A stretch of DNA of 45,902 nt from a virus. Below the pieces are notes generated by a model, which saw only the letters and a program-made list of their open reading frames with translations, was not told where the DNA came from and searched no databases. Made by a program: the position numbers and the translations under genes. The stretch lies in the IMG/VR virus record IMGVR_UViG_3300036846_000539, positions 1-45,902 of that record; one strand, given 5' to 3'. Positions within the stretch are counted from its first letter, which is position 1, and each line of letters begins with the position of its first letter. Shown here piece after piece: positions 1 to 45,902 of this stretch.

Positions 1-166
1 GCACCTTCCTCTCGGCGGCGAGTGTCATTAGAAACGCACGCACGTCGCCGTCGCGGACATTGCCACCGGCCTTGGCGATTAGTTCAGATTGGGGACGGCC
101 CATCGCGCCGCCCCCAATCAAGTGTTGCACGACCTTTACTTGCCAGTCTTCATCGTTACGAGGCAT
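1..166 (-). CDS. Winged-helix-like small protein, 3' end cut by window start
   Basis: This is the N-terminal 55 codons of a protein whose full version lies at 44480-44713. The two copies differ at only a few bases here. The start is the ATG at 164-166 (MPRNDEDWQV), three bases after a GTTTGANTCAAAC-type palindrome and with no Shine-Dalgarno. The visible part has the helix-rich pattern of a small winged-helix DNA-binding domain. The gene is truncated only because the window begins inside it; the genome continues at about 44548. Confidence 0.6.
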   Translation of the reverse strand, partial: MPRNDEDWQVKVVQHLIGGGAMGRPQSELIAKAGGNVRDGDVRAFLMTLAAERKV

Positions 167-169
167 GGT

Positions 170-182
170 GTTTGACTCACAC
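170..182. repeat. Palindrome copy GTTTGACTCACAC
   Basis: Contains the TGA stop of the giant virion gene and lies three bases before the ATG of the winged-helix gene (minus strand). Confidence 0.9.
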
Positions 183-3100
183 AGGTGGCGCTCCCCACGG
201 TAGCGTTCTCCTTGCTCCTGGTACAAACTCTTCGGTCTTCGGCGTGTTGGCTTTGGGTGTTGTGCCTTGTTGGAACGCGCCGCTGGGCAGACCGTATGGG
301 TCAAGGTCATCTATTCTTAATCTTCTGCCGTATGTGTTAAAGAAGTCTTGGCCCATGGGCGATGAGTTGAATTTGTCTTCGATTTCGCTGATTGCATTAT
401 TGATCCCTATTGCTACACGCTGACGCTGGTGCTCCCAGTAGTTGCGCACTTGTCGTGGGTCTTTGTGATTAATTCCAGCTTCTTTCATTCTGTCCACGAC
501 GTCTGGCTTGTTTGCCACTAGATTGTTATGCCACGGTCCCATGTTACCATAGTCAATCTTTTGCATAGACTGGATACCCTCAGTTGCTTCACGGTAGCGG
601 TCCCAAAGCGAACGGTAGCCGTGGCCACCAGTCCTTGGTGAGTCATGTTTGGTCAAGTTATAAAGTTCCTTCGCAAACTCTATATAGAGAGGATTGGTCG
701 GCTCGGGTTGATCTAGTCCAGGTGTATGGTGAGGCAAGTGCGGTCCTACTGCTTGAGTGGCTATCGCCTCACCGCCTTTGCTAAGCGGCTTCTTTCGCAC
801 AACGTCTCTCACGCCAGTCAGTTCATACTTGCGGTAGAACTCGTCGAGTTGTTCAATAGCCTGCTGTCGATTGTACATTTCCTGCGTGTATCGCGTCATG
901 CCAGAAAGCGGTGGTAGCACACCTGCTATGTTGCGAATGACAGGCAGGCCTTGTATATACGGCTTGCCTGCTTGTTTGACTGCGTTCTTTAATGCTTCTC
1001 CGTATCCTCCTGGCGTGTGTACGAATGCCGCTCCGGCGCCTAGTAGCATATCGGCAATGGTAGGAGCGAGTGTCCTTAAGTAGCTTTCTCCACTCTGTCC
1101 CACAACTCTATTCTGGTCGAATGGAGAGTTCTTCTTCTTGTACACGTCGCCGCCTATATCAGCGTTTTGACTGTTCTGCCCCAGTCCTGAGAACAGCGAA
1201 CTCGGCAGAAATCCTCCTATGTTCTGCGGTGCTTGGACGCCTGCTGCTGCGAACGCGTCACTGATGAAGGCTGGCGTGGGAGGGAACGCGGCAATGTCGG
1301 CCCAGTTTGCCGCTGCTGCCTTCATGTCCTGCGTCCAATTCCATGCGTTGTTGCCGTACAGATGGTCCATAGCTGCTTCTGTCATCATCTTCGGGCCTAC
1401 GTCCTCCTGGAACGCAAGCGGGAGTTCAACGCCATCTGCGACACGTTCTCCCGGCAGTCCCAAGTATTGACTCATAGCTTTTGAGTATTCGCTACGTCCG
1501 TACATCATATGCCAGACGTAGGGTATGCCGTCTGGGTCTTTGCCTAAGGCTGCGTTCCACAGGTATGCCAGTCCTGACGTTCCGGTACCGTACAATGCCC
1601 ATCTGAGAGCAGTTTCAGTCGGGTTTGTAGCAACCGATCTGTATAAGGCCTTTCCTCCTTGCAATATCATATTGTGCCATGGCGACCATTCGCGTCCCAA
1701 CTGATTGCTACCAATCCACCCGTACTGTATCCCTCTTGCTGCTATTCCTTTTAGCGTCCTTGCTATTGCACTCTTGGGAATACTCAGTTCGTCCTCCATG
1801 TCGTATCTGACAGGCCCGCTGTGCCTCTTGTAATATATTCCAGCGGTCTTTGGGTTACCGGCCAGGTCGTTGCCCATTGAGAACAGAGGTGCAAGTATCT
1901 TTTCTTGCTCTTGTGGCGTCATTGCATCAAATATCTTACGGCTTGGTAGATTACGTTCCAGAAATGCATAGTTTGCTGCGCCGTGTACCGACGTGATTGC
2001 GTTCTTGTATGCTTGAAGGTACATAGACAAGTGCCGGTACTTTGGATTGTTCATAAACTGTTTGGCCTTCCTGCCTAGAGCATCAACGCCACGTGCCCAG
2101 GTTTCGTGCTGTGGAGACATCATTCCGGAAGCATGTGCACCCATGGCTTCCACCATGTGTGCTGCGCCTTTGTGCTGCGCATGGGCTAGAACGGTTGATA
2201 TGTGGTTTGTAGCTGTAGGCCCAAGCTTTTGCTGCAGCCACTTGCCAGTAGGTGTGTTCTTAAACGAGAAGCGTGCATATTCGGCCATCTTTTGTATGTT
2301 TGGCCGTGCTATAGCATGCGGCAACGAGCCTGGGCCAAACGGTATGTAATTGCGCCCGAAGATGTAACCTGGAGCGCTAATGTGCTGTGGGTGCCATGGA
2401 AGCGCTGAGGCTGGTGGAATCAGTCGTCCTGGACCCCAGCCTTTCCTTGTGCCCGCAATAGTTCTCTTCATAATCCAAGCATTGCGCATCACATCGGTTA
2501 AAGCGAAGTGTGAAAGCAGTCCTGTTGTGGTGCTAGTGAACAATCGATTTGTTGCTCCGGTAATTGCGGCTACAGCGTTTGACGTGAACATTCTTGGGTC
2601 AAGGTCTAGTGCCTGCGCCATAGTACTGTTTCTTACTAGCCAGTTCTCGGTTACGCCGCGGCGCTCACCAGTTACTAGATTCATCCTTTTGCGCGGTGGT
2701 AATGCATTGGCTTCCGCTTGTGTTAAGTATCTGAACATTGTCTGACCGTGTGGGGAACTGCGGATAACGTCAATAGCAGACATTTTAGCTGCATTGCTCA
2801 TTTTCTCACGGGCCCCTAACTGCTGACGGCCTTCGATAGCTCTGTATGGATCACCACGTTCGATAGGCTTGCCGTACTTGTCAAGTGCAGTTCCGTTTTC
2901 GCCGTACTCGCGACCATGCCACGGGATTTCATTTGCGTTGTGGGCATTCATGTCTGCTAGTTCTTGTTTCGTGTGTAGTCCGTATTCGCCCTCGGCCTCA
3001 GCGCGGCGTATTTCCGCCATATATTTGCGCACATTGGCCTGCTGAGCAGCGAAGTCTGGATGTGCTTGATCCAGCAATCCGACTTTACGTGTTGCGCTTT

Positions 3101-6100
3101 GTCTTGTCTCGCCGCGCACACTGATTGGTCCATATTGTGGGTGCGCTAGCGGCAGGTTCTGCTGATTGGGGCCACCGCGTTGCGCCTGCTCCTTCATGTG
3201 AATGTCGTCGAGTGTATCTTTTAAGTGTATATAGTTGCGAAACTCTGGGTTCTTGTGCATGTAGTATCCCAAGTCGTATAGAGGTACGTCTGCTTTGAAG
3301 TTGTACTCCGGCGATATGGCATGGCCATGGTTTGTAGCTGCTTCCGCAATTGCCGCCGCTTGCGATCCCGTGGTGTGCTTGAACACTTCTCTCATTCTTT
3401 TCAGTGTAGTTTCGTCTACTCCAGCTTTTTCCATGAAACTCTTAACCGGACCCATCAAGTCATCGCCGAAACGCGTAAAGGCTCCCAGCCCGAATCCGGC
3501 TTCTTTTCCGATTGGGCCACGTGGCGCTTGTGTCAGGCCGGGAGGAAGCGGCGGTGGCGGTGGCGGCACAGGCGATTGTACTGTCGGTGTTTGAGTCAAA
3601 CGCGGTGCAGGCGGTGTAGCAGGCGGTAGTGATGGTGTGGATGGTGGTGTAGCGGCTGGTGGCGTGGCTTGTGGTATGGGTGGCGCGGGTGGAGCAGCAA
3701 CTGACGGTGCGGCGGGTGGCAAAAGCTCAGCCGGAATAGCCGATGCCATCTGTGCTTGAGTTAATGGCGGAAAGGCGGGCGGGGCTGGTGTGGTCGGTGT
3801 AACTGGCGTAGCTGGCACGGCGACTCGAGGCGGCACACCTGGAATACGTGCTCTTGTCCTACGCACTGGTAGTGTTGGTACTGGCTGAGCCTGTGGAATG
3901 CGCATTTCGGCCGGTGGTGCACCTAGCTTCATGCGCTCTGCATATTGCGCTGCTGCTTCTTCTGCGGCTGACCTGTAAACCGGCTTGGCAGGTGGGACGG
4001 CTGGCGTCACAGTTTTGCCGGAGCGCTTTTGTACAAGTGGCTCTTTGAGAGATTCCAGTTCAGCAATTGGGCTTGCGACCGGCCGCTCTGCAGAAGGTAT
4101 CGTTGTGATAGGTTCTTCCGTAGCTAAACGCTCAGCCTCTGCTGTACGCTCAGGCTTCGTAAGCGTTTCCAGCCAACTGCCGGGGACGATTGCACTGGAA
4201 GAGCCTGCCTTCGGGCCTGGACCCGGAGGTTCAGCTACAAATTGCCCCGTTGGAGGATCACGCAGACGGCCTGTCGCTGCATCGCGGATAGGGCCTGGCT
4301 CTGTAGAAGCGGGTGCCTCACCGCTTTGAAACTCTGACAGCTTGTTGTGCCGTGAAAGTATTCTACTCAGTGCTGCATTTTTTGATGTGCTTGGTGCCAC
4401 AGGACCATTAAACTTGTTGGCTATGTCAACAACGGTTTCCCGTGGAAGCTCCTTCAGGCTTTGGTATACCGGCTGGAAAGCAGCATTGTTGCCCAGAGCG
4501 GTTGTTAACTCAGCGGCTTTTGTATCGCTTAGGCCTGTAGTAGCACGCGCAAGGCCTGTCTTTGGCAACTTCGGTAATTCGCCCACACCGCCTATAAGAC
4601 CTTCAGCGGTCTGGACACCTTCCTTCTGCTCGAACTTGCCAATTGCTTTCATCCAGTCTGGATAATATTCTCCTATAATGTCGGAGAGAGCATGACCCGG
4701 CTCTACTACCCCAGGTATGCCAATGGGGTTGAAAGCGTGCAGTATGTCTTTGGTAGCTTGCGCATACTGTGGAGTGACTGTTGGTAACTGTGATGCCACC
4801 TTCGCTCCGTGCGTCATCGAATCTATTTGTTCTTTTGTAAGCGTAGAAGGCTCTGGCTCTATCTGGTCCAGCCGTGGCACAACACCAGCAAGTTCTTCAG
4901 CTTTCACTTGTGGCGAGTTTGCGATGCCTTTTGTCATGCCGATGGTTGGGTCAACTGCTGCAAGTCCAGCATCGATGGTATGCAACTGTCCGTCGGCACC
5001 GGTCACAGTGATCTGCTGTGGTGTTTGATTCAAACTGTTAGCGTAAGCTAGTGCAGCAGCAGTGTCCTGATCGGGCGTGGTAGTACCTGGAAAACCAGGG
5101 GTTACGGCAGGCTGGAGGTTTACCGGAGGTAGGTCTGGTGTGGGAGTTGCAACTGCGGGTTGTAGTGTTGGAGGTGGTGTTGGAGTCGGAGTAGGCGTTT
5201 TTAGCGCTTCTAGCTGAGGTTTCAGAGCGGCTAGTTCTTGGTCGGGCTCGGACTGTTCCTCTGTGGGTACATCTTCTGGCGTGAGCACTGGTATAAGAGC
5301 ACCACCGCCAGCGCGACGAGCCACACCACCGCCCGCAGTCGGTATACTGTACGTGCCACCAGCACCACCCATTACCATTTTGATCCAGTCGGCGTCGGCA
5401 TTCTCGTGAACGAAGCGCTCTCCTGTGCCAGGGTCAAATGCAACAGGAGCGCCTCCTGAATGCACATTGCCACTCTCGTTTCCTGTAGTAAAATTGCCTA
5501 CGTTCGAGCCTTGCATAGCATAACCGATCATATTGTTGATACGGTTCTGCTCGCCAGGGTCGAAGCTCTGGCCTAGCTTGGACGTAGTTGTGCTAGGATA
5601 GTAATGTGCATCCTGTATGGCTTGCTGTAGAGTCATGCCCCGCGATAACGAGCGATTCATAACGGATTCGATATAAGCCTGCTCGGCTCGTGGCCCCTGG
5701 CCTCCGACTTCGGCCGCTACTGAGGCTGCGAACAAACGGCGTGTGTTCGGATCGTTAAGTTCAGTGGCGAATTTTGCCTGCCGCATCTGTGCAAGGCTAC
5801 TGATGCCAGGCATGCTCCCGCCACCACCAGTGATATTGTACTGCTGATTGCCGGCAGGGACGCTGAGGGTCTGGCCGCTGGAAAGCTGTATGTGCCCAGG
5901 ATCAGCCTGGAAGGCATTATTCTTGAGAAACTCTAGTCCGAAGCGTCCAGCGTTTTGGTGCAAGTAGTCAAGCACAGGACCGCTGTTTACGTCAGCAGCT
6001 TGGCCAAGAGCGTGCCGACTGCGACCAGGTGGTGCCGCTAAACCCCCCTGATTGTTAGGATTAGGCTGATACGTAACACCATTAAAAGTGACTGGCTGCC

Positions 6101-6590
6101 GTGTATAGTCTGCGTAATACTGTGCTTGCTGTTCTGGTGGTCGATACAGATCGCGGAGCACCGCTTGGTGTCCCGTAGCTGACTCAGCCGCTTGTATAGC
6201 TTGTGTTAGTCTGCTGGCAAACTCAGGGTTGAGGCCGTGAGCGTTAAGGTTTTGCCCTTTGTTAAGCAAATATTGGTACGGATTGATGTTGCTTGTGGGC
6301 GATGGTGGCTGCGGCGGCATGGGCTGTGGAGTCATGCCAACCGTAGCCACAGGTGGGCCGCCAGGAGGCGACGCCAGCGTTGTTGCATGGTCGAGTGGTA
6401 TATGTGCGTCTCGTGTTGGTGCGTAGTCTGGCGGCAGTTGATCTACCACCAGACTGGCATATTGACCTGGAAGTTGAAAGTCTGGTGCTGCCATCGCCAG
6501 ATCGTACGAGGTCGGAGGTGGCGGCAGCTGCTTGTTTTGGTCGTCGTCGGGTGGAGGCAGCGCGAGGTCTTCCAGGTTTTGAAGTGACAT
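177..6590 (-). CDS. Giant virion protein with two peptidoglycan-hydrolase domains (probable ejected internal protein)
   Basis: A 2,137-residue protein, the largest in the genome. Residues about 120-240 look like an M15/VanY-type peptidase: SRHALGQAAD at 191-200 gives the zinc-site H193 and D200, and DPGH supplies H233. Residues about 280-410 resemble a SleB/lytic-transglycosylase-type wall hydrolase, with a likely catalytic glutamate at E294. A long Pro/Ala/Thr-rich linker (about 800-1040) follows, then a roughly 1,000-residue C-terminal region with hydrophobic stretches. In T7-like phages, very large internal proteins are ejected into the cell envelope and open peptidoglycan; this is the inferred role. 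The ATG is two bases after a palindrome copy and has no Shine-Dalgarno. The TGA stop lies inside another copy (170-182), and two more copies are in frame in linkers (LTQTP, LNQTP). A diverged C-terminal copy is at 44741-45902. Confidence 0.8.
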   Translation of the reverse strand: MSLQNLEDLALPPPDDDQNKQLPPPPTSYDLAMAAPDFQLPGQYASLVVDQLPPDYAPTRDAHIPLDHATTLASPPGGPPVATVGMTPQPMPPQPPSPTSNINPYQYLLNKGQNLNAHGLNPEFASRLTQAIQAAESATGHQAVLRDLYRPPEQQAQYYADYTRQPVTFNGVTYQPNPNNQGGLAAPPGRSRHALGQAADVNSGPVLDYLHQNAGRFGLEFLKNNAFQADPGHIQLSSGQTLSVPAGNQQYNITGGGGSMPGISSLAQMRQAKFATELNDPNTRRLFAASVAAEVGGQGPRAEQAYIESVMNRSLSRGMTLQQAIQDAHYYPSTTTSKLGQSFDPGEQNRINNMIGYAMQGSNVGNFTTGNESGNVHSGGAPVAFDPGTGERFVHENADADWIKMVMGGAGGTYSIPTAGGGVARRAGGGALIPVLTPEDVPTEEQSEPDQELAALKPQLEALKTPTPTPTPPPTLQPAVATPTPDLPPVNLQPAVTPGFPGTTTPDQDTAAALAYANSLNQTPQQITVTGADGQLHTIDAGLAAVDPTIGMTKGIANSPQVKAEELAGVVPRLDQIEPEPSTLTKEQIDSMTHGAKVASQLPTVTPQYAQATKDILHAFNPIGIPGVVEPGHALSDIIGEYYPDWMKAIGKFEQKEGVQTAEGLIGGVGELPKLPKTGLARATTGLSDTKAAELTTALGNNAAFQPVYQSLKELPRETVVDIANKFNGPVAPSTSKNAALSRILSRHNKLSEFQSGEAPASTEPGPIRDAATGRLRDPPTGQFVAEPPGPGPKAGSSSAIVPGSWLETLTKPERTAEAERLATEEPITTIPSAERPVASPIAELESLKEPLVQKRSGKTVTPAVPPAKPVYRSAAEEAAAQYAERMKLGAPPAEMRIPQAQPVPTLPVRRTRARIPGVPPRVAVPATPVTPTTPAPPAFPPLTQAQMASAIPAELLPPAAPSVAAPPAPPIPQATPPAATPPSTPSLPPATPPAPRLTQTPTVQSPVPPPPPPLPPGLTQAPRGPIGKEAGFGLGAFTRFGDDLMGPVKSFMEKAGVDETTLKRMREVFKHTTGSQAAAIAEAATNHGHAISPEYNFKADVPLYDLGYYMHKNPEFRNYIHLKDTLDDIHMKEQAQRGGPNQQNLPLAHPQYGPISVRGETRQSATRKVGLLDQAHPDFAAQQANVRKYMAEIRRAEAEGEYGLHTKQELADMNAHNANEIPWHGREYGENGTALDKYGKPIERGDPYRAIEGRQQLGAREKMSNAAKMSAIDVIRSSPHGQTMFRYLTQAEANALPPRKRMNLVTGERRGVTENWLVRNSTMAQALDLDPRMFTSNAVAAITGATNRLFTSTTTGLLSHFALTDVMRNAWIMKRTIAGTRKGWGPGRLIPPASALPWHPQHISAPGYIFGRNYIPFGPGSLPHAIARPNIQKMAEYARFSFKNTPTGKWLQQKLGPTATNHISTVLAHAQHKGAAHMVEAMGAHASGMMSPQHETWARGVDALGRKAKQFMNNPKYRHLSMYLQAYKNAITSVHGAANYAFLERNLPSRKIFDAMTPQEQEKILAPLFSMGNDLAGNPKTAGIYYKRHSGPVRYDMEDELSIPKSAIARTLKGIAARGIQYGWIGSNQLGREWSPWHNMILQGGKALYRSVATNPTETALRWALYGTGTSGLAYLWNAALGKDPDGIPYVWHMMYGRSEYSKAMSQYLGLPGERVADGVELPLAFQEDVGPKMMTEAAMDHLYGNNAWNWTQDMKAAAANWADIAAFPPTPAFISDAFAAAGVQAPQNIGGFLPSSLFSGLGQNSQNADIGGDVYKKKNSPFDQNRVVGQSGESYLRTLAPTIADMLLGAGAAFVHTPGGYGEALKNAVKQAGKPYIQGLPVIRNIAGVLPPLSGMTRYTQEMYNRQQAIEQLDEFYRKYELTGVRDVVRKKPLSKGGEAIATQAVGPHLPHHTPGLDQPEPTNPLYIEFAKELYNLTKHDSPRTGGHGYRSLWDRYREATEGIQSMQKIDYGNMGPWHNNLVANKPDVVDRMKEAGINHKDPRQVRNYWEHQRQRVAIGINNAISEIEDKFNSSPMGQDFFNTYGRRLRIDDLDPYGLPSGAFQQGTTPKANTPKTEEFVPGARRTLPWGAPPV
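3589..3601. repeat. Palindrome copy GTTTGAGTCAAAC (coding)
   Basis: In frame in the Pro-rich linker of the giant virion protein (LTQT). Confidence 0.9.
4203..4230 (+). repeat. Hairpin repeat a (coding, antisense to gene)
   Basis: CTTCGGGCCTGGACCCGGAG core inside the giant virion gene. Confidence 0.75.
5023..5035. repeat. Palindrome copy GTTTGATTCAAAC (coding)
   Basis: In frame in another linker of the giant protein (LNQT); central base T. Confidence 0.9.
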
Positions 6591-6592
6591 GT

Positions 6593-6605
6593 GTTTGACT
6601 CACAC
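6593..6605. repeat. Palindrome copy GTTTGACTCACAC
   Basis: Two bases before the giant gene ATG, in the Shine-Dalgarno position. Confidence 0.9.
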
Positions 6606-6616
6606 AGTTAGAAGTT

Positions 6617-7165
6617 TCACTGGAAGCGCTTTCTGGCTCCCATGGCCTGTTGCGTTTGCGCTAGCTCGTCCGCAGTTGACATCGGCTGAATGGCTCCCTG
6701 TGCCGACGCTTGTGGAGGAGCGTTGCCGGAGAATGCCCCTGGTGGAGGACCGCCGGCACCCGGAGGACCGCCCATAGGCCGGGGAGGGAGGCGCCTTGGC
6801 GGAAAGCCGCGCGGCCCTCCACCAGCCGGCATCTGCGGACCGCCAGCACCCATTGGAGGCAACATGCCTTGCTGTCCACCACCGGCACCAGGAGGCATTG
6901 GTGGCATTCCACCTCCAGGTATCTTGCTGCCACCGGCCATGCCGCCAAGAAGCATCGGCAGGAACCGCTGGATAAGAGGTTGTATCGCTTGTGGGTTTTG
7001 TGCAATCATTTGCACAACCTGTGGCGGCAGCATCCGCATGATTCCTTGGAGGATTGGGCTTGGGCCTCCGCCAATGGGAGGCATTCCACCACTTCCACCT
7101 GGTGCTGGGGAAGGCATTCCACCACCGCGAGGAGGCGTTCCGCCGGGAGGCATCGGCATAGACAT
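6617..7165 (-). CDS. Gly/Pro/Met-rich low-complexity protein (probable virion-associated)
   Basis: A 182-residue protein built of Gly-Gly-Met-Pro-Pro repeats around one ordered-looking central helix (about residues 38-75, PILQGIMRMLPPQVVQMI). A clear Shine-Dalgarno (AAAGGA) precedes the ATG by seven bases. It lies between internal virion protein genes in the leftward structural operon, so a virion or morphogenesis role is likely by position only. The composition is too biased to assign a family. Long open frames on the other strand here are a by-product of the GC-rich repeats. Confidence 0.7.
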   Translation of the reverse strand: MSMPMPPGGTPPRGGGMPSPAPGGSGGMPPIGGGPSPILQGIMRMLPPQVVQMIAQNPQAIQPLIQRFLPMLLGGMAGGSKIPGGGMPPMPPGAGGGQQGMLPPMGAGGPQMPAGGGPRGFPPRRLPPRPMGGPPGAGGPPPGAFSGNAPPQASAQGAIQPMSTADELAQTQQAMGARKRFQ

Positions 7166-7178
7166 TGTGTGTTCCTTT

Positions 7179-7397
7179 CTATTGTTGCATCTTCATCATG
7201 TTTGCAAGCACGCGAGCACGTTGGTCTTTAGGATTACCAGTGGTGCTTGGTTGGCCATCAGACACGTATGGTGGAAGGCTTGCGTACGCACTTTTTGGGG
7301 TTTTGTTTATGAAGTCCTGGGCAACGTCCCCAAGTTGGCCCTGGTCGTGCTGATGCGCAAACATGAATCGCTGTTGCGCTTTGGATGTGATTGGCAT
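7179..7397 (-). CDS. Small DUF3008-like phage protein
   Basis: A 72-residue protein beginning MPITSKAQQRFMFAH. The SKAQQRFMF start is characteristic of a widespread small phage protein (DUF3008-like) found among virion genes, function unknown. The start at 7397 is chosen because TTGGAGGC sits four bases upstream of this ATG; a longer form from 7409 has no ribosome-binding site. The rest is polar and basic, ending LANMMKMQQ. It lies between two virion-type genes with very short gaps, consistent with one operon. Confidence 0.7.
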   Translation of the reverse strand: MPITSKAQQRFMFAHQHDQGQLGDVAQDFINKTPKSAYASLPPYVSDGQPSTTGNPKDQRARVLANMMKMQQ

Positions 7398-7409
7398 GTT
7401 AGCCTCCAA

Positions 7410-8525
7410 TTAGAACATTTCGCTAGACCATGTGGGATTTGATCCATAGACCTGTTGCGAGTAATCATCGTTGAAGCCACCACCGGCATCTTGGTTTTGA
7501 TTTGGCTGACCCCCAGGGTAAACGCCTTGACCACCTAGCCATGTAGGCGTCAGTGGGTAGTTGGCACCGCCCCCACTGTAGCCAACGCCAGGGTCATATG
7601 CGGCAGTGTTTGGCACCAGTCCGTACTGTGTACCGCTGGAAGTTCCCTTGCCCTTGCCGCCAATTCCAGCAAGCAAAGTTGCTAGTTTACTTACATCGGG
7701 AAACTCTCCTGCGGCTTTAGCATAGCTGTTGTACGCACTGCCGACTTCGGATGCTCCAGCCCCAGCGGCAGACTGCATCAATTGTGCCTGCTGGTTTTCA
7801 ATTGCACTAAGCTCTTGTGGAACTGTAGAGAACGGAGTGGGCGCGCTCGACAAGCCTCCCTCCATTCGCTTTTGTGCTTCTTGCAACAGTGGAAGGTAAT
7901 GCTGCTGCCTTGCCTGCACGTCTTGTTCGAACTGCGGTATCGACTGTTCATAGGCTTTAGTTAGAATGCCACCGATGTTCTGGCCTTGAGCGTCATCGGC
8001 CGACTTGAGCAGCGCAGCGTAATCTCCACCACGTCCCTGACGAATTAGCGTACGGCCAACCGCTGCTTTGTCTGCACCGATCTGGTCTTGGCTTTGTAAC
8101 GACATCAGTGATGCCAGCTTGTCCTCGTCGGCTGCGCGGCTTGGCGCTTGGTCATATCGCAAGCCTGCAAGCGCCTTATTGTAATCTGGAACTGCTTCTA
8201 GACCGCGTTGTCTAGCTTCTTCTTCGATCAGCCTGTTGCGTGTAGCGTCTTCAGTTAACCGCTTTAGCTGCTCCTGCTCACCGCCGCCAACGATAGCTTT
8301 CTGTGTTGGCGTCAGTATGGTTTCCCATGCATTCGTTGCAGGATTGTATCGTTGTTGATTGCCGTAGGCGTCAGTACGCGACGCTTGCGACATACGCATC
8401 TGTTCGTCGGCCATGCGCTGTTGGAAGCGCAAGTTCATTAGTTGAATTTGTGCCGCCTCTTGCTGTGCGCTCCACTGTCCTACGGCACCAAGGAGGCCTA
8501 CGCCAGCGCCTAGTATCTCGGCCAT
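7410..8525 (-). CDS. Internal virion protein (T7 gp14-like position)
   Basis: A protein of about 371 residues. The N-terminus has one glycine-rich hydrophobic segment (AEILGAGVGLLGAVGQW), followed by long Gln/Ala-rich helices (about residues 20-270) and a Gly/Asn-rich tail. This layout matches small internal core or ejection proteins of podoviruses, but sequence similarity was not tested. The ATG at 8523-8525 overlaps the stop of the upstream gene (TGATG), so translation is probably coupled; a GTG one codon earlier is an alternative start. Placement between other internal-protein candidates supports the call. Confidence 0.65.
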   Translation of the reverse strand: MAEILGAGVGLLGAVGQWSAQQEAAQIQLMNLRFQQRMADEQMRMSQASRTDAYGNQQRYNPATNAWETILTPTQKAIVGGGEQEQLKRLTEDATRNRLIEEEARQRGLEAVPDYNKALAGLRYDQAPSRAADEDKLASLMSLQSQDQIGADKAAVGRTLIRQGRGGDYAALLKSADDAQGQNIGGILTKAYEQSIPQFEQDVQARQQHYLPLLQEAQKRMEGGLSSAPTPFSTVPQELSAIENQQAQLMQSAAGAGASEVGSAYNSYAKAAGEFPDVSKLATLLAGIGGKGKGTSSGTQYGLVPNTAAYDPGVGYSGGGANYPLTPTWLGGQGVYPGGQPNQNQDAGGGFNDDYSQQVYGSNPTWSSEMF

Positions 8526-10039
8526 CACTGCGCCTCCGACCCAAGTGGGTTGTACCTCATGTCTGTATCGAGATCATCAGGCCTACGTTGTTGCCACATA
8601 TTCGTTGTCGGCGGTCCCGGGTTCCCAGTTATGCCGTGCCATATACCACTTAGGGTGTCGGTTATGGACTGGCCCTTCAATGCCGCAGGGGGCGGTGGTG
8701 GCGCTGGCCCTGGCGTTGCTGGCGAAGCTGCTGGAGATACCTGGGATGGTGGTATGGCACCACCAGTTATGAATGGATTGTACGGCGCGCCTGCCGACGG
8801 TACTGGAGATGGCTGACTAGGTGGCGGCGGCGATGATGGTGTTTGACTCAAACTTGGTTTTTGTTCGTCCACAATCTTGCTAGGGCTTGCCACAGGCGAA
8901 GCAGAGGGAGCAGCCTCAGCTGCTGGCGCACTGAGCGGTGATCCAAGCCCACGTATGTTGGAAAAGTCCATGCCGGGGAAGTCTGCAGTCAACTTCTCTA
9001 TGAGTGGCCTGTTCTTCCTGGCGTCAGCTTGTTCCTGCGTCTGTCCTGCTGCTGGGGTAGCGTGCTGCTTAATAGACCACAAGAGGCCTGCCAGCTCAGA
9101 TGTCTTTGCGTCCATTCCTGGGCGATACCATGTTGGCATACCAGGAACCTGAGCGCCTCCCTCGAGTTGCTCGGGGTGCCCCAGCAACCACGCCTGATAT
9201 GCAGCTTTGTTCTTCGTTTGGCTTGCGTTGATATCGAACCATGGCGCATCTTGTGACATCGCGTTAGGCGGTACGGAGCCTGGATGAGCCAACTCCCAAT
9301 TCGCTTTGTTCTTCTTGTTTTGAGCAACTGTCGCATTAGGATCGAACCATTGCGGATTACCTGAAGCTGAAGCATCAGGAGTAATAGCATCAGGATGGGC
9401 CAAGTTCCAATTGTCTCTGTTTCTTTTGTTTTGGGCAGGGGTTGCCTTAGGGTCGTACCACGGTGTGGCGGTGGTGTCAGTCTCTGATTGCGTACCAGCA
9501 GTAATAGCACCAGGATGAGCCAACTCCCAATTCGCTTTGTTCTTCTTGTTCTGGGCAACTGTCGCATTGGAGTCGAACCACTGCAGGTTTACGCCGGGTG
9601 CTGCAACTGATACACCGGATGCGCTTGGCATCACAGGGGGTGGCTGACCGACAGGGTATCCCTGTGCGACCGGACTCCATCCTTGAGGCGCTGATGGTAT
9701 TACTTCAGGAGTACCGCCGCCAAACGTGCTTTGGTTCTGAAGCTGCCGTATGCGTTGGGTTACAGCGGCACGTTCCTGCTGTCCCTGCGGCGTATCTGCG
9801 GAGAATTGGAAGTGGTGCCTACCGCCAACCATTGCACCTGGGGTCAAGGCAGCCCCTGTTGCGCCAGTGAAGATGTTGCCGGTAACACCAGGATCACCAG
9901 GCAGCATCTGCAGCTTGCCAGGCAGACGCACAATCGTGTAGCCTGGGATGTTCTGCGTAATGCTTTCGTCTTTGCCTCCACCAAACAAGTTGCTGAAGAA
10001 GTTACCGTTACCACCACCACCAGCAACGGGACCGGACAT
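8525..10039 (-). CDS. Virion protein with four ~45-residue tandem repeats
   Basis: A 504-residue protein. Residues about 152-310 carry four tandem repeats whose core reads WFDPNATVAQNKKNKANWEL followed by AHPG or AHPD. The fourth copy is the most diverged. The flanks are Pro/Ala/Ser-rich and probably disordered. The family is not recognised; position suggests a virion or ejection protein. AGGAGG precedes the ATG by seven bases, and upstream of it lie a palindrome copy (10054-10066) and a hairpin repeat (10070-10096). Another palindrome copy is in frame at 8841-8853, encoding LSQT in a linker. Confidence 0.7.
   Translation of the reverse strand: MSGPVAGGGGNGNFFSNLFGGGKDESITQNIPGYTIVRLPGKLQMLPGDPGVTGNIFTGATGAALTPGAMVGGRHHFQFSADTPQGQQERAAVTQRIRQLQNQSTFGGGTPEVIPSAPQGWSPVAQGYPVGQPPPVMPSASGVSVAAPGVNLQWFDSNATVAQNKKNKANWELAHPGAITAGTQSETDTTATPWYDPKATPAQNKRNRDNWNLAHPDAITPDASASGNPQWFDPNATVAQNKKNKANWELAHPGSVPPNAMSQDAPWFDINASQTKNKAAYQAWLLGHPEQLEGGAQVPGMPTWYRPGMDAKTSELAGLLWSIKQHATPAAGQTQEQADARKNRPLIEKLTADFPGMDFSNIRGLGSPLSAPAAEAAPSASPVASPSKIVDEQKPSLSQTPSSPPPPSQPSPVPSAGAPYNPFITGGAIPPSQVSPAASPATPGPAPPPPPAALKGQSITDTLSGIWHGITGNPGPPTTNMWQQRRPDDLDTDMRYNPLGSEAQ
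8841..8853. repeat. Palindrome copy GTTTGACTCAAAC (coding)
   Basis: In frame in the repeat-bearing virion protein (LSQT). Confidence 0.9.
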
Positions 10040-10053
10040 AGCGGCCTCCTATT

Positions 10054-10066
10054 GTTTGAGTCAAAC
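10054..10066. repeat. Palindrome copy GTTTGAGTCAAAC
   Basis: Upstream of AGGAGG of the 504-residue gene; a hairpin repeat begins four bases away. Confidence 0.9.
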
Positions 10067-10069
10067 AGA

Positions 10070-10096
10070 CCTCCGGGTCTCAGCCCGAAGGCAGGC
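10070..10096 (-). repeat. Hairpin repeat b
   Basis: Minus-strand core CTTCGGGCTGAGACCCGGAG, next to the palindrome at 10054-10066. Confidence 0.8.
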
Positions 10097-10101
10097 GTAG
10101 A

Positions 10102-11013
10102 CTAGAACACAGCCGAAGCCTGTTGATCTTTCTGCTGATTCGCTTGAGCGTTCGGGTCGATAACGCCCTGCTGCGCTGTCGGATCAAACGGCAGGTTTTG
10201 CGCACCTTGCCCAGCACCAGCGATTGCTGCTAGTCCAGTCGTATTGAACAGGTTAGCTGAACCTACCTTACCACGCAGCGTAGTACCGAGGTTGTTGATA
10301 AAGTCGCTGAACTGTTGATCGGCTTGACTACCATATGACTGTGGATTGAAGTCCGAACCAAGCTTAAGCGTTTGTGCCGCCGTACGTCCTTGATTTGCAA
10401 TGTCTCTTAGAGACTGTTGTTCAGAGGCAACAGTCCCGGTACCGATTTCATTGAGTTTTGCTAGAACACCGGGATTTTGACGGTCAAGTTCAGCCTCTGC
10501 GGCAGATTGGCCAGACGGCGTAATGACACCACGCGATAACATGTTCTGTATGATTGCGTCTGCCGACTGGCGTTGTTCAGTGTCAATACCCTGGATATAA
10601 GGGTCAATTGTTTGCTGATTGATACGCTGCGTCTCGAAGTTTCCTGGGAACAGCTTATCGAGCGCTGAACCGGCTTTAGACTGCGCCGCAGCGGTCGATT
10701 GATTATAAATACGGGCACCGACGTCCTGGAACGCTGCACCAGGGTTCGGGTCGGTAGGTGAGATACCAGCAAGAATGCTAGATATCTGCGAGTCGATGTC
10801 AGTACCGTATTGCGAAGGATCAAGCCCCTGTTGTGAGAAGTAGTTTTTTGCCGACGTGGTTCCCGCCGCTGCCGAGCTTGTACGCAGCGCTAGCAAATCG
10901 GCCTTATCTTGCGCCGCTTTAGCGTCTGCTGCCGCCTGAGCCTGCTGTTGAGCTTGTTCACGCTGTGCCTCAACTTGTGCGCTGTTGTCCGGAGGCATAC
11001 TGGGTGCTGACAT
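10102..11013 (-). CDS. Ala/Gln-rich helical protein, probable internal virion protein
   Basis: A 303-residue protein beginning MSAPSMPPDN, with an Ala/Gln coiled-coil-like N-terminus (about 10-50), an ordered-looking middle (NYFSQQGLDPSQYGTDIDSQ onward) and an Asn/Gln-rich end. The start at 11013 is chosen because AGGAG lies seven bases upstream and directly abuts the palindrome at 11027-11039 (CAAACAGGAG). The first 44 bases overlap the 3' end of the acetyltransferase gene. No family is recognised; context points to a virion or ejection role. Confidence 0.65.
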   Translation of the reverse strand: MSAPSMPPDNSAQVEAQREQAQQQAQAAADAKAAQDKADLLALRTSSAAAGTTSAKNYFSQQGLDPSQYGTDIDSQISSILAGISPTDPNPGAAFQDVGARIYNQSTAAAQSKAGSALDKLFPGNFETQRINQQTIDPYIQGIDTEQRQSADAIIQNMLSRGVITPSGQSAAEAELDRQNPGVLAKLNEIGTGTVASEQQSLRDIANQGRTAAQTLKLGSDFNPQSYGSQADQQFSDFINNLGTTLRGKVGSANLFNTTGLAAIAGAGQGAQNLPFDPTAQQGVIDPNAQANQQKDQQASAVF

Positions 11014-11521
11014 TTCGTTTACTCCTGTTTGAATCAAACGCTCTGTAACTCGGTCTGAGGTGGTATAGTTTGCCGATTGGTTCGAAACCTGCCATCTTGA
11101 TTAGTCTGTCCATTCTATCGTTAGTCTCTCCGCCCGTGTACGTGGCTCCTATTATTGTTGCCTTACGCGCCAGAGCCCAGTCACGGTAAGCAGCCATAAG
11201 CTTCACTGCATTTGGCAACGTGCGCCATTTAGGATCAATGAAGAAGAACATATCGTTGCAGACACGATCCCAGGAGAATGCTGCCGTTACGCAATACGCA
11301 CCGATACCACCGACGATCTCGCCACTAGGGCTAATGAGGAGCCACGCCATAAAGAAACCATCGTTGCCAATGTTTTGATCCAACAAGAACTTGAGTCGGG
11401 ACGGATCAACAACCACACCTTTGTAGTTAGGAAGTTTCGGAATTTCTCTTACGCATATCTCAATCACGAGTGGAATGTCATCCGCCCTGTAGCGCCGCAC
11501 TGTGGTATTTTCGCTTTTCAT
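10970..11521 (-). CDS. GNAT-family N-acetyltransferase
   Basis: A 183-residue protein with a GNAT fold pattern: VRRYRADDIPLVIEIC at the N-terminus, MAWLLISPSGEIVGGIGAY as the central strands, and WRTLPNAVKLMAAYRDWALARK as the acetyl-CoA-binding helix region. GNAT enzymes move acetyl groups from acetyl-CoA to amines; the substrate is unknown. Similar enzymes occur among podovirus structural genes. The start at 11521 has GAGG eight bases upstream. The reading frame runs through the palindrome at 11027-11039 (FDSN) and 44 bases into the next gene, which is unusual and may reflect extension after loss of an earlier stop. Confidence 0.75.
   Translation of the reverse strand: MKSENTTVRRYRADDIPLVIEICVREIPKLPNYKGVVVDPSRLKFLLDQNIGNDGFFMAWLLISPSGEIVGGIGAYCVTAAFSWDRVCNDMFFFIDPKWRTLPNAVKLMAAYRDWALARKATIIGATYTGGETNDRMDRLIKMAGFEPIGKLYHLRPSYRAFDSNRSKRNVSTQYASGQQRTS
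11027..11039. repeat. Palindrome copy GTTTGAATCAAAC
   Basis: Abuts the Shine-Dalgarno of the 303-residue gene; central base A. Confidence 0.9.
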
Positions 11522-11522
11522 A

Positions 11523-11545
11523 GCTTGTCCTCGCGGAGGCGGGGA
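11523..11545 (+). repeat. Hairpin repeat c (degenerate)
   Basis: GCTTGTCCTCGCGGAGGCGG form with a CCTCG/CGGGG stem, one base before the palindrome at 11547. Confidence 0.55.
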
Positions 11546-11546
11546 T

Positions 11547-11559
11547 GTTTGACTCAAAC
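11547..11559. repeat. Palindrome copy GTTTGACTCAAAC
   Basis: Upstream of the GNAT gene, directly beside a degenerate hairpin repeat. Confidence 0.9.
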
Positions 11560-11567
11560 GCTGGACG

Positions 11568-13448
11568 TTACAACTCTGCTTGCAGCCGGGTACGCCCGAT
11601 TAAAAACGCGCCAGCGTTGGCTTGCGTCGTCGGTGAACTCACGCGAATGTTGTCGGGAGCAAAAACATAAGTCGGCGTCGTTGTTCCAGTCCAGACGCTC
11701 GATAGGATGTTGTCGGTGGCAAGCGCCGTGGGCGCTGCTCGCATGCATACCGGATAAGTTATCTGCTGCACCGCGCCGCCAAAACCCGCGACATTGGCCG
11801 CCGGCGCATATAAGATGAACCATATGTCCTGGAAATACCGCCGGCACGCCGCCAGCGTGTCGGCGACGCTCTGCCAGTCGAACGGCGTAGCGACACTGCC
11901 GAGTTCAAGCTGGACATTGGCCAATTGCAGAATCGCGCCGGCGTTGGCAACCAGCGCAACACTGCCACTGGCACCAACGAAGATTCCGGCCGTCCATGAT
12001 GCAACAACGGCAGTACGGAGAGATGACCCGCTACCAAGATCGATGCTCAAGCCCATTCCACGGCTATTACTGCTGCCAGGATACCATGTTCCGGCAACAT
12101 CTCCAGGAACAACAACGGTTATTCTGGTCCACGTGCTGGCTGCAAGAGCGAATGTGAACACAAAACTTCTGGTGCCGCCATTGTTGAATAACGATCCAGA
12201 ATACGTTCCAGCGACACTGGCAAAGGCCCAGAAAGATAATGTGATTGTTGCCGCACCTGCATTACCAAAATTAAAATCAGTCATATTTTGAAATTCAATC
12301 CCCTGCTGTATCGAGAAAATTTCGCTTGCCCCTGCCACATATGCAGACGCCGTTTGCATTGCCAACGCCCCTGCGATACCAGAAGGAAACACAGTGCTTG
12401 CCGGTAGTGCCTGTATCGTCAACTTGCTGGCGGGATTCCCGTTCAACTGCCAGCGATCGGCCGTATAGGCAGTGGTAGTGGCCGGCGTCACCGCGGCGAA
12501 GTTGTTGCGCTGATCGACGATGAAATGCCCGTTGATGATGCGGTTGCGGTTCTGGTTTGCAGCGCCAGTTGCCGACTGCACGAAAGCTGTAGTTGCTAGC
12601 TGTGTTGTGTTTGTTCCTGGCGCAGGTGTTGGAGCAGCCGGTGTACCTGTGAACGTCGGCGACGCAATTAGCGCTCCGCCAGCGCCTGTCACATCAGAAC
12701 CTGCCAGTATTACAGCACCAGTCCTGCTGTTGAACGAGTTAACAACACCAGTTCCAGACAAAATAGCACTCTGCACGAACGCAGTTGTTGCTAACTTCGT
12801 CGTGCTGTCGGTACTCGGTGTCACAGTAGGCGCAGTAGGCACACCAGTTAAGGCTGGCGATATTAGTGACGCCTTCTTCGTGTTGACCTCATCGATAGCT
12901 GCTTGTACGTTAACAGCAGTTAATCCGCTAGTCGAATTGTTGTATCCAATACCGCTAGCTGTTAATGCCGATAGACTGTTATATATAAAGGTCCAGTAGG
13001 CGTTATCGTCAGACATGTGACCGGAAGAGTTGCTCGTATGGCTAATGCTACAGACGCCGTACGTGCCCTGCCCGCTAGTAGCGTCGAATGCCATATCGCC
13101 AAGAATGTACTGTGTGCTATGCTGCCACTGTCCTCGCGCCCTGAACGACAACTGAATGCCAGTCCAGTATGATGGATTGTTTATTCGATCCTGTGCAAAT
13201 GTCGATGGGGCCGGAGCGCTCGTATGCGGTACAGAACAGAGCCATGTTGTACCGTTTGCGCTGTCAATGCGCATGTTCCCAACAATGTACGGCGTTGAGT
13301 TTTGCCACAACGTGATGTTCGACGACAGCGCATTGTTGTACATAAGCGCATCGATCGAGTCGAACGAGTCCCATATGCCCTGCTGCCAAGGCTCAGACAG
13401 GAAGTCCGTCTTGGGAAATCGGTAATATTTGGTGTATGTGAGGGTCAT
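11568..13448 (-). CDS. Tail fibre / receptor-binding protein
   Basis: A 626-residue protein. Two carbohydrate-binding-like modules (WQNSTPYIVGNMRIDS, WQHSTQYILGDMAFDA) occupy about residues 45-150. Then come two fibre repeats of the TPAAPTPAPGTNTTQLATTAFVQ type (about 200-290), and a C-terminal domain beginning NRIINGHFIVDQRN that ends with ANVQLELGSVATPFDWQSV, common at phage fibre tips. It should bind the host surface. Only a weak GGAA precedes the ATG, and a palindrome copy is 17 bases upstream. It sits next to the tail nozzle gene, as expected. Confidence 0.9.
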   Translation of the reverse strand: MTLTYTKYYRFPKTDFLSEPWQQGIWDSFDSIDALMYNNALSSNITLWQNSTPYIVGNMRIDSANGTTWLCSVPHTSAPAPSTFAQDRINNPSYWTGIQLSFRARGQWQHSTQYILGDMAFDATSGQGTYGVCSISHTSNSSGHMSDDNAYWTFIYNSLSALTASGIGYNNSTSGLTAVNVQAAIDEVNTKKASLISPALTGVPTAPTVTPSTDSTTKLATTAFVQSAILSGTGVVNSFNSRTGAVILAGSDVTGAGGALIASPTFTGTPAAPTPAPGTNTTQLATTAFVQSATGAANQNRNRIINGHFIVDQRNNFAAVTPATTTAYTADRWQLNGNPASKLTIQALPASTVFPSGIAGALAMQTASAYVAGASEIFSIQQGIEFQNMTDFNFGNAGAATITLSFWAFASVAGTYSGSLFNNGGTRSFVFTFALAASTWTRITVVVPGDVAGTWYPGSSNSRGMGLSIDLGSGSSLRTAVVASWTAGIFVGASGSVALVANAGAILQLANVQLELGSVATPFDWQSVADTLAACRRYFQDIWFILYAPAANVAGFGGAVQQITYPVCMRAAPTALATDNILSSVWTGTTTPTYVFAPDNIRVSSPTTQANAGAFLIGRTRLQAEL

Positions 13449-13465
13449 AGTGAGTTCCGGCCTGT

Positions 13466-13478
13466 GTTTGAGTCAAAC
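13466..13478. repeat. Palindrome copy GTTTGAGTCAAAC
   Basis: Gene junction between nozzle and tail fibre genes. Confidence 0.9.
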
Positions 13479-13485
13479 GCGAAGA

Positions 13486-15303
13486 TCAGCGCTTGTACCT
13501 ACCGCGGGCGTACAGAAACGACGTGCTTATGATCTGAAGAGGTTTGACCGCTGTTCCGATAAACCGTAGCTTTAGCAGCTTGAATTTGACTGGTGATCCC
13601 CATAGTCTAGGATCGTCTCCGCGTCTTCCGCCGCCCATAGGCCCATCATTGTAACCAGAACCGTGTGTGTCTCCACCTATAAATACCATGGACAACGCTG
13701 GGCCGAACACAACGACGCCATTGCCGTTCTTGTATAGCCCATCTACATATGCTTCTAGTGTAAACTCGGCTGTACCGATTGTGCCAACTTGAACGAACCG
13801 CAAATGCTTCGATTTCATTGGATCTTTGCCGCTGAGCCATGGAAGCTCCATTTCATATGAGATTGGTACGCCTAAGTACAACGTCCATAATATGGGATTG
13901 TTTGCAATGTCACTTGCCATGGATGTTATTCCGCTTGTATGGGGCTGGTTGCATGTATACGAGAAATTATTCACAGTGTCACGGATAAGTTGCCCTGGTA
14001 CGTAAGCTGTACTTGGTGCCCAGTTTGCATCACGGTCGTTCATACGGTCGGCGGTGTAGCTTTCTCCTGTAAACACTGAATTGCCATGCTGGAATATTCT
14101 AGTGCCGTACGCGTAAAACAAACGACCAAGGAATGTGACACACGCACATGTCCAATTTGTCGGAAATATATACTCCGACCATGAACTATAGTGCAGGTTC
14201 TCGCTCCCAGTATGCACAAAATGCTGTCCAGATGGATTGAACAGAATAGTATCGTGCCATAGCGGATCATGAACCATAAAACAGTTATTTTGTTGTTGAA
14301 AATCTGTGAGATTGCCTGTTATGCCACGGTAAAATGGCTCAATTCGGTCACTTACGTGATCGCTTGTAATGTTGCCGCTGAACAGATTACGTTTTGCATC
14401 GCTAAAACCGTCAAGGCCGGAAAAGATCAAGTCGTGTTCCACTGAGGCAATGCAACGATGCCCCAGTAGACCAAATTTAGGCAATGTGTCCGGAAATTGC
14501 GGCTTGTGGACACCGTTGGAGTCGTAATTGCCCAATTGCACAAGCAGTGCTTGACCTTGAAAGAAGATAATCAGAAAGTTTCGATAGCCAGCCAGTCCTC
14601 GAACAGCAATGGCACCCTGCGGTGAATATGCTCCGACATCAATTGAGATGCTATCATTGGGAGTAGGGTCACCAGGAAACACACCGGATGTACCAACTGC
14701 CGATATGTAAATGCTTGTCGGCTGATTTACAATGCCGGCGACGCAATGATAGTTCTGCGCAACGCAGCCATATTTCCCTATTGGTGTGTTGACGTTGCTG
14801 CCACTCGCTAAGTCCTGCAAGTATGTGAAAGCGAATAAGCTAGATATCACGATCGGTTTATCTACGCCGTTGTGGATTATTAAGGTGTCCTTGAACGGCA
14901 CAAAGCTGACAGCCACATAAGCACTTCCCCAGCCACTCGGATGTCCAGGCAATGCTCCAGCTATAGCTGCGTTCCAGCCAGCAGCTACAGTTCCTGGAGG
15001 TGTTAGCACTGCTATTTCGCCAGAGTTCATCACGACGATAATACGACCGTTGAAGTAACACATGTCCATAATAGTGCCAGCAACAACACTTTTCACGTCC
15101 GCGTACCAATTGCTGCCGAACCGCACCTGCTGCGCACCCGAAGGCGTACGCCGAAAATTCTTCAGTGCTACAAGATACTTCGGCTCCATAGAGAACTCGT
15201 CGTCAACGGAATTAAGTCCACCGCCAAAGTTCTTGAGCGACAAGTCAAGAATTCTTGACTGTGGCGTCTTAGTATGAAAGGTCTTTGGGAATAGCGGGGA
15301 CAT
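13486..15303 (-). CDS. Tail tubular protein B-like / tail nozzle protein
   Basis: A 605-residue protein with an N-terminal LSLKNFGGGLNSVDDEFSM signature and repeated beta-rich segments (RIIVVMNSGEIAVL, LIFSGLDGFSDAKRN, HDTILFNPSGQHF), the profile of beta-propeller nozzle or tail-completion proteins (T7 gp12 / P22 gp10-like). Near residue 480 there is another WAPSTAYVPGQLIRDT module like those in the fibre, possibly carbohydrate binding. The ATG is two bases after a variant palindrome (15306-15318), which occupies the place where a Shine-Dalgarno would be. Confidence 0.8.
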   Translation of the reverse strand: MSPLFPKTFHTKTPQSRILDLSLKNFGGGLNSVDDEFSMEPKYLVALKNFRRTPSGAQQVRFGSNWYADVKSVVAGTIMDMCYFNGRIIVVMNSGEIAVLTPPGTVAAGWNAAIAGALPGHPSGWGSAYVAVSFVPFKDTLIIHNGVDKPIVISSLFAFTYLQDLASGSNVNTPIGKYGCVAQNYHCVAGIVNQPTSIYISAVGTSGVFPGDPTPNDSISIDVGAYSPQGAIAVRGLAGYRNFLIIFFQGQALLVQLGNYDSNGVHKPQFPDTLPKFGLLGHRCIASVEHDLIFSGLDGFSDAKRNLFSGNITSDHVSDRIEPFYRGITGNLTDFQQQNNCFMVHDPLWHDTILFNPSGQHFVHTGSENLHYSSWSEYIFPTNWTCACVTFLGRLFYAYGTRIFQHGNSVFTGESYTADRMNDRDANWAPSTAYVPGQLIRDTVNNFSYTCNQPHTSGITSMASDIANNPILWTLYLGVPISYEMELPWLSGKDPMKSKHLRFVQVGTIGTAEFTLEAYVDGLYKNGNGVVVFGPALSMVFIGGDTHGSGYNDGPMGGGRRGDDPRLWGSPVKFKLLKLRFIGTAVKPLQIISTSFLYARGRYKR

Positions 15304-15305
15304 GT

Positions 15306-15318
15306 GTGTGACTCAAAC
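15306..15318. repeat. Palindrome copy GTGTGACTCAAAC
   Basis: Two bases before the nozzle gene ATG, in the Shine-Dalgarno position. Confidence 0.9.
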
Positions 15319-15319
15319 A

Positions 15320-16015
15320 TCAGATCGGAGTTGCTACAAGCCACGAATCTGGTATGCTATATGAACCACCAGGACCGAAATTAATATCGAATGATGCAAG
15401 TTGCGACTGTACATCTCGATAACGCATCTCCATCATACTCTTGGCTACATCCGCTGCAGCAGCGTTTAAGTCATCAGAGGATAACGTAGCCCATGCAGTG
15501 CCATACACAAGCATGTCACGGTCCAGATAGAACATATCCTGCCAGTCCCAAGCATCATTCAACACCGGATAGAACTTGGCAAACACGTTAATGTAGCCTG
15601 TCGATGTCTTTGGAAGCACAAACATACGTTTCTTCTGGTAGTTTGGGTCTAGCACGTTCAAGCTGTTCCAATACCTGGGCGACGTACCGGACAGCATATC
15701 CTGCTGGAACGGGCTAACACCACGCAGCGAAATGCTTAGATTGATATTCGAGCCGTCCCTGCGCACCGCGATAAAGTCCTCAAAGTCCTGCACGTACTGC
15801 AACTCGTCAGTCGTCACACAGCCGGTTATGCCATCAAGCTGCAACCTCAACCAGTTGCAGTAATTGCGCCAGTTATACTTTTTGAACAGCATATTGAACG
15901 CGCGTACTGCATCCGCGAACATACGGTCGTCCGAGTACATCTGCACGCCAGGGCCGGCAACCTCACCGATAAGCTCTTGAGCGTCGTCAACCACGTTTCG
16001 GATTGTCGCGGGCAT
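15320..16015 (-). CDS. Head-tail adaptor / tail tubular protein A-like
   Basis: A 231-residue protein starting MPATIRNVVDDAQELIGEV. The helical N-terminus, the DAVRAFNMLFKKYNWRNYCNW segment and the late DRDMLVYGTAWATLSSDDLNAAAADVAKSMMEMRY helix match T7 gp11 / P22 gp4-type adaptors that join portal to nozzle. The start at 16015 overlaps the upstream stop (ATGA). It directly precedes the nozzle gene in the transcript, as in related phages. Confidence 0.75.
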   Translation of the reverse strand: MPATIRNVVDDAQELIGEVAGPGVQMYSDDRMFADAVRAFNMLFKKYNWRNYCNWLRLQLDGITGCVTTDELQYVQDFEDFIAVRRDGSNINLSISLRGVSPFQQDMLSGTSPRYWNSLNVLDPNYQKKRMFVLPKTSTGYINVFAKFYPVLNDAWDWQDMFYLDRDMLVYGTAWATLSSDDLNAAAADVAKSMMEMRYRDVQSQLASFDINFGPGGSYSIPDSWLVATPI

Positions 16016-16263
16016 CACTGTCTCTCCCGTACCACAATTCCCACACGTCCACACTCTGCCGGCGTTACCGTAGTTTCAACTGTGATAGAGCCTGGCCTGG
16101 GCGTTGCTTTTCCACGCTCTAGAACTATGTATTTGTGTTCGCACGCCTCTCTCAGCTTCGTAATCTCGACCTGTTCTTGCTCAATTTCCAACTGTTCGCG
16201 AGTTGTGCAGCTGGTTAGAACAAGCATCAGGGCTAGCGGGCCGCACTTGTTTGAGTCAAACAC
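16015..16263 (-). CDS. Small lipoprotein, possible outer-membrane spanin-like protein
   Basis: An 82-residue protein with a short signal region and a lipobox LTSC (cysteine at residue 19), then a helical stretch REQLEIEQEQVEITKLREAC. A small phage lipoprotein with a helical ectodomain recalls Rz1-type spanins, but no partner was found, so the role is tentative. The start is a GTG at 16261-16263 with GGAG seven bases upstream. This GTG touches the palindrome at 16249-16261, so the repeat encodes residues 2-5 (FDSN) of the signal region. An ATG at codon 13 would leave too short a signal. Confidence 0.55.
   Translation of the reverse strand: MFDSNKCGPLALMLVLTSCTTREQLEIEQEQVEITKLREACEHKYIVLERGKATPRPGSITVETTVTPAECGRVGIVVRERQ
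16249..16261. repeat. Palindrome copy GTTTGAGTCAAAC
   Basis: Supplies part of the GTG start and residues 2-5 of the lipoprotein. Confidence 0.9.
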
Positions 16264-16275
16264 GGCCCGTCTCCA

Positions 16276-16986
16276 TTACGCATAGAACTGCTGTATGCCC
16301 AGAAATCCACCGTTACCAGCAGCATTTACAGCGTTGTCACCGAACATTTCTACATCGATCCTTGACACACCATCCATTATCATGATTGGCTGGTAAGTGC
16401 CTCGCGGATCGCCTGTAATGTTCGTCGCCGGATCAGTCAGGTCAGGCACTGTGAACACTGTTGGTGACGTAATCGACGACAATGGCACCAAGACACCCGC
16501 TTCATGTGTAAACGCAATCGATCCCTTGTACGGCAAGCCCAATCCATTTCCCGTACCGAGTGAGAACGTAATCGCGTTTGTTGAAGGCGTGATGATCTTT
16601 GTCGATATAATCCGGTAGAACGCCTTCTTGCCGTTTATCGTTGTCGATGCCGCAGCCGAGCCTGTGATGCGCTCGATCATTGGCTGGCCAAGATAGTCCT
16701 GGCCGATAATATCGACAACATTCGCGTTGCCAGGCACAGCTGACGGTGTGTACGTTATCGTACGGCCATACGTCGAGTCCGCAATTGCAACTGCTGCCAA
16801 CGCCGCAACTGTATTCGTCGCTGCATTCGCTGCCACAGCCGTCGCGTACTTGGTAGTGCTTGCAAGCGCCGGAGTGCCAAGAGTAAACGCCTGCGGCTCC
16901 AAGCCTATCATGTCAGACGAGTATTGCATCGCCTTAACATACATGTTGACGCCTTGTTGGAAGAATTTTCGATCTCTCGCAGACAT
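16276..16986 (-). CDS. Probable head structural/decoration protein
   Basis: A 236-residue protein with a helical start (DRKFFQQGVNMYVKAM), an Ala/Thr-rich middle and beta-rich C-terminal half ending GNGGFLGIQQFYA. GGGAGG precedes the ATG. It lies between coat and adaptor genes, where decoration or minor capsid proteins are common. No family is confidently recognised. The stop of the neighbouring upstream gene is immediately adjacent. Confidence 0.6.
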   Translation of the reverse strand: MSARDRKFFQQGVNMYVKAMQYSSDMIGLEPQAFTLGTPALASTTKYATAVAANAATNTVAALAAVAIADSTYGRTITYTPSAVPGNANVVDIIGQDYLGQPMIERITGSAAASTTINGKKAFYRIISTKIITPSTNAITFSLGTGNGLGLPYKGSIAFTHEAGVLVPLSSITSPTVFTVPDLTDPATNITGDPRGTYQPIMIMDGVSRIDVEMFGDNAVNAAGNGGFLGIQQFYA

Positions 16987-17421
16987 TTAGGTAGCCTCCC
17001 TTTCGATAACCTGCTCCGGCATAAGCTGTGGACCGGTCTTAGCACAGGCCATCTGGATCACCAAGGTCTCCATGTCGGTCATTGCACCGGCACGCGTCTC
17101 GTTGTCTTGAGCCATCATCACCCGGCCAAGAGGACTATTTGGGTCGGTCAGACCTTCCAAATTGATGATTCTAGGCTTCAGATGAAGATTGTAGTGCTCC
17201 AGAAGCTGTCTCGTGGGAATACGGACAACGTGACCACGAGGGAAATAGACCATATAGCCAGCAGGCTCATCGACCATCTCCTTTTTCCATTCGAACTGGT
17301 CGCGCTGCTTACCGCCGCCTTTCTTGGCTAACACGAGACGGCATTTCTCACGCTTAACCGTCCCGTGAAGCTCCCGCACGACATACGCAAGCCGCGCTCC
17401 TATCATACTTGCTGTCATCAT
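16987..17421 (-). CDS. Hypothetical protein downstream of major capsid gene
   Basis: A 144-residue basic protein (RLAYVVRELHGTVKREKCRL, then GYMVYFPRGHVVRIPTRQLLEH). CGGAG stands seven bases before the first of two ATGs. A palindrome variant (17436-17448) separates it from the coat gene. No domain is recognised; a head-assembly role is possible by position only. Confidence 0.6.
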   Translation of the reverse strand: MMTASMIGARLAYVVRELHGTVKREKCRLVLAKKGGGKQRDQFEWKKEMVDEPAGYMVYFPRGHVVRIPTRQLLEHYNLHLKPRIINLEGLTDPNSPLGRVMMAQDNETRAGAMTDMETLVIQMACAKTGPQLMPEQVIEREAT

Positions 17422-17435
17422 GGCAGAACTCCGGT

Positions 17436-17448
17436 GTTTGATTCACAC
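17436..17448. repeat. Palindrome copy GTTTGATTCACAC
   Basis: Junction between coat gene and the 144-residue gene. Confidence 0.9.
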
Positions 17449-17453
17449 AGCGC

Positions 17454-18422
17454 TCAGTTAGTGAGAAACGCGTGTGTCCTGTAGTTGCGCCACGTACACA
17501 ATTGGCCTTCCCACACGACACGACGGCCGGTTGCGTCCATCGACCAAGGGGCAATGAGCTTCTTGATCTTCATGTTGACGCCACTAAGCACATGCAGCGT
17601 CATGTATCCATCATTGACGAAATAGGCCTGATTGGCATTGAGCTTTTCGTCAAACAGAAGTGGGATACCGTTGTGTGTTGTTCCCACAATCCCCAGATTA
17701 ACAAGCTTTTTGCCAGTTCCGGTGGCGTCCAGGCTGATATGCTGTTTGTCACGGGCGGCAGACTTATGCATTCGGTAGATATTTCGCCCGGCAAAGATGA
17801 CAGTAGGCTGCGGAGAGCTTTGTCCGTCCGTTGACCGATTAAGGTCAAGTTCTGTGATGTCATCGAACGCCTCTTCGATGTTTTCCGGCGTCAGCGTTCC
17901 TGCGAAATCGTAGGAAGAGGTACGCCATTGGCTCTCTGTAGCCATACTGATGCCACCCACAGAACCGCTAGTAGGATCGACAGGAATGAGATTACCCAAG
18001 CCATTAGGATCGGTCCCTGCCCCCACGCTAGTATGATAAGCGGCAAACTGACGAGAGATGGACTCATCAAGAGCCATGATCTTGCCCTTAATGATCTTGA
18101 AGATTGCTGCCCTTCCTGTGTTTTCATCTTCTTCTTGATCCGAGATGATAAGCGAACCGACAACTCGCGACATAAAGTGATTAACAGTCACGAATTCGTT
18201 CGTTTGATTGACCGGCACAGTATCATAATACTGCATCGATGTAACGTTGGGGTTCAGACCCGTAATCAGAGGATTGCTGATCTGCGGGCCACCGTCTTCG
18301 ACAACAACCCGCTTCTTTGCATGCAGGTACGCACTGACCGTACCTGAAATCGCAGAGGCCATAATCAGCTTGGCCCTACTGCGTGTCAACATCGCGTTTA
18401 CGACCGTATCCAAGGTTGCCAT
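17454..18422 (-). CDS. Major capsid protein
   Basis: A 322-residue protein starting MATLDTVVNAMLTRSRAKLI. The segment FKIIKGKIMALDESISRQFA resembles the long spine-type helix of HK97-fold coats. Downstream elements include PTVIFAGRNIYRMHKSAARD, GIPLLFDEKLNANQAYFVND and a C-terminal basic strand. Size, position directly after the scaffold gene and the order portal-scaffold-coat all support the call. GGAG is 11 bases before the ATG. No prohead-protease gene was seen, so maturation is probably scaffold driven. Confidence 0.8.
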   Translation of the reverse strand: MATLDTVVNAMLTRSRAKLIMASAISGTVSAYLHAKKRVVVEDGGPQISNPLITGLNPNVTSMQYYDTVPVNQTNEFVTVNHFMSRVVGSLIISDQEEDENTGRAAIFKIIKGKIMALDESISRQFAAYHTSVGAGTDPNGLGNLIPVDPTSGSVGGISMATESQWRTSSYDFAGTLTPENIEEAFDDITELDLNRSTDGQSSPQPTVIFAGRNIYRMHKSAARDKQHISLDATGTGKKLVNLGIVGTTHNGIPLLFDEKLNANQAYFVNDGYMTLHVLSGVNMKIKKLIAPWSMDATGRRVVWEGQLCTWRNYRTHAFLTN

Positions 18423-18469
18423 GACTGTCGTAACTCCTATTTCGTTCCCCGCATTCGTGAGGATTTCAG

Positions 18470-19564
18470 CTAGACGCCGAGCGCATCGAGCGTTTCGCGA
18501 AGGATTGCGTCATACGACTGGTTCACAGGCGCCATATCGCCGGCATTGCCATTGTATGGTGCTCCACGACCAGACGGGAGGTTACGCCGCGGTTGCGGGT
18601 TCTGTCTCACACCGCCGTTCATGCGCATGTGGTTCAACTGTATTCTGGCCCATACCTCGCCCATTGACATGTGCTGGAAGCGAGGTTCGCTGAGCACAGC
18701 ATGGAATACGGGTATATACTCCCGCGCTGCGGGGTTCTGCGTAAAGAAAGTGTTAAGCTCGTTTTCTGTCTCGCGATACACACGCTGAGCAACTTCCTGC
18801 TGCTGTGCCTGAAACTGCTCGTTCTGCAGACGTTGCTGCAATGGGGACATAGCGCCCCTGATCTCGTTTTGAACCAAACCCATAAGGGCTGCCGTATCCA
18901 CACCACCAGGTGCTATGCCGATCCTGGTAAGGTCAACACCAGCAGCGGCAGCCATAGTAAGGATTTTCTTGACCGTAGCGACCGGGTCACGCTTCGCCTC
19001 CGAAGCTAACTGCATTGCTTGGATCGATTCTGCATCATTCAGACCGAGACGCGCAGCCGCAGAGTTCCGATCGTTAAGCTGTGCAGTGAGCGCTTCTACT
19101 CGACTGTGAAACTGCTGCCCCAATTCAATCGCACGGGTCAGCCGGGACGATAGGTCTTGCGACCGGCTTTGTTCTACTGCTAGCTCACGACGGCTTCGCT
19201 GTGTCTCCTGATACATTCTGGCTTCGAAACCGGCCTTAGCGACAACCTTGCCGTCAGCGCCAACCAAGTTTCCACGCTGATCTGCTCGAACCTCAGCACT
19301 AGGCGGCAAGCCACGTTGTGGCTGAGGCTGACGCTGTTGCTGACCAGGAGCCTGGCGAGCAGGCTGTTGGTAGCCAGTGCGTTCCTGAACGTCATGTTCC
19401 TCGAACGACTCCGAACCACCATCACCGCCTTCGTCATCTTCGTCTACACCATCGTCGCCGCCACTCTCGAGATTAGCAGCGAGTTCATCATCCATACCGA
19501 GGTTATCCAGCACCATGTCCATGGCGCTCTCCGAGCCTCCGCCCAGGTTCCGATTATCTGACAT
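18470..19564 (-). CDS. Scaffold protein
   Basis: A 364-residue protein that is acidic at the N-terminus (MDDELAANLESGGDDGVDED), Gln/Pro-rich around 70-90, and then a long charged helical region (QSRSQDLSSRLTRAIELGQ) ending in a basic, Pro-rich tail. This acidic-helical-basic layout between portal and coat genes is typical of podovirus scaffold proteins that direct prohead assembly. The start at 19564 has CGGAGAG four bases upstream, directly abutting the palindrome at 19575-19587. Confidence 0.8.
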   Translation of the reverse strand: MSDNRNLGGGSESAMDMVLDNLGMDDELAANLESGGDDGVDEDDEGGDGGSESFEEHDVQERTGYQQPARQAPGQQQRQPQPQRGLPPSAEVRADQRGNLVGADGKVVAKAGFEARMYQETQRSRRELAVEQSRSQDLSSRLTRAIELGQQFHSRVEALTAQLNDRNSAAARLGLNDAESIQAMQLASEAKRDPVATVKKILTMAAAAGVDLTRIGIAPGGVDTAALMGLVQNEIRGAMSPLQQRLQNEQFQAQQQEVAQRVYRETENELNTFFTQNPAAREYIPVFHAVLSEPRFQHMSMGEVWARIQLNHMRMNGGVRQNPQPRRNLPSGRGAPYNGNAGDMAPVNQSYDAILRETLDALGV

Positions 19565-19574
19565 TGTACTCTCC

Positions 19575-19587
19575 GTTTGAATCAAAC
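19575..19587. repeat. Palindrome copy GTTTGAATCAAAC
   Basis: Abuts the scaffold gene Shine-Dalgarno. Confidence 0.9.
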
Positions 19588-19595
19588 AGTAGCTG

Positions 19596-21965
19596 TTATT
19601 GCATTCCACCCATCGATTTACTCAACGCTTTCATGTTCGGCGGCTTTATGGGCGGCGGCTTGGGCACCTGCGGCGACGGCGCACCACCCGTAGGTTGTGG
19701 AGCTGCCCCACCCGCTCCTTGCGGTTGTACCTGACCGGCGTGCAGCGCAGCCACATGTTGCAGCAAATAGCTCATAATCAGGTGCGGATCGGCACCCTGC
19801 TGCTTCATCTGCACAACTTGCTGCTTTACATCCGGTGGAATGTTCGCAAGAAGCTGCTCAATGTTCTGTCCAGGCTGCGTGCCCGGCCCCTGTGTCGGAC
19901 TCGGCGTGGGGGCGGCAGGGCTCCCCGCTGGTGCACCGCCTGGAGGTTGTTCTTGAGGTTGATTTCCCCCTGGCTGAGTGCCTGTAGCTGACCCAACACC
20001 CTGACTAGTCTTTGCTTGTATCTCAGCGTCGATAGCGGCCCAGTCCTCAGGCTGAATAACAACCTCGGTAAATGCCTGTTCCAACACTTTAAGCATAACC
20101 TTAAGCGTTGCTCCAGGAGCAGCCTGAGCAAACTGACCGACAGCCTGAGCAATTTGAACAGCTTCTTTCTTCTTGAAGACACTGTTTGGCTTCTCCATAC
20201 TGCCGGCGACAATTTCCATGTTGTACATACTGTTGAGCTGCGCGACTGACATTTGACGGTAATACTGACCCAAAGTAGGCCCAATCAGCCCAATAACTTC
20301 ATTTTGCGTCATATACTGAACGCACAACTCTGACAGCGAAATCGCAATATCAGCAACAGCATCCTCGACAACATCAACTTTTGCTCCAACTGACAGCTTC
20401 ATTGACTCTTGGTACGTATTGACTGCATCCTCATTCGTGTTCGTCTTAAACTGGACGCCACGTAACGCATCGGATGTGTTAGTGATCCGGTTAATAGAAT
20501 CCAATAAATCCTGCTTGTTAAATAACTCCTTGTATTGGTCCATACGCGGATACAGAGACTCGAAAATATCTGCAATTTTGCCTTCACCAGCCTTAATACC
20601 AAGCACATGCTTCGAGTCACTTCCTAAGTTTTCGCCACGCATACCATTAAGCATCTTCTCGATCTGATCGCTATCAGTTTTGTCTGCATTGTAGAAAAAA
20701 TAGTCAAAAACCGACGTTCGCATGCGCTTTAGCTTGCGATTAATCGCATTAACCTCGTCCTGCTGATCCATGTAATACGCTGTTTCGCCGACAGCTACAG
20801 TACCGCCAGTGCTCATTGTATATCCAATGATGAAATACGGGAAAAACCGACTGACGTTCAGCGGATCATCCCAAACCCAAAGCGGCCATGACCAGTCGTC
20901 ACGGTGAAACAACATGACACGGTGCGTTAACTTATCCCAGATCAGGTAGCACTCGGTCGTGTACATATTCAAATACGCAGTGCGTTCATCGTCTGTATGG
21001 TGAATGCTCTGTACGCCGCCCTCCATAGCCTCCTGAACGAAACCGAGGCCGTCATCACGCTTTCCCTGTGATGTGTCGAACGAAGCCTTATGTGTAGGCT
21101 TGTAGATAAGCACTCGCGACCCTGCTTCCAACTTTCCCGGATCAGTTGGCGCCTCTGGGTCAGGTTTTGTGAAGCGTTGCGTCAGCATCGAAGTAGGCAA
21201 AAACACCCGTTCTGCCATCCATTCAGCATCTGTCCCGTCCTGCATTTCGGCATACGGGTCAATTATAAGGTTGTGAGGCAATACGTTATTCAAACTCGGG
21301 CCACTAGGTTTCATTACCTCCATATTCATTTCCAAGGCCTCTAATTGCCCATAGAGCATCGAAACCTCTTCCTGGTTCTTCGCCTTCGCCAGAGCGGTTG
21401 TTATCTCCGTCATCTGCTGAACAGCGATTTCGCGCGAGTCATCCTTCCTAGTATAGTCCAGCTTCAAAATGCCAAAATTAGTCAAAAGCCCAATTCCCAC
21501 GCATTTCTTGATTTTCATCTTTGCACGCAAACTAGTCCTGAATAGTGTATTTATCAGCTTTTCAAGCGCTTTGCAGAAATCCTGCTCAGTGCTATCGGCC
21601 GAACTACACGTGATGTCTGGATTTTTGCTGTAAACTGCTGGTAGCATGACATTTAAGTTCGAAAACACCACATTTTCGGTAACATCGCCGCGCTTGAACA
21701 CACCACGCGATGACTCAATCGGCTTGCCTTGATTATTATTGTAATACTTGAAAACCTCATCCCACATAATTGTGACTTGTTCGTACGCTTTCACAGCCGC
21801 ATTGACCCTGCGCTGCCATAACTTACCAACAGACGAACTAATTGCAATACGGCTACCCTCGTAAATCCGGTAAACCGGCGGTGGCTCCTTATCACCGCGT
21901 CTGCGTGTAACTGGCGAGTCGTCCTCACCAGCAGCATCAACATCATAAATGTCAGTTGAGGACAT
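19596..21965 (-). CDS. Portal protein
   Basis: A 789-residue protein. An N-terminal helical region (RVNAAVKAYEQVTIMWDEVF), the segment SLNNVLPHNLIIDPYAEMQD, and the QDEVNAINRKLKRMRTSVFD stem-type helix are characteristic of podovirus portals. The last ~150 residues are a Gln/Pro/Gly-rich tail (about 650-789) of low complexity. The dodecameric portal forms the DNA channel and the motor docking site. The Shine-Dalgarno is weak. A palindrome copy lies 28 bases upstream of the ATG. Confidence 0.9.
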   Translation of the reverse strand: MSSTDIYDVDAAGEDDSPVTRRRGDKEPPPVYRIYEGSRIAISSSVGKLWQRRVNAAVKAYEQVTIMWDEVFKYYNNNQGKPIESSRGVFKRGDVTENVVFSNLNVMLPAVYSKNPDITCSSADSTEQDFCKALEKLINTLFRTSLRAKMKIKKCVGIGLLTNFGILKLDYTRKDDSREIAVQQMTEITTALAKAKNQEEVSMLYGQLEALEMNMEVMKPSGPSLNNVLPHNLIIDPYAEMQDGTDAEWMAERVFLPTSMLTQRFTKPDPEAPTDPGKLEAGSRVLIYKPTHKASFDTSQGKRDDGLGFVQEAMEGGVQSIHHTDDERTAYLNMYTTECYLIWDKLTHRVMLFHRDDWSWPLWVWDDPLNVSRFFPYFIIGYTMSTGGTVAVGETAYYMDQQDEVNAINRKLKRMRTSVFDYFFYNADKTDSDQIEKMLNGMRGENLGSDSKHVLGIKAGEGKIADIFESLYPRMDQYKELFNKQDLLDSINRITNTSDALRGVQFKTNTNEDAVNTYQESMKLSVGAKVDVVEDAVADIAISLSELCVQYMTQNEVIGLIGPTLGQYYRQMSVAQLNSMYNMEIVAGSMEKPNSVFKKKEAVQIAQAVGQFAQAAPGATLKVMLKVLEQAFTEVVIQPEDWAAIDAEIQAKTSQGVGSATGTQPGGNQPQEQPPGGAPAGSPAAPTPSPTQGPGTQPGQNIEQLLANIPPDVKQQVVQMKQQGADPHLIMSYLLQHVAALHAGQVQPQGAGGAAPQPTGGAPSPQVPKPPPIKPPNMKALSKSMGGMQ

Positions 21966-21992
21966 ATGGAGCGCTCAGCGTTCTGCGTTCGT

Positions 21993-22005
21993 GTTTGAGT
22001 CAAAC
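21993..22005. repeat. Palindrome copy GTTTGAGTCAAAC
   Basis: Between the holin-like and portal genes; abuts the holin-like stop. Confidence 0.9.
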
Positions 22006-22179
22006 TCAGCCGTGGACCGGAGGACCGTACACTTGCCATCCAAGTAGCAGAAACAAAATAAACAATAGCACGTCGTTGGCTGTACCACTTCCGACAAACC
22101 GCACAACACCAAGGTTAATAACCATTGCAAACACGAACCAGATCAGCATCAGTACCCAAAAGATCAAACCGCGCGACAT
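22006..22179 (-). CDS. Two-TM small membrane protein, holin candidate
   Basis: A 57-residue protein read directly from the sequence: MSRGLIFWVLMLIWFVFAMV begins the first membrane segment (residues 5-30), then a short polar loop (GSGTAND), then DVLLFILFLLLGWQVY (36-51) as the second. GGGAGG precedes the ATG by a few bases, and the gene fits neatly between terminase and portal. A short two-TM protein in a phage lacking any other obvious holin is a reasonable class II holin candidate, but no lysis partner is adjacent, so the role is unproven. Confidence 0.6.
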   Translation of the reverse strand: MSRGLIFWVLMLIWFVFAMVINLGVVRFVGSGTANDVLLFILFLLLGWQVYGPPVHG

Positions 22180-22191
22180 AGCCCCCTCCCG

Positions 22192-23712
22192 TCAAATACC
22201 TGTTGGGTGATAGTCCTTCTCAACTTCGTGCCAGTAGGACCATTTCGGCGGCAAAGCCTTTTCTGGCACGACAATCTTGCTTACATCAGGCAGATACGAC
22301 AGCATGTATTTCAACGCGTTCATTGCATGGTCGTTTGCATCCATAGGCTCGTCGATACGCTGGCCAGCTGGATTTTGTTTCCAGTAGTACGCAGCCATCT
22401 CATCGCCAATAAATGCCAAATCGTCCACAAAGTACAACAATGGACTTGGATCATCTTTCGTTATTAAATGCGGAACACCTTTCTTACCTGCCAAATACGA
22501 ATTGACCTTCGCAATACCAGTAACAACGTCGTTGCTCGACGGCCGCATGTAAATCCTATCATCTTGATACAGCCTTGCAATCGTCGAACCAGTTTCCTTC
22601 ATTCCTGCCACTACAGTTTTCTTAAATATTGCAGGATCAGCATGTATCCGGTTATTAAACATAAGAAGCCCAGCATACTTGGCTCTAATGTCCCTGATCG
22701 CCTGAGGCTGTTCGTGATAAGGAAAGTCAGGTTTATAATAACCATCGAGTACAATAACTCGCCCACGGTCATCGACAAACCCCATCAGGTAGCAACTCGG
22801 CGATACTATACCGAAATCGTAAGATTCAATTGCCTGAATTTGAACATGGCGAAGTAAGCACTCCGCAAGATAATTCTCGGCTTCTGAACGCGAAATGGTA
22901 TGGACCGACGGGTCGTAATCAGGATGGACCAGGCCCTCGAACGCGACCCATTTCCCGAGTAGAAAACGGTCACGCATCTGACCTTTGAACGTCGCTTCGA
23001 GACCAACGATGTAGTCGTGTGACAGATTATGCTTGTTCGCATAAGTGTCACTCTCGTATAATTCAATAAGTGGTATACCCGTATCGGGATCAACAAGTAA
23101 CTTCTCCACTCGTTGCCCGGTCTTCAGCCACAATAAGTATGGCTGAACCAGTTCCTTGTAGAACCAATTACTCGATGGGTTTGCCGTAAGCATGATCCAA
23201 CGCGGGCCTGTGGCAGGCATTGACAAGTCTTCGTCGTCAGCCTGATAGGGCGTGTCACCACGAAGACGGCCAAGGAGATCAAAGAAATCTTTGTGTATGA
23301 TACCTGGGTCTTCAACCTGATCGACCCCGATCCAATCATACGTAGCGGATAGAAGATTACTCGTTGCACTCCCATCACCACGGGTTCTACCTCGCTGCGA
23401 TATGTACCGGAAATTGATAATCGAGCCGTTCTTCAAATAACAAGTATTGTCATCGATTGTAGGCTTTTTCAGTACCCATTCTGACGGACACCACTTGAAG
23501 AAGACTTTCCGCAATGTGTCGTTTAGCTTCGGATACGTTTCTCGCGCTAGCAGACCGTTGCAGCCCGGATAGTCTCTAGCTAACTTCAACGCTTTTACCG
23601 CAAGCGCCGTTGTCTTGCCGTTCGCAAAGGCACCACCGAATATCTGTATCTTCGCCCGGCTGTGATAGAAGCCAGACTGAACAGAACCGTCGATGAGCTT
23701 GTAGTTCGGCAT
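22192..23712 (-). CDS. terL: Terminase large subunit
   Basis: A 506-residue packaging ATPase/nuclease. Walker A is GGAFANGKTT (residues 26-35) and the Walker B-type strand is WIGVDQVED. The ATP-coupling segment is IMLTANPSS. The C-terminal RNase H-like nuclease shows YDFGI, HADPAIF and DANDHAMNALKYML acidic motifs. It cuts and pumps DNA through the portal. The Shine-Dalgarno is poor (GAGCAC). A palindrome copy at 23730-23742 is 17 bases upstream of the start. Confidence 0.93.
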   Translation of the reverse strand: MPNYKLIDGSVQSGFYHSRAKIQIFGGAFANGKTTALAVKALKLARDYPGCNGLLARETYPKLNDTLRKVFFKWCPSEWVLKKPTIDDNTCYLKNGSIINFRYISQRGRTRGDGSATSNLLSATYDWIGVDQVEDPGIIHKDFFDLLGRLRGDTPYQADDEDLSMPATGPRWIMLTANPSSNWFYKELVQPYLLWLKTGQRVEKLLVDPDTGIPLIELYESDTYANKHNLSHDYIVGLEATFKGQMRDRFLLGKWVAFEGLVHPDYDPSVHTISRSEAENYLAECLLRHVQIQAIESYDFGIVSPSCYLMGFVDDRGRVIVLDGYYKPDFPYHEQPQAIRDIRAKYAGLLMFNNRIHADPAIFKKTVVAGMKETGSTIARLYQDDRIYMRPSSNDVVTGIAKVNSYLAGKKGVPHLITKDDPSPLLYFVDDLAFIGDEMAAYYWKQNPAGQRIDEPMDANDHAMNALKYMLSYLPDVSKIVVPEKALPPKWSYWHEVEKDYHPTGI

Positions 23713-23729
23713 CGCGCGTGCTCAACTAA

Positions 23730-23742
23730 GTTTGACTCAAAC
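23730..23742. repeat. Palindrome copy GTTTGACTCAAAC
   Basis: Upstream of the large terminase gene. Confidence 0.9.
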
Positions 23743-23743
23743 A

Positions 23744-23962
23744 CTATTGCTTCACGGCCAGTTCTTGAAAGTGTCCTGTGGTCGTATCTGTGGCTTGGTA
23801 TGTCTTGAACGTGTCGAGCGCAACAACGCATTCGCCCGGATACTGCGGCGTCGCAGTAACGATCGCTGCCAAGTTCGCAAGATATCGATTGACCTTCGAA
23901 TAAGGTGTGTCAGTCGATGAAGGACTTGCATTTGTTCCTGCCTTGTTTACGACCCAGGTCAT
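23744..23962 (-). CDS. Hypothetical 72-residue protein upstream of terminase
   Basis: A small Thr/Ala-rich protein (MTWVVNKAGTNASPSSTDTP, ending TTTGHFQELAVKQ) with a good Shine-Dalgarno (AAGGAG, seven bases). Its stop is next to the palindrome at 23730-23742. It lies four bases after the Acb2-like gene in the leftward transcript. No family is recognised. Confidence 0.6.
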   Translation of the reverse strand: MTWVVNKAGTNASPSSTDTPYSKVNRYLANLAAIVTATPQYPGECVVALDTFKTYQATDTTTGHFQELAVKQ

Positions 23963-23966
23963 TGGT

Positions 23967-24191
23967 TTACTCCTTCGGCTCTTTGGTTGCAGCCTTTACA
24001 GCCCACATCGCGGCGTCTTCCAGATGTGTCATTGCGAGAGACCACAGCCTACCGACTTCAGGGTCGTCAGCCTTGTCGGCTCCTTCGTGACACATGTCAA
24101 TCAATACCGCAACTACACGCTTAATCTCATTAACCTTCCTGTTGTTTCCAGGATTAAATGTGATTCCTACACGATATTCACCTAGTGTCAT
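23967..24191 (-). CDS. Acb2/Tad1-like protein (candidate cyclic-nucleotide sponge, anti-CBASS/anti-Thoeris)
   Basis: A 74-residue helical protein, MTLGEYRVGITFNPGNNRKV at the start and WSLAMTHLEDAAMWAVKAAT near the end. The YRVG-FNP opening, the central helix EIKRVVAVLIDMC and the T-x-E-x-A-x-M-W-A-V-K-A closing helix match, from memory, the small Acb2/Tad1 helical-hairpin proteins. Known members bind cyclic oligonucleotides or ADP-ribose-derived signals and so block CBASS or Thoeris defence. The Shine-Dalgarno GCGGAG is clear. It lies in the leftward operon with small terminase-region genes. The call rests on remembered family features, not a search. Confidence 0.6.
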   Translation of the reverse strand: MTLGEYRVGITFNPGNNRKVNEIKRVVAVLIDMCHEGADKADDPEVGRLWSLAMTHLEDAAMWAVKAATKEPKE

Positions 24192-24195
24192 GTTT

Positions 24196-24489
24196 CTACT
24201 CCGCTGCTTCTACATCTGGCACGCTTACCAGTTCCACACCGTCCGCCAGATACGCTTCAACCTCAGCGCCAGTCAGCATGACGATGTCACCAACGGAGCA
24301 CAACCGGAGGCTGCCTTCTGTATCTTCCACAACTCCACATACTTTACTCTTGGGGAAGATTGCTCCATCCGTCATCACAATCCAAGGAAAGGCATGATCC
24401 CATCCTCTAGCTCTGGTCATTGCCTCCGCTACACGATTGCTCAGTATGCTTCGAACGTTACTCACAGTCCACCTCACAGACGCCAGCAC
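24196..24489 (-). CDS. Hypothetical 97-residue protein
   Basis: The protein contains WDHAFPWIVMTDGAIF and a beta-rich C-terminal half (KVCGVVEDTEGSLRLCSVGD, then DIVMLTGAEVEAYLADGVEL). The GTG at 24489 has GGAGG eight bases upstream; another GTG at 24465 (after AGGTGG) and an ATG further in are possible starts. The gene is tightly packed with the Acb2-like gene. No family is recognised. Confidence 0.55.
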   Translation of the reverse strand: MLASVRWTVSNVRSILSNRVAEAMTRARGWDHAFPWIVMTDGAIFPKSKVCGVVEDTEGSLRLCSVGDIVMLTGAEVEAYLADGVELVSVPDVEAAE

Positions 24490-24527
24490 TGCTCACCCCT
24501 CCATTCGGGTCAAACAGACTGGCCTCT

Positions 24528-24540
24528 GTTTGACTCAAAC
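24528..24540. repeat. Palindrome copy GTTTGACTCAAAC
   Basis: Touches the small terminase stop; a half-copy (GGGTCAAAC) lies at about 24507-24515. Confidence 0.9.
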
Positions 24541-25283
24541 TAGCTGTCGATAGTCATTCCATCAACAGCTACTTCCGTGTCATCATTCTTAACTATAGTG
24601 ATACGCAACTCGTTTTGCAAGCCCTTATTTTCAGCCAAGTCCTTCGGCCTCACACCCGCACGGTCCAAGATATCAATGCTCGCCTTAAGCACATTGTTCT
24701 CTTTCGTTCCGTGCATCGCGATATTGTACACGTTGTCCAACGCCCCATCCGCATACGCTGCGATACGAGATACGAGCCGCTTCGATTTCGCACTAACAAA
24801 CTCGCTTGCGATAATCTCGAACGTCTCGCCGTATCCGGGATGCGTCCTGACCTGTCGCACTTCGCTCGGCGTTATGCCAAGCATTTCCGCTATGTCTCGA
24901 TCCGGTACACCCAAGATTGTAAACGTGAACACAAGCGCTATGCCCTTCATAACTTTAGATGATGCCGGTAAATCCGGTATCGATCTTTTGCGTTGCGGTC
25001 TGTATTCACTACTCGATTTCACGTGCGTCTTTGTCTGATTCTCAAACAACACTTCCGGCTGGATAATCTTGCCGTCAGCCATTACATACGGATCGCCCCA
25101 CGGCGGCAGCTTCGATTTCCTAGCAACGGCCCGTGGCTGGGCCGGGAAGCCACCACGAGCCGTTGCCTTTGGCTTAGCCGCAGCGCTTGCGGAACCGCGG
25201 CCAGTCCCAAGGTCAATCTTACTAGACTCAAACCTAGTCAGCTCCTCTGGCAATTTTCTAATTGGCTTCTTACGCATTGGCAT
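24540..25283 (-). CDS. terS: Probable terminase small subunit
   Basis: A 247-residue basic protein with a disordered N-terminal third (Ala/Lys/Arg-rich) and a helix-turn-helix segment GVPDRDIAEMLGITPSEVRQ around 130-150, followed by long helices and a beta-like C-terminus (ELRITIVKNDDTEV). HTH proteins in this position recognise packaging DNA and recruit the large subunit. AGGAG lies eight bases before the ATG. Its TAG stop touches the palindrome at 24528-24540. Confidence 0.65.
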   Translation of the reverse strand: MPMRKKPIRKLPEELTRFESSKIDLGTGRGSASAAAKPKATARGGFPAQPRAVARKSKLPPWGDPYVMADGKIIQPEVLFENQTKTHVKSSSEYRPQRKRSIPDLPASSKVMKGIALVFTFTILGVPDRDIAEMLGITPSEVRQVRTHPGYGETFEIIASEFVSAKSKRLVSRIAAYADGALDNVYNIAMHGTKENNVLKASIDILDRAGVRPKDLAENKGLQNELRITIVKNDDTEVAVDGMTIDS

Positions 25284-25306
25284 CGGGGCTGCTCCTAATT
25301 AACCTT

Positions 25307-25319
25307 GTTTGAGTCAAAC
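25307..25319. repeat. Palindrome copy GTTTGAGTCAAAC
   Basis: Upstream of the small terminase gene. Confidence 0.9.
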
Positions 25320-25327
25320 GCACACTA

Positions 25328-25798
25328 TTACTTTTTCGGTGGTACCCCTGCCTGCATTCCCGTTGGCTGCGTTGTTGCAGCCGGCGTCGGCACAGGTACC
25401 TGTGGAACACCCACTGTGATCCACCCAGTCGTAGGCGACCAGGCTGCTTTCCACTCAATTGGCCCTTCTGGTGCTGAGCCATCTGGCGGCAGCACAATCG
25501 GATGCGTTGGTACACCCGGCGACGGCCAAATGCCAGGCGGCTGCCCACCAGGAGCGATTGGCGGTGTTGCATAGCCAGGCCATGGCGCATTACCGCCCCA
25601 AAAACCGGGAGGGTTGCCAGGGCCTTGGCCGGGCGGATTTGGCCATACCGTGGGCGGAATTGGATGCGAAACCCAAGGCGGTGGGCCTCCTGGCGCTATG
25701 GGATGCGACGGATGCGGTCCACCAGGCATTGGGCCGCCACCAACTCCAAGGTCAGTGTAGTGCATTGTACCAATGAACGTAACCGGAACTCCTGCCAT
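25328..25798 (-). CDS. Pro/Gly-rich hypothetical protein
   Basis: A 156-residue protein with an ordered start (MAGVPVTFIGTMHYTDLGVG), a long Pro/Gly/Trp repeat region (about 20-110, PPG, PP, WP motifs) and a short ordered tail containing WKAAWSPTTGWITVGVPQVP. A GGGAG Shine-Dalgarno is directly joined to the palindrome variant at 25810-25822. No function can be assigned. Confidence 0.65.
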   Translation of the reverse strand: MAGVPVTFIGTMHYTDLGVGGGPMPGGPHPSHPIAPGGPPPWVSHPIPPTVWPNPPGQGPGNPPGFWGGNAPWPGYATPPIAPGGQPPGIWPSPGVPTHPIVLPPDGSAPEGPIEWKAAWSPTTGWITVGVPQVPVPTPAATTQPTGMQAGVPPKK

Positions 25799-25809
25799 GA
25801 AAATCTCCC

Positions 25810-25822
25810 GTTTGACTCACAT
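25810..25822. repeat. Palindrome copy GTTTGACTCACAT
   Basis: Joined to the Shine-Dalgarno of the Pro/Gly-rich gene. Confidence 0.85.
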
Positions 25823-25863
25823 ATGTACACGCATTCAACAAGAAAGAAGAACACGCGCGCGCG

Positions 25864-26259
25864 TTAGCGTGTCCCTAGCGGATTTCCGTCCTTGTTCGGC
25901 ACTGGATTAGCACCGAATGTCGTCCTTGTATTCCAAGTAAGAATATCGTTCTTGTACTCAGCCACGTCGGCGGCTGTCGTTGCCCTGTTAATAAGTGCTG
26001 TCTGCGTAATGTTCCGCTTGCCTCCCAACTCCACATTCGCCTCAACCTGTGGAAAGTTGTATGTCGCTGTTGCTCCCGCTGCTGCTCCAGCCGTCACAAG
26101 CATGATCCGGCGAAGCGCAAAATTCGTCTTCGTTCCTAGCTGTTTCGCAGCATCAGAGCGCCGGCCGTTCTTACCGCTGATACTCGACAACTGCGTGAGC
26201 ATTGCCGAGTCACCAAACAAGCCGCCCTTCACATTCGCCACGGCTGTATTCGTCGCCAT
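25864..26259 (-). CDS. Hypothetical 131-residue protein
   Basis: Gly/Ala-rich protein (MATNTAVANVKGGLFGDSAM) with a possible single hydrophobic segment (IMLVTAGAAAGATATYNF) and a polar C-terminus. GGAG precedes the ATG by eight bases. A hairpin repeat (26284-26311) lies in the leader. The unusual alternating CG stretch at its 3' end (about 25851-25865) includes its stop region. No family is recognised. Confidence 0.6.
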   Translation of the reverse strand: MATNTAVANVKGGLFGDSAMLTQLSSISGKNGRRSDAAKQLGTKTNFALRRIMLVTAGAAAGATATYNFPQVEANVELGGKRNITQTALINRATTAADVAEYKNDILTWNTRTTFGANPVPNKDGNPLGTR

Positions 26260-26283
26260 AATATGTACTCCGTTCTCGCTCTG

Positions 26284-26311
26284 TTCCCCGGGTCTTCGCC
26301 CGAGGAGTTCC
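26284..26311 (-). repeat. Hairpin repeat d
   Basis: Minus-strand core CCTCGGGCGAAGACCCGGGG in a gene leader; its flanks GGAACT and GAACA match the 39-bp element. Confidence 0.8.
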
Positions 26312-26322
26312 GTTCACGGCAC

Positions 26323-26335
26323 GTTTGACTCAAAC
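26323..26335. repeat. Palindrome copy GTTTGACTCAAAC
   Basis: Gene junction, overlapping the stop of the 73-residue gene and 12 bases from a hairpin repeat. Confidence 0.9.
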
Positions 26336-26551
26336 AGGCGAATTTGCGCCTCGCGTCACCAGGAACCTATTCGGGACGACGCCGTTTGCCGATCCTTGCA
26401 TAACGTTAAGATCCATTGCCGGCTCTGCTCGTCCGACATTAGCTGGCACGGTCGCTGCGCGTGCCGCATTGGCCGAAAGCTGCGCAACAACTTGCGCAGA
26501 GTTGGCCTTATGAACCTTATCGTTGGTCGCGGCATCATTGTTCTGTGCCAT
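26330..26551 (-). CDS. Hypothetical 73-residue protein
   Basis: Ala/Asn/Val-rich, likely mostly helical or disordered (MAQNNDAATNDKVHKANSAQ). The 5' end overlaps the 3' end of the next upstream gene by 17 bases, suggesting coupling. The palindrome at 26323-26335 overlaps its stop. No family is recognised. Confidence 0.55.
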   Translation of the reverse strand: MAQNNDAATNDKVHKANSAQVVAQLSANAARAATVPANVGRAEPAMDLNVMQGSANGVVPNRFLVTRGANSPV

Positions 26552-26864
26552 TTCCGGCCTCCGCAGGCTGTGCAGCCTTGTCCCTGATCTCCTTGATCTT
26601 CTCCTTAGCTTGTTTGTCAGCGTCCTCCTGATCCAATTCGCTGTTCTCAGCCATCAAAGAAGCAGCCAAAGCAGCCTCTTCTGCTCGCAACTCAGCCGCT
26701 TCAGCCAACTTGTCTTGTGCCTCATTGTACGCTTTCACTTGCTGCTCACGGTCATAATCATACCGTCTCCGATCCGGCGTCGGCCCAGGATGCGGCTCTG
26801 GAATTACAACCGCAGGCTGTATTGGCTGTTCCGGCTCTACCATTTGTTGCTCTGTATCACTCAT
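26535..26864 (-). CDS. Charged coiled-coil hypothetical protein, first gene of the leftward operon
   Basis: A 109-residue protein with a Pro/Glu-rich N-terminus and a long charged helix (VKAYNEAQDKLAEAAELRAE). The start at 26864 has GGAGG five bases upstream; a longer form would begin inside the palindrome at 26886-26898 without a ribosome site. It is the first gene after the leftward promoters. A scaffold-like or regulatory role is conceivable but not shown. Confidence 0.6.
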   Translation of the reverse strand: MSDTEQQMVEPEQPIQPAVVIPEPHPGPTPDRRRYDYDREQQVKAYNEAQDKLAEAAELRAEEAALAASLMAENSELDQEDADKQAKEKIKEIRDKAAQPAEAGNGTEQ

Positions 26865-26885
26865 TTTCGCCTCCATCTCGACTCT

Positions 26886-26898
26886 GTTTGTCTCAAAC
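26886..26898. repeat. Palindrome copy GTTTGTCTCAAAC
   Basis: Leader of the first leftward gene; lacks the GANTC core. Confidence 0.8.
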
Positions 26899-26902
26899 AC
26901 TA

Positions 26903-26953
26903 ACCAAACTTGGTGGGGACCGAGTGCTTCCGCCGACTATAGACCCGGTCCCC
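26903..26953. repeat. Paired inverted repeats in the leftward leader
   Basis: ACCAAACTTGGT at 26903-26914 is followed by an 8-bp perfect stem GGGGACCG (26915-26922) / CGGTCCCC (26946-26953). Both lie in the untranslated leader of the leftward operon, downstream of the promoter at 27017-27045, and could form a leader hairpin or attenuator. Confidence 0.6.
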
Positions 26954-27003
26954 GTGCCAAAAGGAGTGAGGCGCTCACTGTGGGCGAAGCACCTGCAAAC
27001 TCC

Positions 27004-27017
27004 CATTTGACACCAAA
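27004..27017. promoter_or_regulatory. Operator-like inverted repeat at the leftward start site
   Basis: ATTTGACACCAAAT is a degenerate relative of the 13-bp palindrome. It lies where transcription from the 27017-27045 promoter would begin, a position suited to repressor binding. Function is inferred. Confidence 0.4.
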
Positions 27018-27045
27018 TTGTAGCACAAAAGGAGAACGTTGTCAA
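27017..27045 (-). promoter_or_regulatory. Sigma70-type promoter, leftward
   Basis: On the minus strand: TTGACA (27040-27045), a 17-bp spacer and TACAAT (27017-27022). It faces the structural operon. The -35 region and upstream bases (TTGTCAAGCACTATTTT on the plus strand) are repeated at the second promoter. Confidence 0.8.
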
Positions 27046-27060
27046 GCACTATTTTTGGTT

Positions 27061-27133
27061 GTATATCACTTATTTTTCATTCGTATATCACTGTAGGAAT
27101 ATCGTCAATTACTAGGAATATTGTCCGTCAATT
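27061..27133. repeat. Two families of paired direct repeats upstream of the leftward promoter
   Basis: GTATATCACT occurs at 27061-27070 and 27083-27092, a 22-bp spacing (about two helical turns). TAGGAATAT-GTC-CAATT type repeats follow at 27094-27110 and 27113-27133. The AT-rich spaced sites look like binding sites for a regulator of early transcription or replication. Confidence 0.55.
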
Positions 27134-27175
27134 GATATCAGCCGCCTGAGGCACATAGCCCCGATGCGTCCTACT

Positions 27176-27188
27176 GTTTGACACACAC
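27176..27188. repeat. Degenerate palindrome GTTTGACACACAC
   Basis: Between the two leftward promoters; lacks the GANTC core. Confidence 0.6.
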
Positions 27189-27327
27189 ACGCGTACTATG
27201 TGGAACGTATCATGAACATCCCAATGTGCCGGCTGTCGCCGTCACAATGTGCTGATTCACGATCCGTTCCATGCGCACCACACCACACCGCTCGCTTGCC
27301 CCCCTGACTTCGTAAGATTATCCGCCC

Positions 27328-27356
27328 AGTATATCATAAGATTTGTCGTTTGTCAA
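27328..27356 (-). promoter_or_regulatory. Second sigma70-type promoter, leftward
   Basis: On the minus strand: TTGACA (27351-27356), a 17-bp spacer and TATACT (27328-27333). It shares a 17-base -35 block with the promoter 310 bp away. Together they would drive the left arm. Confidence 0.8.
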
Positions 27357-27533
27357 GCACTATTTTCACCATCCACCTGCGGCATATTGTCGCACCCTGA
27401 CCACCTCACATCCCCGCGAGGGGATCCTTTCCCACACGCATAGAGTGTTACAACCTGCGAATACAACCTGCCGAGCGCGTCCGCTGACGCACCCAGTACG
27501 CATTTGTTCTCCTTCTGTTCCACCGGGATAGGA

Positions 27534-27576
27534 TACGTGAATGCATCCCGCCGCAGGCACGGAATACATTCACGTA
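27534..27576. repeat. 13-bp imperfect inverted repeat
   Basis: TACGTGAATGCAT (27534-27546) pairs with ATACATTCACGTA (27564-27576) with one mismatch, around a 17-base GC-rich loop containing CCGCAGGCAC, a decamer seen again near 27930. Confidence 0.7.
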
Positions 27577-27617
27577 CCAATTCCACCCCTCACGTACCCC
27601 TCGCACATAGGATTATT

Positions 27618-27716
27618 CCTATACAACTCCTATACAACTCCTACACAACTCCTACACAACTCCTACACAACTCCTACACAACTCCTACACAATTCCTATA
27701 CAATTCCTATACAATC
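27618..27716. repeat. Nine tandem 11-bp repeats (iteron-like array)
   Basis: Units follow CCTAYACAAYT and are exactly 11 bp: CCTATACAACT twice, CCTACACAACT four times, then CCTACACAATT, CCTATACAATT and CCTATACAATC. The outer units are more AT rich. The array ends five bases before a GTTTGAGTCAAAC palindrome. One repeat per helical turn is typical of iterons or a cooperative binding array. Confidence 0.85.
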
Positions 27717-27721
27717 CATGT

Positions 27722-27734
27722 GTTTGAGTCAAAC
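27722..27734. repeat. Palindrome copy GTTTGAGTCAAAC
   Basis: Five bases after the 11-bp repeat array. Confidence 0.9.
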
Positions 27735-27807
27735 ACGCATGTGGCACACACTGCATACGCTGCATACGCTGCGTATTCCAATACCACTTTCACGCCGTCG
27801 AGGTACG

Positions 27808-27826
27808 CCCCCCCCCAGCCCCCCCC
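27808..27826. repeat. Two long C runs
   Basis: C9 and C8 separated by AG. Such runs are prone to slippage and to quadruplex formation on the opposite strand. Run length here could be unreliable in any assembly. Confidence 0.6.
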
Positions 27827-27880
27827 TAGGAGTAGGACTACTAAAGGGGCAAGTTTGGAAAACGGGGCGGAGGGTGACCG

Positions 27881-27896
27881 GCCTATAGGGATAGGC
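27881..27896. repeat. Perfect short hairpin GCCTAT/ATAGGC
   Basis: GCCTATAGGGATAGGC forms a perfect 6-bp stem with a four-base loop in the untranscribed or leader region. Its function is unknown. Confidence 0.6.
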
Positions 27897-28018
27897 CACA
27901 AATAGCACACAACAGGACTATTCCGCGCCGCAGGCACTGAATAGGCATAGGACTGCGCATACGAAATAGGTAGGAATTGTGAAAATGGTTTGTAAATCGT
28001 GTTTTGAAAGGAGGGTTT

Positions 28019-28132
28019 TTGGCGAAATCGGTGTTTGAGTCAAATACGAAAAAGTGCCTGTCGGCGCGCATCGTGATAGGCCTCCGCAGGAATATGCACC
28101 GATTCGATAGGAAAATGCCGCTGTGGCGATAG
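28019..28132 (+). CDS. Possible 37-residue basic peptide
   Basis: A TTG start four bases after a strong AAAGGAGG opens a frame MAKSVFESNTKKCLSARIVI, continuing GLRRNMHRFDRKMPLWR. The frame runs through the palindrome at 28033-28045 (FESN). It is rich in Lys/Arg and has no recognised family. Only the ribosome site argues for it; no promoter was seen nearby. Confidence 0.3.
   Translation: MAKSVFESNTKKCLSARIVIGLRRNMHRFDRKMPLWR
28033..28045. repeat. Palindrome copy GTTTGAGTCAAAT
   Basis: Within the possible 37-residue gene. Confidence 0.85.
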
Positions 28133-28164
28133 GACGGTCCCGCAGGAGGGTGAGTGTAAGGGTA

Positions 28165-28202
28165 GGGATAGGACTTCCGTGCCTAGCGGCGAGTCCTATC
28201 CC
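28165..28202. repeat. Perfect 11-bp inverted repeat with 16-base loop
   Basis: GGGATAGGACT (28165-28175) pairs exactly with AGTCCTATCCC (28192-28202). The arms contain the GATAGGA heptamer scattered through this region. It could be a cruciform or operator. Confidence 0.75.
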
Positions 28203-28242
28203 GGTGTAGGAGAGCGACTTTCCCCACCCGCTCGCCTTTTGC

Positions 28243-28255
28243 GTGTGAGTCAAAC
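28243..28255. repeat. Palindrome copy GTGTGAGTCAAAC
   Basis: Immediately before the 19-bp direct repeat pair. Confidence 0.9.
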
Positions 28256-28295
28256 ACGTTCTTGTGATCGGCTGTCACGTTCTTGTGATCGGCTG
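28256..28295. repeat. 19-bp direct repeat, 21-bp period
   Basis: ACGTTCTTGTGATCGGCTG occurs at 28256-28274 and 28277-28295, exactly two helical turns apart, starting at the end of the palindrome copy at 28243-28255. The spacing suggests tandem protein binding on one DNA face. Confidence 0.75.
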
Positions 28296-28310
28296 CGACA
28301 GCCTGCCGCA

Positions 28311-28324
28311 TATCAATTTTGATA
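28311..28324. promoter_or_regulatory. Operator-like palindrome TATCAATTTTGATA
   Basis: A perfect 6-2-6 inverted repeat. It resembles TATCAAATATGATA inside the promoter at 31633-31662, so both may bind the same early regulator. Confidence 0.45.
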
Positions 28325-28530
28325 GCAGTGTGCCATCTTGGGGTCGTGCATCGCATATAGCGGTGCGGTGTCCCCAGCGGTCGCGGGCTTCCATACCCCG
28401 CGTGCGGTCCGGTGTGAACCCGTGATCCCAGCAAGCCGTACGGTCGCCCTGGTCGCGCCGTGACAGGCCCGAATAGCAGCCTATGCCATTGTGGGGCGGA
28501 TATTCCCCGCAATGGCCACGCATAACAGCT

Positions 28531-28639
28531 TTGCACCCTGCGAGGCTGCGGTTCCCAATTTCAGGCCTCTGTCAATGTACACGCTTTAGGCAAGAGACAT
28601 GATGGCAGACACGGGACACCGCAGCCTCGCAGGGTGCAA
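28531..28639. repeat. Perfect 22-bp inverted repeat with 65-bp spacer
   Basis: The left arm 28531-28552 (TTGCACCCTG...) is the exact reverse complement of 28618-28639 (...CAGGGTGCAA). It lies just upstream of the first rightward gene, whose Shine-Dalgarno begins seven bases after the right arm. It could fold in the leader RNA or act as a DNA site. A longer open frame crossing the right arm is judged not to be the gene start. Confidence 0.8.
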
Positions 28640-28655
28640 GGCAACGGAGTGCAGA

Positions 28656-29138
28656 ATGTTGAATGTGGTGCAGCTACAGAAGCAGACTGACAGTGCAGTT
28701 AGAGTGAAGCGGTCCGCCAAGCGCAAAGGGAAGGCGCTGACGCGGCAAGCTGCAACGGCGTGCGGCATAGGGCTTGTGGTAATGACGCTCACAGCGTTGT
28801 CTTTAAGCCATTTGGCGCACGGTATCGAGATTGTCACCGCCTCGCCCGGCTGGCAATCATGGGCGATGGCGATTGGTGTTGACTTGGGCTTCGTCGCGCT
28901 CGAACTGGCGATGGTAATGGCCAGCGATAAGCTACGGAAGCAGGTTGCGAGGCTCGCAAATCCTGCGATTATCGGAACGCTAAGCGGTAGTGCGGCATTG
29001 AACGCTTTCGCGTTTGTCGCAGGTGCAAGCGGTATCGGGCAGCAAATCGCGGCGGTGACAATGGGCGTTGCAATTCCAGGCCTGATTTACGCTCTGACGA
29101 AAGTTGGGGCGGCGATTTACTTGGATTGCAGTAAATGA
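28656..29138 (+). CDS. Polytopic membrane protein, first rightward gene
   Basis: A 160-residue protein: a basic N-terminus (VKRSAKRKGKALTRQ), then about four hydrophobic segments near residues 33-53 (CGIGLVVMTLTALSLSHL), 66-90, 100-122 and 125-152. The ATG at 28656 has GGAG six bases upstream. The family is not recognised; a membrane role (superinfection exclusion, lysis or transport) is possible. The stop overlaps the next small gene (ATGA). Confidence 0.6.
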   Translation: MLNVVQLQKQTDSAVRVKRSAKRKGKALTRQAATACGIGLVVMTLTALSLSHLAHGIEIVTASPGWQSWAMAIGVDLGFVALELAMVMASDKLRKQVARLANPAIIGTLSGSAALNAFAFVAGASGIGQQIAAVTMGVAIPGLIYALTKVGAAIYLDCSK

Positions 29139-29215
29139 TGACGGTGTTAAGTGTCGCTTTGGCGGTCGTGCTTACGGCCGTCCTAGGCGAGGTGTATCGA
29201 ATAGTTTATTGGTGA
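29135..29215 (+). CDS. Possible 26-residue single-TM peptide
   Basis: ATG overlaps the previous TGA. The frame reads MMTVLSVALAVVLTAVLGEV then YRIVYW, almost one membrane helix. Coupling to the upstream membrane protein gene supports it; size and lack of its own ribosome site weigh against. Confidence 0.4.
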   Translation: MMTVLSVALAVVLTAVLGEVYRIVYW

Positions 29216-29264
29216 ACAACGCGTGGCCATTGCGGGCAATATCGCCCAATCGGAGTGTAAAACT

Positions 29265-29621
29265 ATGACTATGTTCAAGACCGTGTTGCTTTCGACTGTG
29301 TTGCTTGTTTCGGCCGGTGTGGCCGGTGCGCAAGAAGCGTCGCCTAGTGTGCCATCGATTGCTCATATTCCTGCGGTCGATAATGCCGTACAGAGCGCTG
29401 CGCCGTCGTGGCAAGCGGTTTGCGGCTATAAGTGGCGTCAGTATCGTGGAGCGACCGGCGCGGCTGGCAGGGACGCATACTTGGCGTTCATGCGAACCCC
29501 ATCCGTAGAGGGCGGGTGTGGCGCTGGCGAAACTGTCCGTACGCGGCCGGTTGCTGCAAAGCCTGGGGATGACAAGATACAGGCTTACATTGCCGCGCAA
29601 GCTGCGAAGGTGACCAAGTGA
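29265..29621 (+). CDS. Small secreted (periplasmic) protein
   Basis: A 118-residue protein with a signal peptide MTMFKTVLLSTVLLVSAGVA, likely cut after AGA. The mature part has two cysteines (VCGYKW, GGCGAG) that may form a disulfide, and a conserved-looking WRQYRG segment. CGGAG is nine bases before this ATG; the longer upstream frame has no signal or ribosome site. No family recognised. Confidence 0.6.
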   Translation: MTMFKTVLLSTVLLVSAGVAGAQEASPSVPSIAHIPAVDNAVQSAAPSWQAVCGYKWRQYRGATGAAGRDAYLAFMRTPSVEGGCGAGETVRTRPVAAKPGDDKIQAYIAAQAAKVTK

Positions 29622-29875
29622 TGGACGACAAAGAAAGGGCCATATTGATAATCAAGGCCTTGGCCGACGCAATTGTGGAAACGCTTGTAGAGGCTGAAAA
29701 TTCGTCGCTTGGCGGCATACCGACAGGGCATTTGTATGCCGTGCTAATGGGCCAAGTGAGCTTAAACACGTTCCAAGCGATTATGAACGCCTTGGAGCGC
29801 TCGGGCCGTGTAGCTAAGATCGGTCCGCACTTGTACGCTGCGGGTAAGAACGCGCAGCGGCCGTTGAAGCAATAG
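29621..29875 (+). CDS. Winged-helix-like small protein
   Basis: An 84-residue protein. The segment LGGIPTGHLYAVLMGQVSLN followed by FQAIMNALERSGRVAKIGPHLYAAG fits a winged-helix fold, with helix-turn-helix and a beta wing ending in GPHLY. A regulator role is inferred. The ATG overlaps the upstream TGA (TGATG). Confidence 0.6.
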   Translation: MDDKERAILIIKALADAIVETLVEAENSSLGGIPTGHLYAVLMGQVSLNTFQAIMNALERSGRVAKIGPHLYAAGKNAQRPLKQ

Positions 29876-29880
29876 ACGGA

Positions 29881-29914
29881 AAAGCGGCGTGACGCATGAG
29901 CGTTGCGCCGCTTT
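29881..29914 (+). terminator. Terminator-like hairpin
   Basis: AAAGCGGCG (29881-29889) pairs with CGCCGCTTT (29906-29914), with an inner ACGC/GCGT extension. Only three U residues follow, so termination strength is doubtful. Confidence 0.45.
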
Positions 29915-29978
29915 GGCCTGTTGCTGAAAGGCAAAAGGGCCGGCCCCGGACGGTTTCTGATCCTGGGGTGCGACACTA

Positions 29979-29991
29979 TGTCACAGTGACA
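29979..29991. promoter_or_regulatory. Perfect palindrome TGTCACAGTGACA
   Basis: A 13-bp perfect inverted repeat about 79 bp upstream of the 383-residue protein gene, in an otherwise empty 194-bp gap. It looks like an operator. Its core differs from GTTTGANTCAAAC. Confidence 0.5.
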
Positions 29992-30069
29992 AATGTGCAA
30001 CAGTGTGGCACAATTGATACGTTGTCTGTATTCCGCCGACAACGGGCTTAACGTGGAAAGGTTCCTACA

Positions 30070-31221
30070 ATGGCAAAGAATAGTAAAAGGATAGTTGCGA
30101 CTACTAGCAAAGTGCAAGACTTAGCGGTCTTGCGCACTAGGGCAAGCGGGACAAACCCGCGAGCGCTTGGCACTAATCCTCGCACGGTCGCGGCGAAGGC
30201 AGCGGCGAAAGGCTCGACAATGCTTAGCGACCCGCCGAAAGGTAGGGCCGAGACAGCGGCCGAGAAGGCTGCCAACGCGACGACGAGCGGCATTGTGCAA
30301 ATTAAGAAAAGCGCATTGTCGATCGATGTGGGACCACGCGTAATCGCCGAAATGTTCGGTGATTACTCGCGAATAAGTGACTTGGTTGAAGAGACGCACA
30401 AGCTCGAAAGCGCTGCAAACGAGAAGCGTTACTATCTACAGGCCGATCTTACGATGGCAATTGTTAAAGCGGCTAAAGCGGACGACAGTATAGACTTGTC
30501 TGTGTCGTTTACTGGTGACAAGAAGGCAATTACTAATCTTAATGACCAGATCGGCATTGCGCTTGGTTTTCGAGAAAGCGTCGGTGTTAAAGACAAGACT
30601 GGTGTTGAGTTTCAGCGTGTCGAGTATGCGCGTGCCGTGAAGGACTATTTTCCGATGACCGGTGAGGACAAAGAAACCCGAACTTATCAGAGGAAAAACA
30701 CCTTCCGCGGCAACTTTCTAACTCGACTGAAGCAGTGCGTGCAAGCGGCCCATGCCATCATAGAAGAGGGCATGGACGCCAAAATCGACCCGAAAGCTAG
30801 AACGCTCTTGTTGTCCGGTCCTGCGGTGCGAAAGCACTTTGGGCAGGATAGGGTGTTGCTGAACGAAAAGCGTACCATCGGTGAGGGCGACGGGAAAGTG
30901 GAACTGGCTGCAAAGCCTAGCTTTACGGAAATTGCCAGCATAGGCGGTGCACTAGCAGGTGTACAGCCTGCGGAAGGCGCTGGTGGCGTTCACCACAGAG
31001 GCAAGCAAGCTGGAACGGTAGGCGGTACACTGGTCAAAGAAGCGGCTAAGGCCGTCGAAGCGACCAAGACGCCTACGGGCAAGGAGAGCGTAGCGGACGC
31101 AATTGTGAAGATTTGCGAGATGCTACGTCGGTCCTTGGATAACGCTAAAGAGTTGTCTAAGGCTGCAATCGAAGCGCTTGAAGAGGTACAGAACGCAATC
31201 GAGGTTCGATTGGCGAACTAA
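30070..31221 (+). CDS. Hypothetical early protein, 383 residues
   Basis: A basic, Thr/Ala-rich N-terminus with a short repeat (GTNPRALGTNPR), then a helical central region (VIAEMFGDYSRISDLVEETH onward) and a long helical C-terminus (VADAIVKICEMLRRSLDNAK). Weak GGAAAGG lies before the ATG. It is followed by a hairpin repeat and a terminator, so it closes a transcription unit. No domain is recognised. The basic head and helical body would fit a DNA-associated protein, unproven. Confidence 0.65.
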   Translation: MAKNSKRIVATTSKVQDLAVLRTRASGTNPRALGTNPRTVAAKAAAKGSTMLSDPPKGRAETAAEKAANATTSGIVQIKKSALSIDVGPRVIAEMFGDYSRISDLVEETHKLESAANEKRYYLQADLTMAIVKAAKADDSIDLSVSFTGDKKAITNLNDQIGIALGFRESVGVKDKTGVEFQRVEYARAVKDYFPMTGEDKETRTYQRKNTFRGNFLTRLKQCVQAAHAIIEEGMDAKIDPKARTLLLSGPAVRKHFGQDRVLLNEKRTIGEGDGKVELAAKPSFTEIASIGGALAGVQPAEGAGGVHHRGKQAGTVGGTLVKEAAKAVEATKTPTGKESVADAIVKICEMLRRSLDNAKELSKAAIEALEEVQNAIEVRLAN

Positions 31222-31225
31222 GAAG

Positions 31226-31255
31226 GCTTGTCCTCGAGCGAAGATCCGGGAAGTG
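31226..31255 (+). repeat. Hairpin repeat e
   Basis: CCTCGAGCGAAGATCCGGG, with an A-T pair replacing G-C; four bases after the 383-residue gene stop. Confidence 0.75.
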
Positions 31256-31258
31256 TGA

Positions 31259-31297
31259 AGGCCGCATCGGTGGAAACATCGATGCGGCCTATTTTTG
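31259..31297 (+). terminator. Rho-independent terminator
   Basis: An 11-bp perfect stem AGGCCGCATCG (31259-31269) / CGATGCGGCCT (31280-31290), ten-base loop, then ATTTTTG. It ends the unit carrying the 383-residue protein gene. Confidence 0.85.
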
Positions 31298-31298
31298 T

Positions 31299-31311
31299 GT
31301 TTGAGTCAAAC
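31299..31311. repeat. Palindrome copy GTTTGAGTCAAAC
   Basis: Follows the terminator T run, upstream of the single-TM gene. Confidence 0.9.
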
Positions 31312-31339
31312 GGTTAGGCGGGGAAAGGAGTGCAACAAG

Positions 31340-31480
31340 ATGGAATATGTGTTCATGTTAGCTATGGCCTTGTTCGCAATGGCTATGGATAGCGCTTTTA
31401 GTGCTGGATATCGTAGGCGGGAGGAGGATGAATATCGAGAGCGGCAGGAAAAGAGTAGGAAAAAGCTGATAGCGGAATAG
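31340..31480 (+). CDS. Small single-TM protein with charged tail
   Basis: A 46-residue protein MEYVFMLAMALFAMAMDSAF followed by a strongly charged helix (RREEDEYRERQEKSRKK). AAAGGAGTGCA lies nine bases before the ATG, a leader shared with other right-arm genes. It sits alone between two terminators, so a promoter should lie in or after the first one. Function unknown. Confidence 0.55.
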   Translation: MEYVFMLAMALFAMAMDSAFSAGYRRREEDEYRERQEKSRKKLIAE

Positions 31481-31484
31481 GACA

Positions 31485-31516
31485 GGGGCTGGCATGCGGG
31501 CCAGCCCCTTTTTTTT
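31485..31516 (+). terminator. Strong rho-independent terminator
   Basis: GGGGCTGGC (31485-31493) / GCCAGCCCC (31500-31508) with a six-base loop followed by eight Ts. Confidence 0.92.
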
Positions 31517-31536
31517 GTCCTCATGGCGGCCCGGGA

Positions 31537-31590
31537 TTAGCACAGGCGCACAGAACCGAGCGAATTTAGCACAGGCGCACATAACCGAGC
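31537..31590. repeat. 25-bp direct repeat upstream of the rightward promoter
   Basis: TTAGCACAGGCGCACA-AACCGAGC occurs at 31537-31561 and 31566-31590 with one mismatch, period 29 bp, ending 43 bp before the -35 box. Probably regulator-binding sites. Confidence 0.75.
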
Positions 31591-31632
31591 ATGGATGCGA
31601 CAATATGCCGCATATAGTTGTGTCGATTTTGC

Positions 31633-31662
31633 TTGACAAATTGCTATCAAATATGATATAAT
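31633..31662 (+). promoter_or_regulatory. Consensus sigma70 promoter, rightward, with overlapping operator-like palindrome
   Basis: TTGACA (31633-31638), 18-bp spacer, TATAAT (31657-31662). TATCAAATATGATA (31645-31658) overlaps the spacer and the -10 box and is symmetric, ideal for repression. A close relative is at 28311-28324. Confidence 0.85.
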
Positions 31663-31727
31663 TGGGCGTTTGTTTAGACAGGAAGCGGTGGGCATAGCCT
31701 GCCCCGGACTTGATGCCTGCGGAGCCT

Positions 31728-31740
31728 GTTTGAGTCAAAC
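31728..31740. repeat. Palindrome copy GTTTGAGTCAAAC
   Basis: About 60 bases downstream of the expected start of the rightward promoter. Confidence 0.9.
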
Positions 31741-31794
31741 AGCCGGCCGGATCGCGATGCGGTCCGGCCTCGCACCAACAGGAGTGCAAACAAG

Positions 31795-32133
31795 ATGACA
31801 CTACATCCGTACACAGAGCGTGATGCTCAAGAGAAGGCACGTAGAGATCGCGCAATGAATGTGAGTGTGGCCAGTATTCAGATGGGGAGATTGGAGCACA
31901 CTTTTAACAGAACGAAAAAGGTCGATCACACCATATTCCAGAGATTAATACAGACGCTCTTGAAGATTGGTGGACACATTCCAATGTCGCAAGAGCGTGC
32001 GGAAAACCTTAAGTATAAGCTGCAAGGTGCAGTTACCGGTGATGGACAATGCACAGTGCAAGTGGAAAGCGGCCGCATCTACGTCGAAGGGTATTTCAGC
32101 CTGAATAAGCTGAAGGATGGAATGCTCTGGTAA
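31795..32133 (+). CDS. Hypothetical 112-residue protein
   Basis: First gene after the strong rightward promoter. Basic helical N-terminus, then HTIFQRLIQTLLKIGGHIPM and a beta-like end (CTVQVESGRIYVEGYFSLNK). AGGAGTGCA leads the ATG by ten bases. It is followed by a terminator-like hairpin. No family is recognised; probably an early gene. Confidence 0.6.
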   Translation: MTLHPYTERDAQEKARRDRAMNVSVASIQMGRLEHTFNRTKKVDHTIFQRLIQTLLKIGGHIPMSQERAENLKYKLQGAVTGDGQCTVQVESGRIYVEGYFSLNKLKDGMLW

Positions 32134-32138
32134 AGATC

Positions 32139-32204
32139 GGGCAGGGACAAACTTGGAAAGGAAGCTGCGAGTTCGACCCAACTCTGAGCCCTGCCCAACT
32201 TTTG
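32139..32204 (+). terminator. Terminator-like long hairpin
   Basis: GGGCAGGG (32139-32146) / CCCTGCCC (32189-32196), with an inner GAGTT/AACTC stem, followed by AACTTTTG. It sits directly before the 39-bp element. Confidence 0.65.
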
Positions 32205-32205
32205 T

Positions 32206-32244
32206 GTTTGAGTGGAACTCCTCCGGCTTGACCGGGGGACAAAC
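32206..32244 (+). repeat. 39-bp element, copy 1
   Basis: Begins GTTTGAGTGGAACTCC and ends CCGGGGGACAAAC. It is the exact reverse complement of 34571-34609. The outer parts resemble the two halves of the 13-bp palindrome; the inner part matches the hairpin repeat family (GGAACTCCTC...GGGGA). It lies in the leader of the zinc-finger-like protein gene. Confidence 0.85.
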
Positions 32245-32266
32245 AGCAAGTAAAGGAGTGCAGAAT

Positions 32267-32491
32267 ATGGGTTATGCATTAGCAATGGGCGCTTGTGTTA
32301 GGTGCAAGCGTATCTTCTCATTCAATCCGGTACGTGTTCCGAGCCTTAAGGTCAATGGCGTCAAGGAGCCTATATGCGCGGATTGCATTAAATGGGCTAA
32401 CCCAAGAAGGGTTGCGGCGGGACTAGAACCGTTTATACCTGCACCAGATGCATACGAGGCGTGTAACGAGTTAGAGCTGGGGGGCGATTGA
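32267..32491 (+). CDS. Small Cys4 zinc-binding-like protein
   Basis: A 74-residue protein with two CxxC pairs (CVRCKR at residues 9-14 and CADC about 30 residues later), the pattern of a zinc ribbon or knuckle. AAAGGAGTGCA is seven bases before the ATG. The upstream extension of this frame passes through the 39-bp element and is not used. Role unknown; zinc ribbons often bind nucleic acids. Confidence 0.6.
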   Translation: MGYALAMGACVRCKRIFSFNPVRVPSLKVNGVKEPICADCIKWANPRRVAAGLEPFIPAPDAYEACNELELGGD

Positions 32492-32492
32492 C

Positions 32493-32729
32493 ATGAGCAG
32501 GCGTTGGTGGATTGTGGAACACTCAACACGTGGTGTGCTTGTGGATATCGATTATGACGGCAAGCCGAGTTTCAATTGGGTGGATCCACGTGGGTCGGAG
32601 AAGCACTGGTTATTTGAGACGGAGGGAAAAGCGCGGAATATGTTGGACCGAATACCTGAGCCTACACGTGCTCGTTGCAAGGTATTTGGTCCGATTGCTC
32701 AATATGTGAAAAGGAGTACGCCGACATGA
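32493..32729 (+). CDS. Hypothetical 78-residue protein
   Basis: Beta-rich and Trp-rich (MSRRWWIVEHSTRGVLVDID, then KPSFNWVDPRG). A G-rich ribosome site precedes the ATG one base after the upstream stop. The end overlaps the regulator gene by ATGA. No family is recognised. Confidence 0.55.
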   Translation: MSRRWWIVEHSTRGVLVDIDYDGKPSFNWVDPRGSEKHWLFETEGKARNMLDRIPEPTRARCKVFGPIAQYVKRSTPT

Positions 32730-33034
32730 GTAAGCTGCAATCTTCTGGCTTGACCAGGCCCTATCAGCATGAGATTGACCCTATCATCTACAGATTGGCT
32801 GCGGTGATCCGCGGTATGCGTTTGACTCAAACAGAGGTGGCATTGCGGACTGGCGTGAGTGTATCAACGGTGCACCGCATTATGCATGGTAAGCGTGGGA
32901 CGCTTCTGTTCAGAACTGTGGCGAGGGTTGTGATAGGGCTTGGTGCGATGCATGTGCCGCTGCTTAGCAAGCCAAAGGTTAGAGGACACATAGCAAGCGG
33001 ACGTAAATCTGTGGAACAGGAGATCAAGCAATGA
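32726..33034 (+). CDS. XRE/Cro-CI-type HTH regulator
   Basis: A 102-residue protein. MRLTQTEVALRTGVSVSTVH followed by RIMHGKRG is a clear Cro/CI helix-turn-helix with LTQ opening helix 2 and the recognition helix at SVSTVHRIM. AAGGAG precedes the ATG by nine bases. A perfect GTTTGACTCAAAC palindrome (32820-32832) lies inside its own HTH coding sequence, encoding LTQT. It is a candidate regulator of the early promoter or of the dispersed palindromes. Confidence 0.8.
   Translation: MSKLQSSGLTRPYQHEIDPIIYRLAAVIRGMRLTQTEVALRTGVSVSTVHRIMHGKRGTLLFRTVARVVIGLGAMHVPLLSKPKVRGHIASGRKSVEQEIKQ
32820..32832. repeat. Palindrome copy GTTTGACTCAAAC (coding)
   Basis: Inside the HTH coding region of the XRE regulator. 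Confidence 0.9.
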
Positions 33035-33216
33035 TAAAGTTCGAAGCTGGAATGAAGGTTCGGGCACTTGTTGACTTTTCATGCATGACTGACGGTCAGG
33101 TATTGGAGGTCAAAGTGGAAAAAGTGGATGATGATTTGTTGTTGTATGTGGATTGTGCGCGTGGAAAGCATTATGTGCATAATCTTTGTGAGCCAGATTT
33201 CGAAGAGGTGAAGTGA
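33031..33216 (+). CDS. Small beta-rich protein
   Basis: A 61-residue protein MIKFEAGMKVRALVDFSCMT, then VLEVKVEKVDDDLLLYVDCARG, an SH3-like strand pattern. The ATG overlaps the upstream stop, with AGGAG upstream. Function unknown. Confidence 0.55.
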   Translation: MIKFEAGMKVRALVDFSCMTDGQVLEVKVEKVDDDLLLYVDCARGKHYVHNLCEPDFEEVK

Positions 33217-33734
33217 TGGCAACGAGAGCGAAGATGCGAGATGTAACGGCGATTGTGCCGCAGGGACGCACGCCATCAACTGAGTCAAAGATTACGGGAG
33301 CGAACCCGAGTAGCTTCCTGGGCATGATTATCAAGGATATAGGTAGTGTAACGAGCGGCTTGCTGGACAAGATCAAGCAGGACACGGGCAAAGGCGCGAA
33401 CACAAGCAGAATTTTGGCCGAGCTATTCATGTGGAGTTGGATTGGCAAGTACGCGGACAGCAAGTACGATAAGTTGCTCACGCAAGCTAAGGAGGATGGC
33501 GTATTGGGCAATCTGGAGGGCCTCGAAGTTGGCAATCATGGCCTTGCAGAGAGTAGGCATTTCTTTGTCACGGTAACTGTAACAGAGCCAGTTCGTAGGT
33601 TCAGTCCTGAAATGCTGTGTGATTGGGCGCTCAAGGAGTACAAGATACCGATTATTGTGATGAAGGAACAGATTGATAAGGCAAAGGTAGCCACGAAATC
33701 TCAGATGCGCATCACGATAGCGGAGCGTGCGTAG
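33216..33734 (+). CDS. Hypothetical 172-residue protein
   Basis: MATRAKMRDVTAIVPQGRTP, then a helical middle (LAELFMWSWIGKYADSKYDK) and a beta segment (RHFFVTVTVTEPVRRFSPEM). Coupled to the upstream gene by TGATG. It ends at a hairpin repeat and a strong terminator, closing the unit that starts near 31670. No family is recognised. Confidence 0.6.
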   Translation: MATRAKMRDVTAIVPQGRTPSTESKITGANPSSFLGMIIKDIGSVTSGLLDKIKQDTGKGANTSRILAELFMWSWIGKYADSKYDKLLTQAKEDGVLGNLEGLEVGNHGLAESRHFFVTVTVTEPVRRFSPEMLCDWALKEYKIPIIVMKEQIDKAKVATKSQMRITIAERA

Positions 33735-33764
33735 GCTTGTCTTCGGGCGAAGACCCGGAGATGG
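33734..33764 (+). repeat. Hairpin repeat f
   Basis: CTTCGGGCGAAGACCCGGAG directly at the stop of the 172-residue gene. Confidence 0.85.
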
Positions 33765-33778
33765 CACGCGCTTCCGCG

Positions 33779-33821
33779 GGGGCTGAACGTAAGATTTGCA
33801 CTCCGGCGTTCAGCCCCTTTT
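33779..33821 (+). terminator. Rho-independent terminator
   Basis: GGGGCTGAACG (33779-33789) / CGTTCAGCCCC (33807-33817), 11 bp perfect, followed by TTTT. Confidence 0.85.
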
Positions 33822-33850
33822 AACCTAGGAGTGCGGCAGGAGAGAACTAA

Positions 33851-34528
33851 ATGAGAAGTGTAGCAATAGCGGCAGTGTTGGTGCTAGGCGTAGGGCTTGC
33901 CTTCGGGCCGGGACCCGGAGGGAGCGCCGAAGCATCAACAGTCTGTTTCAGCCCGGCGGCTGGGTGCTCGCTCGGGACGGAACAGAAGATATTTGTGGAC
34001 CACACACAAACCGGAGTAACAGCAGGCTTTGCCGATGTTGGCTCGCAGTCAGGGCCAGCAGCGGATTTTACGTCTACGACAGCGGACAACTTTAGTGAGG
34101 CCAACGGCTTCGCTAATGTAAAGCCCGCGAAGACCACTAATGGCGGCAAGTTCTTTACCGACTTGACGTTTTTCATTCCCGGCCACACGTTCACTGACTT
34201 CGAGTACGACGTGCAGATGGCTGGCAAGCAGAAGAGCACCAGCTTCACCGTGGAGGCGTTTGGAGGCAAGACCGGGACAACCCTGGAAGGGAGCCAGACC
34301 TACACCGGCAACAATCACGATGCCGATCTGAGTTTCTTTCTGGCCTCTACCACACCGCTGACCAGGCTGGTGTGGCAAGCAGCGACTGGCGCTGGCTTCA
34401 AGGAGATGAAGCACTTTGAGGTAAGCGGAGTTACTGCGCTAGCGGCAACACCACTGCCTGCGGCTTTGCCAATGTTTGCAGCAGGTCTGGGTTTGCTTGG
34501 GTGGCTTGGCTTGCGTAAGAGGGTGTAG
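33851..34528 (+). CDS. Secreted protein with PEP-CTERM/VPxPAALP-type sorting tail
   Basis: A 225-residue protein. It has an N-terminal signal peptide (MRSVAIAAVLVLGVGLAFGP) and ends with TPLPAALPMFAAGLG, a hydrophobic helix and a basic terminus LRKRV, the three-part tail recognised by exosortases in many Gram-negative bacteria. The middle is beta-rich (FTDLTFFIPGHTFTDFEYDV). Exosortase substrates are anchored, cut and exported with exopolysaccharide. Such a protein on a phage is unusual and may alter the host surface. A hairpin repeat (33893-33925) is embedded in the coding region just after the signal peptide. AGGAG is nine bases before the ATG. Confidence 0.75.
   Translation: MRSVAIAAVLVLGVGLAFGPGPGGSAEASTVCFSPAAGCSLGTEQKIFVDHTQTGVTAGFADVGSQSGPAADFTSTTADNFSEANGFANVKPAKTTNGGKFFTDLTFFIPGHTFTDFEYDVQMAGKQKSTSFTVEAFGGKTGTTLEGSQTYTGNNHDADLSFFLASTTPLTRLVWQAATGAGFKEMKHFEVSGVTALAATPLPAALPMFAAGLGLLGWLGLRKRV
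33893..33925 (+). repeat. Hairpin repeat g (coding)
   Basis: CTTCGGGCCGGGACCCGGAG inside the PEP-CTERM-like gene, encoding FGPGPGG. Confidence 0.85.
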
Positions 34529-34531
34529 CGA

Positions 34532-34569
34532 GAGCATAAGGGGGGGGGCCAGCCGGTCCCCCTTTGCTC
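34532..34569 (+). terminator. Terminator-like hairpin
   Basis: GAGCA/TGCTC and AAGGGGG/CCCCCTT form a 12-bp stem with one bulge; no long T run follows. It directly precedes the second 39-bp element. Confidence 0.55.
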
Positions 34570-34570
34570 T

Positions 34571-34609
34571 GTTTGTCCCCCGGTCAAGCCGGAGGAGTTC
34601 CACTCAAAC
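34571..34609 (-). repeat. 39-bp element, copy 2 (inverted)
   Basis: Begins GTTTGTCCCCCGG and ends GGAGTTCCACTCAAAC; exact reverse complement of 32206-32244. The two copies bracket 2.3 kb containing the zinc-like protein, XRE regulator and PEP-CTERM genes. Confidence 0.85.
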
Positions 34610-34631
34610 GCTGAAGAAGAGAGGAATGAAG

Positions 34632-34802
34632 ATGAAGAAGGCACTTCAGAAGCTGCGAAATGAGGTAGAGGAACAAACAAGAATATTGCGTGGCCTTGAC
34701 ATGAGATTAACCGTGGTCCTGGAAACTGTGCGGAATATTGAGGACGAGTTGGAGAGGCGTGATGCCACTGATTCTGCAGCCAATGTTCAGCCAGAAGAGT
34801 AG
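34632..34802 (+). CDS. Short coiled-coil protein
   Basis: A 56-residue protein MKKALQKLRNEVEEQTRILR continuing LDMRLTVVLETVRNIEDELER, a clear heptad pattern. The ATG at 34632 has AGG seven bases upstream; an ATG at 34626 is possible. Overlaps the next gene by 41 bases. Function unknown. Confidence 0.5.
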   Translation: MKKALQKLRNEVEEQTRILRGLDMRLTVVLETVRNIEDELERRDATDSAANVQPEE

Positions 34803-35172
34803 AGAGGAAATAGAACAGCATCTATTGGTTGTGCGGGCGAAGCGTATGGCGGCTGTGGTTGTGTACTATGCGGGTGTAAATGCCAAGAACATGCATCTAA
34901 TTGCAAAAGAGCAGCAGCGCATTGCACACGAGTATGAGATGCTAAAGCGTGACATGGAAAGGATGAACAAGCTGGAGGACGCAATCGAGTCAAGACTGGC
35001 GAAGCTGATACAGCATCAGCAAGAGATGGACGTTTACCGTGGCAACCTAGTGGAGATTGAAGATGGCGATCGAGTCGAGAAAAGTGATGGTGAGTACAGG
35101 CGCCAAACAAGGGAGACAGGTAGAAGAAGCGCCGGCAGTCCGGTTAGATCAGGACGAGCCCCAGGAACCTGA
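34762..35172 (+). CDS. Coiled-coil hypothetical protein
   Basis: A 136-residue protein with an extended helix (IAHEYEMLKRDMERMNKLED then AIESRLAKLIQHQQEMD) and a basic disordered end. GGAG is seven bases before the ATG. It overlaps both neighbours, so four small genes here form a tightly packed, coupled cluster. Function unknown. Confidence 0.5.
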   Translation: MPLILQPMFSQKSREEIEQHLLVVRAKRMAAVVVYYAGVNAKNMHLIAKEQQRIAHEYEMLKRDMERMNKLEDAIESRLAKLIQHQQEMDVYRGNLVEIEDGDRVEKSDGEYRRQTRETGRRSAGSPVRSGRAPGT

Positions 35173-35326
35173 GTCGCGTGTGAGTCAAACACTAACAGAT
35201 GACCTGATGGAAACGCTGTTGCACGCAGTTCGGGAACGGGCCGAAGTTGAGCGCAGGCACGCGGACTATCTCCGTACTGCTGATGCTAGGATACAAGCAA
35301 TCTTAGACCTGATAGGGAGGCGGTGA
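35063..35326 (+). CDS. Hypothetical 87-residue helical protein
   Basis: Disordered N-terminal half, helical C-terminal half (DDLMETLLHAVRERAEVERR). GGAG stands seven bases before the ATG. A palindrome variant (35178-35190) lies in frame and encodes VSQT at the junction of the two halves. The first 110 bases overlap the preceding gene. Confidence 0.5.
   Translation: MAIESRKVMVSTGAKQGRQVEEAPAVRLDQDEPQEPESRVSQTLTDDLMETLLHAVRERAEVERRHADYLRTADARIQAILDLIGRR
35178..35190. repeat. Palindrome copy GTGTGAGTCAAAC (coding)
   Basis: In frame in the 87-residue helical protein. Confidence 0.9.
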
Positions 35327-35607
35327 TGTCGCTTACATTCAATCAGTTCCAGAGGGAGTTGCGTGACCGTGGCATCGAAGGGCCTCAGGCTTATATGTTC
35401 ACGTTGATATACGAGCGGCTGATCGAAACGGAGAACCAGCTTATCATGTGCGCGCGGTTGATAAATGAGATGGCAGGCACCATGCAGAAGGTCGTTGGCC
35501 TGAACGAGATACAACAGGCAGAGCTTAAAAAACTTATGCGTGGCGGGAGGCCAGATGGTGTAGACGTGCATAGCGTGGCATGGGATGACGAAGATGCGGA
35601 ACGTTAA
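35326..35607 (+). CDS. Hypothetical 93-residue helical protein
   Basis: Helical throughout (LTFNQFQRELRDRGIEGPQA, then LIYERLIETENQLIMCARLI), acidic end. Coupled by TGATG to the upstream gene and overlapping the next by 23 bases. No family is recognised. Confidence 0.55.
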   Translation: MSLTFNQFQRELRDRGIEGPQAYMFTLIYERLIETENQLIMCARLINEMAGTMQKVVGLNEIQQAELKKLMRGGRPDGVDVHSVAWDDEDAER

Positions 35608-36157
35608 AGGCTTTCTCTCGGACGACGGCGTGTTCTTCGATGCCGAGGCGGACGCGGAATTGTACGAGGCGATGCACGCCTTGGAAGCTACAGTTAGAAA
35701 CATCGGTGCTGATCCGAACAAGTTCCTGATTGTAGTAGAGGGTTGTCGCAAGCAACTGGAAAGGTATCTCAATGCCAAGAGCAGCTTCGAAAAGAGCGAA
35801 CGGAGTAGTGTTGCCAAAGCAGGAGACGATCGCAGATCCGGGGAGCAGGCAACACCATTTGTTGAGCATAACGCCGACGACGGAAGCGCAGAAGCATATA
35901 CACCCGTTCTCGAACAGCCGATTAACGAATCTGAACATGTGCCCAACATGGGGTGTAGTGTCAGCACAGAAGCGATACCCGACGACAGCGCGCTCAATGG
36001 CTCTAGAGGCCGGCGCTTTGCTACACGAAGTGTTCGCAGCGCTCCGTATATGGCAACTGCATCGCGTGCAGCACTTGCCACAGCATGCGGAAGCGACAGC
36101 CCTGAGACTGTTCGGCAAACCGAAGCTAGTCCAAAACTACCAAGGTCAGATGTTTGA
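35585..36157 (+). CDS. Hypothetical protein overlapping the Cas4-like gene
   Basis: The first ~70 residues look like a normal folded protein (MRNVKGFLSDDGVFFDAEAD, then YEAMHALEATVRNIGADPNK). The remaining ~120 are Ser/Ala/Glu-rich and overlap the next gene in another frame for 386 bases. The stop TGA lies inside the palindrome at 36152-36164. The start may be 35585 or 35594; neither has a strong ribosome site. The overlapped half may be translated as a disordered tail or be a fortuitous extension. Confidence 0.5.
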   Translation: MTKMRNVKGFLSDDGVFFDAEADAELYEAMHALEATVRNIGADPNKFLIVVEGCRKQLERYLNAKSSFEKSERSSVAKAGDDRRSGEQATPFVEHNADDGSAEAYTPVLEQPINESEHVPNMGCSVSTEAIPDDSALNGSRGRRFATRSVRSAPYMATASRAALATACGSDSPETVRQTEASPKLPRSDV

Positions 36158-36941
36158 CTCAAACAGGTGGAAACGGTGTTGGAAGGCTTGCGCTGACCAG
36201 GAGAACGAGCGTGAGTCGATGATGATATTGGCGTTTGAGATGCTGCACAGCGGTGGTTGGAAGGATGACCCCGAGGACAGTATCAGGACAGTTTCCAATA
36301 TGGAGATGGCAAGTATCGTATATATCGACGAGATACTGCCTAAAGTAAAGAACTTCCCAATCTACGTGCAAGACGAAGCGGATAAGTATAGCGTTGTGGG
36401 TATTGAGAATGTGTTTGATGTAGTACTGACTTACGACGACGAGAAGCAGTTCAGGTTCATAGGGACTCTGGATGGACTCACATACGACGTGGCAAAGAAA
36501 CACCACGTGTTAGAGGACAACAAAACAGCAAGCCGTTTGGATGCAGGCTGGAAGGCATCGTTCGAGTTGAGCCATCAAGTAACAGGGTATTTGGCAAGTG
36601 CCGCCAGCGTATACGGCTTTGACATCTACAACGCTCGGATACTCGGGCTCAAGGTTAAGCCTTCAGGCAAAGGCGAGGACGTATGGCCGATTTACACAAG
36701 CAGAATAGGCGAAAAGTTTCAGCAGTGGGCCTTCTGGTTCAGGCACACGGCGGAGATTTACGAGCAGTACAAAGACAGTTATGAGTACGCGCCGCGATAC
36801 ACACATAGTTGCAACAGGTACTTTCGGCCATGCTCGCTGATCAGCTTCTGTGGTGACACAGCGGACGGGAGGATTGAGCAATGGGAGGAAATGATTGCGG
36901 CAAACATGAGTCCATCTGAAGCAGCAGTGGAAGGGGACTGA
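35772..36941 (+). CDS. Cas4/RecB-like PD-(D/E)XK nuclease with Fe-S cysteines
   Basis: A 389-residue protein. SRLTNLNMCPTWG places C57; LEAGALLHEVFAA gives the G-x3-H motif (H85); GTLDGL supplies D234 and LEDNKTA supplies E248 and K251, the nuclease core. Cysteines C347, C354 and C360 near the end, with C57, match the four-cysteine iron-sulfur arrangement of Cas4/AddB proteins, though the spacing Cx6Cx5C is wider than usual. It probably resects or processes DNA ends in replication or recombination. AAAGG precedes the ATG by seven bases. A palindrome copy is in frame at residues 127-131 (FDSN). The first third overlaps the upstream gene. Confidence 0.75.
   Translation: MPRAASKRANGVVLPKQETIADPGSRQHHLLSITPTTEAQKHIHPFSNSRLTNLNMCPTWGVVSAQKRYPTTARSMALEAGALLHEVFAALRIWQLHRVQHLPQHAEATALRLFGKPKLVQNYQGQMFDSNRWKRCWKACADQENERESMMILAFEMLHSGGWKDDPEDSIRTVSNMEMASIVYIDEILPKVKNFPIYVQDEADKYSVVGIENVFDVVLTYDDEKQFRFIGTLDGLTYDVAKKHHVLEDNKTASRLDAGWKASFELSHQVTGYLASAASVYGFDIYNARILGLKVKPSGKGEDVWPIYTSRIGEKFQQWAFWFRHTAEIYEQYKDSYEYAPRYTHSCNRYFRPCSLISFCGDTADGRIEQWEEMIAANMSPSEAAVEGD
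36152..36164. repeat. Palindrome copy GTTTGACTCAAAC (coding)
   Basis: In frame in the Cas4-like gene and provides the stop of the overlapping gene. Confidence 0.9.
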
Positions 36942-36942
36942 G

Positions 36943-37137
36943 ATGCCGTTGCCGCAGTTGGTGGAGTTGGAATACGAGAAGCAGATATTTGGCATAGGAG
37001 CAGGTAATGCAGGGTACGTGTTCCTGATTGACGGAAGGGAGGTTTGGCTGCCAAGGTCAGCTACGAAAGTGGATGCCGACAACAAAAAGATCACAATACC
37101 ACGGAGTTTAGCGCGAGAGAAGGGGTTGATAAAATGA
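36943..37137 (+). CDS. Hypothetical 64-residue protein
   Basis: Beta-rich with a basic helical end (AGYVFLIDGREVWLPRSATK, then PRSLAREKGLIK). It starts one base after the nuclease stop with GGGG upstream, and is coupled to the next gene by ATGA. Position suggests a DNA-metabolism accessory; no family is recognised. Confidence 0.55.
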   Translation: MPLPQLVELEYEKQIFGIGAGNAGYVFLIDGREVWLPRSATKVDADNKKITIPRSLAREKGLIK

Positions 37138-37406
37138 GCATAGAAGAAGAGGCTGAGGACAATCATGACAACTACATCGAGGTTGTGTTTGACGCACTGA
37201 TCTCGGCTGTGAATGATGCTAAGAAGCTTGCACCGACTGCGACTAAAAATGAGGACTTCGCGATAATCGAAGCTGGCATCGACATTGCGCAGGTAGTTGT
37301 TAGCGACATTAACCGTGCAGCTGTAGCGTTGGAGCGTATTGCCAACGTGCAGGAGGAAATGCTGCAAATGGCAAGGAAGCAGGCACAACGCCTGGAAAGT
37401 ATTTGA
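37134..37406 (+). CDS. Hypothetical acidic helical protein, 90 residues
   Basis: Acidic start MSIEEEAEDNHDNYIEVVFD and a helical end (IANVQEEMLQMARKQAQRLE). The TGA stop is supplied by the palindrome variant at 37401-37413. It lies just before the Sak4-like ATPase gene. No family is recognised. Confidence 0.55.
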   Translation: MSIEEEAEDNHDNYIEVVFDALISAVNDAKKLAPTATKNEDFAIIEAGIDIAQVVVSDINRAAVALERIANVQEEMLQMARKQAQRLESI

Positions 37407-37413
37407 GTCAAAC
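37401..37413. repeat. Palindrome copy ATTTGAGTCAAAC
   Basis: Provides the stop of the 90-residue gene and leads into the Sak4-like ribosome site. Confidence 0.9.
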
Positions 37414-37427
37414 ATAGGAGCACGGCC

Positions 37428-38351
37428 ATGCCTATTAAGCCTTTCAAAGTTGGTCCAGTCACAACAACGAGTGGACGGGAAACGCCGCGTAGGATGGCTG
37501 TGCTCTTGTGGGGAGCGTCATCGTGCGGCAAAACTACGTTCGCGGCTACCGCTCCTGGACATAAGCTATGGTTGTCATTGGGAGATCAGGAGCACACAGC
37601 AGTGCAGGATCGTACCGATATTACTGTTGCTAATCTGTCAAGCCTCACACCGGAAGAGTTGTTCAAGCATGCGAAAAGCGATAATCCATTTGGGTTGGAC
37701 CAGATACTAGCTGATAACGAAGAAATAGAGACTGTGGTTCTTGACTCAGCGACAGCACTTGTGGGTTTAGCACTGAACCGTGCTGTAGACACAGGTATAG
37801 GGACAAGTAGACGGGGTTTTTCTCCTACGATAGAGGAACCAGGACAAGCTGCATACGGCGCTCGCAATGCTTTAACGCTTAAAGTGATAACTGGCTTATT
37901 GCGAGTAACGGCAAAGCATAACGTGCATTTGATTATCACTGCCCATGAAAGCGATCCTGTTTATGTAACAGAAGACGGCAAAGAGGTAGTGAGTCACTAT
38001 AGTGTCATGCTAGGCGGACAGCTTGTAAATCACACAACGTTCCGGCTATCAGAGATATGGTACATGTCGTTGATGCAGAACGTGCGCAAATTGGCTGTGC
38101 GGTCAAATGTTCGTAAGCGCAGACCTATGAAGACGCGTATGTTCTCAGGTAAGGGAGATGCAGAGTTCATATTGGAATATGATGCCGACCTACCAGATAC
38201 TGGCCAGATGACTATAGCAAAATGGTATCACGAATGGCTCGATAATGGTGGAAAGGTCATGCCACCTAGCATGAGAGAGCAGGTTGCAAGGTCTGAAGGT
38301 CAGAAGGTCAGCGAGGTTTTAGTCCGGCCTAAGGCGCACCGAAGGTCGTAG
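37428..38351 (+). CDS. Sak4-like RecA-fold ATPase
   Basis: A 307-residue protein with Walker A GASSCGKTT (residues 29-37), Walker B ETVVLDSATAL (D106) and LIITAHES as the sensor strand. Phage AAA/RecA-core ATPases of this size next to SSB-like genes (Sak4 type) act in annealing or recombination. AGGAG precedes the ATG; a palindrome copy abuts that site. A hairpin repeat follows the stop directly. Confidence 0.75.
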   Translation: MPIKPFKVGPVTTTSGRETPRRMAVLLWGASSCGKTTFAATAPGHKLWLSLGDQEHTAVQDRTDITVANLSSLTPEELFKHAKSDNPFGLDQILADNEEIETVVLDSATALVGLALNRAVDTGIGTSRRGFSPTIEEPGQAAYGARNALTLKVITGLLRVTAKHNVHLIITAHESDPVYVTEDGKEVVSHYSVMLGGQLVNHTTFRLSEIWYMSLMQNVRKLAVRSNVRKRRPMKTRMFSGKGDAEFILEYDADLPDTGQMTIAKWYHEWLDNGGKVMPPSMREQVARSEGQKVSEVLVRPKAHRRS

Positions 38352-38380
38352 CTTGTCCTCGGACAGTGATCCGGGGAACC
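38351..38380 (+). repeat. Hairpin repeat h
   Basis: CCTCGGACAGTGATCCGGGG, with an A-T pair at the loop-closing position; overlaps the Sak4-like stop. Confidence 0.75.
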
Positions 38381-38402
38381 GCCGACGCTCAGGGCAGTGA
38401 GT

Positions 38403-38415
38403 GTTTGAGTCAAAC
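38403..38415. repeat. Palindrome copy GTTTGAGTCAAAC
   Basis: Between a hairpin repeat and the SSB-like gene. Confidence 0.9.
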
Positions 38416-38450
38416 ATTAACGGTGCTGCCTCACCATTCAGGAGCATAAC

Positions 38451-38975
38451 ATGCAAGATGATCCCGAAAGCCTAGATGTTATAGAACTCGAAGAGTCACT
38501 TTCTGATGTTGAGCGTCCTGCGGAACTGCCTGCTGGCCTATATGTGGGCGAAATCCAAGATGTGCAGGTGGCTACGTCCGCCAAAGGCAACACGTACTAT
38601 TCGATACGGTTCGTTATCCCGCCAGACGAGATACCGGCGGATATCCAGGAGGATTTCGAGGACGGCGCGTCGCTGTTCTGGAACCGCCAAATCAAGCCGC
38701 GAGACGGCAAGGACCGCCGTGCCTTGTTCAACTTGCGGAAGTTTGTCGAGGCTATTGGCTTAGATGCCAGTACAACCACGATTGACCCTAACGACTGGAT
38801 GGGCTGTCGTGCTCGTCTCAGGGTGAGGCTCGGCGTCAACCCGCGTGATCTTACTTCTGGCAAGCGCGCTGAGATCGCCTCGATCGAGCCCTTAGAAGGA
38901 GAAGCTCCGCCACGTACACGGCAGCCAGAGCCAGAGCCGGAAGCGCCTCGTCGCGGACGGCCGCGTACCAAGTAG
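38451..38975 (+). CDS. Single-stranded DNA-binding-like protein (DUF669-type)
   Basis: A 174-residue acidic protein. LPAGLYVGEIQDVQVATSAK, then NTYYSIRFVIP and RLRVRLGVNPRD give an OB-fold-like strand pattern, followed by an acidic Pro-rich tail ending in Arg/Lys. Proteins of this type next to Sak4-like ATPases serve as phage SSBs. AGGAG is eight bases before the ATG. A strong terminator follows. An alternative is a nuclease-inhibitor-type OB protein. Confidence 0.65.
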   Translation: MQDDPESLDVIELEESLSDVERPAELPAGLYVGEIQDVQVATSAKGNTYYSIRFVIPPDEIPADIQEDFEDGASLFWNRQIKPRDGKDRRALFNLRKFVEAIGLDASTTTIDPNDWMGCRARLRVRLGVNPRDLTSGKRAEIASIEPLEGEAPPRTRQPEPEPEAPRRGRPRTK

Positions 38976-38980
38976 TGAGT

Positions 38981-39017
38981 AACGCCGCGGGAGGTGCGCA
39001 TCCCGCGGCGTTTTCTT
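38981..39017 (+). terminator. Strong rho-independent terminator
   Basis: AACGCCGCGGGA (38981-38992) / TCCCGCGGCGTT (39001-39012), 12 bp perfect, eight-base loop, followed by TTCTTT. Confidence 0.9.
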
Positions 39018-39021
39018 TATC

Positions 39022-39052
39022 GAAGTCCTCGGGCGGAACGACCCGGGGAGTG
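39022..39052 (+). repeat. Hairpin repeat i
   Basis: CCTCGGGCGGAACGACCCGGGG after a terminator is 22 bases; key parts are CCTCGGG and CCCGGGG. A half palindrome (ATCAAACAG) follows at 39056. Confidence 0.75.
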
Positions 39053-39083
39053 TAAATCAAACAGAGAACAAGGAGAAGCTGAT

Positions 39084-39332
39084 ATGACTCAGAATGGATG
39101 GGTAAGAGCGGAGGTTATCCAAGCGCTGCGACAAGGCTACAGTGAGGGCAGCGAGCAGAGATGTATAGAGAGTCAAGCAGATGCAGTGATGGCGCTTATC
39201 GAACAGATCGCGAGTGATACTGACAGGTTCTACCTGCTTATCGGGTGGCTGAACAATCTGCGGTTGCGCGTGCGTGATATCGAAGAGAGCCTGCCTTCGG
39301 GCAGAGACCCGGAGGATAAAAAAGATGACTGA
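39084..39332 (+). CDS. Hypothetical helical protein, 82 residues
   Basis: Helical (VRAEVIQALRQGYSEGSEQR, then FYLLIGWLNNLRLRVRDIEE). AAGGAG lies eight bases before the ATG. A hairpin repeat (39291-39316) is in frame at its C-terminus (PSGRDPED) and supplies the GGAGG of the next gene, which it overlaps by eight bases. No family is recognised. Confidence 0.55.
   Translation: MTQNGWVRAEVIQALRQGYSEGSEQRCIESQADAVMALIEQIASDTDRFYLLIGWLNNLRLRVRDIEESLPSGRDPEDKKDD
39291..39316 (+). repeat. Hairpin repeat j (coding)
   Basis: CTTCGGGCAGAGACCCGGAG; its GGAGG serves the ribbon-helix-helix gene. Confidence 0.8.
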
Positions 39333-39531
39333 CGTAGTGCAGGTGCGGCTCGGCGAGCATGTGCGTACTGGCGATGTCCAACTGCTCGTCCGGGTGCGAC
39401 TAGATGACATGAAGGATATAGGAATGGCATCCAAGTTGCTTGGGATTACAAAGTCCCAGTTTACCCGCAATGTGCTTGTTCAGGTGGCAAGGACGGTTAT
39501 AGCAGAGGCTAAGTCGGAGGAAGCAGCATGA
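39325..39531 (+). CDS. Ribbon-helix-helix-like small protein
   Basis: A 68-residue protein. The strand QLLVRVRL followed by helices DMKDIGMASKLLGI and KSQFTRNVLVQVARTVI fits a ribbon-helix-helix (Arc/MetJ/CopG) fold. Such dimers bind palindromic operators. GGAGG ten bases upstream comes from the hairpin repeat. It is a candidate ligand for the dispersed palindrome or early operators. Confidence 0.55.
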   Translation: MTDVVQVRLGEHVRTGDVQLLVRVRLDDMKDIGMASKLLGITKSQFTRNVLVQVARTVIAEAKSEEAA

Positions 39532-39830
39532 AAAGTGATATGCCGTGGTTCGCACGTGTGCGAATTGTAGCTATTAAGACAGCAGTCCGTCATCTCAGAC
39601 CTGGCGACCTGTTCTCGAACAAGGACGGTTCGTACTGGAACAGGGCAATGACAGGGCGTGTTTTGCCAGAGGCCTTGATATGCCCAAATGATCCTGGTGT
39701 GGCTGACGCAGGCATGCCGGATGAATTTGTATACCGACTGACTATCATTCGGGAGGGTGAGACCAAGGAGGAAAACCCACATGTAATATCAGGAGAGTTC
39801 AACCCTTATGCGCCACCGGGTTCAAAGTGA
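39528..39830 (+). CDS. Hypothetical 100-residue protein
   Basis: MKSDMPWFARVRIVAIKTAV, then LRPGDLFSNKDGSYWNRAMT; a beta-rich small protein. ATGA overlap with the upstream gene and TGATG overlap with the helicase gene. No family is recognised. Confidence 0.55.
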   Translation: MKSDMPWFARVRIVAIKTAVRHLRPGDLFSNKDGSYWNRAMTGRVLPEALICPNDPGVADAGMPDEFVYRLTIIREGETKEENPHVISGEFNPYAPPGSK

Positions 39831-41059
39831 TGATTAATTTAAGCAAAGAGCAGGATTATGCCATCGATCTATGTTGTGATCTGAGTGACAGAATTGTATC
39901 TGTCACAGGAGGAGCAGGGACAGGCAAGACGCTAGTGCTTGGACATGCGTATCGGCAGCTTGCTGGCAAACACAGTGTGGCGTTATGTGCTCCTACTGGT
40001 CGAGCCGCCAAGCGTATTTATGAGTTAACAGGCATCAGGGCGAGGACGATACACAAGCTTCTTGAGTATCCGCAGCCAGACGATACACCAGAGTATGACG
40101 GTGATGGCAATTTTATTCCTGTACGCAACGAGCCAAAGCGGTGCAGTGCATATCCGTTCGACGAGCTGGTTATCTTTGTGGACGAAGCCTCAATGGTTGG
40201 GCCTGAGCTGTATCGGCAACTTATTGGTGCGCTGCAAAAGAAAGGAGTGATTCGCTTCTTCGGTGACAACAACCAACTCTTGCCTGTCGAAGAAGGCCCG
40301 CCCCCATTCAGGACTGTTCTGAAGAAGTTTCCGTCGGTTACTTTGTCATTTAACTTTAGGTCGGGCGACGGTGTTATCGAGAACGCGCACAGATTGTTGC
40401 GTGGCCAGATACCGCTGCGGAACGACAAATTTGATGTTTGGTACACCGATAATCCAATACTAACCCTACTCAAGCATGTGGAGAGGCATCCCGAGTTGGC
40501 TGGGGACAATTGCCAGATAATTATGCCAACACGCAAAGGGCCTGTAGGTACAATAGCAGTCAATCCGTCTATTCAAGTCAAGCTGAATAAGAGCAGGGAA
40601 CTATTACGGCTACCAAGGTTTAGTGACAAAGAGCGTGACTTGGTCGTGCGCGCTAATGATAAGTTCCTGTGGGCGAAGAACGACTATCAGTTGGATATGT
40701 TCAACGGTGAGATTGGGCACATTACAAGCATTGACATGGAGGATGGTTCGCTTTGGCTCAGGACTGTTGAGGGTCGCAGTCTAGAGATACCACCAACGTT
40801 GCGCGCATACAACAATTACCTGAGAACTGTGATAAACTATGATCCCAGGAAACAGATAGAACTAGGTTACGCAATCACAACTCACAAAGCGCAAGGCAGT
40901 GAGTTTGACAGCGTGGTCTATTGTATATCAAGTCGATCACCGTTTCTGCTTAATCGCAACAACGCATACACAGCAATAACGCGGGCTAGAACACGAGTGT
41001 TGCTTATATCGGACCGGCGAGCCATAAACTTAGCGTTGCGGCGTGAGTCGCGCGATTAA
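39830..41059 (+). CDS. SF1B helicase (RecD2/Dda-like)
   Basis: A 409-residue protein with Walker A GGAGTGKT (27-34), the Ia region LCAPTGRAAKRI, motif II VIFVDEASMV, motif III GDNNQLLPV, motif V YAITTHKAQGSEFDSV and motif VI YTAITRARTRVLL. It should unwind DNA 5' to 3', as for RecD2 and T4 Dda, at replication or recombination forks. Coupled by TGATG to its upstream neighbour. Confidence 0.9.
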   Translation: MINLSKEQDYAIDLCCDLSDRIVSVTGGAGTGKTLVLGHAYRQLAGKHSVALCAPTGRAAKRIYELTGIRARTIHKLLEYPQPDDTPEYDGDGNFIPVRNEPKRCSAYPFDELVIFVDEASMVGPELYRQLIGALQKKGVIRFFGDNNQLLPVEEGPPPFRTVLKKFPSVTLSFNFRSGDGVIENAHRLLRGQIPLRNDKFDVWYTDNPILTLLKHVERHPELAGDNCQIIMPTRKGPVGTIAVNPSIQVKLNKSRELLRLPRFSDKERDLVVRANDKFLWAKNDYQLDMFNGEIGHITSIDMEDGSLWLRTVEGRSLEIPPTLRAYNNYLRTVINYDPRKQIELGYAITTHKAQGSEFDSVVYCISSRSPFLLNRNNAYTAITRARTRVLLISDRRAINLALRRESRD

Positions 41060-41068
41060 AGGAGGGAT

Positions 41069-41081
41069 GTGTGAGTCAAAC
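41069..41081. repeat. Palindrome copy GTGTGAGTCAAAC
   Basis: Contains the GTG start of the kinase gene. Confidence 0.9.
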
Positions 41082-41568
41082 AGAGCCTAGTCGGGCAATC
41101 CGTTTCGTGGTATTCACTGGGCCGTCGCAAAGCGGTAAGTCAACAGCGGCAGCGTTGCTTGTATCCGCGTTTCGGAAGCGGGGCCGCACGGCAATGCAGG
41201 CTTCCTTTGAGTTCCCGATGAAGCTTTACTTAGCCTCATTGCTTGGAAGGAAGTTACATGGTTTCCAGTCACATGAACAGGTACCTGAGCTGCTATCGAA
41301 GACACCGATACAGTTTATTAATCTGGAGTTGGCACACATGAGGTTTAACTATGGGCCTGGTGTTCTTGGTAAGCTGTTGCTCGCAAGATCGCGTAAGTGG
41401 TCGCGCCCTCCGCAGTACATTGTGGTCAGCGATGGTACGAGTGTATTGGACTGTCGGGCGTTGGGCAGATATTTTCTGGTGCAGGTCATGCGTGAAAGGA
41501 TAGAAAGAGTGTACCCCTTTTGTGATTTCCGGAGCAAATATGCGTGTGCAGAACGACGGAACGATTGA
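41071..41568 (+). CDS. P-loop nucleotide kinase (deoxynucleoside monophosphate kinase-like)
   Basis: A 165-residue protein. FVVFTGPSQSGKSTAAALLV carries Walker A (residues 17-24), followed by a substrate-binding SFEFPMK and IVVSDG strands typical of small nucleotide kinases. The start is the GTG at 41071, five bases after AGGAGG; this GTG lies in the palindrome at 41069-41081, which encodes SQT at residues 2-4. Substrate not determined. Confidence 0.65.
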   Translation: MSQTEPSRAIRFVVFTGPSQSGKSTAAALLVSAFRKRGRTAMQASFEFPMKLYLASLLGRKLHGFQSHEQVPELLSKTPIQFINLELAHMRFNYGPGVLGKLLLARSRKWSRPPQYIVVSDGTSVLDCRALGRYFLVQVMRERIERVYPFCDFRSKYACAERRND

Positions 41569-41626
41569 AGAGCTAGGTAAAAGGATGGAGGAAGTAGCGG
41601 ACAAGATAGAAGAGGAGAACAAGTGA
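41540..41626 (+). CDS. Possible 28-residue charged peptide
   Basis: GGAG is five bases before an ATG opening MRVQNDGTIEELGKRMEEVA followed by DKIEEENK, a short charged helix. It overlaps the end of the kinase gene and its TGA overlaps the polymerase ATG (TGATG), so it may serve to couple translation of the polymerase. Confidence 0.45.
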   Translation: MRVQNDGTIEELGKRMEEVADKIEEENK

Positions 41627-44109
41627 TGCTCAACAGAGAAGAGTTAGTAAGCGATTTCACAATGCTGGCTGAGGCGTCAGGCTTGGACGTGCAGGCTGTA
41701 TCCAGTGGCCCGGTTGATGCAACAGTAGCGTTTATTGGTGAGGGGCTTGGCGAGGTAGAGGTTCGGAAGAAGGCGCCGTTTGTTGGTCAATCCGGACATC
41801 TTCTGTGGCGGCATGTTGATCGGTATGGGCTTAAGCCTAGCAATGTGTACTCGACGAACGTCATGAAACGTCAAGTGAGTATGTCTGATGACCCCAAGCT
41901 AAGGATGCATCCAGACGAGTTTCGTCAGTGGAAGGAGTTGCTGCACTGGGAGTTAGGGCAGTTGCCGGAGCTAAAGACGGTTGTGCTGTTAGGCAATTAT
42001 GCGCTCTTGGCAATGACTGACAAGGAGGGTATCAATGCGTGGCGTGGATCGGTATTGGACATTGACTTGCCCAATGGTAACCGTGGTATGGCTGTCTGTG
42101 CTAACAACCCAGCCTATCCGCTACGCGAGCCTAAAGCTGAGATCACGTTTATGATGGACATGCAGAAGCTTGGACAAGTCGTATCAGGCAAGTTCAAGCC
42201 TCACGCGGTTGAGGCAATAATCAACCCGAAGTTCCACGAGGTGATGGCGTTCATCAGAGACTTGCAGTGGTCAGAAGAACCAGTAGCGGTTGATATTGAA
42301 GGACTGAATAACGAGACGGCATGTATTGGCTTAGCGAACGAAGCGCATCTAGCAATGTGTATTAACTTTCGTGATGCCAACCGTAACGTGTTCACGCTGG
42401 AACAAGAGTACGATGTTTGGGCAGTATTGCAGAAGCTGTTTGACTCACACAGACTGATCGCACAGAATGGAGGGTTCGATGCATATTGGTTACGGCTTCA
42501 CGACTGGATACGTATACAGGTATGGTTCGATACGCTTCTTGCGCATCACACTTTGTATCCTCAGCTACCGCATAATCTTGCGTATCTCACCGCCCAATAT
42601 ACAAATCACCCGTATTACAAAAGCGAAGGAGACTACTGGAAAGAGGGCGGGGACATTAACGAGTTCTGGATTTACAACTGTAAGGATGCCGCGATCACCT
42701 GGGCAGTCGCACAAAAAGAAGAACAAGAGTTAGAGAAACAGGGACTGAGTAAGTTCTTCTTCAGTCATGTCATGCGTGCGCAGCCACACCTAGTCGAGGC
42801 TACAGTTCATGGCTTACCAGTGGACCAGACCGTTAAGGCTGCGATTGCGATAGAGATTGGCAAGGACGTGGCTGCACTTGAGAATGAGTTCCACCGGCTG
42901 GTGCATGAATGTACAAACGACGAAACATACTACCCAAACCCAGGCTCATGGCAACAATTACGCGAGTTGTTTTTTAGCCGTCTAAGCCTGCAAGGTGTTG
43001 GTATGTCAACGGATTCGACAAACCGTATGCATATCATCAAGCATGCAAGCACTCGGCCGATCGAGCGTGAGATGCTTACCGCTCTAACCAAGTATAAGGA
43101 AGAGGATAAATTCAGAGGCACATATGCCAATGCAAAGGAGTCAGCAGATGGAAGGTTCAGGTTCGAATTTAAGCAGTACGGTGTGTCGAACGCTCCCGGC
43201 AGGTTATCATCTAGTCAGCTTATTAACGGTGAGGGCGGGAATATACAAAACCAGCCCGTTCGGGCGCGTGGCTTCTTTGTCGCCGACCCTGGCTGCTGTT
43301 ATATCTACTTTGACCTGGCGCAAGCTGAGGCTCAGGTGGTTTCATTTCGCGCCGATATTGTTCATTGGAAGGAACAATTTGCTAGGGCACGACGTGACGG
43401 CAGCTACGATTGTCATCGTGCATTGGCATCGGAAATGTTCAAAATCCCCTATGCGGATGTTCCGACTAAGGATTGGGACGAAGATAGTCGGCCTACTGTT
43501 CGCTACGTTGCCAAACGTTGTAGACATGGCCTTAACTACCGAATGGAAAGGTTCAGACTAGCCGAGGTAACGGGATTGTCGTATCACACTGCTGCGCGCG
43601 CGTTCACATTGTACCATAAGATTACACCCGAGTTGCAGGAATGGTGGAAGCAGGAGGAAGCAACCTTCAAGAAAGAACGTGCATTGTTCAATGCGCTTGG
43701 GCGTCGGTTCAGGGTACTACAGCCGGTTGATGACGAGGTGTCCAAGTCAGTTGTAGCATTCTATCCACAAAGTACGATCGGTGACAAGGTTGTGCAGGTC
43801 TGGTATCAGGCCGAGGAAGATAGCGAATGGCCAAAAGGTCATGCGCGTGTAGCAATCAATGTGCATGACAACCTGGTAGGTGTAGCCGAACCGAAGTACG
43901 CAAAGACGGCGCTAAGGATACTCAAAAAGTACGCGGAGAGCCCAATCTTTATTCAGGATGCGTGGGGTCGTCGTCCAGCCGAGCCGCTGTCCATTGCCGC
44001 AGAGTGCAAGATATCTTATCCGACAAGCTGGGATGCGAACACAAGGCGGTTCGTCGAGGACAAGAACGGTTTACATCGATGGAGTAACATGAAGGTGGTG
44101 AGATTATAA
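41626..44109 (+). CDS. Family A DNA polymerase with N-terminal uracil-DNA-glycosylase-like domain
   Basis: An 827-residue protein. Residues about 30-180 match a UDG-superfamily domain: FIGEGLGEVEVRKKAPFVGQ with PFVGQSG at 51-57, TNVMKR, and NPAYPL in place of the usual HPS-type motif. Then a 3'-5' exonuclease: VDIEG (D223, E225), NGGFD (D285), YNCKD (Y350, D354). Polymerase motif A is FDLAQAEAQ (D563), motif B RYVAKRCRHGLNY (R626, K630), motif C VHDN (D748). Motif C has N749 where most family A enzymes have Glu. The fusion is known in SPO1-like polymerases. A palindrome variant is in frame just before the second exonuclease motif. Confidence 0.9.
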   Translation: MLNREELVSDFTMLAEASGLDVQAVSSGPVDATVAFIGEGLGEVEVRKKAPFVGQSGHLLWRHVDRYGLKPSNVYSTNVMKRQVSMSDDPKLRMHPDEFRQWKELLHWELGQLPELKTVVLLGNYALLAMTDKEGINAWRGSVLDIDLPNGNRGMAVCANNPAYPLREPKAEITFMMDMQKLGQVVSGKFKPHAVEAIINPKFHEVMAFIRDLQWSEEPVAVDIEGLNNETACIGLANEAHLAMCINFRDANRNVFTLEQEYDVWAVLQKLFDSHRLIAQNGGFDAYWLRLHDWIRIQVWFDTLLAHHTLYPQLPHNLAYLTAQYTNHPYYKSEGDYWKEGGDINEFWIYNCKDAAITWAVAQKEEQELEKQGLSKFFFSHVMRAQPHLVEATVHGLPVDQTVKAAIAIEIGKDVAALENEFHRLVHECTNDETYYPNPGSWQQLRELFFSRLSLQGVGMSTDSTNRMHIIKHASTRPIEREMLTALTKYKEEDKFRGTYANAKESADGRFRFEFKQYGVSNAPGRLSSSQLINGEGGNIQNQPVRARGFFVADPGCCYIYFDLAQAEAQVVSFRADIVHWKEQFARARRDGSYDCHRALASEMFKIPYADVPTKDWDEDSRPTVRYVAKRCRHGLNYRMERFRLAEVTGLSYHTAARAFTLYHKITPELQEWWKQEEATFKKERALFNALGRRFRVLQPVDDEVSKSVVAFYPQSTIGDKVVQVWYQAEEDSEWPKGHARVAINVHDNLVGVAEPKYAKTALRILKKYAESPIFIQDAWGRRPAEPLSIAAECKISYPTSWDANTRRFVEDKNGLHRWSNMKVVRL
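42438..42450. repeat. Palindrome copy GTTTGACTCACAC (coding)
   Basis: In frame in the DNA polymerase exonuclease domain (FDSH). Confidence 0.85.
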
Positions 44110-44483
44110 TGAGAAATTTAACCGAGCTTGACCGCTACCGCATCGAGATGACGCCAGAGTTGCGCGCGGCTGTACAGATCGCCAGTGATTACGACCGCAC
44201 CAGGAACGGGGCTTTTATGGTAAAGATTGGCGATGTTGTACTTGCGGTACTTGCCAGCAGTGGTATGGGTTGGGACCACGTGAGCGTCTCGACCACAACA
44301 CGTTGCCCGACTTGGGAAGAGATGGAGTCGGTTGCCAGGCTGTTCTTTCAGCCTACCGAGGTGGCGATGCAACTTCATCTTCCAGCGAGCGATCATATCA
44401 ACATTCATCCGTTCACCCTGCACTGGTGGCGGCCGTGGTCGAAGCTGAAGAAAATACCGTTGCCGCCGAAGATCATGGTCTAG
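44109..44483 (+). CDS. DUF7694-like phage protein
   Basis: A 124-residue protein with GWDHVSVSTTTRCPTWEEME and QLHLPASDHINIHPFTLHWW, a pattern of a widespread small phage protein family (DUF7694) of unknown function often found near replication genes. It begins at the last base of the polymerase stop and ends overlapping the convergent gene by four bases. Confidence 0.65.
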   Translation: MRNLTELDRYRIEMTPELRAAVQIASDYDRTRNGAFMVKIGDVVLAVLASSGMGWDHVSVSTTTRCPTWEEMESVARLFFQPTEVAMQLHLPASDHINIHPFTLHWWRPWSKLKKIPLPPKIMV

Positions 44484-44713
44484 CTAAGCTTCTCGATTTC
44501 GCTTGTGGCGCGCCAGTACGTCTTCTGTCCAGGCAAGATATACTTTTGCACCTTCCTCTCGGCGGCGAGTGTCATTAGAAACGCACGCACGTCGCCGTCG
44601 CGGACATTGCCACCGGCCTTAGCGATCAGTTCAGATTGGGGACGGCCCATCGCACCGCCCCCAATCAAGTGTTGCACGACTTTTACTTGCCAGTCTTCAT
44701 CGTTACGAGGCAT
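44480..44713 (-). CDS. Winged-helix-like small protein (complete copy)
   Basis: A 77-residue protein. VKVVQHLIGGGAMGRPQSEL then VRDGDVRAFLMTLAAERKVQ and YILPGQKTYWRAT form helix-turn-helix plus wing. The start ATG (44711-44713) follows the palindrome at 44717-44729 by three bases; a TTG start inside the palindrome is possible. It is the last gene of the leftward arm and converges with the right arm. Same gene as 1-166. Confidence 0.65.
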   Translation of the reverse strand: MPRNDEDWQVKVVQHLIGGGAMGRPQSELIAKAGGNVRDGDVRAFLMTLAAERKVQKYILPGQKTYWRATSEIEKLS

Positions 44714-44716
44714 GGT

Positions 44717-44729
44717 GTTTGACTCACAC
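44717..44729. repeat. Palindrome copy GTTTGACTCACAC
   Basis: Allele B counterpart of the copy at 170-182. Confidence 0.9.
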
Positions 44730-44740
44730 AAAGGCGCGGC

Positions 44741-45902
44741 TTAGCGCTTGTACTGCGGCAGTTGCTCGGGGGTTGCCCACGGTAGTGTTTTTCTCGCCCC
44801 AGGCACAAATTCTTCGGTCTGTGGCGTTCCTCCGCCTGTTGTAATGCCAGGTACGCCGTAAGGATCAAGATCATCAATCCTTAGCCTTCTACCGTGTACG
44901 TTGAAGTAGTCTTGGCCCATTGGCGACGAGTTGAACTTGTCCTCAATCTCGCTGATTGCATTGTTGATTGCTATTGATGCGCGCTGTCGGTCGTGCTCGT
45001 ACCAGTTGCGCACCTGTCGTGGGTCTCTGTGATCGATTCCTGCTTCCTCCATGCGATCTACTACGCCCGGCTTGTTTGTTACTAGGTTTTGGTGCCACGC
45101 ACCCATATTGCCGTAGTCAAGCTTCTGCATAGATTGAATGCCTTCGGTCGCCTGGCGGTAGTGGTCCCACAGCGAGCGGTATCCAAAGCCGCCAGTTCTT
45201 GGCGAGTCGTGTTTGGTTAAGTTATAAAGCTCTTTCGCAAACTCTATGTAGAGCGGATTGGTTGGTTCAGGCTGATCTAAGCCCGGCAATTCATGTGGCA
45301 AGTCTCCTTCCCCCAGTCTTGCAGTTGCGTCTGCGTGGCCGCCTTTGCTTAATGGCTTCTTGCGTACTACGTCTCGCACACCACTTAGCTCGTACTTGCG
45401 ATAAAACTCATCAAGCTGTTCAATAGCTTGTTGCCGGTTATACATCTCTTGCGTGTATCGTGTCATGCCAGATAGCGGAGGGAGCACACCTGCCAAGTTA
45501 CGTATAACAGGCAAACCCTGTACATAAGGCTTGCCGGCTTGCTTGACTGCGTTCTTTAATGCTTCTCCGTATCCTCCTGGCGTGTGTACGAATGCCGCTC
45601 CGGCGCCTAGTAGCATGTCGGCAATGGTAGGAGCGAGTGCCCTTAAATAGCTTTCTCCACTCTGTCCTATAATTCTATTTTGATCGAATGGAGAGTTCTT
45701 TTTCATGTACACGTTGCCGCCGATGTCCGCGTTTTGGCTGTTCTGTCCAAGCCACCCGAATGCCGAATTTGGCATAAATCCTCCTATGTTCTGCGGTGCT
45801 TGGACGCCTGCTGCTGCGAACGCGTCACTGATGAAGGCTGGCGTGGGAGGGAACGCGGCAATGTCGGCCCAGTTTGCCGCTGCTGCCTTCATGTCCTGCG
45901 TC
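44741..45902 (-). CDS. Diverged second version of the giant virion protein C-terminus (partial)
   Basis: About 387 codons matching the C-terminus of the 2,137-residue protein with many substitutions, for example GLPSGAFQQGTTPKANTP replaced by a shorter GVPGITTGGGTP and a new end LPQYKR before a TAA. The frame is open at the window end, so this is not a short gene of its own. The final 127 bases equal 1209-1335 exactly. Best read as an allele from another phage variant at the circular junction; a true tandem duplication is the alternative. Confidence 0.75.
   Translation of the reverse strand, partial: TQDMKAAAANWADIAAFPPTPAFISDAFAAAGVQAPQNIGGFMPNSAFGWLGQNSQNADIGGNVYMKKNSPFDQNRIIGQSGESYLRALAPTIADMLLGAGAAFVHTPGGYGEALKNAVKQAGKPYVQGLPVIRNLAGVLPPLSGMTRYTQEMYNRQQAIEQLDEFYRKYELSGVRDVVRKKPLSKGGHADATARLGEGDLPHELPGLDQPEPTNPLYIEFAKELYNLTKHDSPRTGGFGYRSLWDHYRQATEGIQSMQKLDYGNMGAWHQNLVTNKPGVVDRMEEAGIDHRDPRQVRNWYEHDRQRASIAINNAISEIEDKFNSSPMGQDYFNVHGRRLRIDDLDPYGVPGITTGGGTPQTEEFVPGARKTLPWATPEQLPQYKR

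Follow-up and report, generated by a model that had tools for sequence, protein, structure and literature searches.

In the tailed-phage DNA analysed here, a REP-like miniature hairpin is probably a mobile element that is moved in trans and inserts singly near or in ancestral operator-like palindromes. A more pointed version, which we advance tentatively and with somewhat less than even confidence, is that a gene-less hairpin of 22–26 nt is actively moving in this phage group, is recognised by its single-strand shape (covarying stem, obligatory T.G), and is aimed at palindromes, thereby repeatedly landing on and splitting the phage's own operators. The window, meaning the whole 45.9-kb stretch under analysis, is an IMG/VR record in which the late genes (tape measure, tail fibre, portal, and terminase) run leftward and the early genes (Sak4-like annealing protein, Dda-like helicase, and DNA polymerase) rightward. 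The GenBank phage set held no close relative of this phage, the best proteins being below 60% identity. Related contigs were retrieved with the terminase and polymerase as queries, and the comparison set comprised 13 records (genomes or fragments), the window included. Relative G001 shares about 70–80% DNA identity with the window and has a terminase that is 95% identical as protein. Here, we noticed that the contig ends (1–1718 and 44486–45902) are diverged copies of one region (98% over 183 nt, then 77–86%), both aligning to a single G001 region; the record resembles a genome, circular or permuted, that was closed with the allele of a different strain.

The first-pass annotation had drawn attention to an exact inverted pair of 39-nt sequences, 32206–32244 being the reverse complement of 34571–34609, and had likened its ends to split halves of a 13-bp palindrome and its interior to hairpin copy d (26285, GGAACTCCTCGGGCGAAGACCCGGGGA); on each of these points we agree. 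The exact identity extends to 41 nt (GTTTGAGT...CAAACAG; 32206–32246 and 34569–34609) between unrelated flanks, the match stopping where the palindrome stops but for an additional AG on one side. The anatomy is that of GTTTGAGT, a 26-nt hairpin, and CAAAC, and both 39-mers occupy the usual palindrome position, upstream of small genes. At the place equivalent to the first copy, G001 carries an intact GTTTGAGGCAAAC 5' of AGAGGAGTGCAGAAAATG. Relative to copy d, the stem carries a compensated change of G-C to C-G, and this, together with the GGAAC tail common to both, suggests a common source for the 39-mer hairpin and copy d. The pair is best explained as two putative operators, each split at GTTTGAGT^CAAAC by one recent hairpin. 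For both operators to be split identically at one bond, either the site must be strongly preferred or the 39-mer must have been copied in full; two separate insertions, and a split operator duplicated at another place, suit the data alike. We consider it unlikely that one 39-mer arose as a complete copy of the other, by mobility of the whole unit or by gene conversion: the abrupt end of identity at the palindrome edge (plus AG) between unrelated flanks would suit such copying, but there are two copies only, the exact 39-mer has no match elsewhere in IMG/VR, and other hairpins move without palindrome halves. In the window, there is no third copy at up to three mismatches, and no such pair arose in any of 100 dinucleotide shuffles.

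The palindrome itself (TGTTTGAGTCAAACA / GTTTGASTCAAAC) was found in all 17 related contigs, with a reversed-pattern control giving none. Full-length relatives have 17–40 copies each (at most one mismatch), while 17 exact and 14 one-mismatch copies are found in the window. Those outside coding sequence cluster 11–15 nt before start codons, and 135 sites combine into a logo with 15-bp dyad symmetry, TGTTTGA[GC]TCAAACA, around which no promoter-like hexamers (-10/-35) appear. The group-wide spread marks the palindrome as an old, ancestral site, and with its many copies and start-codon spacing we call it operator-like, a putative operator. An HTH protein encoded within the 2.3 kb between the 39-mers (32726–33034) is unlikely to be the group-wide binder, since its homologue is found only in G001. 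Among known phage sites, Cluster O mycobacteriophages have a 17-bp dyad repeat in more than 30 copies across the genome that is not tied to start codons (PMC4351075); both dyads have many genome-wide copies, but the sequences differ and only the present one is start-codon-linked. Cluster K start-associated sequences lie near start codons (PMC3203893) and Cluster A stoperators are asymmetric (PMC9283540). The present palindrome is likewise a short repeated phage site, though a dyad, unlike the asymmetric stoperators. A tandem 11-nt repeat, TCCTAYACAAC, occupies 27606–27726 at the divergent early/late junction, with a palindrome alongside.

The hairpin of the window measures 26 nt and is present in about 12 copies; a tail of 4 nt, for which CTTG or CCTG is usual, precedes an 8-bp stem that carries a loop of 5–8 nt. 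A structure-based search together with repeat counting recovered the copies in relatives, which mostly have a 22-nt form with a CWTG tail, 7-bp stem, and GAAR loop (e.g., CATG-TCCTCGC-GAAG-GCGGGGA), and most share the consensus CWTG-NNCTCNN-GAAR-N'N'GGGN'N'; the tails are CATG, CTTG, CCTG, CAAG, and a few others. By the model search, at least a dozen hairpins are present in G009 and in G012, two in G005, and one each in G001 and G007, the scores of several copies being circular, as the model was built on them. No hairpin passed the model at a low E-value in G002, G006, G003, and G008. Among 20 distinct 22-nt forms, 99.3% of stem cells are paired, changes on both sides of the stem number 21 (4.7 when shuffled), and one-sided changes number zero. 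Such a covarying stem with no one-sided change indicates that the hairpin structure is under constraint. Moreover, the fourth stem pair is T.G in all 20 forms, and such an invariant wobble suggests that the hairpin is recognised in single-stranded form. Sequence variants are lineage-specific. An Rfam search returned no family and a tRNA search no tRNA.

The hairpin copies that the first-pass annotation had placed at 10070, 11523, 26284, 31226, 38351, and 39022 are real, as are the palindromes paired with them as neighbours, but two of these pairs (31226/31299 and 38351/38403) are each at least 26 nt apart, and the palindrome beside hairpin 39022 is decayed (GTGTAAATCAAAC). Further copies are found at 4203, 33735, 33895, and 39289 (Table 1). 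Since several hairpins lie close behind a stop codon (31226, 33735, and 38351), intrinsic terminators were considered, a reading that we dropped as very improbable: the hairpins have no following T-run, and true long-stem terminators adjoin them.

Table 1. Palindromes, hairpins, and the inverted 39-mer pair in the window.
Feature	Position	Strand	Remarks
Hairpin inside tape-measure gene 177–6590	4203–4230	+	Antisense; region too variable to prove insertion
Hairpin CCTGCCTTCGGGCTGAGACCCGGAGG	10069–10095	-	3 nt from palindrome 10054–10066; 26-nt insertion, empty in G001, G002, and G006
22-nt form CTTGTCCTCGCGGAGGCGGGGA	11524–11545	+	1 nt from palindrome 11547–11559
Hairpin copy d GAACTCCTCGGGCGAAGACCCGGGGA	26285–26310	-	Absent at aligned G001 place
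Decayed hairpin	31226–31252	+	Just 3' of stop codon; gap in G001 alignment
Intact palindrome GTTTGAGTCAAAC	31299–31311	.	After terminator hairpin, 28 nt before start codon
39-mer copy 1	32206–32244	+	Palindrome GTTTGAGT/CAAAC split by 26-nt hairpin; 22 nt upstream of ATG 32267
26-nt hairpin insert GGAACTCCTCCGGCTTGACCGGGGGA	32214–32239	+	8-bp stem TCCTCCGG/CCGGGGGA, one T.G, loop CTTGA
Palindrome inside HTH gene 32726–33034	32820–32832	.	
Hairpin CTTGTCTTCGGGCGAAGACCCGGAGA	33735–33761	+	At stop codon
Hairpin in PEP-CTERM gene 33851–34528	33895–33921	+	27 nt, in frame
39-mer copy 2 (inverted)	34571–34609	-	16 nt upstream of small gene starting 34626
26-nt hairpin insert of 39-mer copy 2	34576–34601	-	Identical to insert of copy 1
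Hairpin CTTGTCCTCGGACAGTGATCCGGGGA	38351–38377	+	Within 36-nt insertion vs G001
31-nt insertion with hairpin	39019–39049	+	Directly abuts palindrome: intact in G001 (GTTTGAGTCAAAC), decayed in window
Hairpin inside gene 39084–39332	39289–39315	+	18–24-nt gap in G001

Empty sites with an intact palindrome, which the first-pass annotation had proposed to look for, were found in relatives. Gaps between the window and G001 match hairpins at 10069 (26 nt), 31222, 33740, 38354 (36 nt), 39019 (31 nt), and 39288, and hairpin 26285 is additionally absent in relatives, the boundaries at 26285, 31222, 33740, and 39288 resting on alignments of 70–75% identity. At 10069 and 39019, the empty relative keeps the adjacent palindrome. 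Between phages that are 93–99% identical, hairpins are likewise precisely present or absent: CATGTCCTCGCGAAGGCGGAGA is present in L084 and absent in G009 (98.6% identity), CATGTACTCGCGAAAGCGGGTA is present in G012 and absent in G009 (93% identity), and a 25-nt form adjoining a palindrome is present in G009 and absent in G010 (98% identity). In two further cases, a 22-nt hairpin occupies the GAAR loop of a second hairpin in one phage, and the phage compared with it lacks the nested copy. By hand count, hairpins make up about nine of the 14 distinct indels of 20–80 nt between close relatives; each such indel holds one hairpin, with no clear target-site duplication at the indels. Alternatively, the hairpins might be ancestral and precisely lost in separate lineages. 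A comparison of two phages does not tell gain from loss, individual events between close phages could have gone either way, inter-phage recombination can move alleles, and an 18-nt stretch with the whole palindrome, present in G010, G012, and others, is precisely missing only in G009 (at about 19232), most simply by loss. However, at the window sites that can be compared, no alignable relative holds the hairpin, the sequence variants are confined to lineages, and nested copies need an insertion step, and we accordingly hold ancestral hairpins to be improbable and infer insertion rather than loss.

Of 45 hairpins, 23 overlap a palindrome or lie no more than 3 nt from one, as compared with a mean of 7.7 and a maximum of 18 for random intergenic placement (2000 trials); since the 45 copies include sites common to related phages, this fraction overstates their independence. 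The first-pass annotation had suggested that both repeat families may be parts of one element. Here, the physical link and the mobility stand, but a single element does not, in that the hairpin moves independently and the palindrome is ancestral. A related view is that palindrome and hairpin form a composite regulatory element (operator plus leader RNA hairpin) under selection, its insertion history being incidental. Ahead of start codons, many hairpins do separate the palindrome from the ribosome-binding site, and the stem structure is conserved. Nonetheless, most palindromes have no hairpin, the palindrome-rich G002, G006, G003, and G008 have none that the model scores at a low E-value, the gain or loss of a hairpin leaves the palindrome as it was, some hairpins lie within coding sequence, and nine of the 15 in the leftward late genes are antisense, all of which makes such a composite rather improbable. 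In terms of orientation, 27 of 34 distinct hairpin copies are on one genome strand (two-sided p of about 0.001, with at least one locus counted twice). Given this strand bias and the antisense copies, transcription does not fix hairpin orientation; replication may do so. In three unrelated viral and bacterial contigs (L112, L114, and L115), a single 22-nt hairpin sits inside palindromic arms that, on our reading of the flanks, look like CGTC-type REPs.

As for how a singly inserting hairpin would come about, we envisage an ancestral palindrome of 13–15 bp (TGTTTGASTCAAACA), just upstream of start codons and probably bound by a dimeric protein, into which the hairpin would insert as a single unit with a preference for palindromes, whether at their edges, in their interiors, or in the loops of other hairpins. 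A host HUH/Y1-type enzyme, our guess at the leading candidate, would probably recognise the hairpin in single-stranded form and move it in trans; copying of a replication-borne hairpin by template switching is a possible alternative. A Y1 transposase (Y1_Tnp, PF01797) is absent from all six frames of the 13 phage genomes or fragments, the same search being positive in 10 of 14 control genomes. Among 84,980 bacterial and archaeal genomes, the window-type hairpin gave 12 single matches and no rich genome, while the 22-nt form, sought in three groups of 369, 289, and 247 genomes, was found in 1, 2, and 0 genomes, respectively, with 1–2 copies each. A search of three of these genomes with the general hairpin form added nothing, and BLAST of the hairpin against phages and plasmids returned chance matches.

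REP elements of the GTAG and CGTC super-families are imperfect hairpins of 20–40 nt with a 5' tetranucleotide and a stem irregularity (PMC3733652; for TnpA-REP/RAYT, PMC8266576), are mostly intergenic and sometimes in frame in genes, and in some families lie inside target palindromes (PMC3733652, PMC8266576). The phage hairpin is likewise an imperfect hairpin of this size range whose structure, with its covarying stem and fixed T.G, is conserved across copies, and it works like REP elements, but without the GTAG/CGTC tag (having CWTG or CCTG instead), without a RAYT, and moving as a singlet. Unlike REPs, it is phage-borne, at about 10–15 copies per genome, with no high-copy bacterial genome (bacteria with the exact form have 1–2), and unlike the REPtron/RAYT arrangement, no Y1 HUH transposase gene accompanies it in the 13 phage records. 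REPINs are also short hairpins, which move as inverted doublets, singlets being held dead (PMC3116915); the phage hairpins share the precise presence and absence, but it is single 22-nt units that come and go. MITEs (70–300 nt, with terminal inverted repeats and target duplication) differ from a 22–26-nt hairpin with no clear target duplication. Elhai and colleagues reportedly described small dispersed repeats of cyanobacteria as mobile hairpins of about 21–27 nt without a coded transposase in bacterial chromosomes. These are similar in size and in having no coded transposase, but their sequences and carrier differ. T4-type PeT cassettes, which lie between phage genes, are mobile, regulatory, and equipped with a stem-loop; promoter and terminator are paired in them, a pairing not seen in the present elements. 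Among the papers searched, there was no earlier report of such hairpin elements in phages, and the word phage is absent from one of the REP papers (PMC3733652). If REP-like movement is right, few mobile DNA elements are as small as this hairpin, which is unusual in being carried by a virus, and its precise presence or absence between phages up to 98–99% identical makes the spread of REP-like hairpins testable in small genomes. Moreover, phages could then switch off single operators with the genes untouched, and a putative group-wide operator-like site would be named.

The suggestion in the first-pass annotation that the exact pair could invert the DNA between its copies (32245–34570) found no support. 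Exact inverted repeats 2.3 kb apart are what an invertible switch would have, but the G001 orthologues keep the same order and orientation with respect to the flanking DNA, no alternative orientation was seen, no recombinase was listed when the proteins called in the window were scanned against Pfam, and the sequence identity is wholly accounted for by palindrome plus hairpin. Neither of the features of an invertible DNA switch, both orientations and a recombinase, was thus found, and such a switch is extremely improbable. The PEP-CTERM gene and the small genes 32267–32491, 32514–32729, and 34626–34802 have no homologue in relatives save for a C-terminal match in G002 and G006, and with homologues mostly missing, the 2.3-kb neighbourhood is a variable region with gained genes. 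Its protein 33851–34528 has a signal peptide and a PEP-CTERM motif (Pfam E of 0.0018, below cut-off); G002 and G006 encode unrelated PEP-CTERM proteins, and the motif also has a match in one protein of G009. In the early region, one window protein matches the Acb2/Tad1 hairpin domain of the anti-CBASS/anti-Thoeris sponge family (E of 2e-13), as does one G009 protein (E of 9e-12). Lastly, an inverted 20-nt repeat (TGCGGCATATTGTCGCACCC) at 27378–27397 and 31593–31612, with similar CTGCGACATATTGTCGCACCC copies in G007, is possibly an origin or regulator site.
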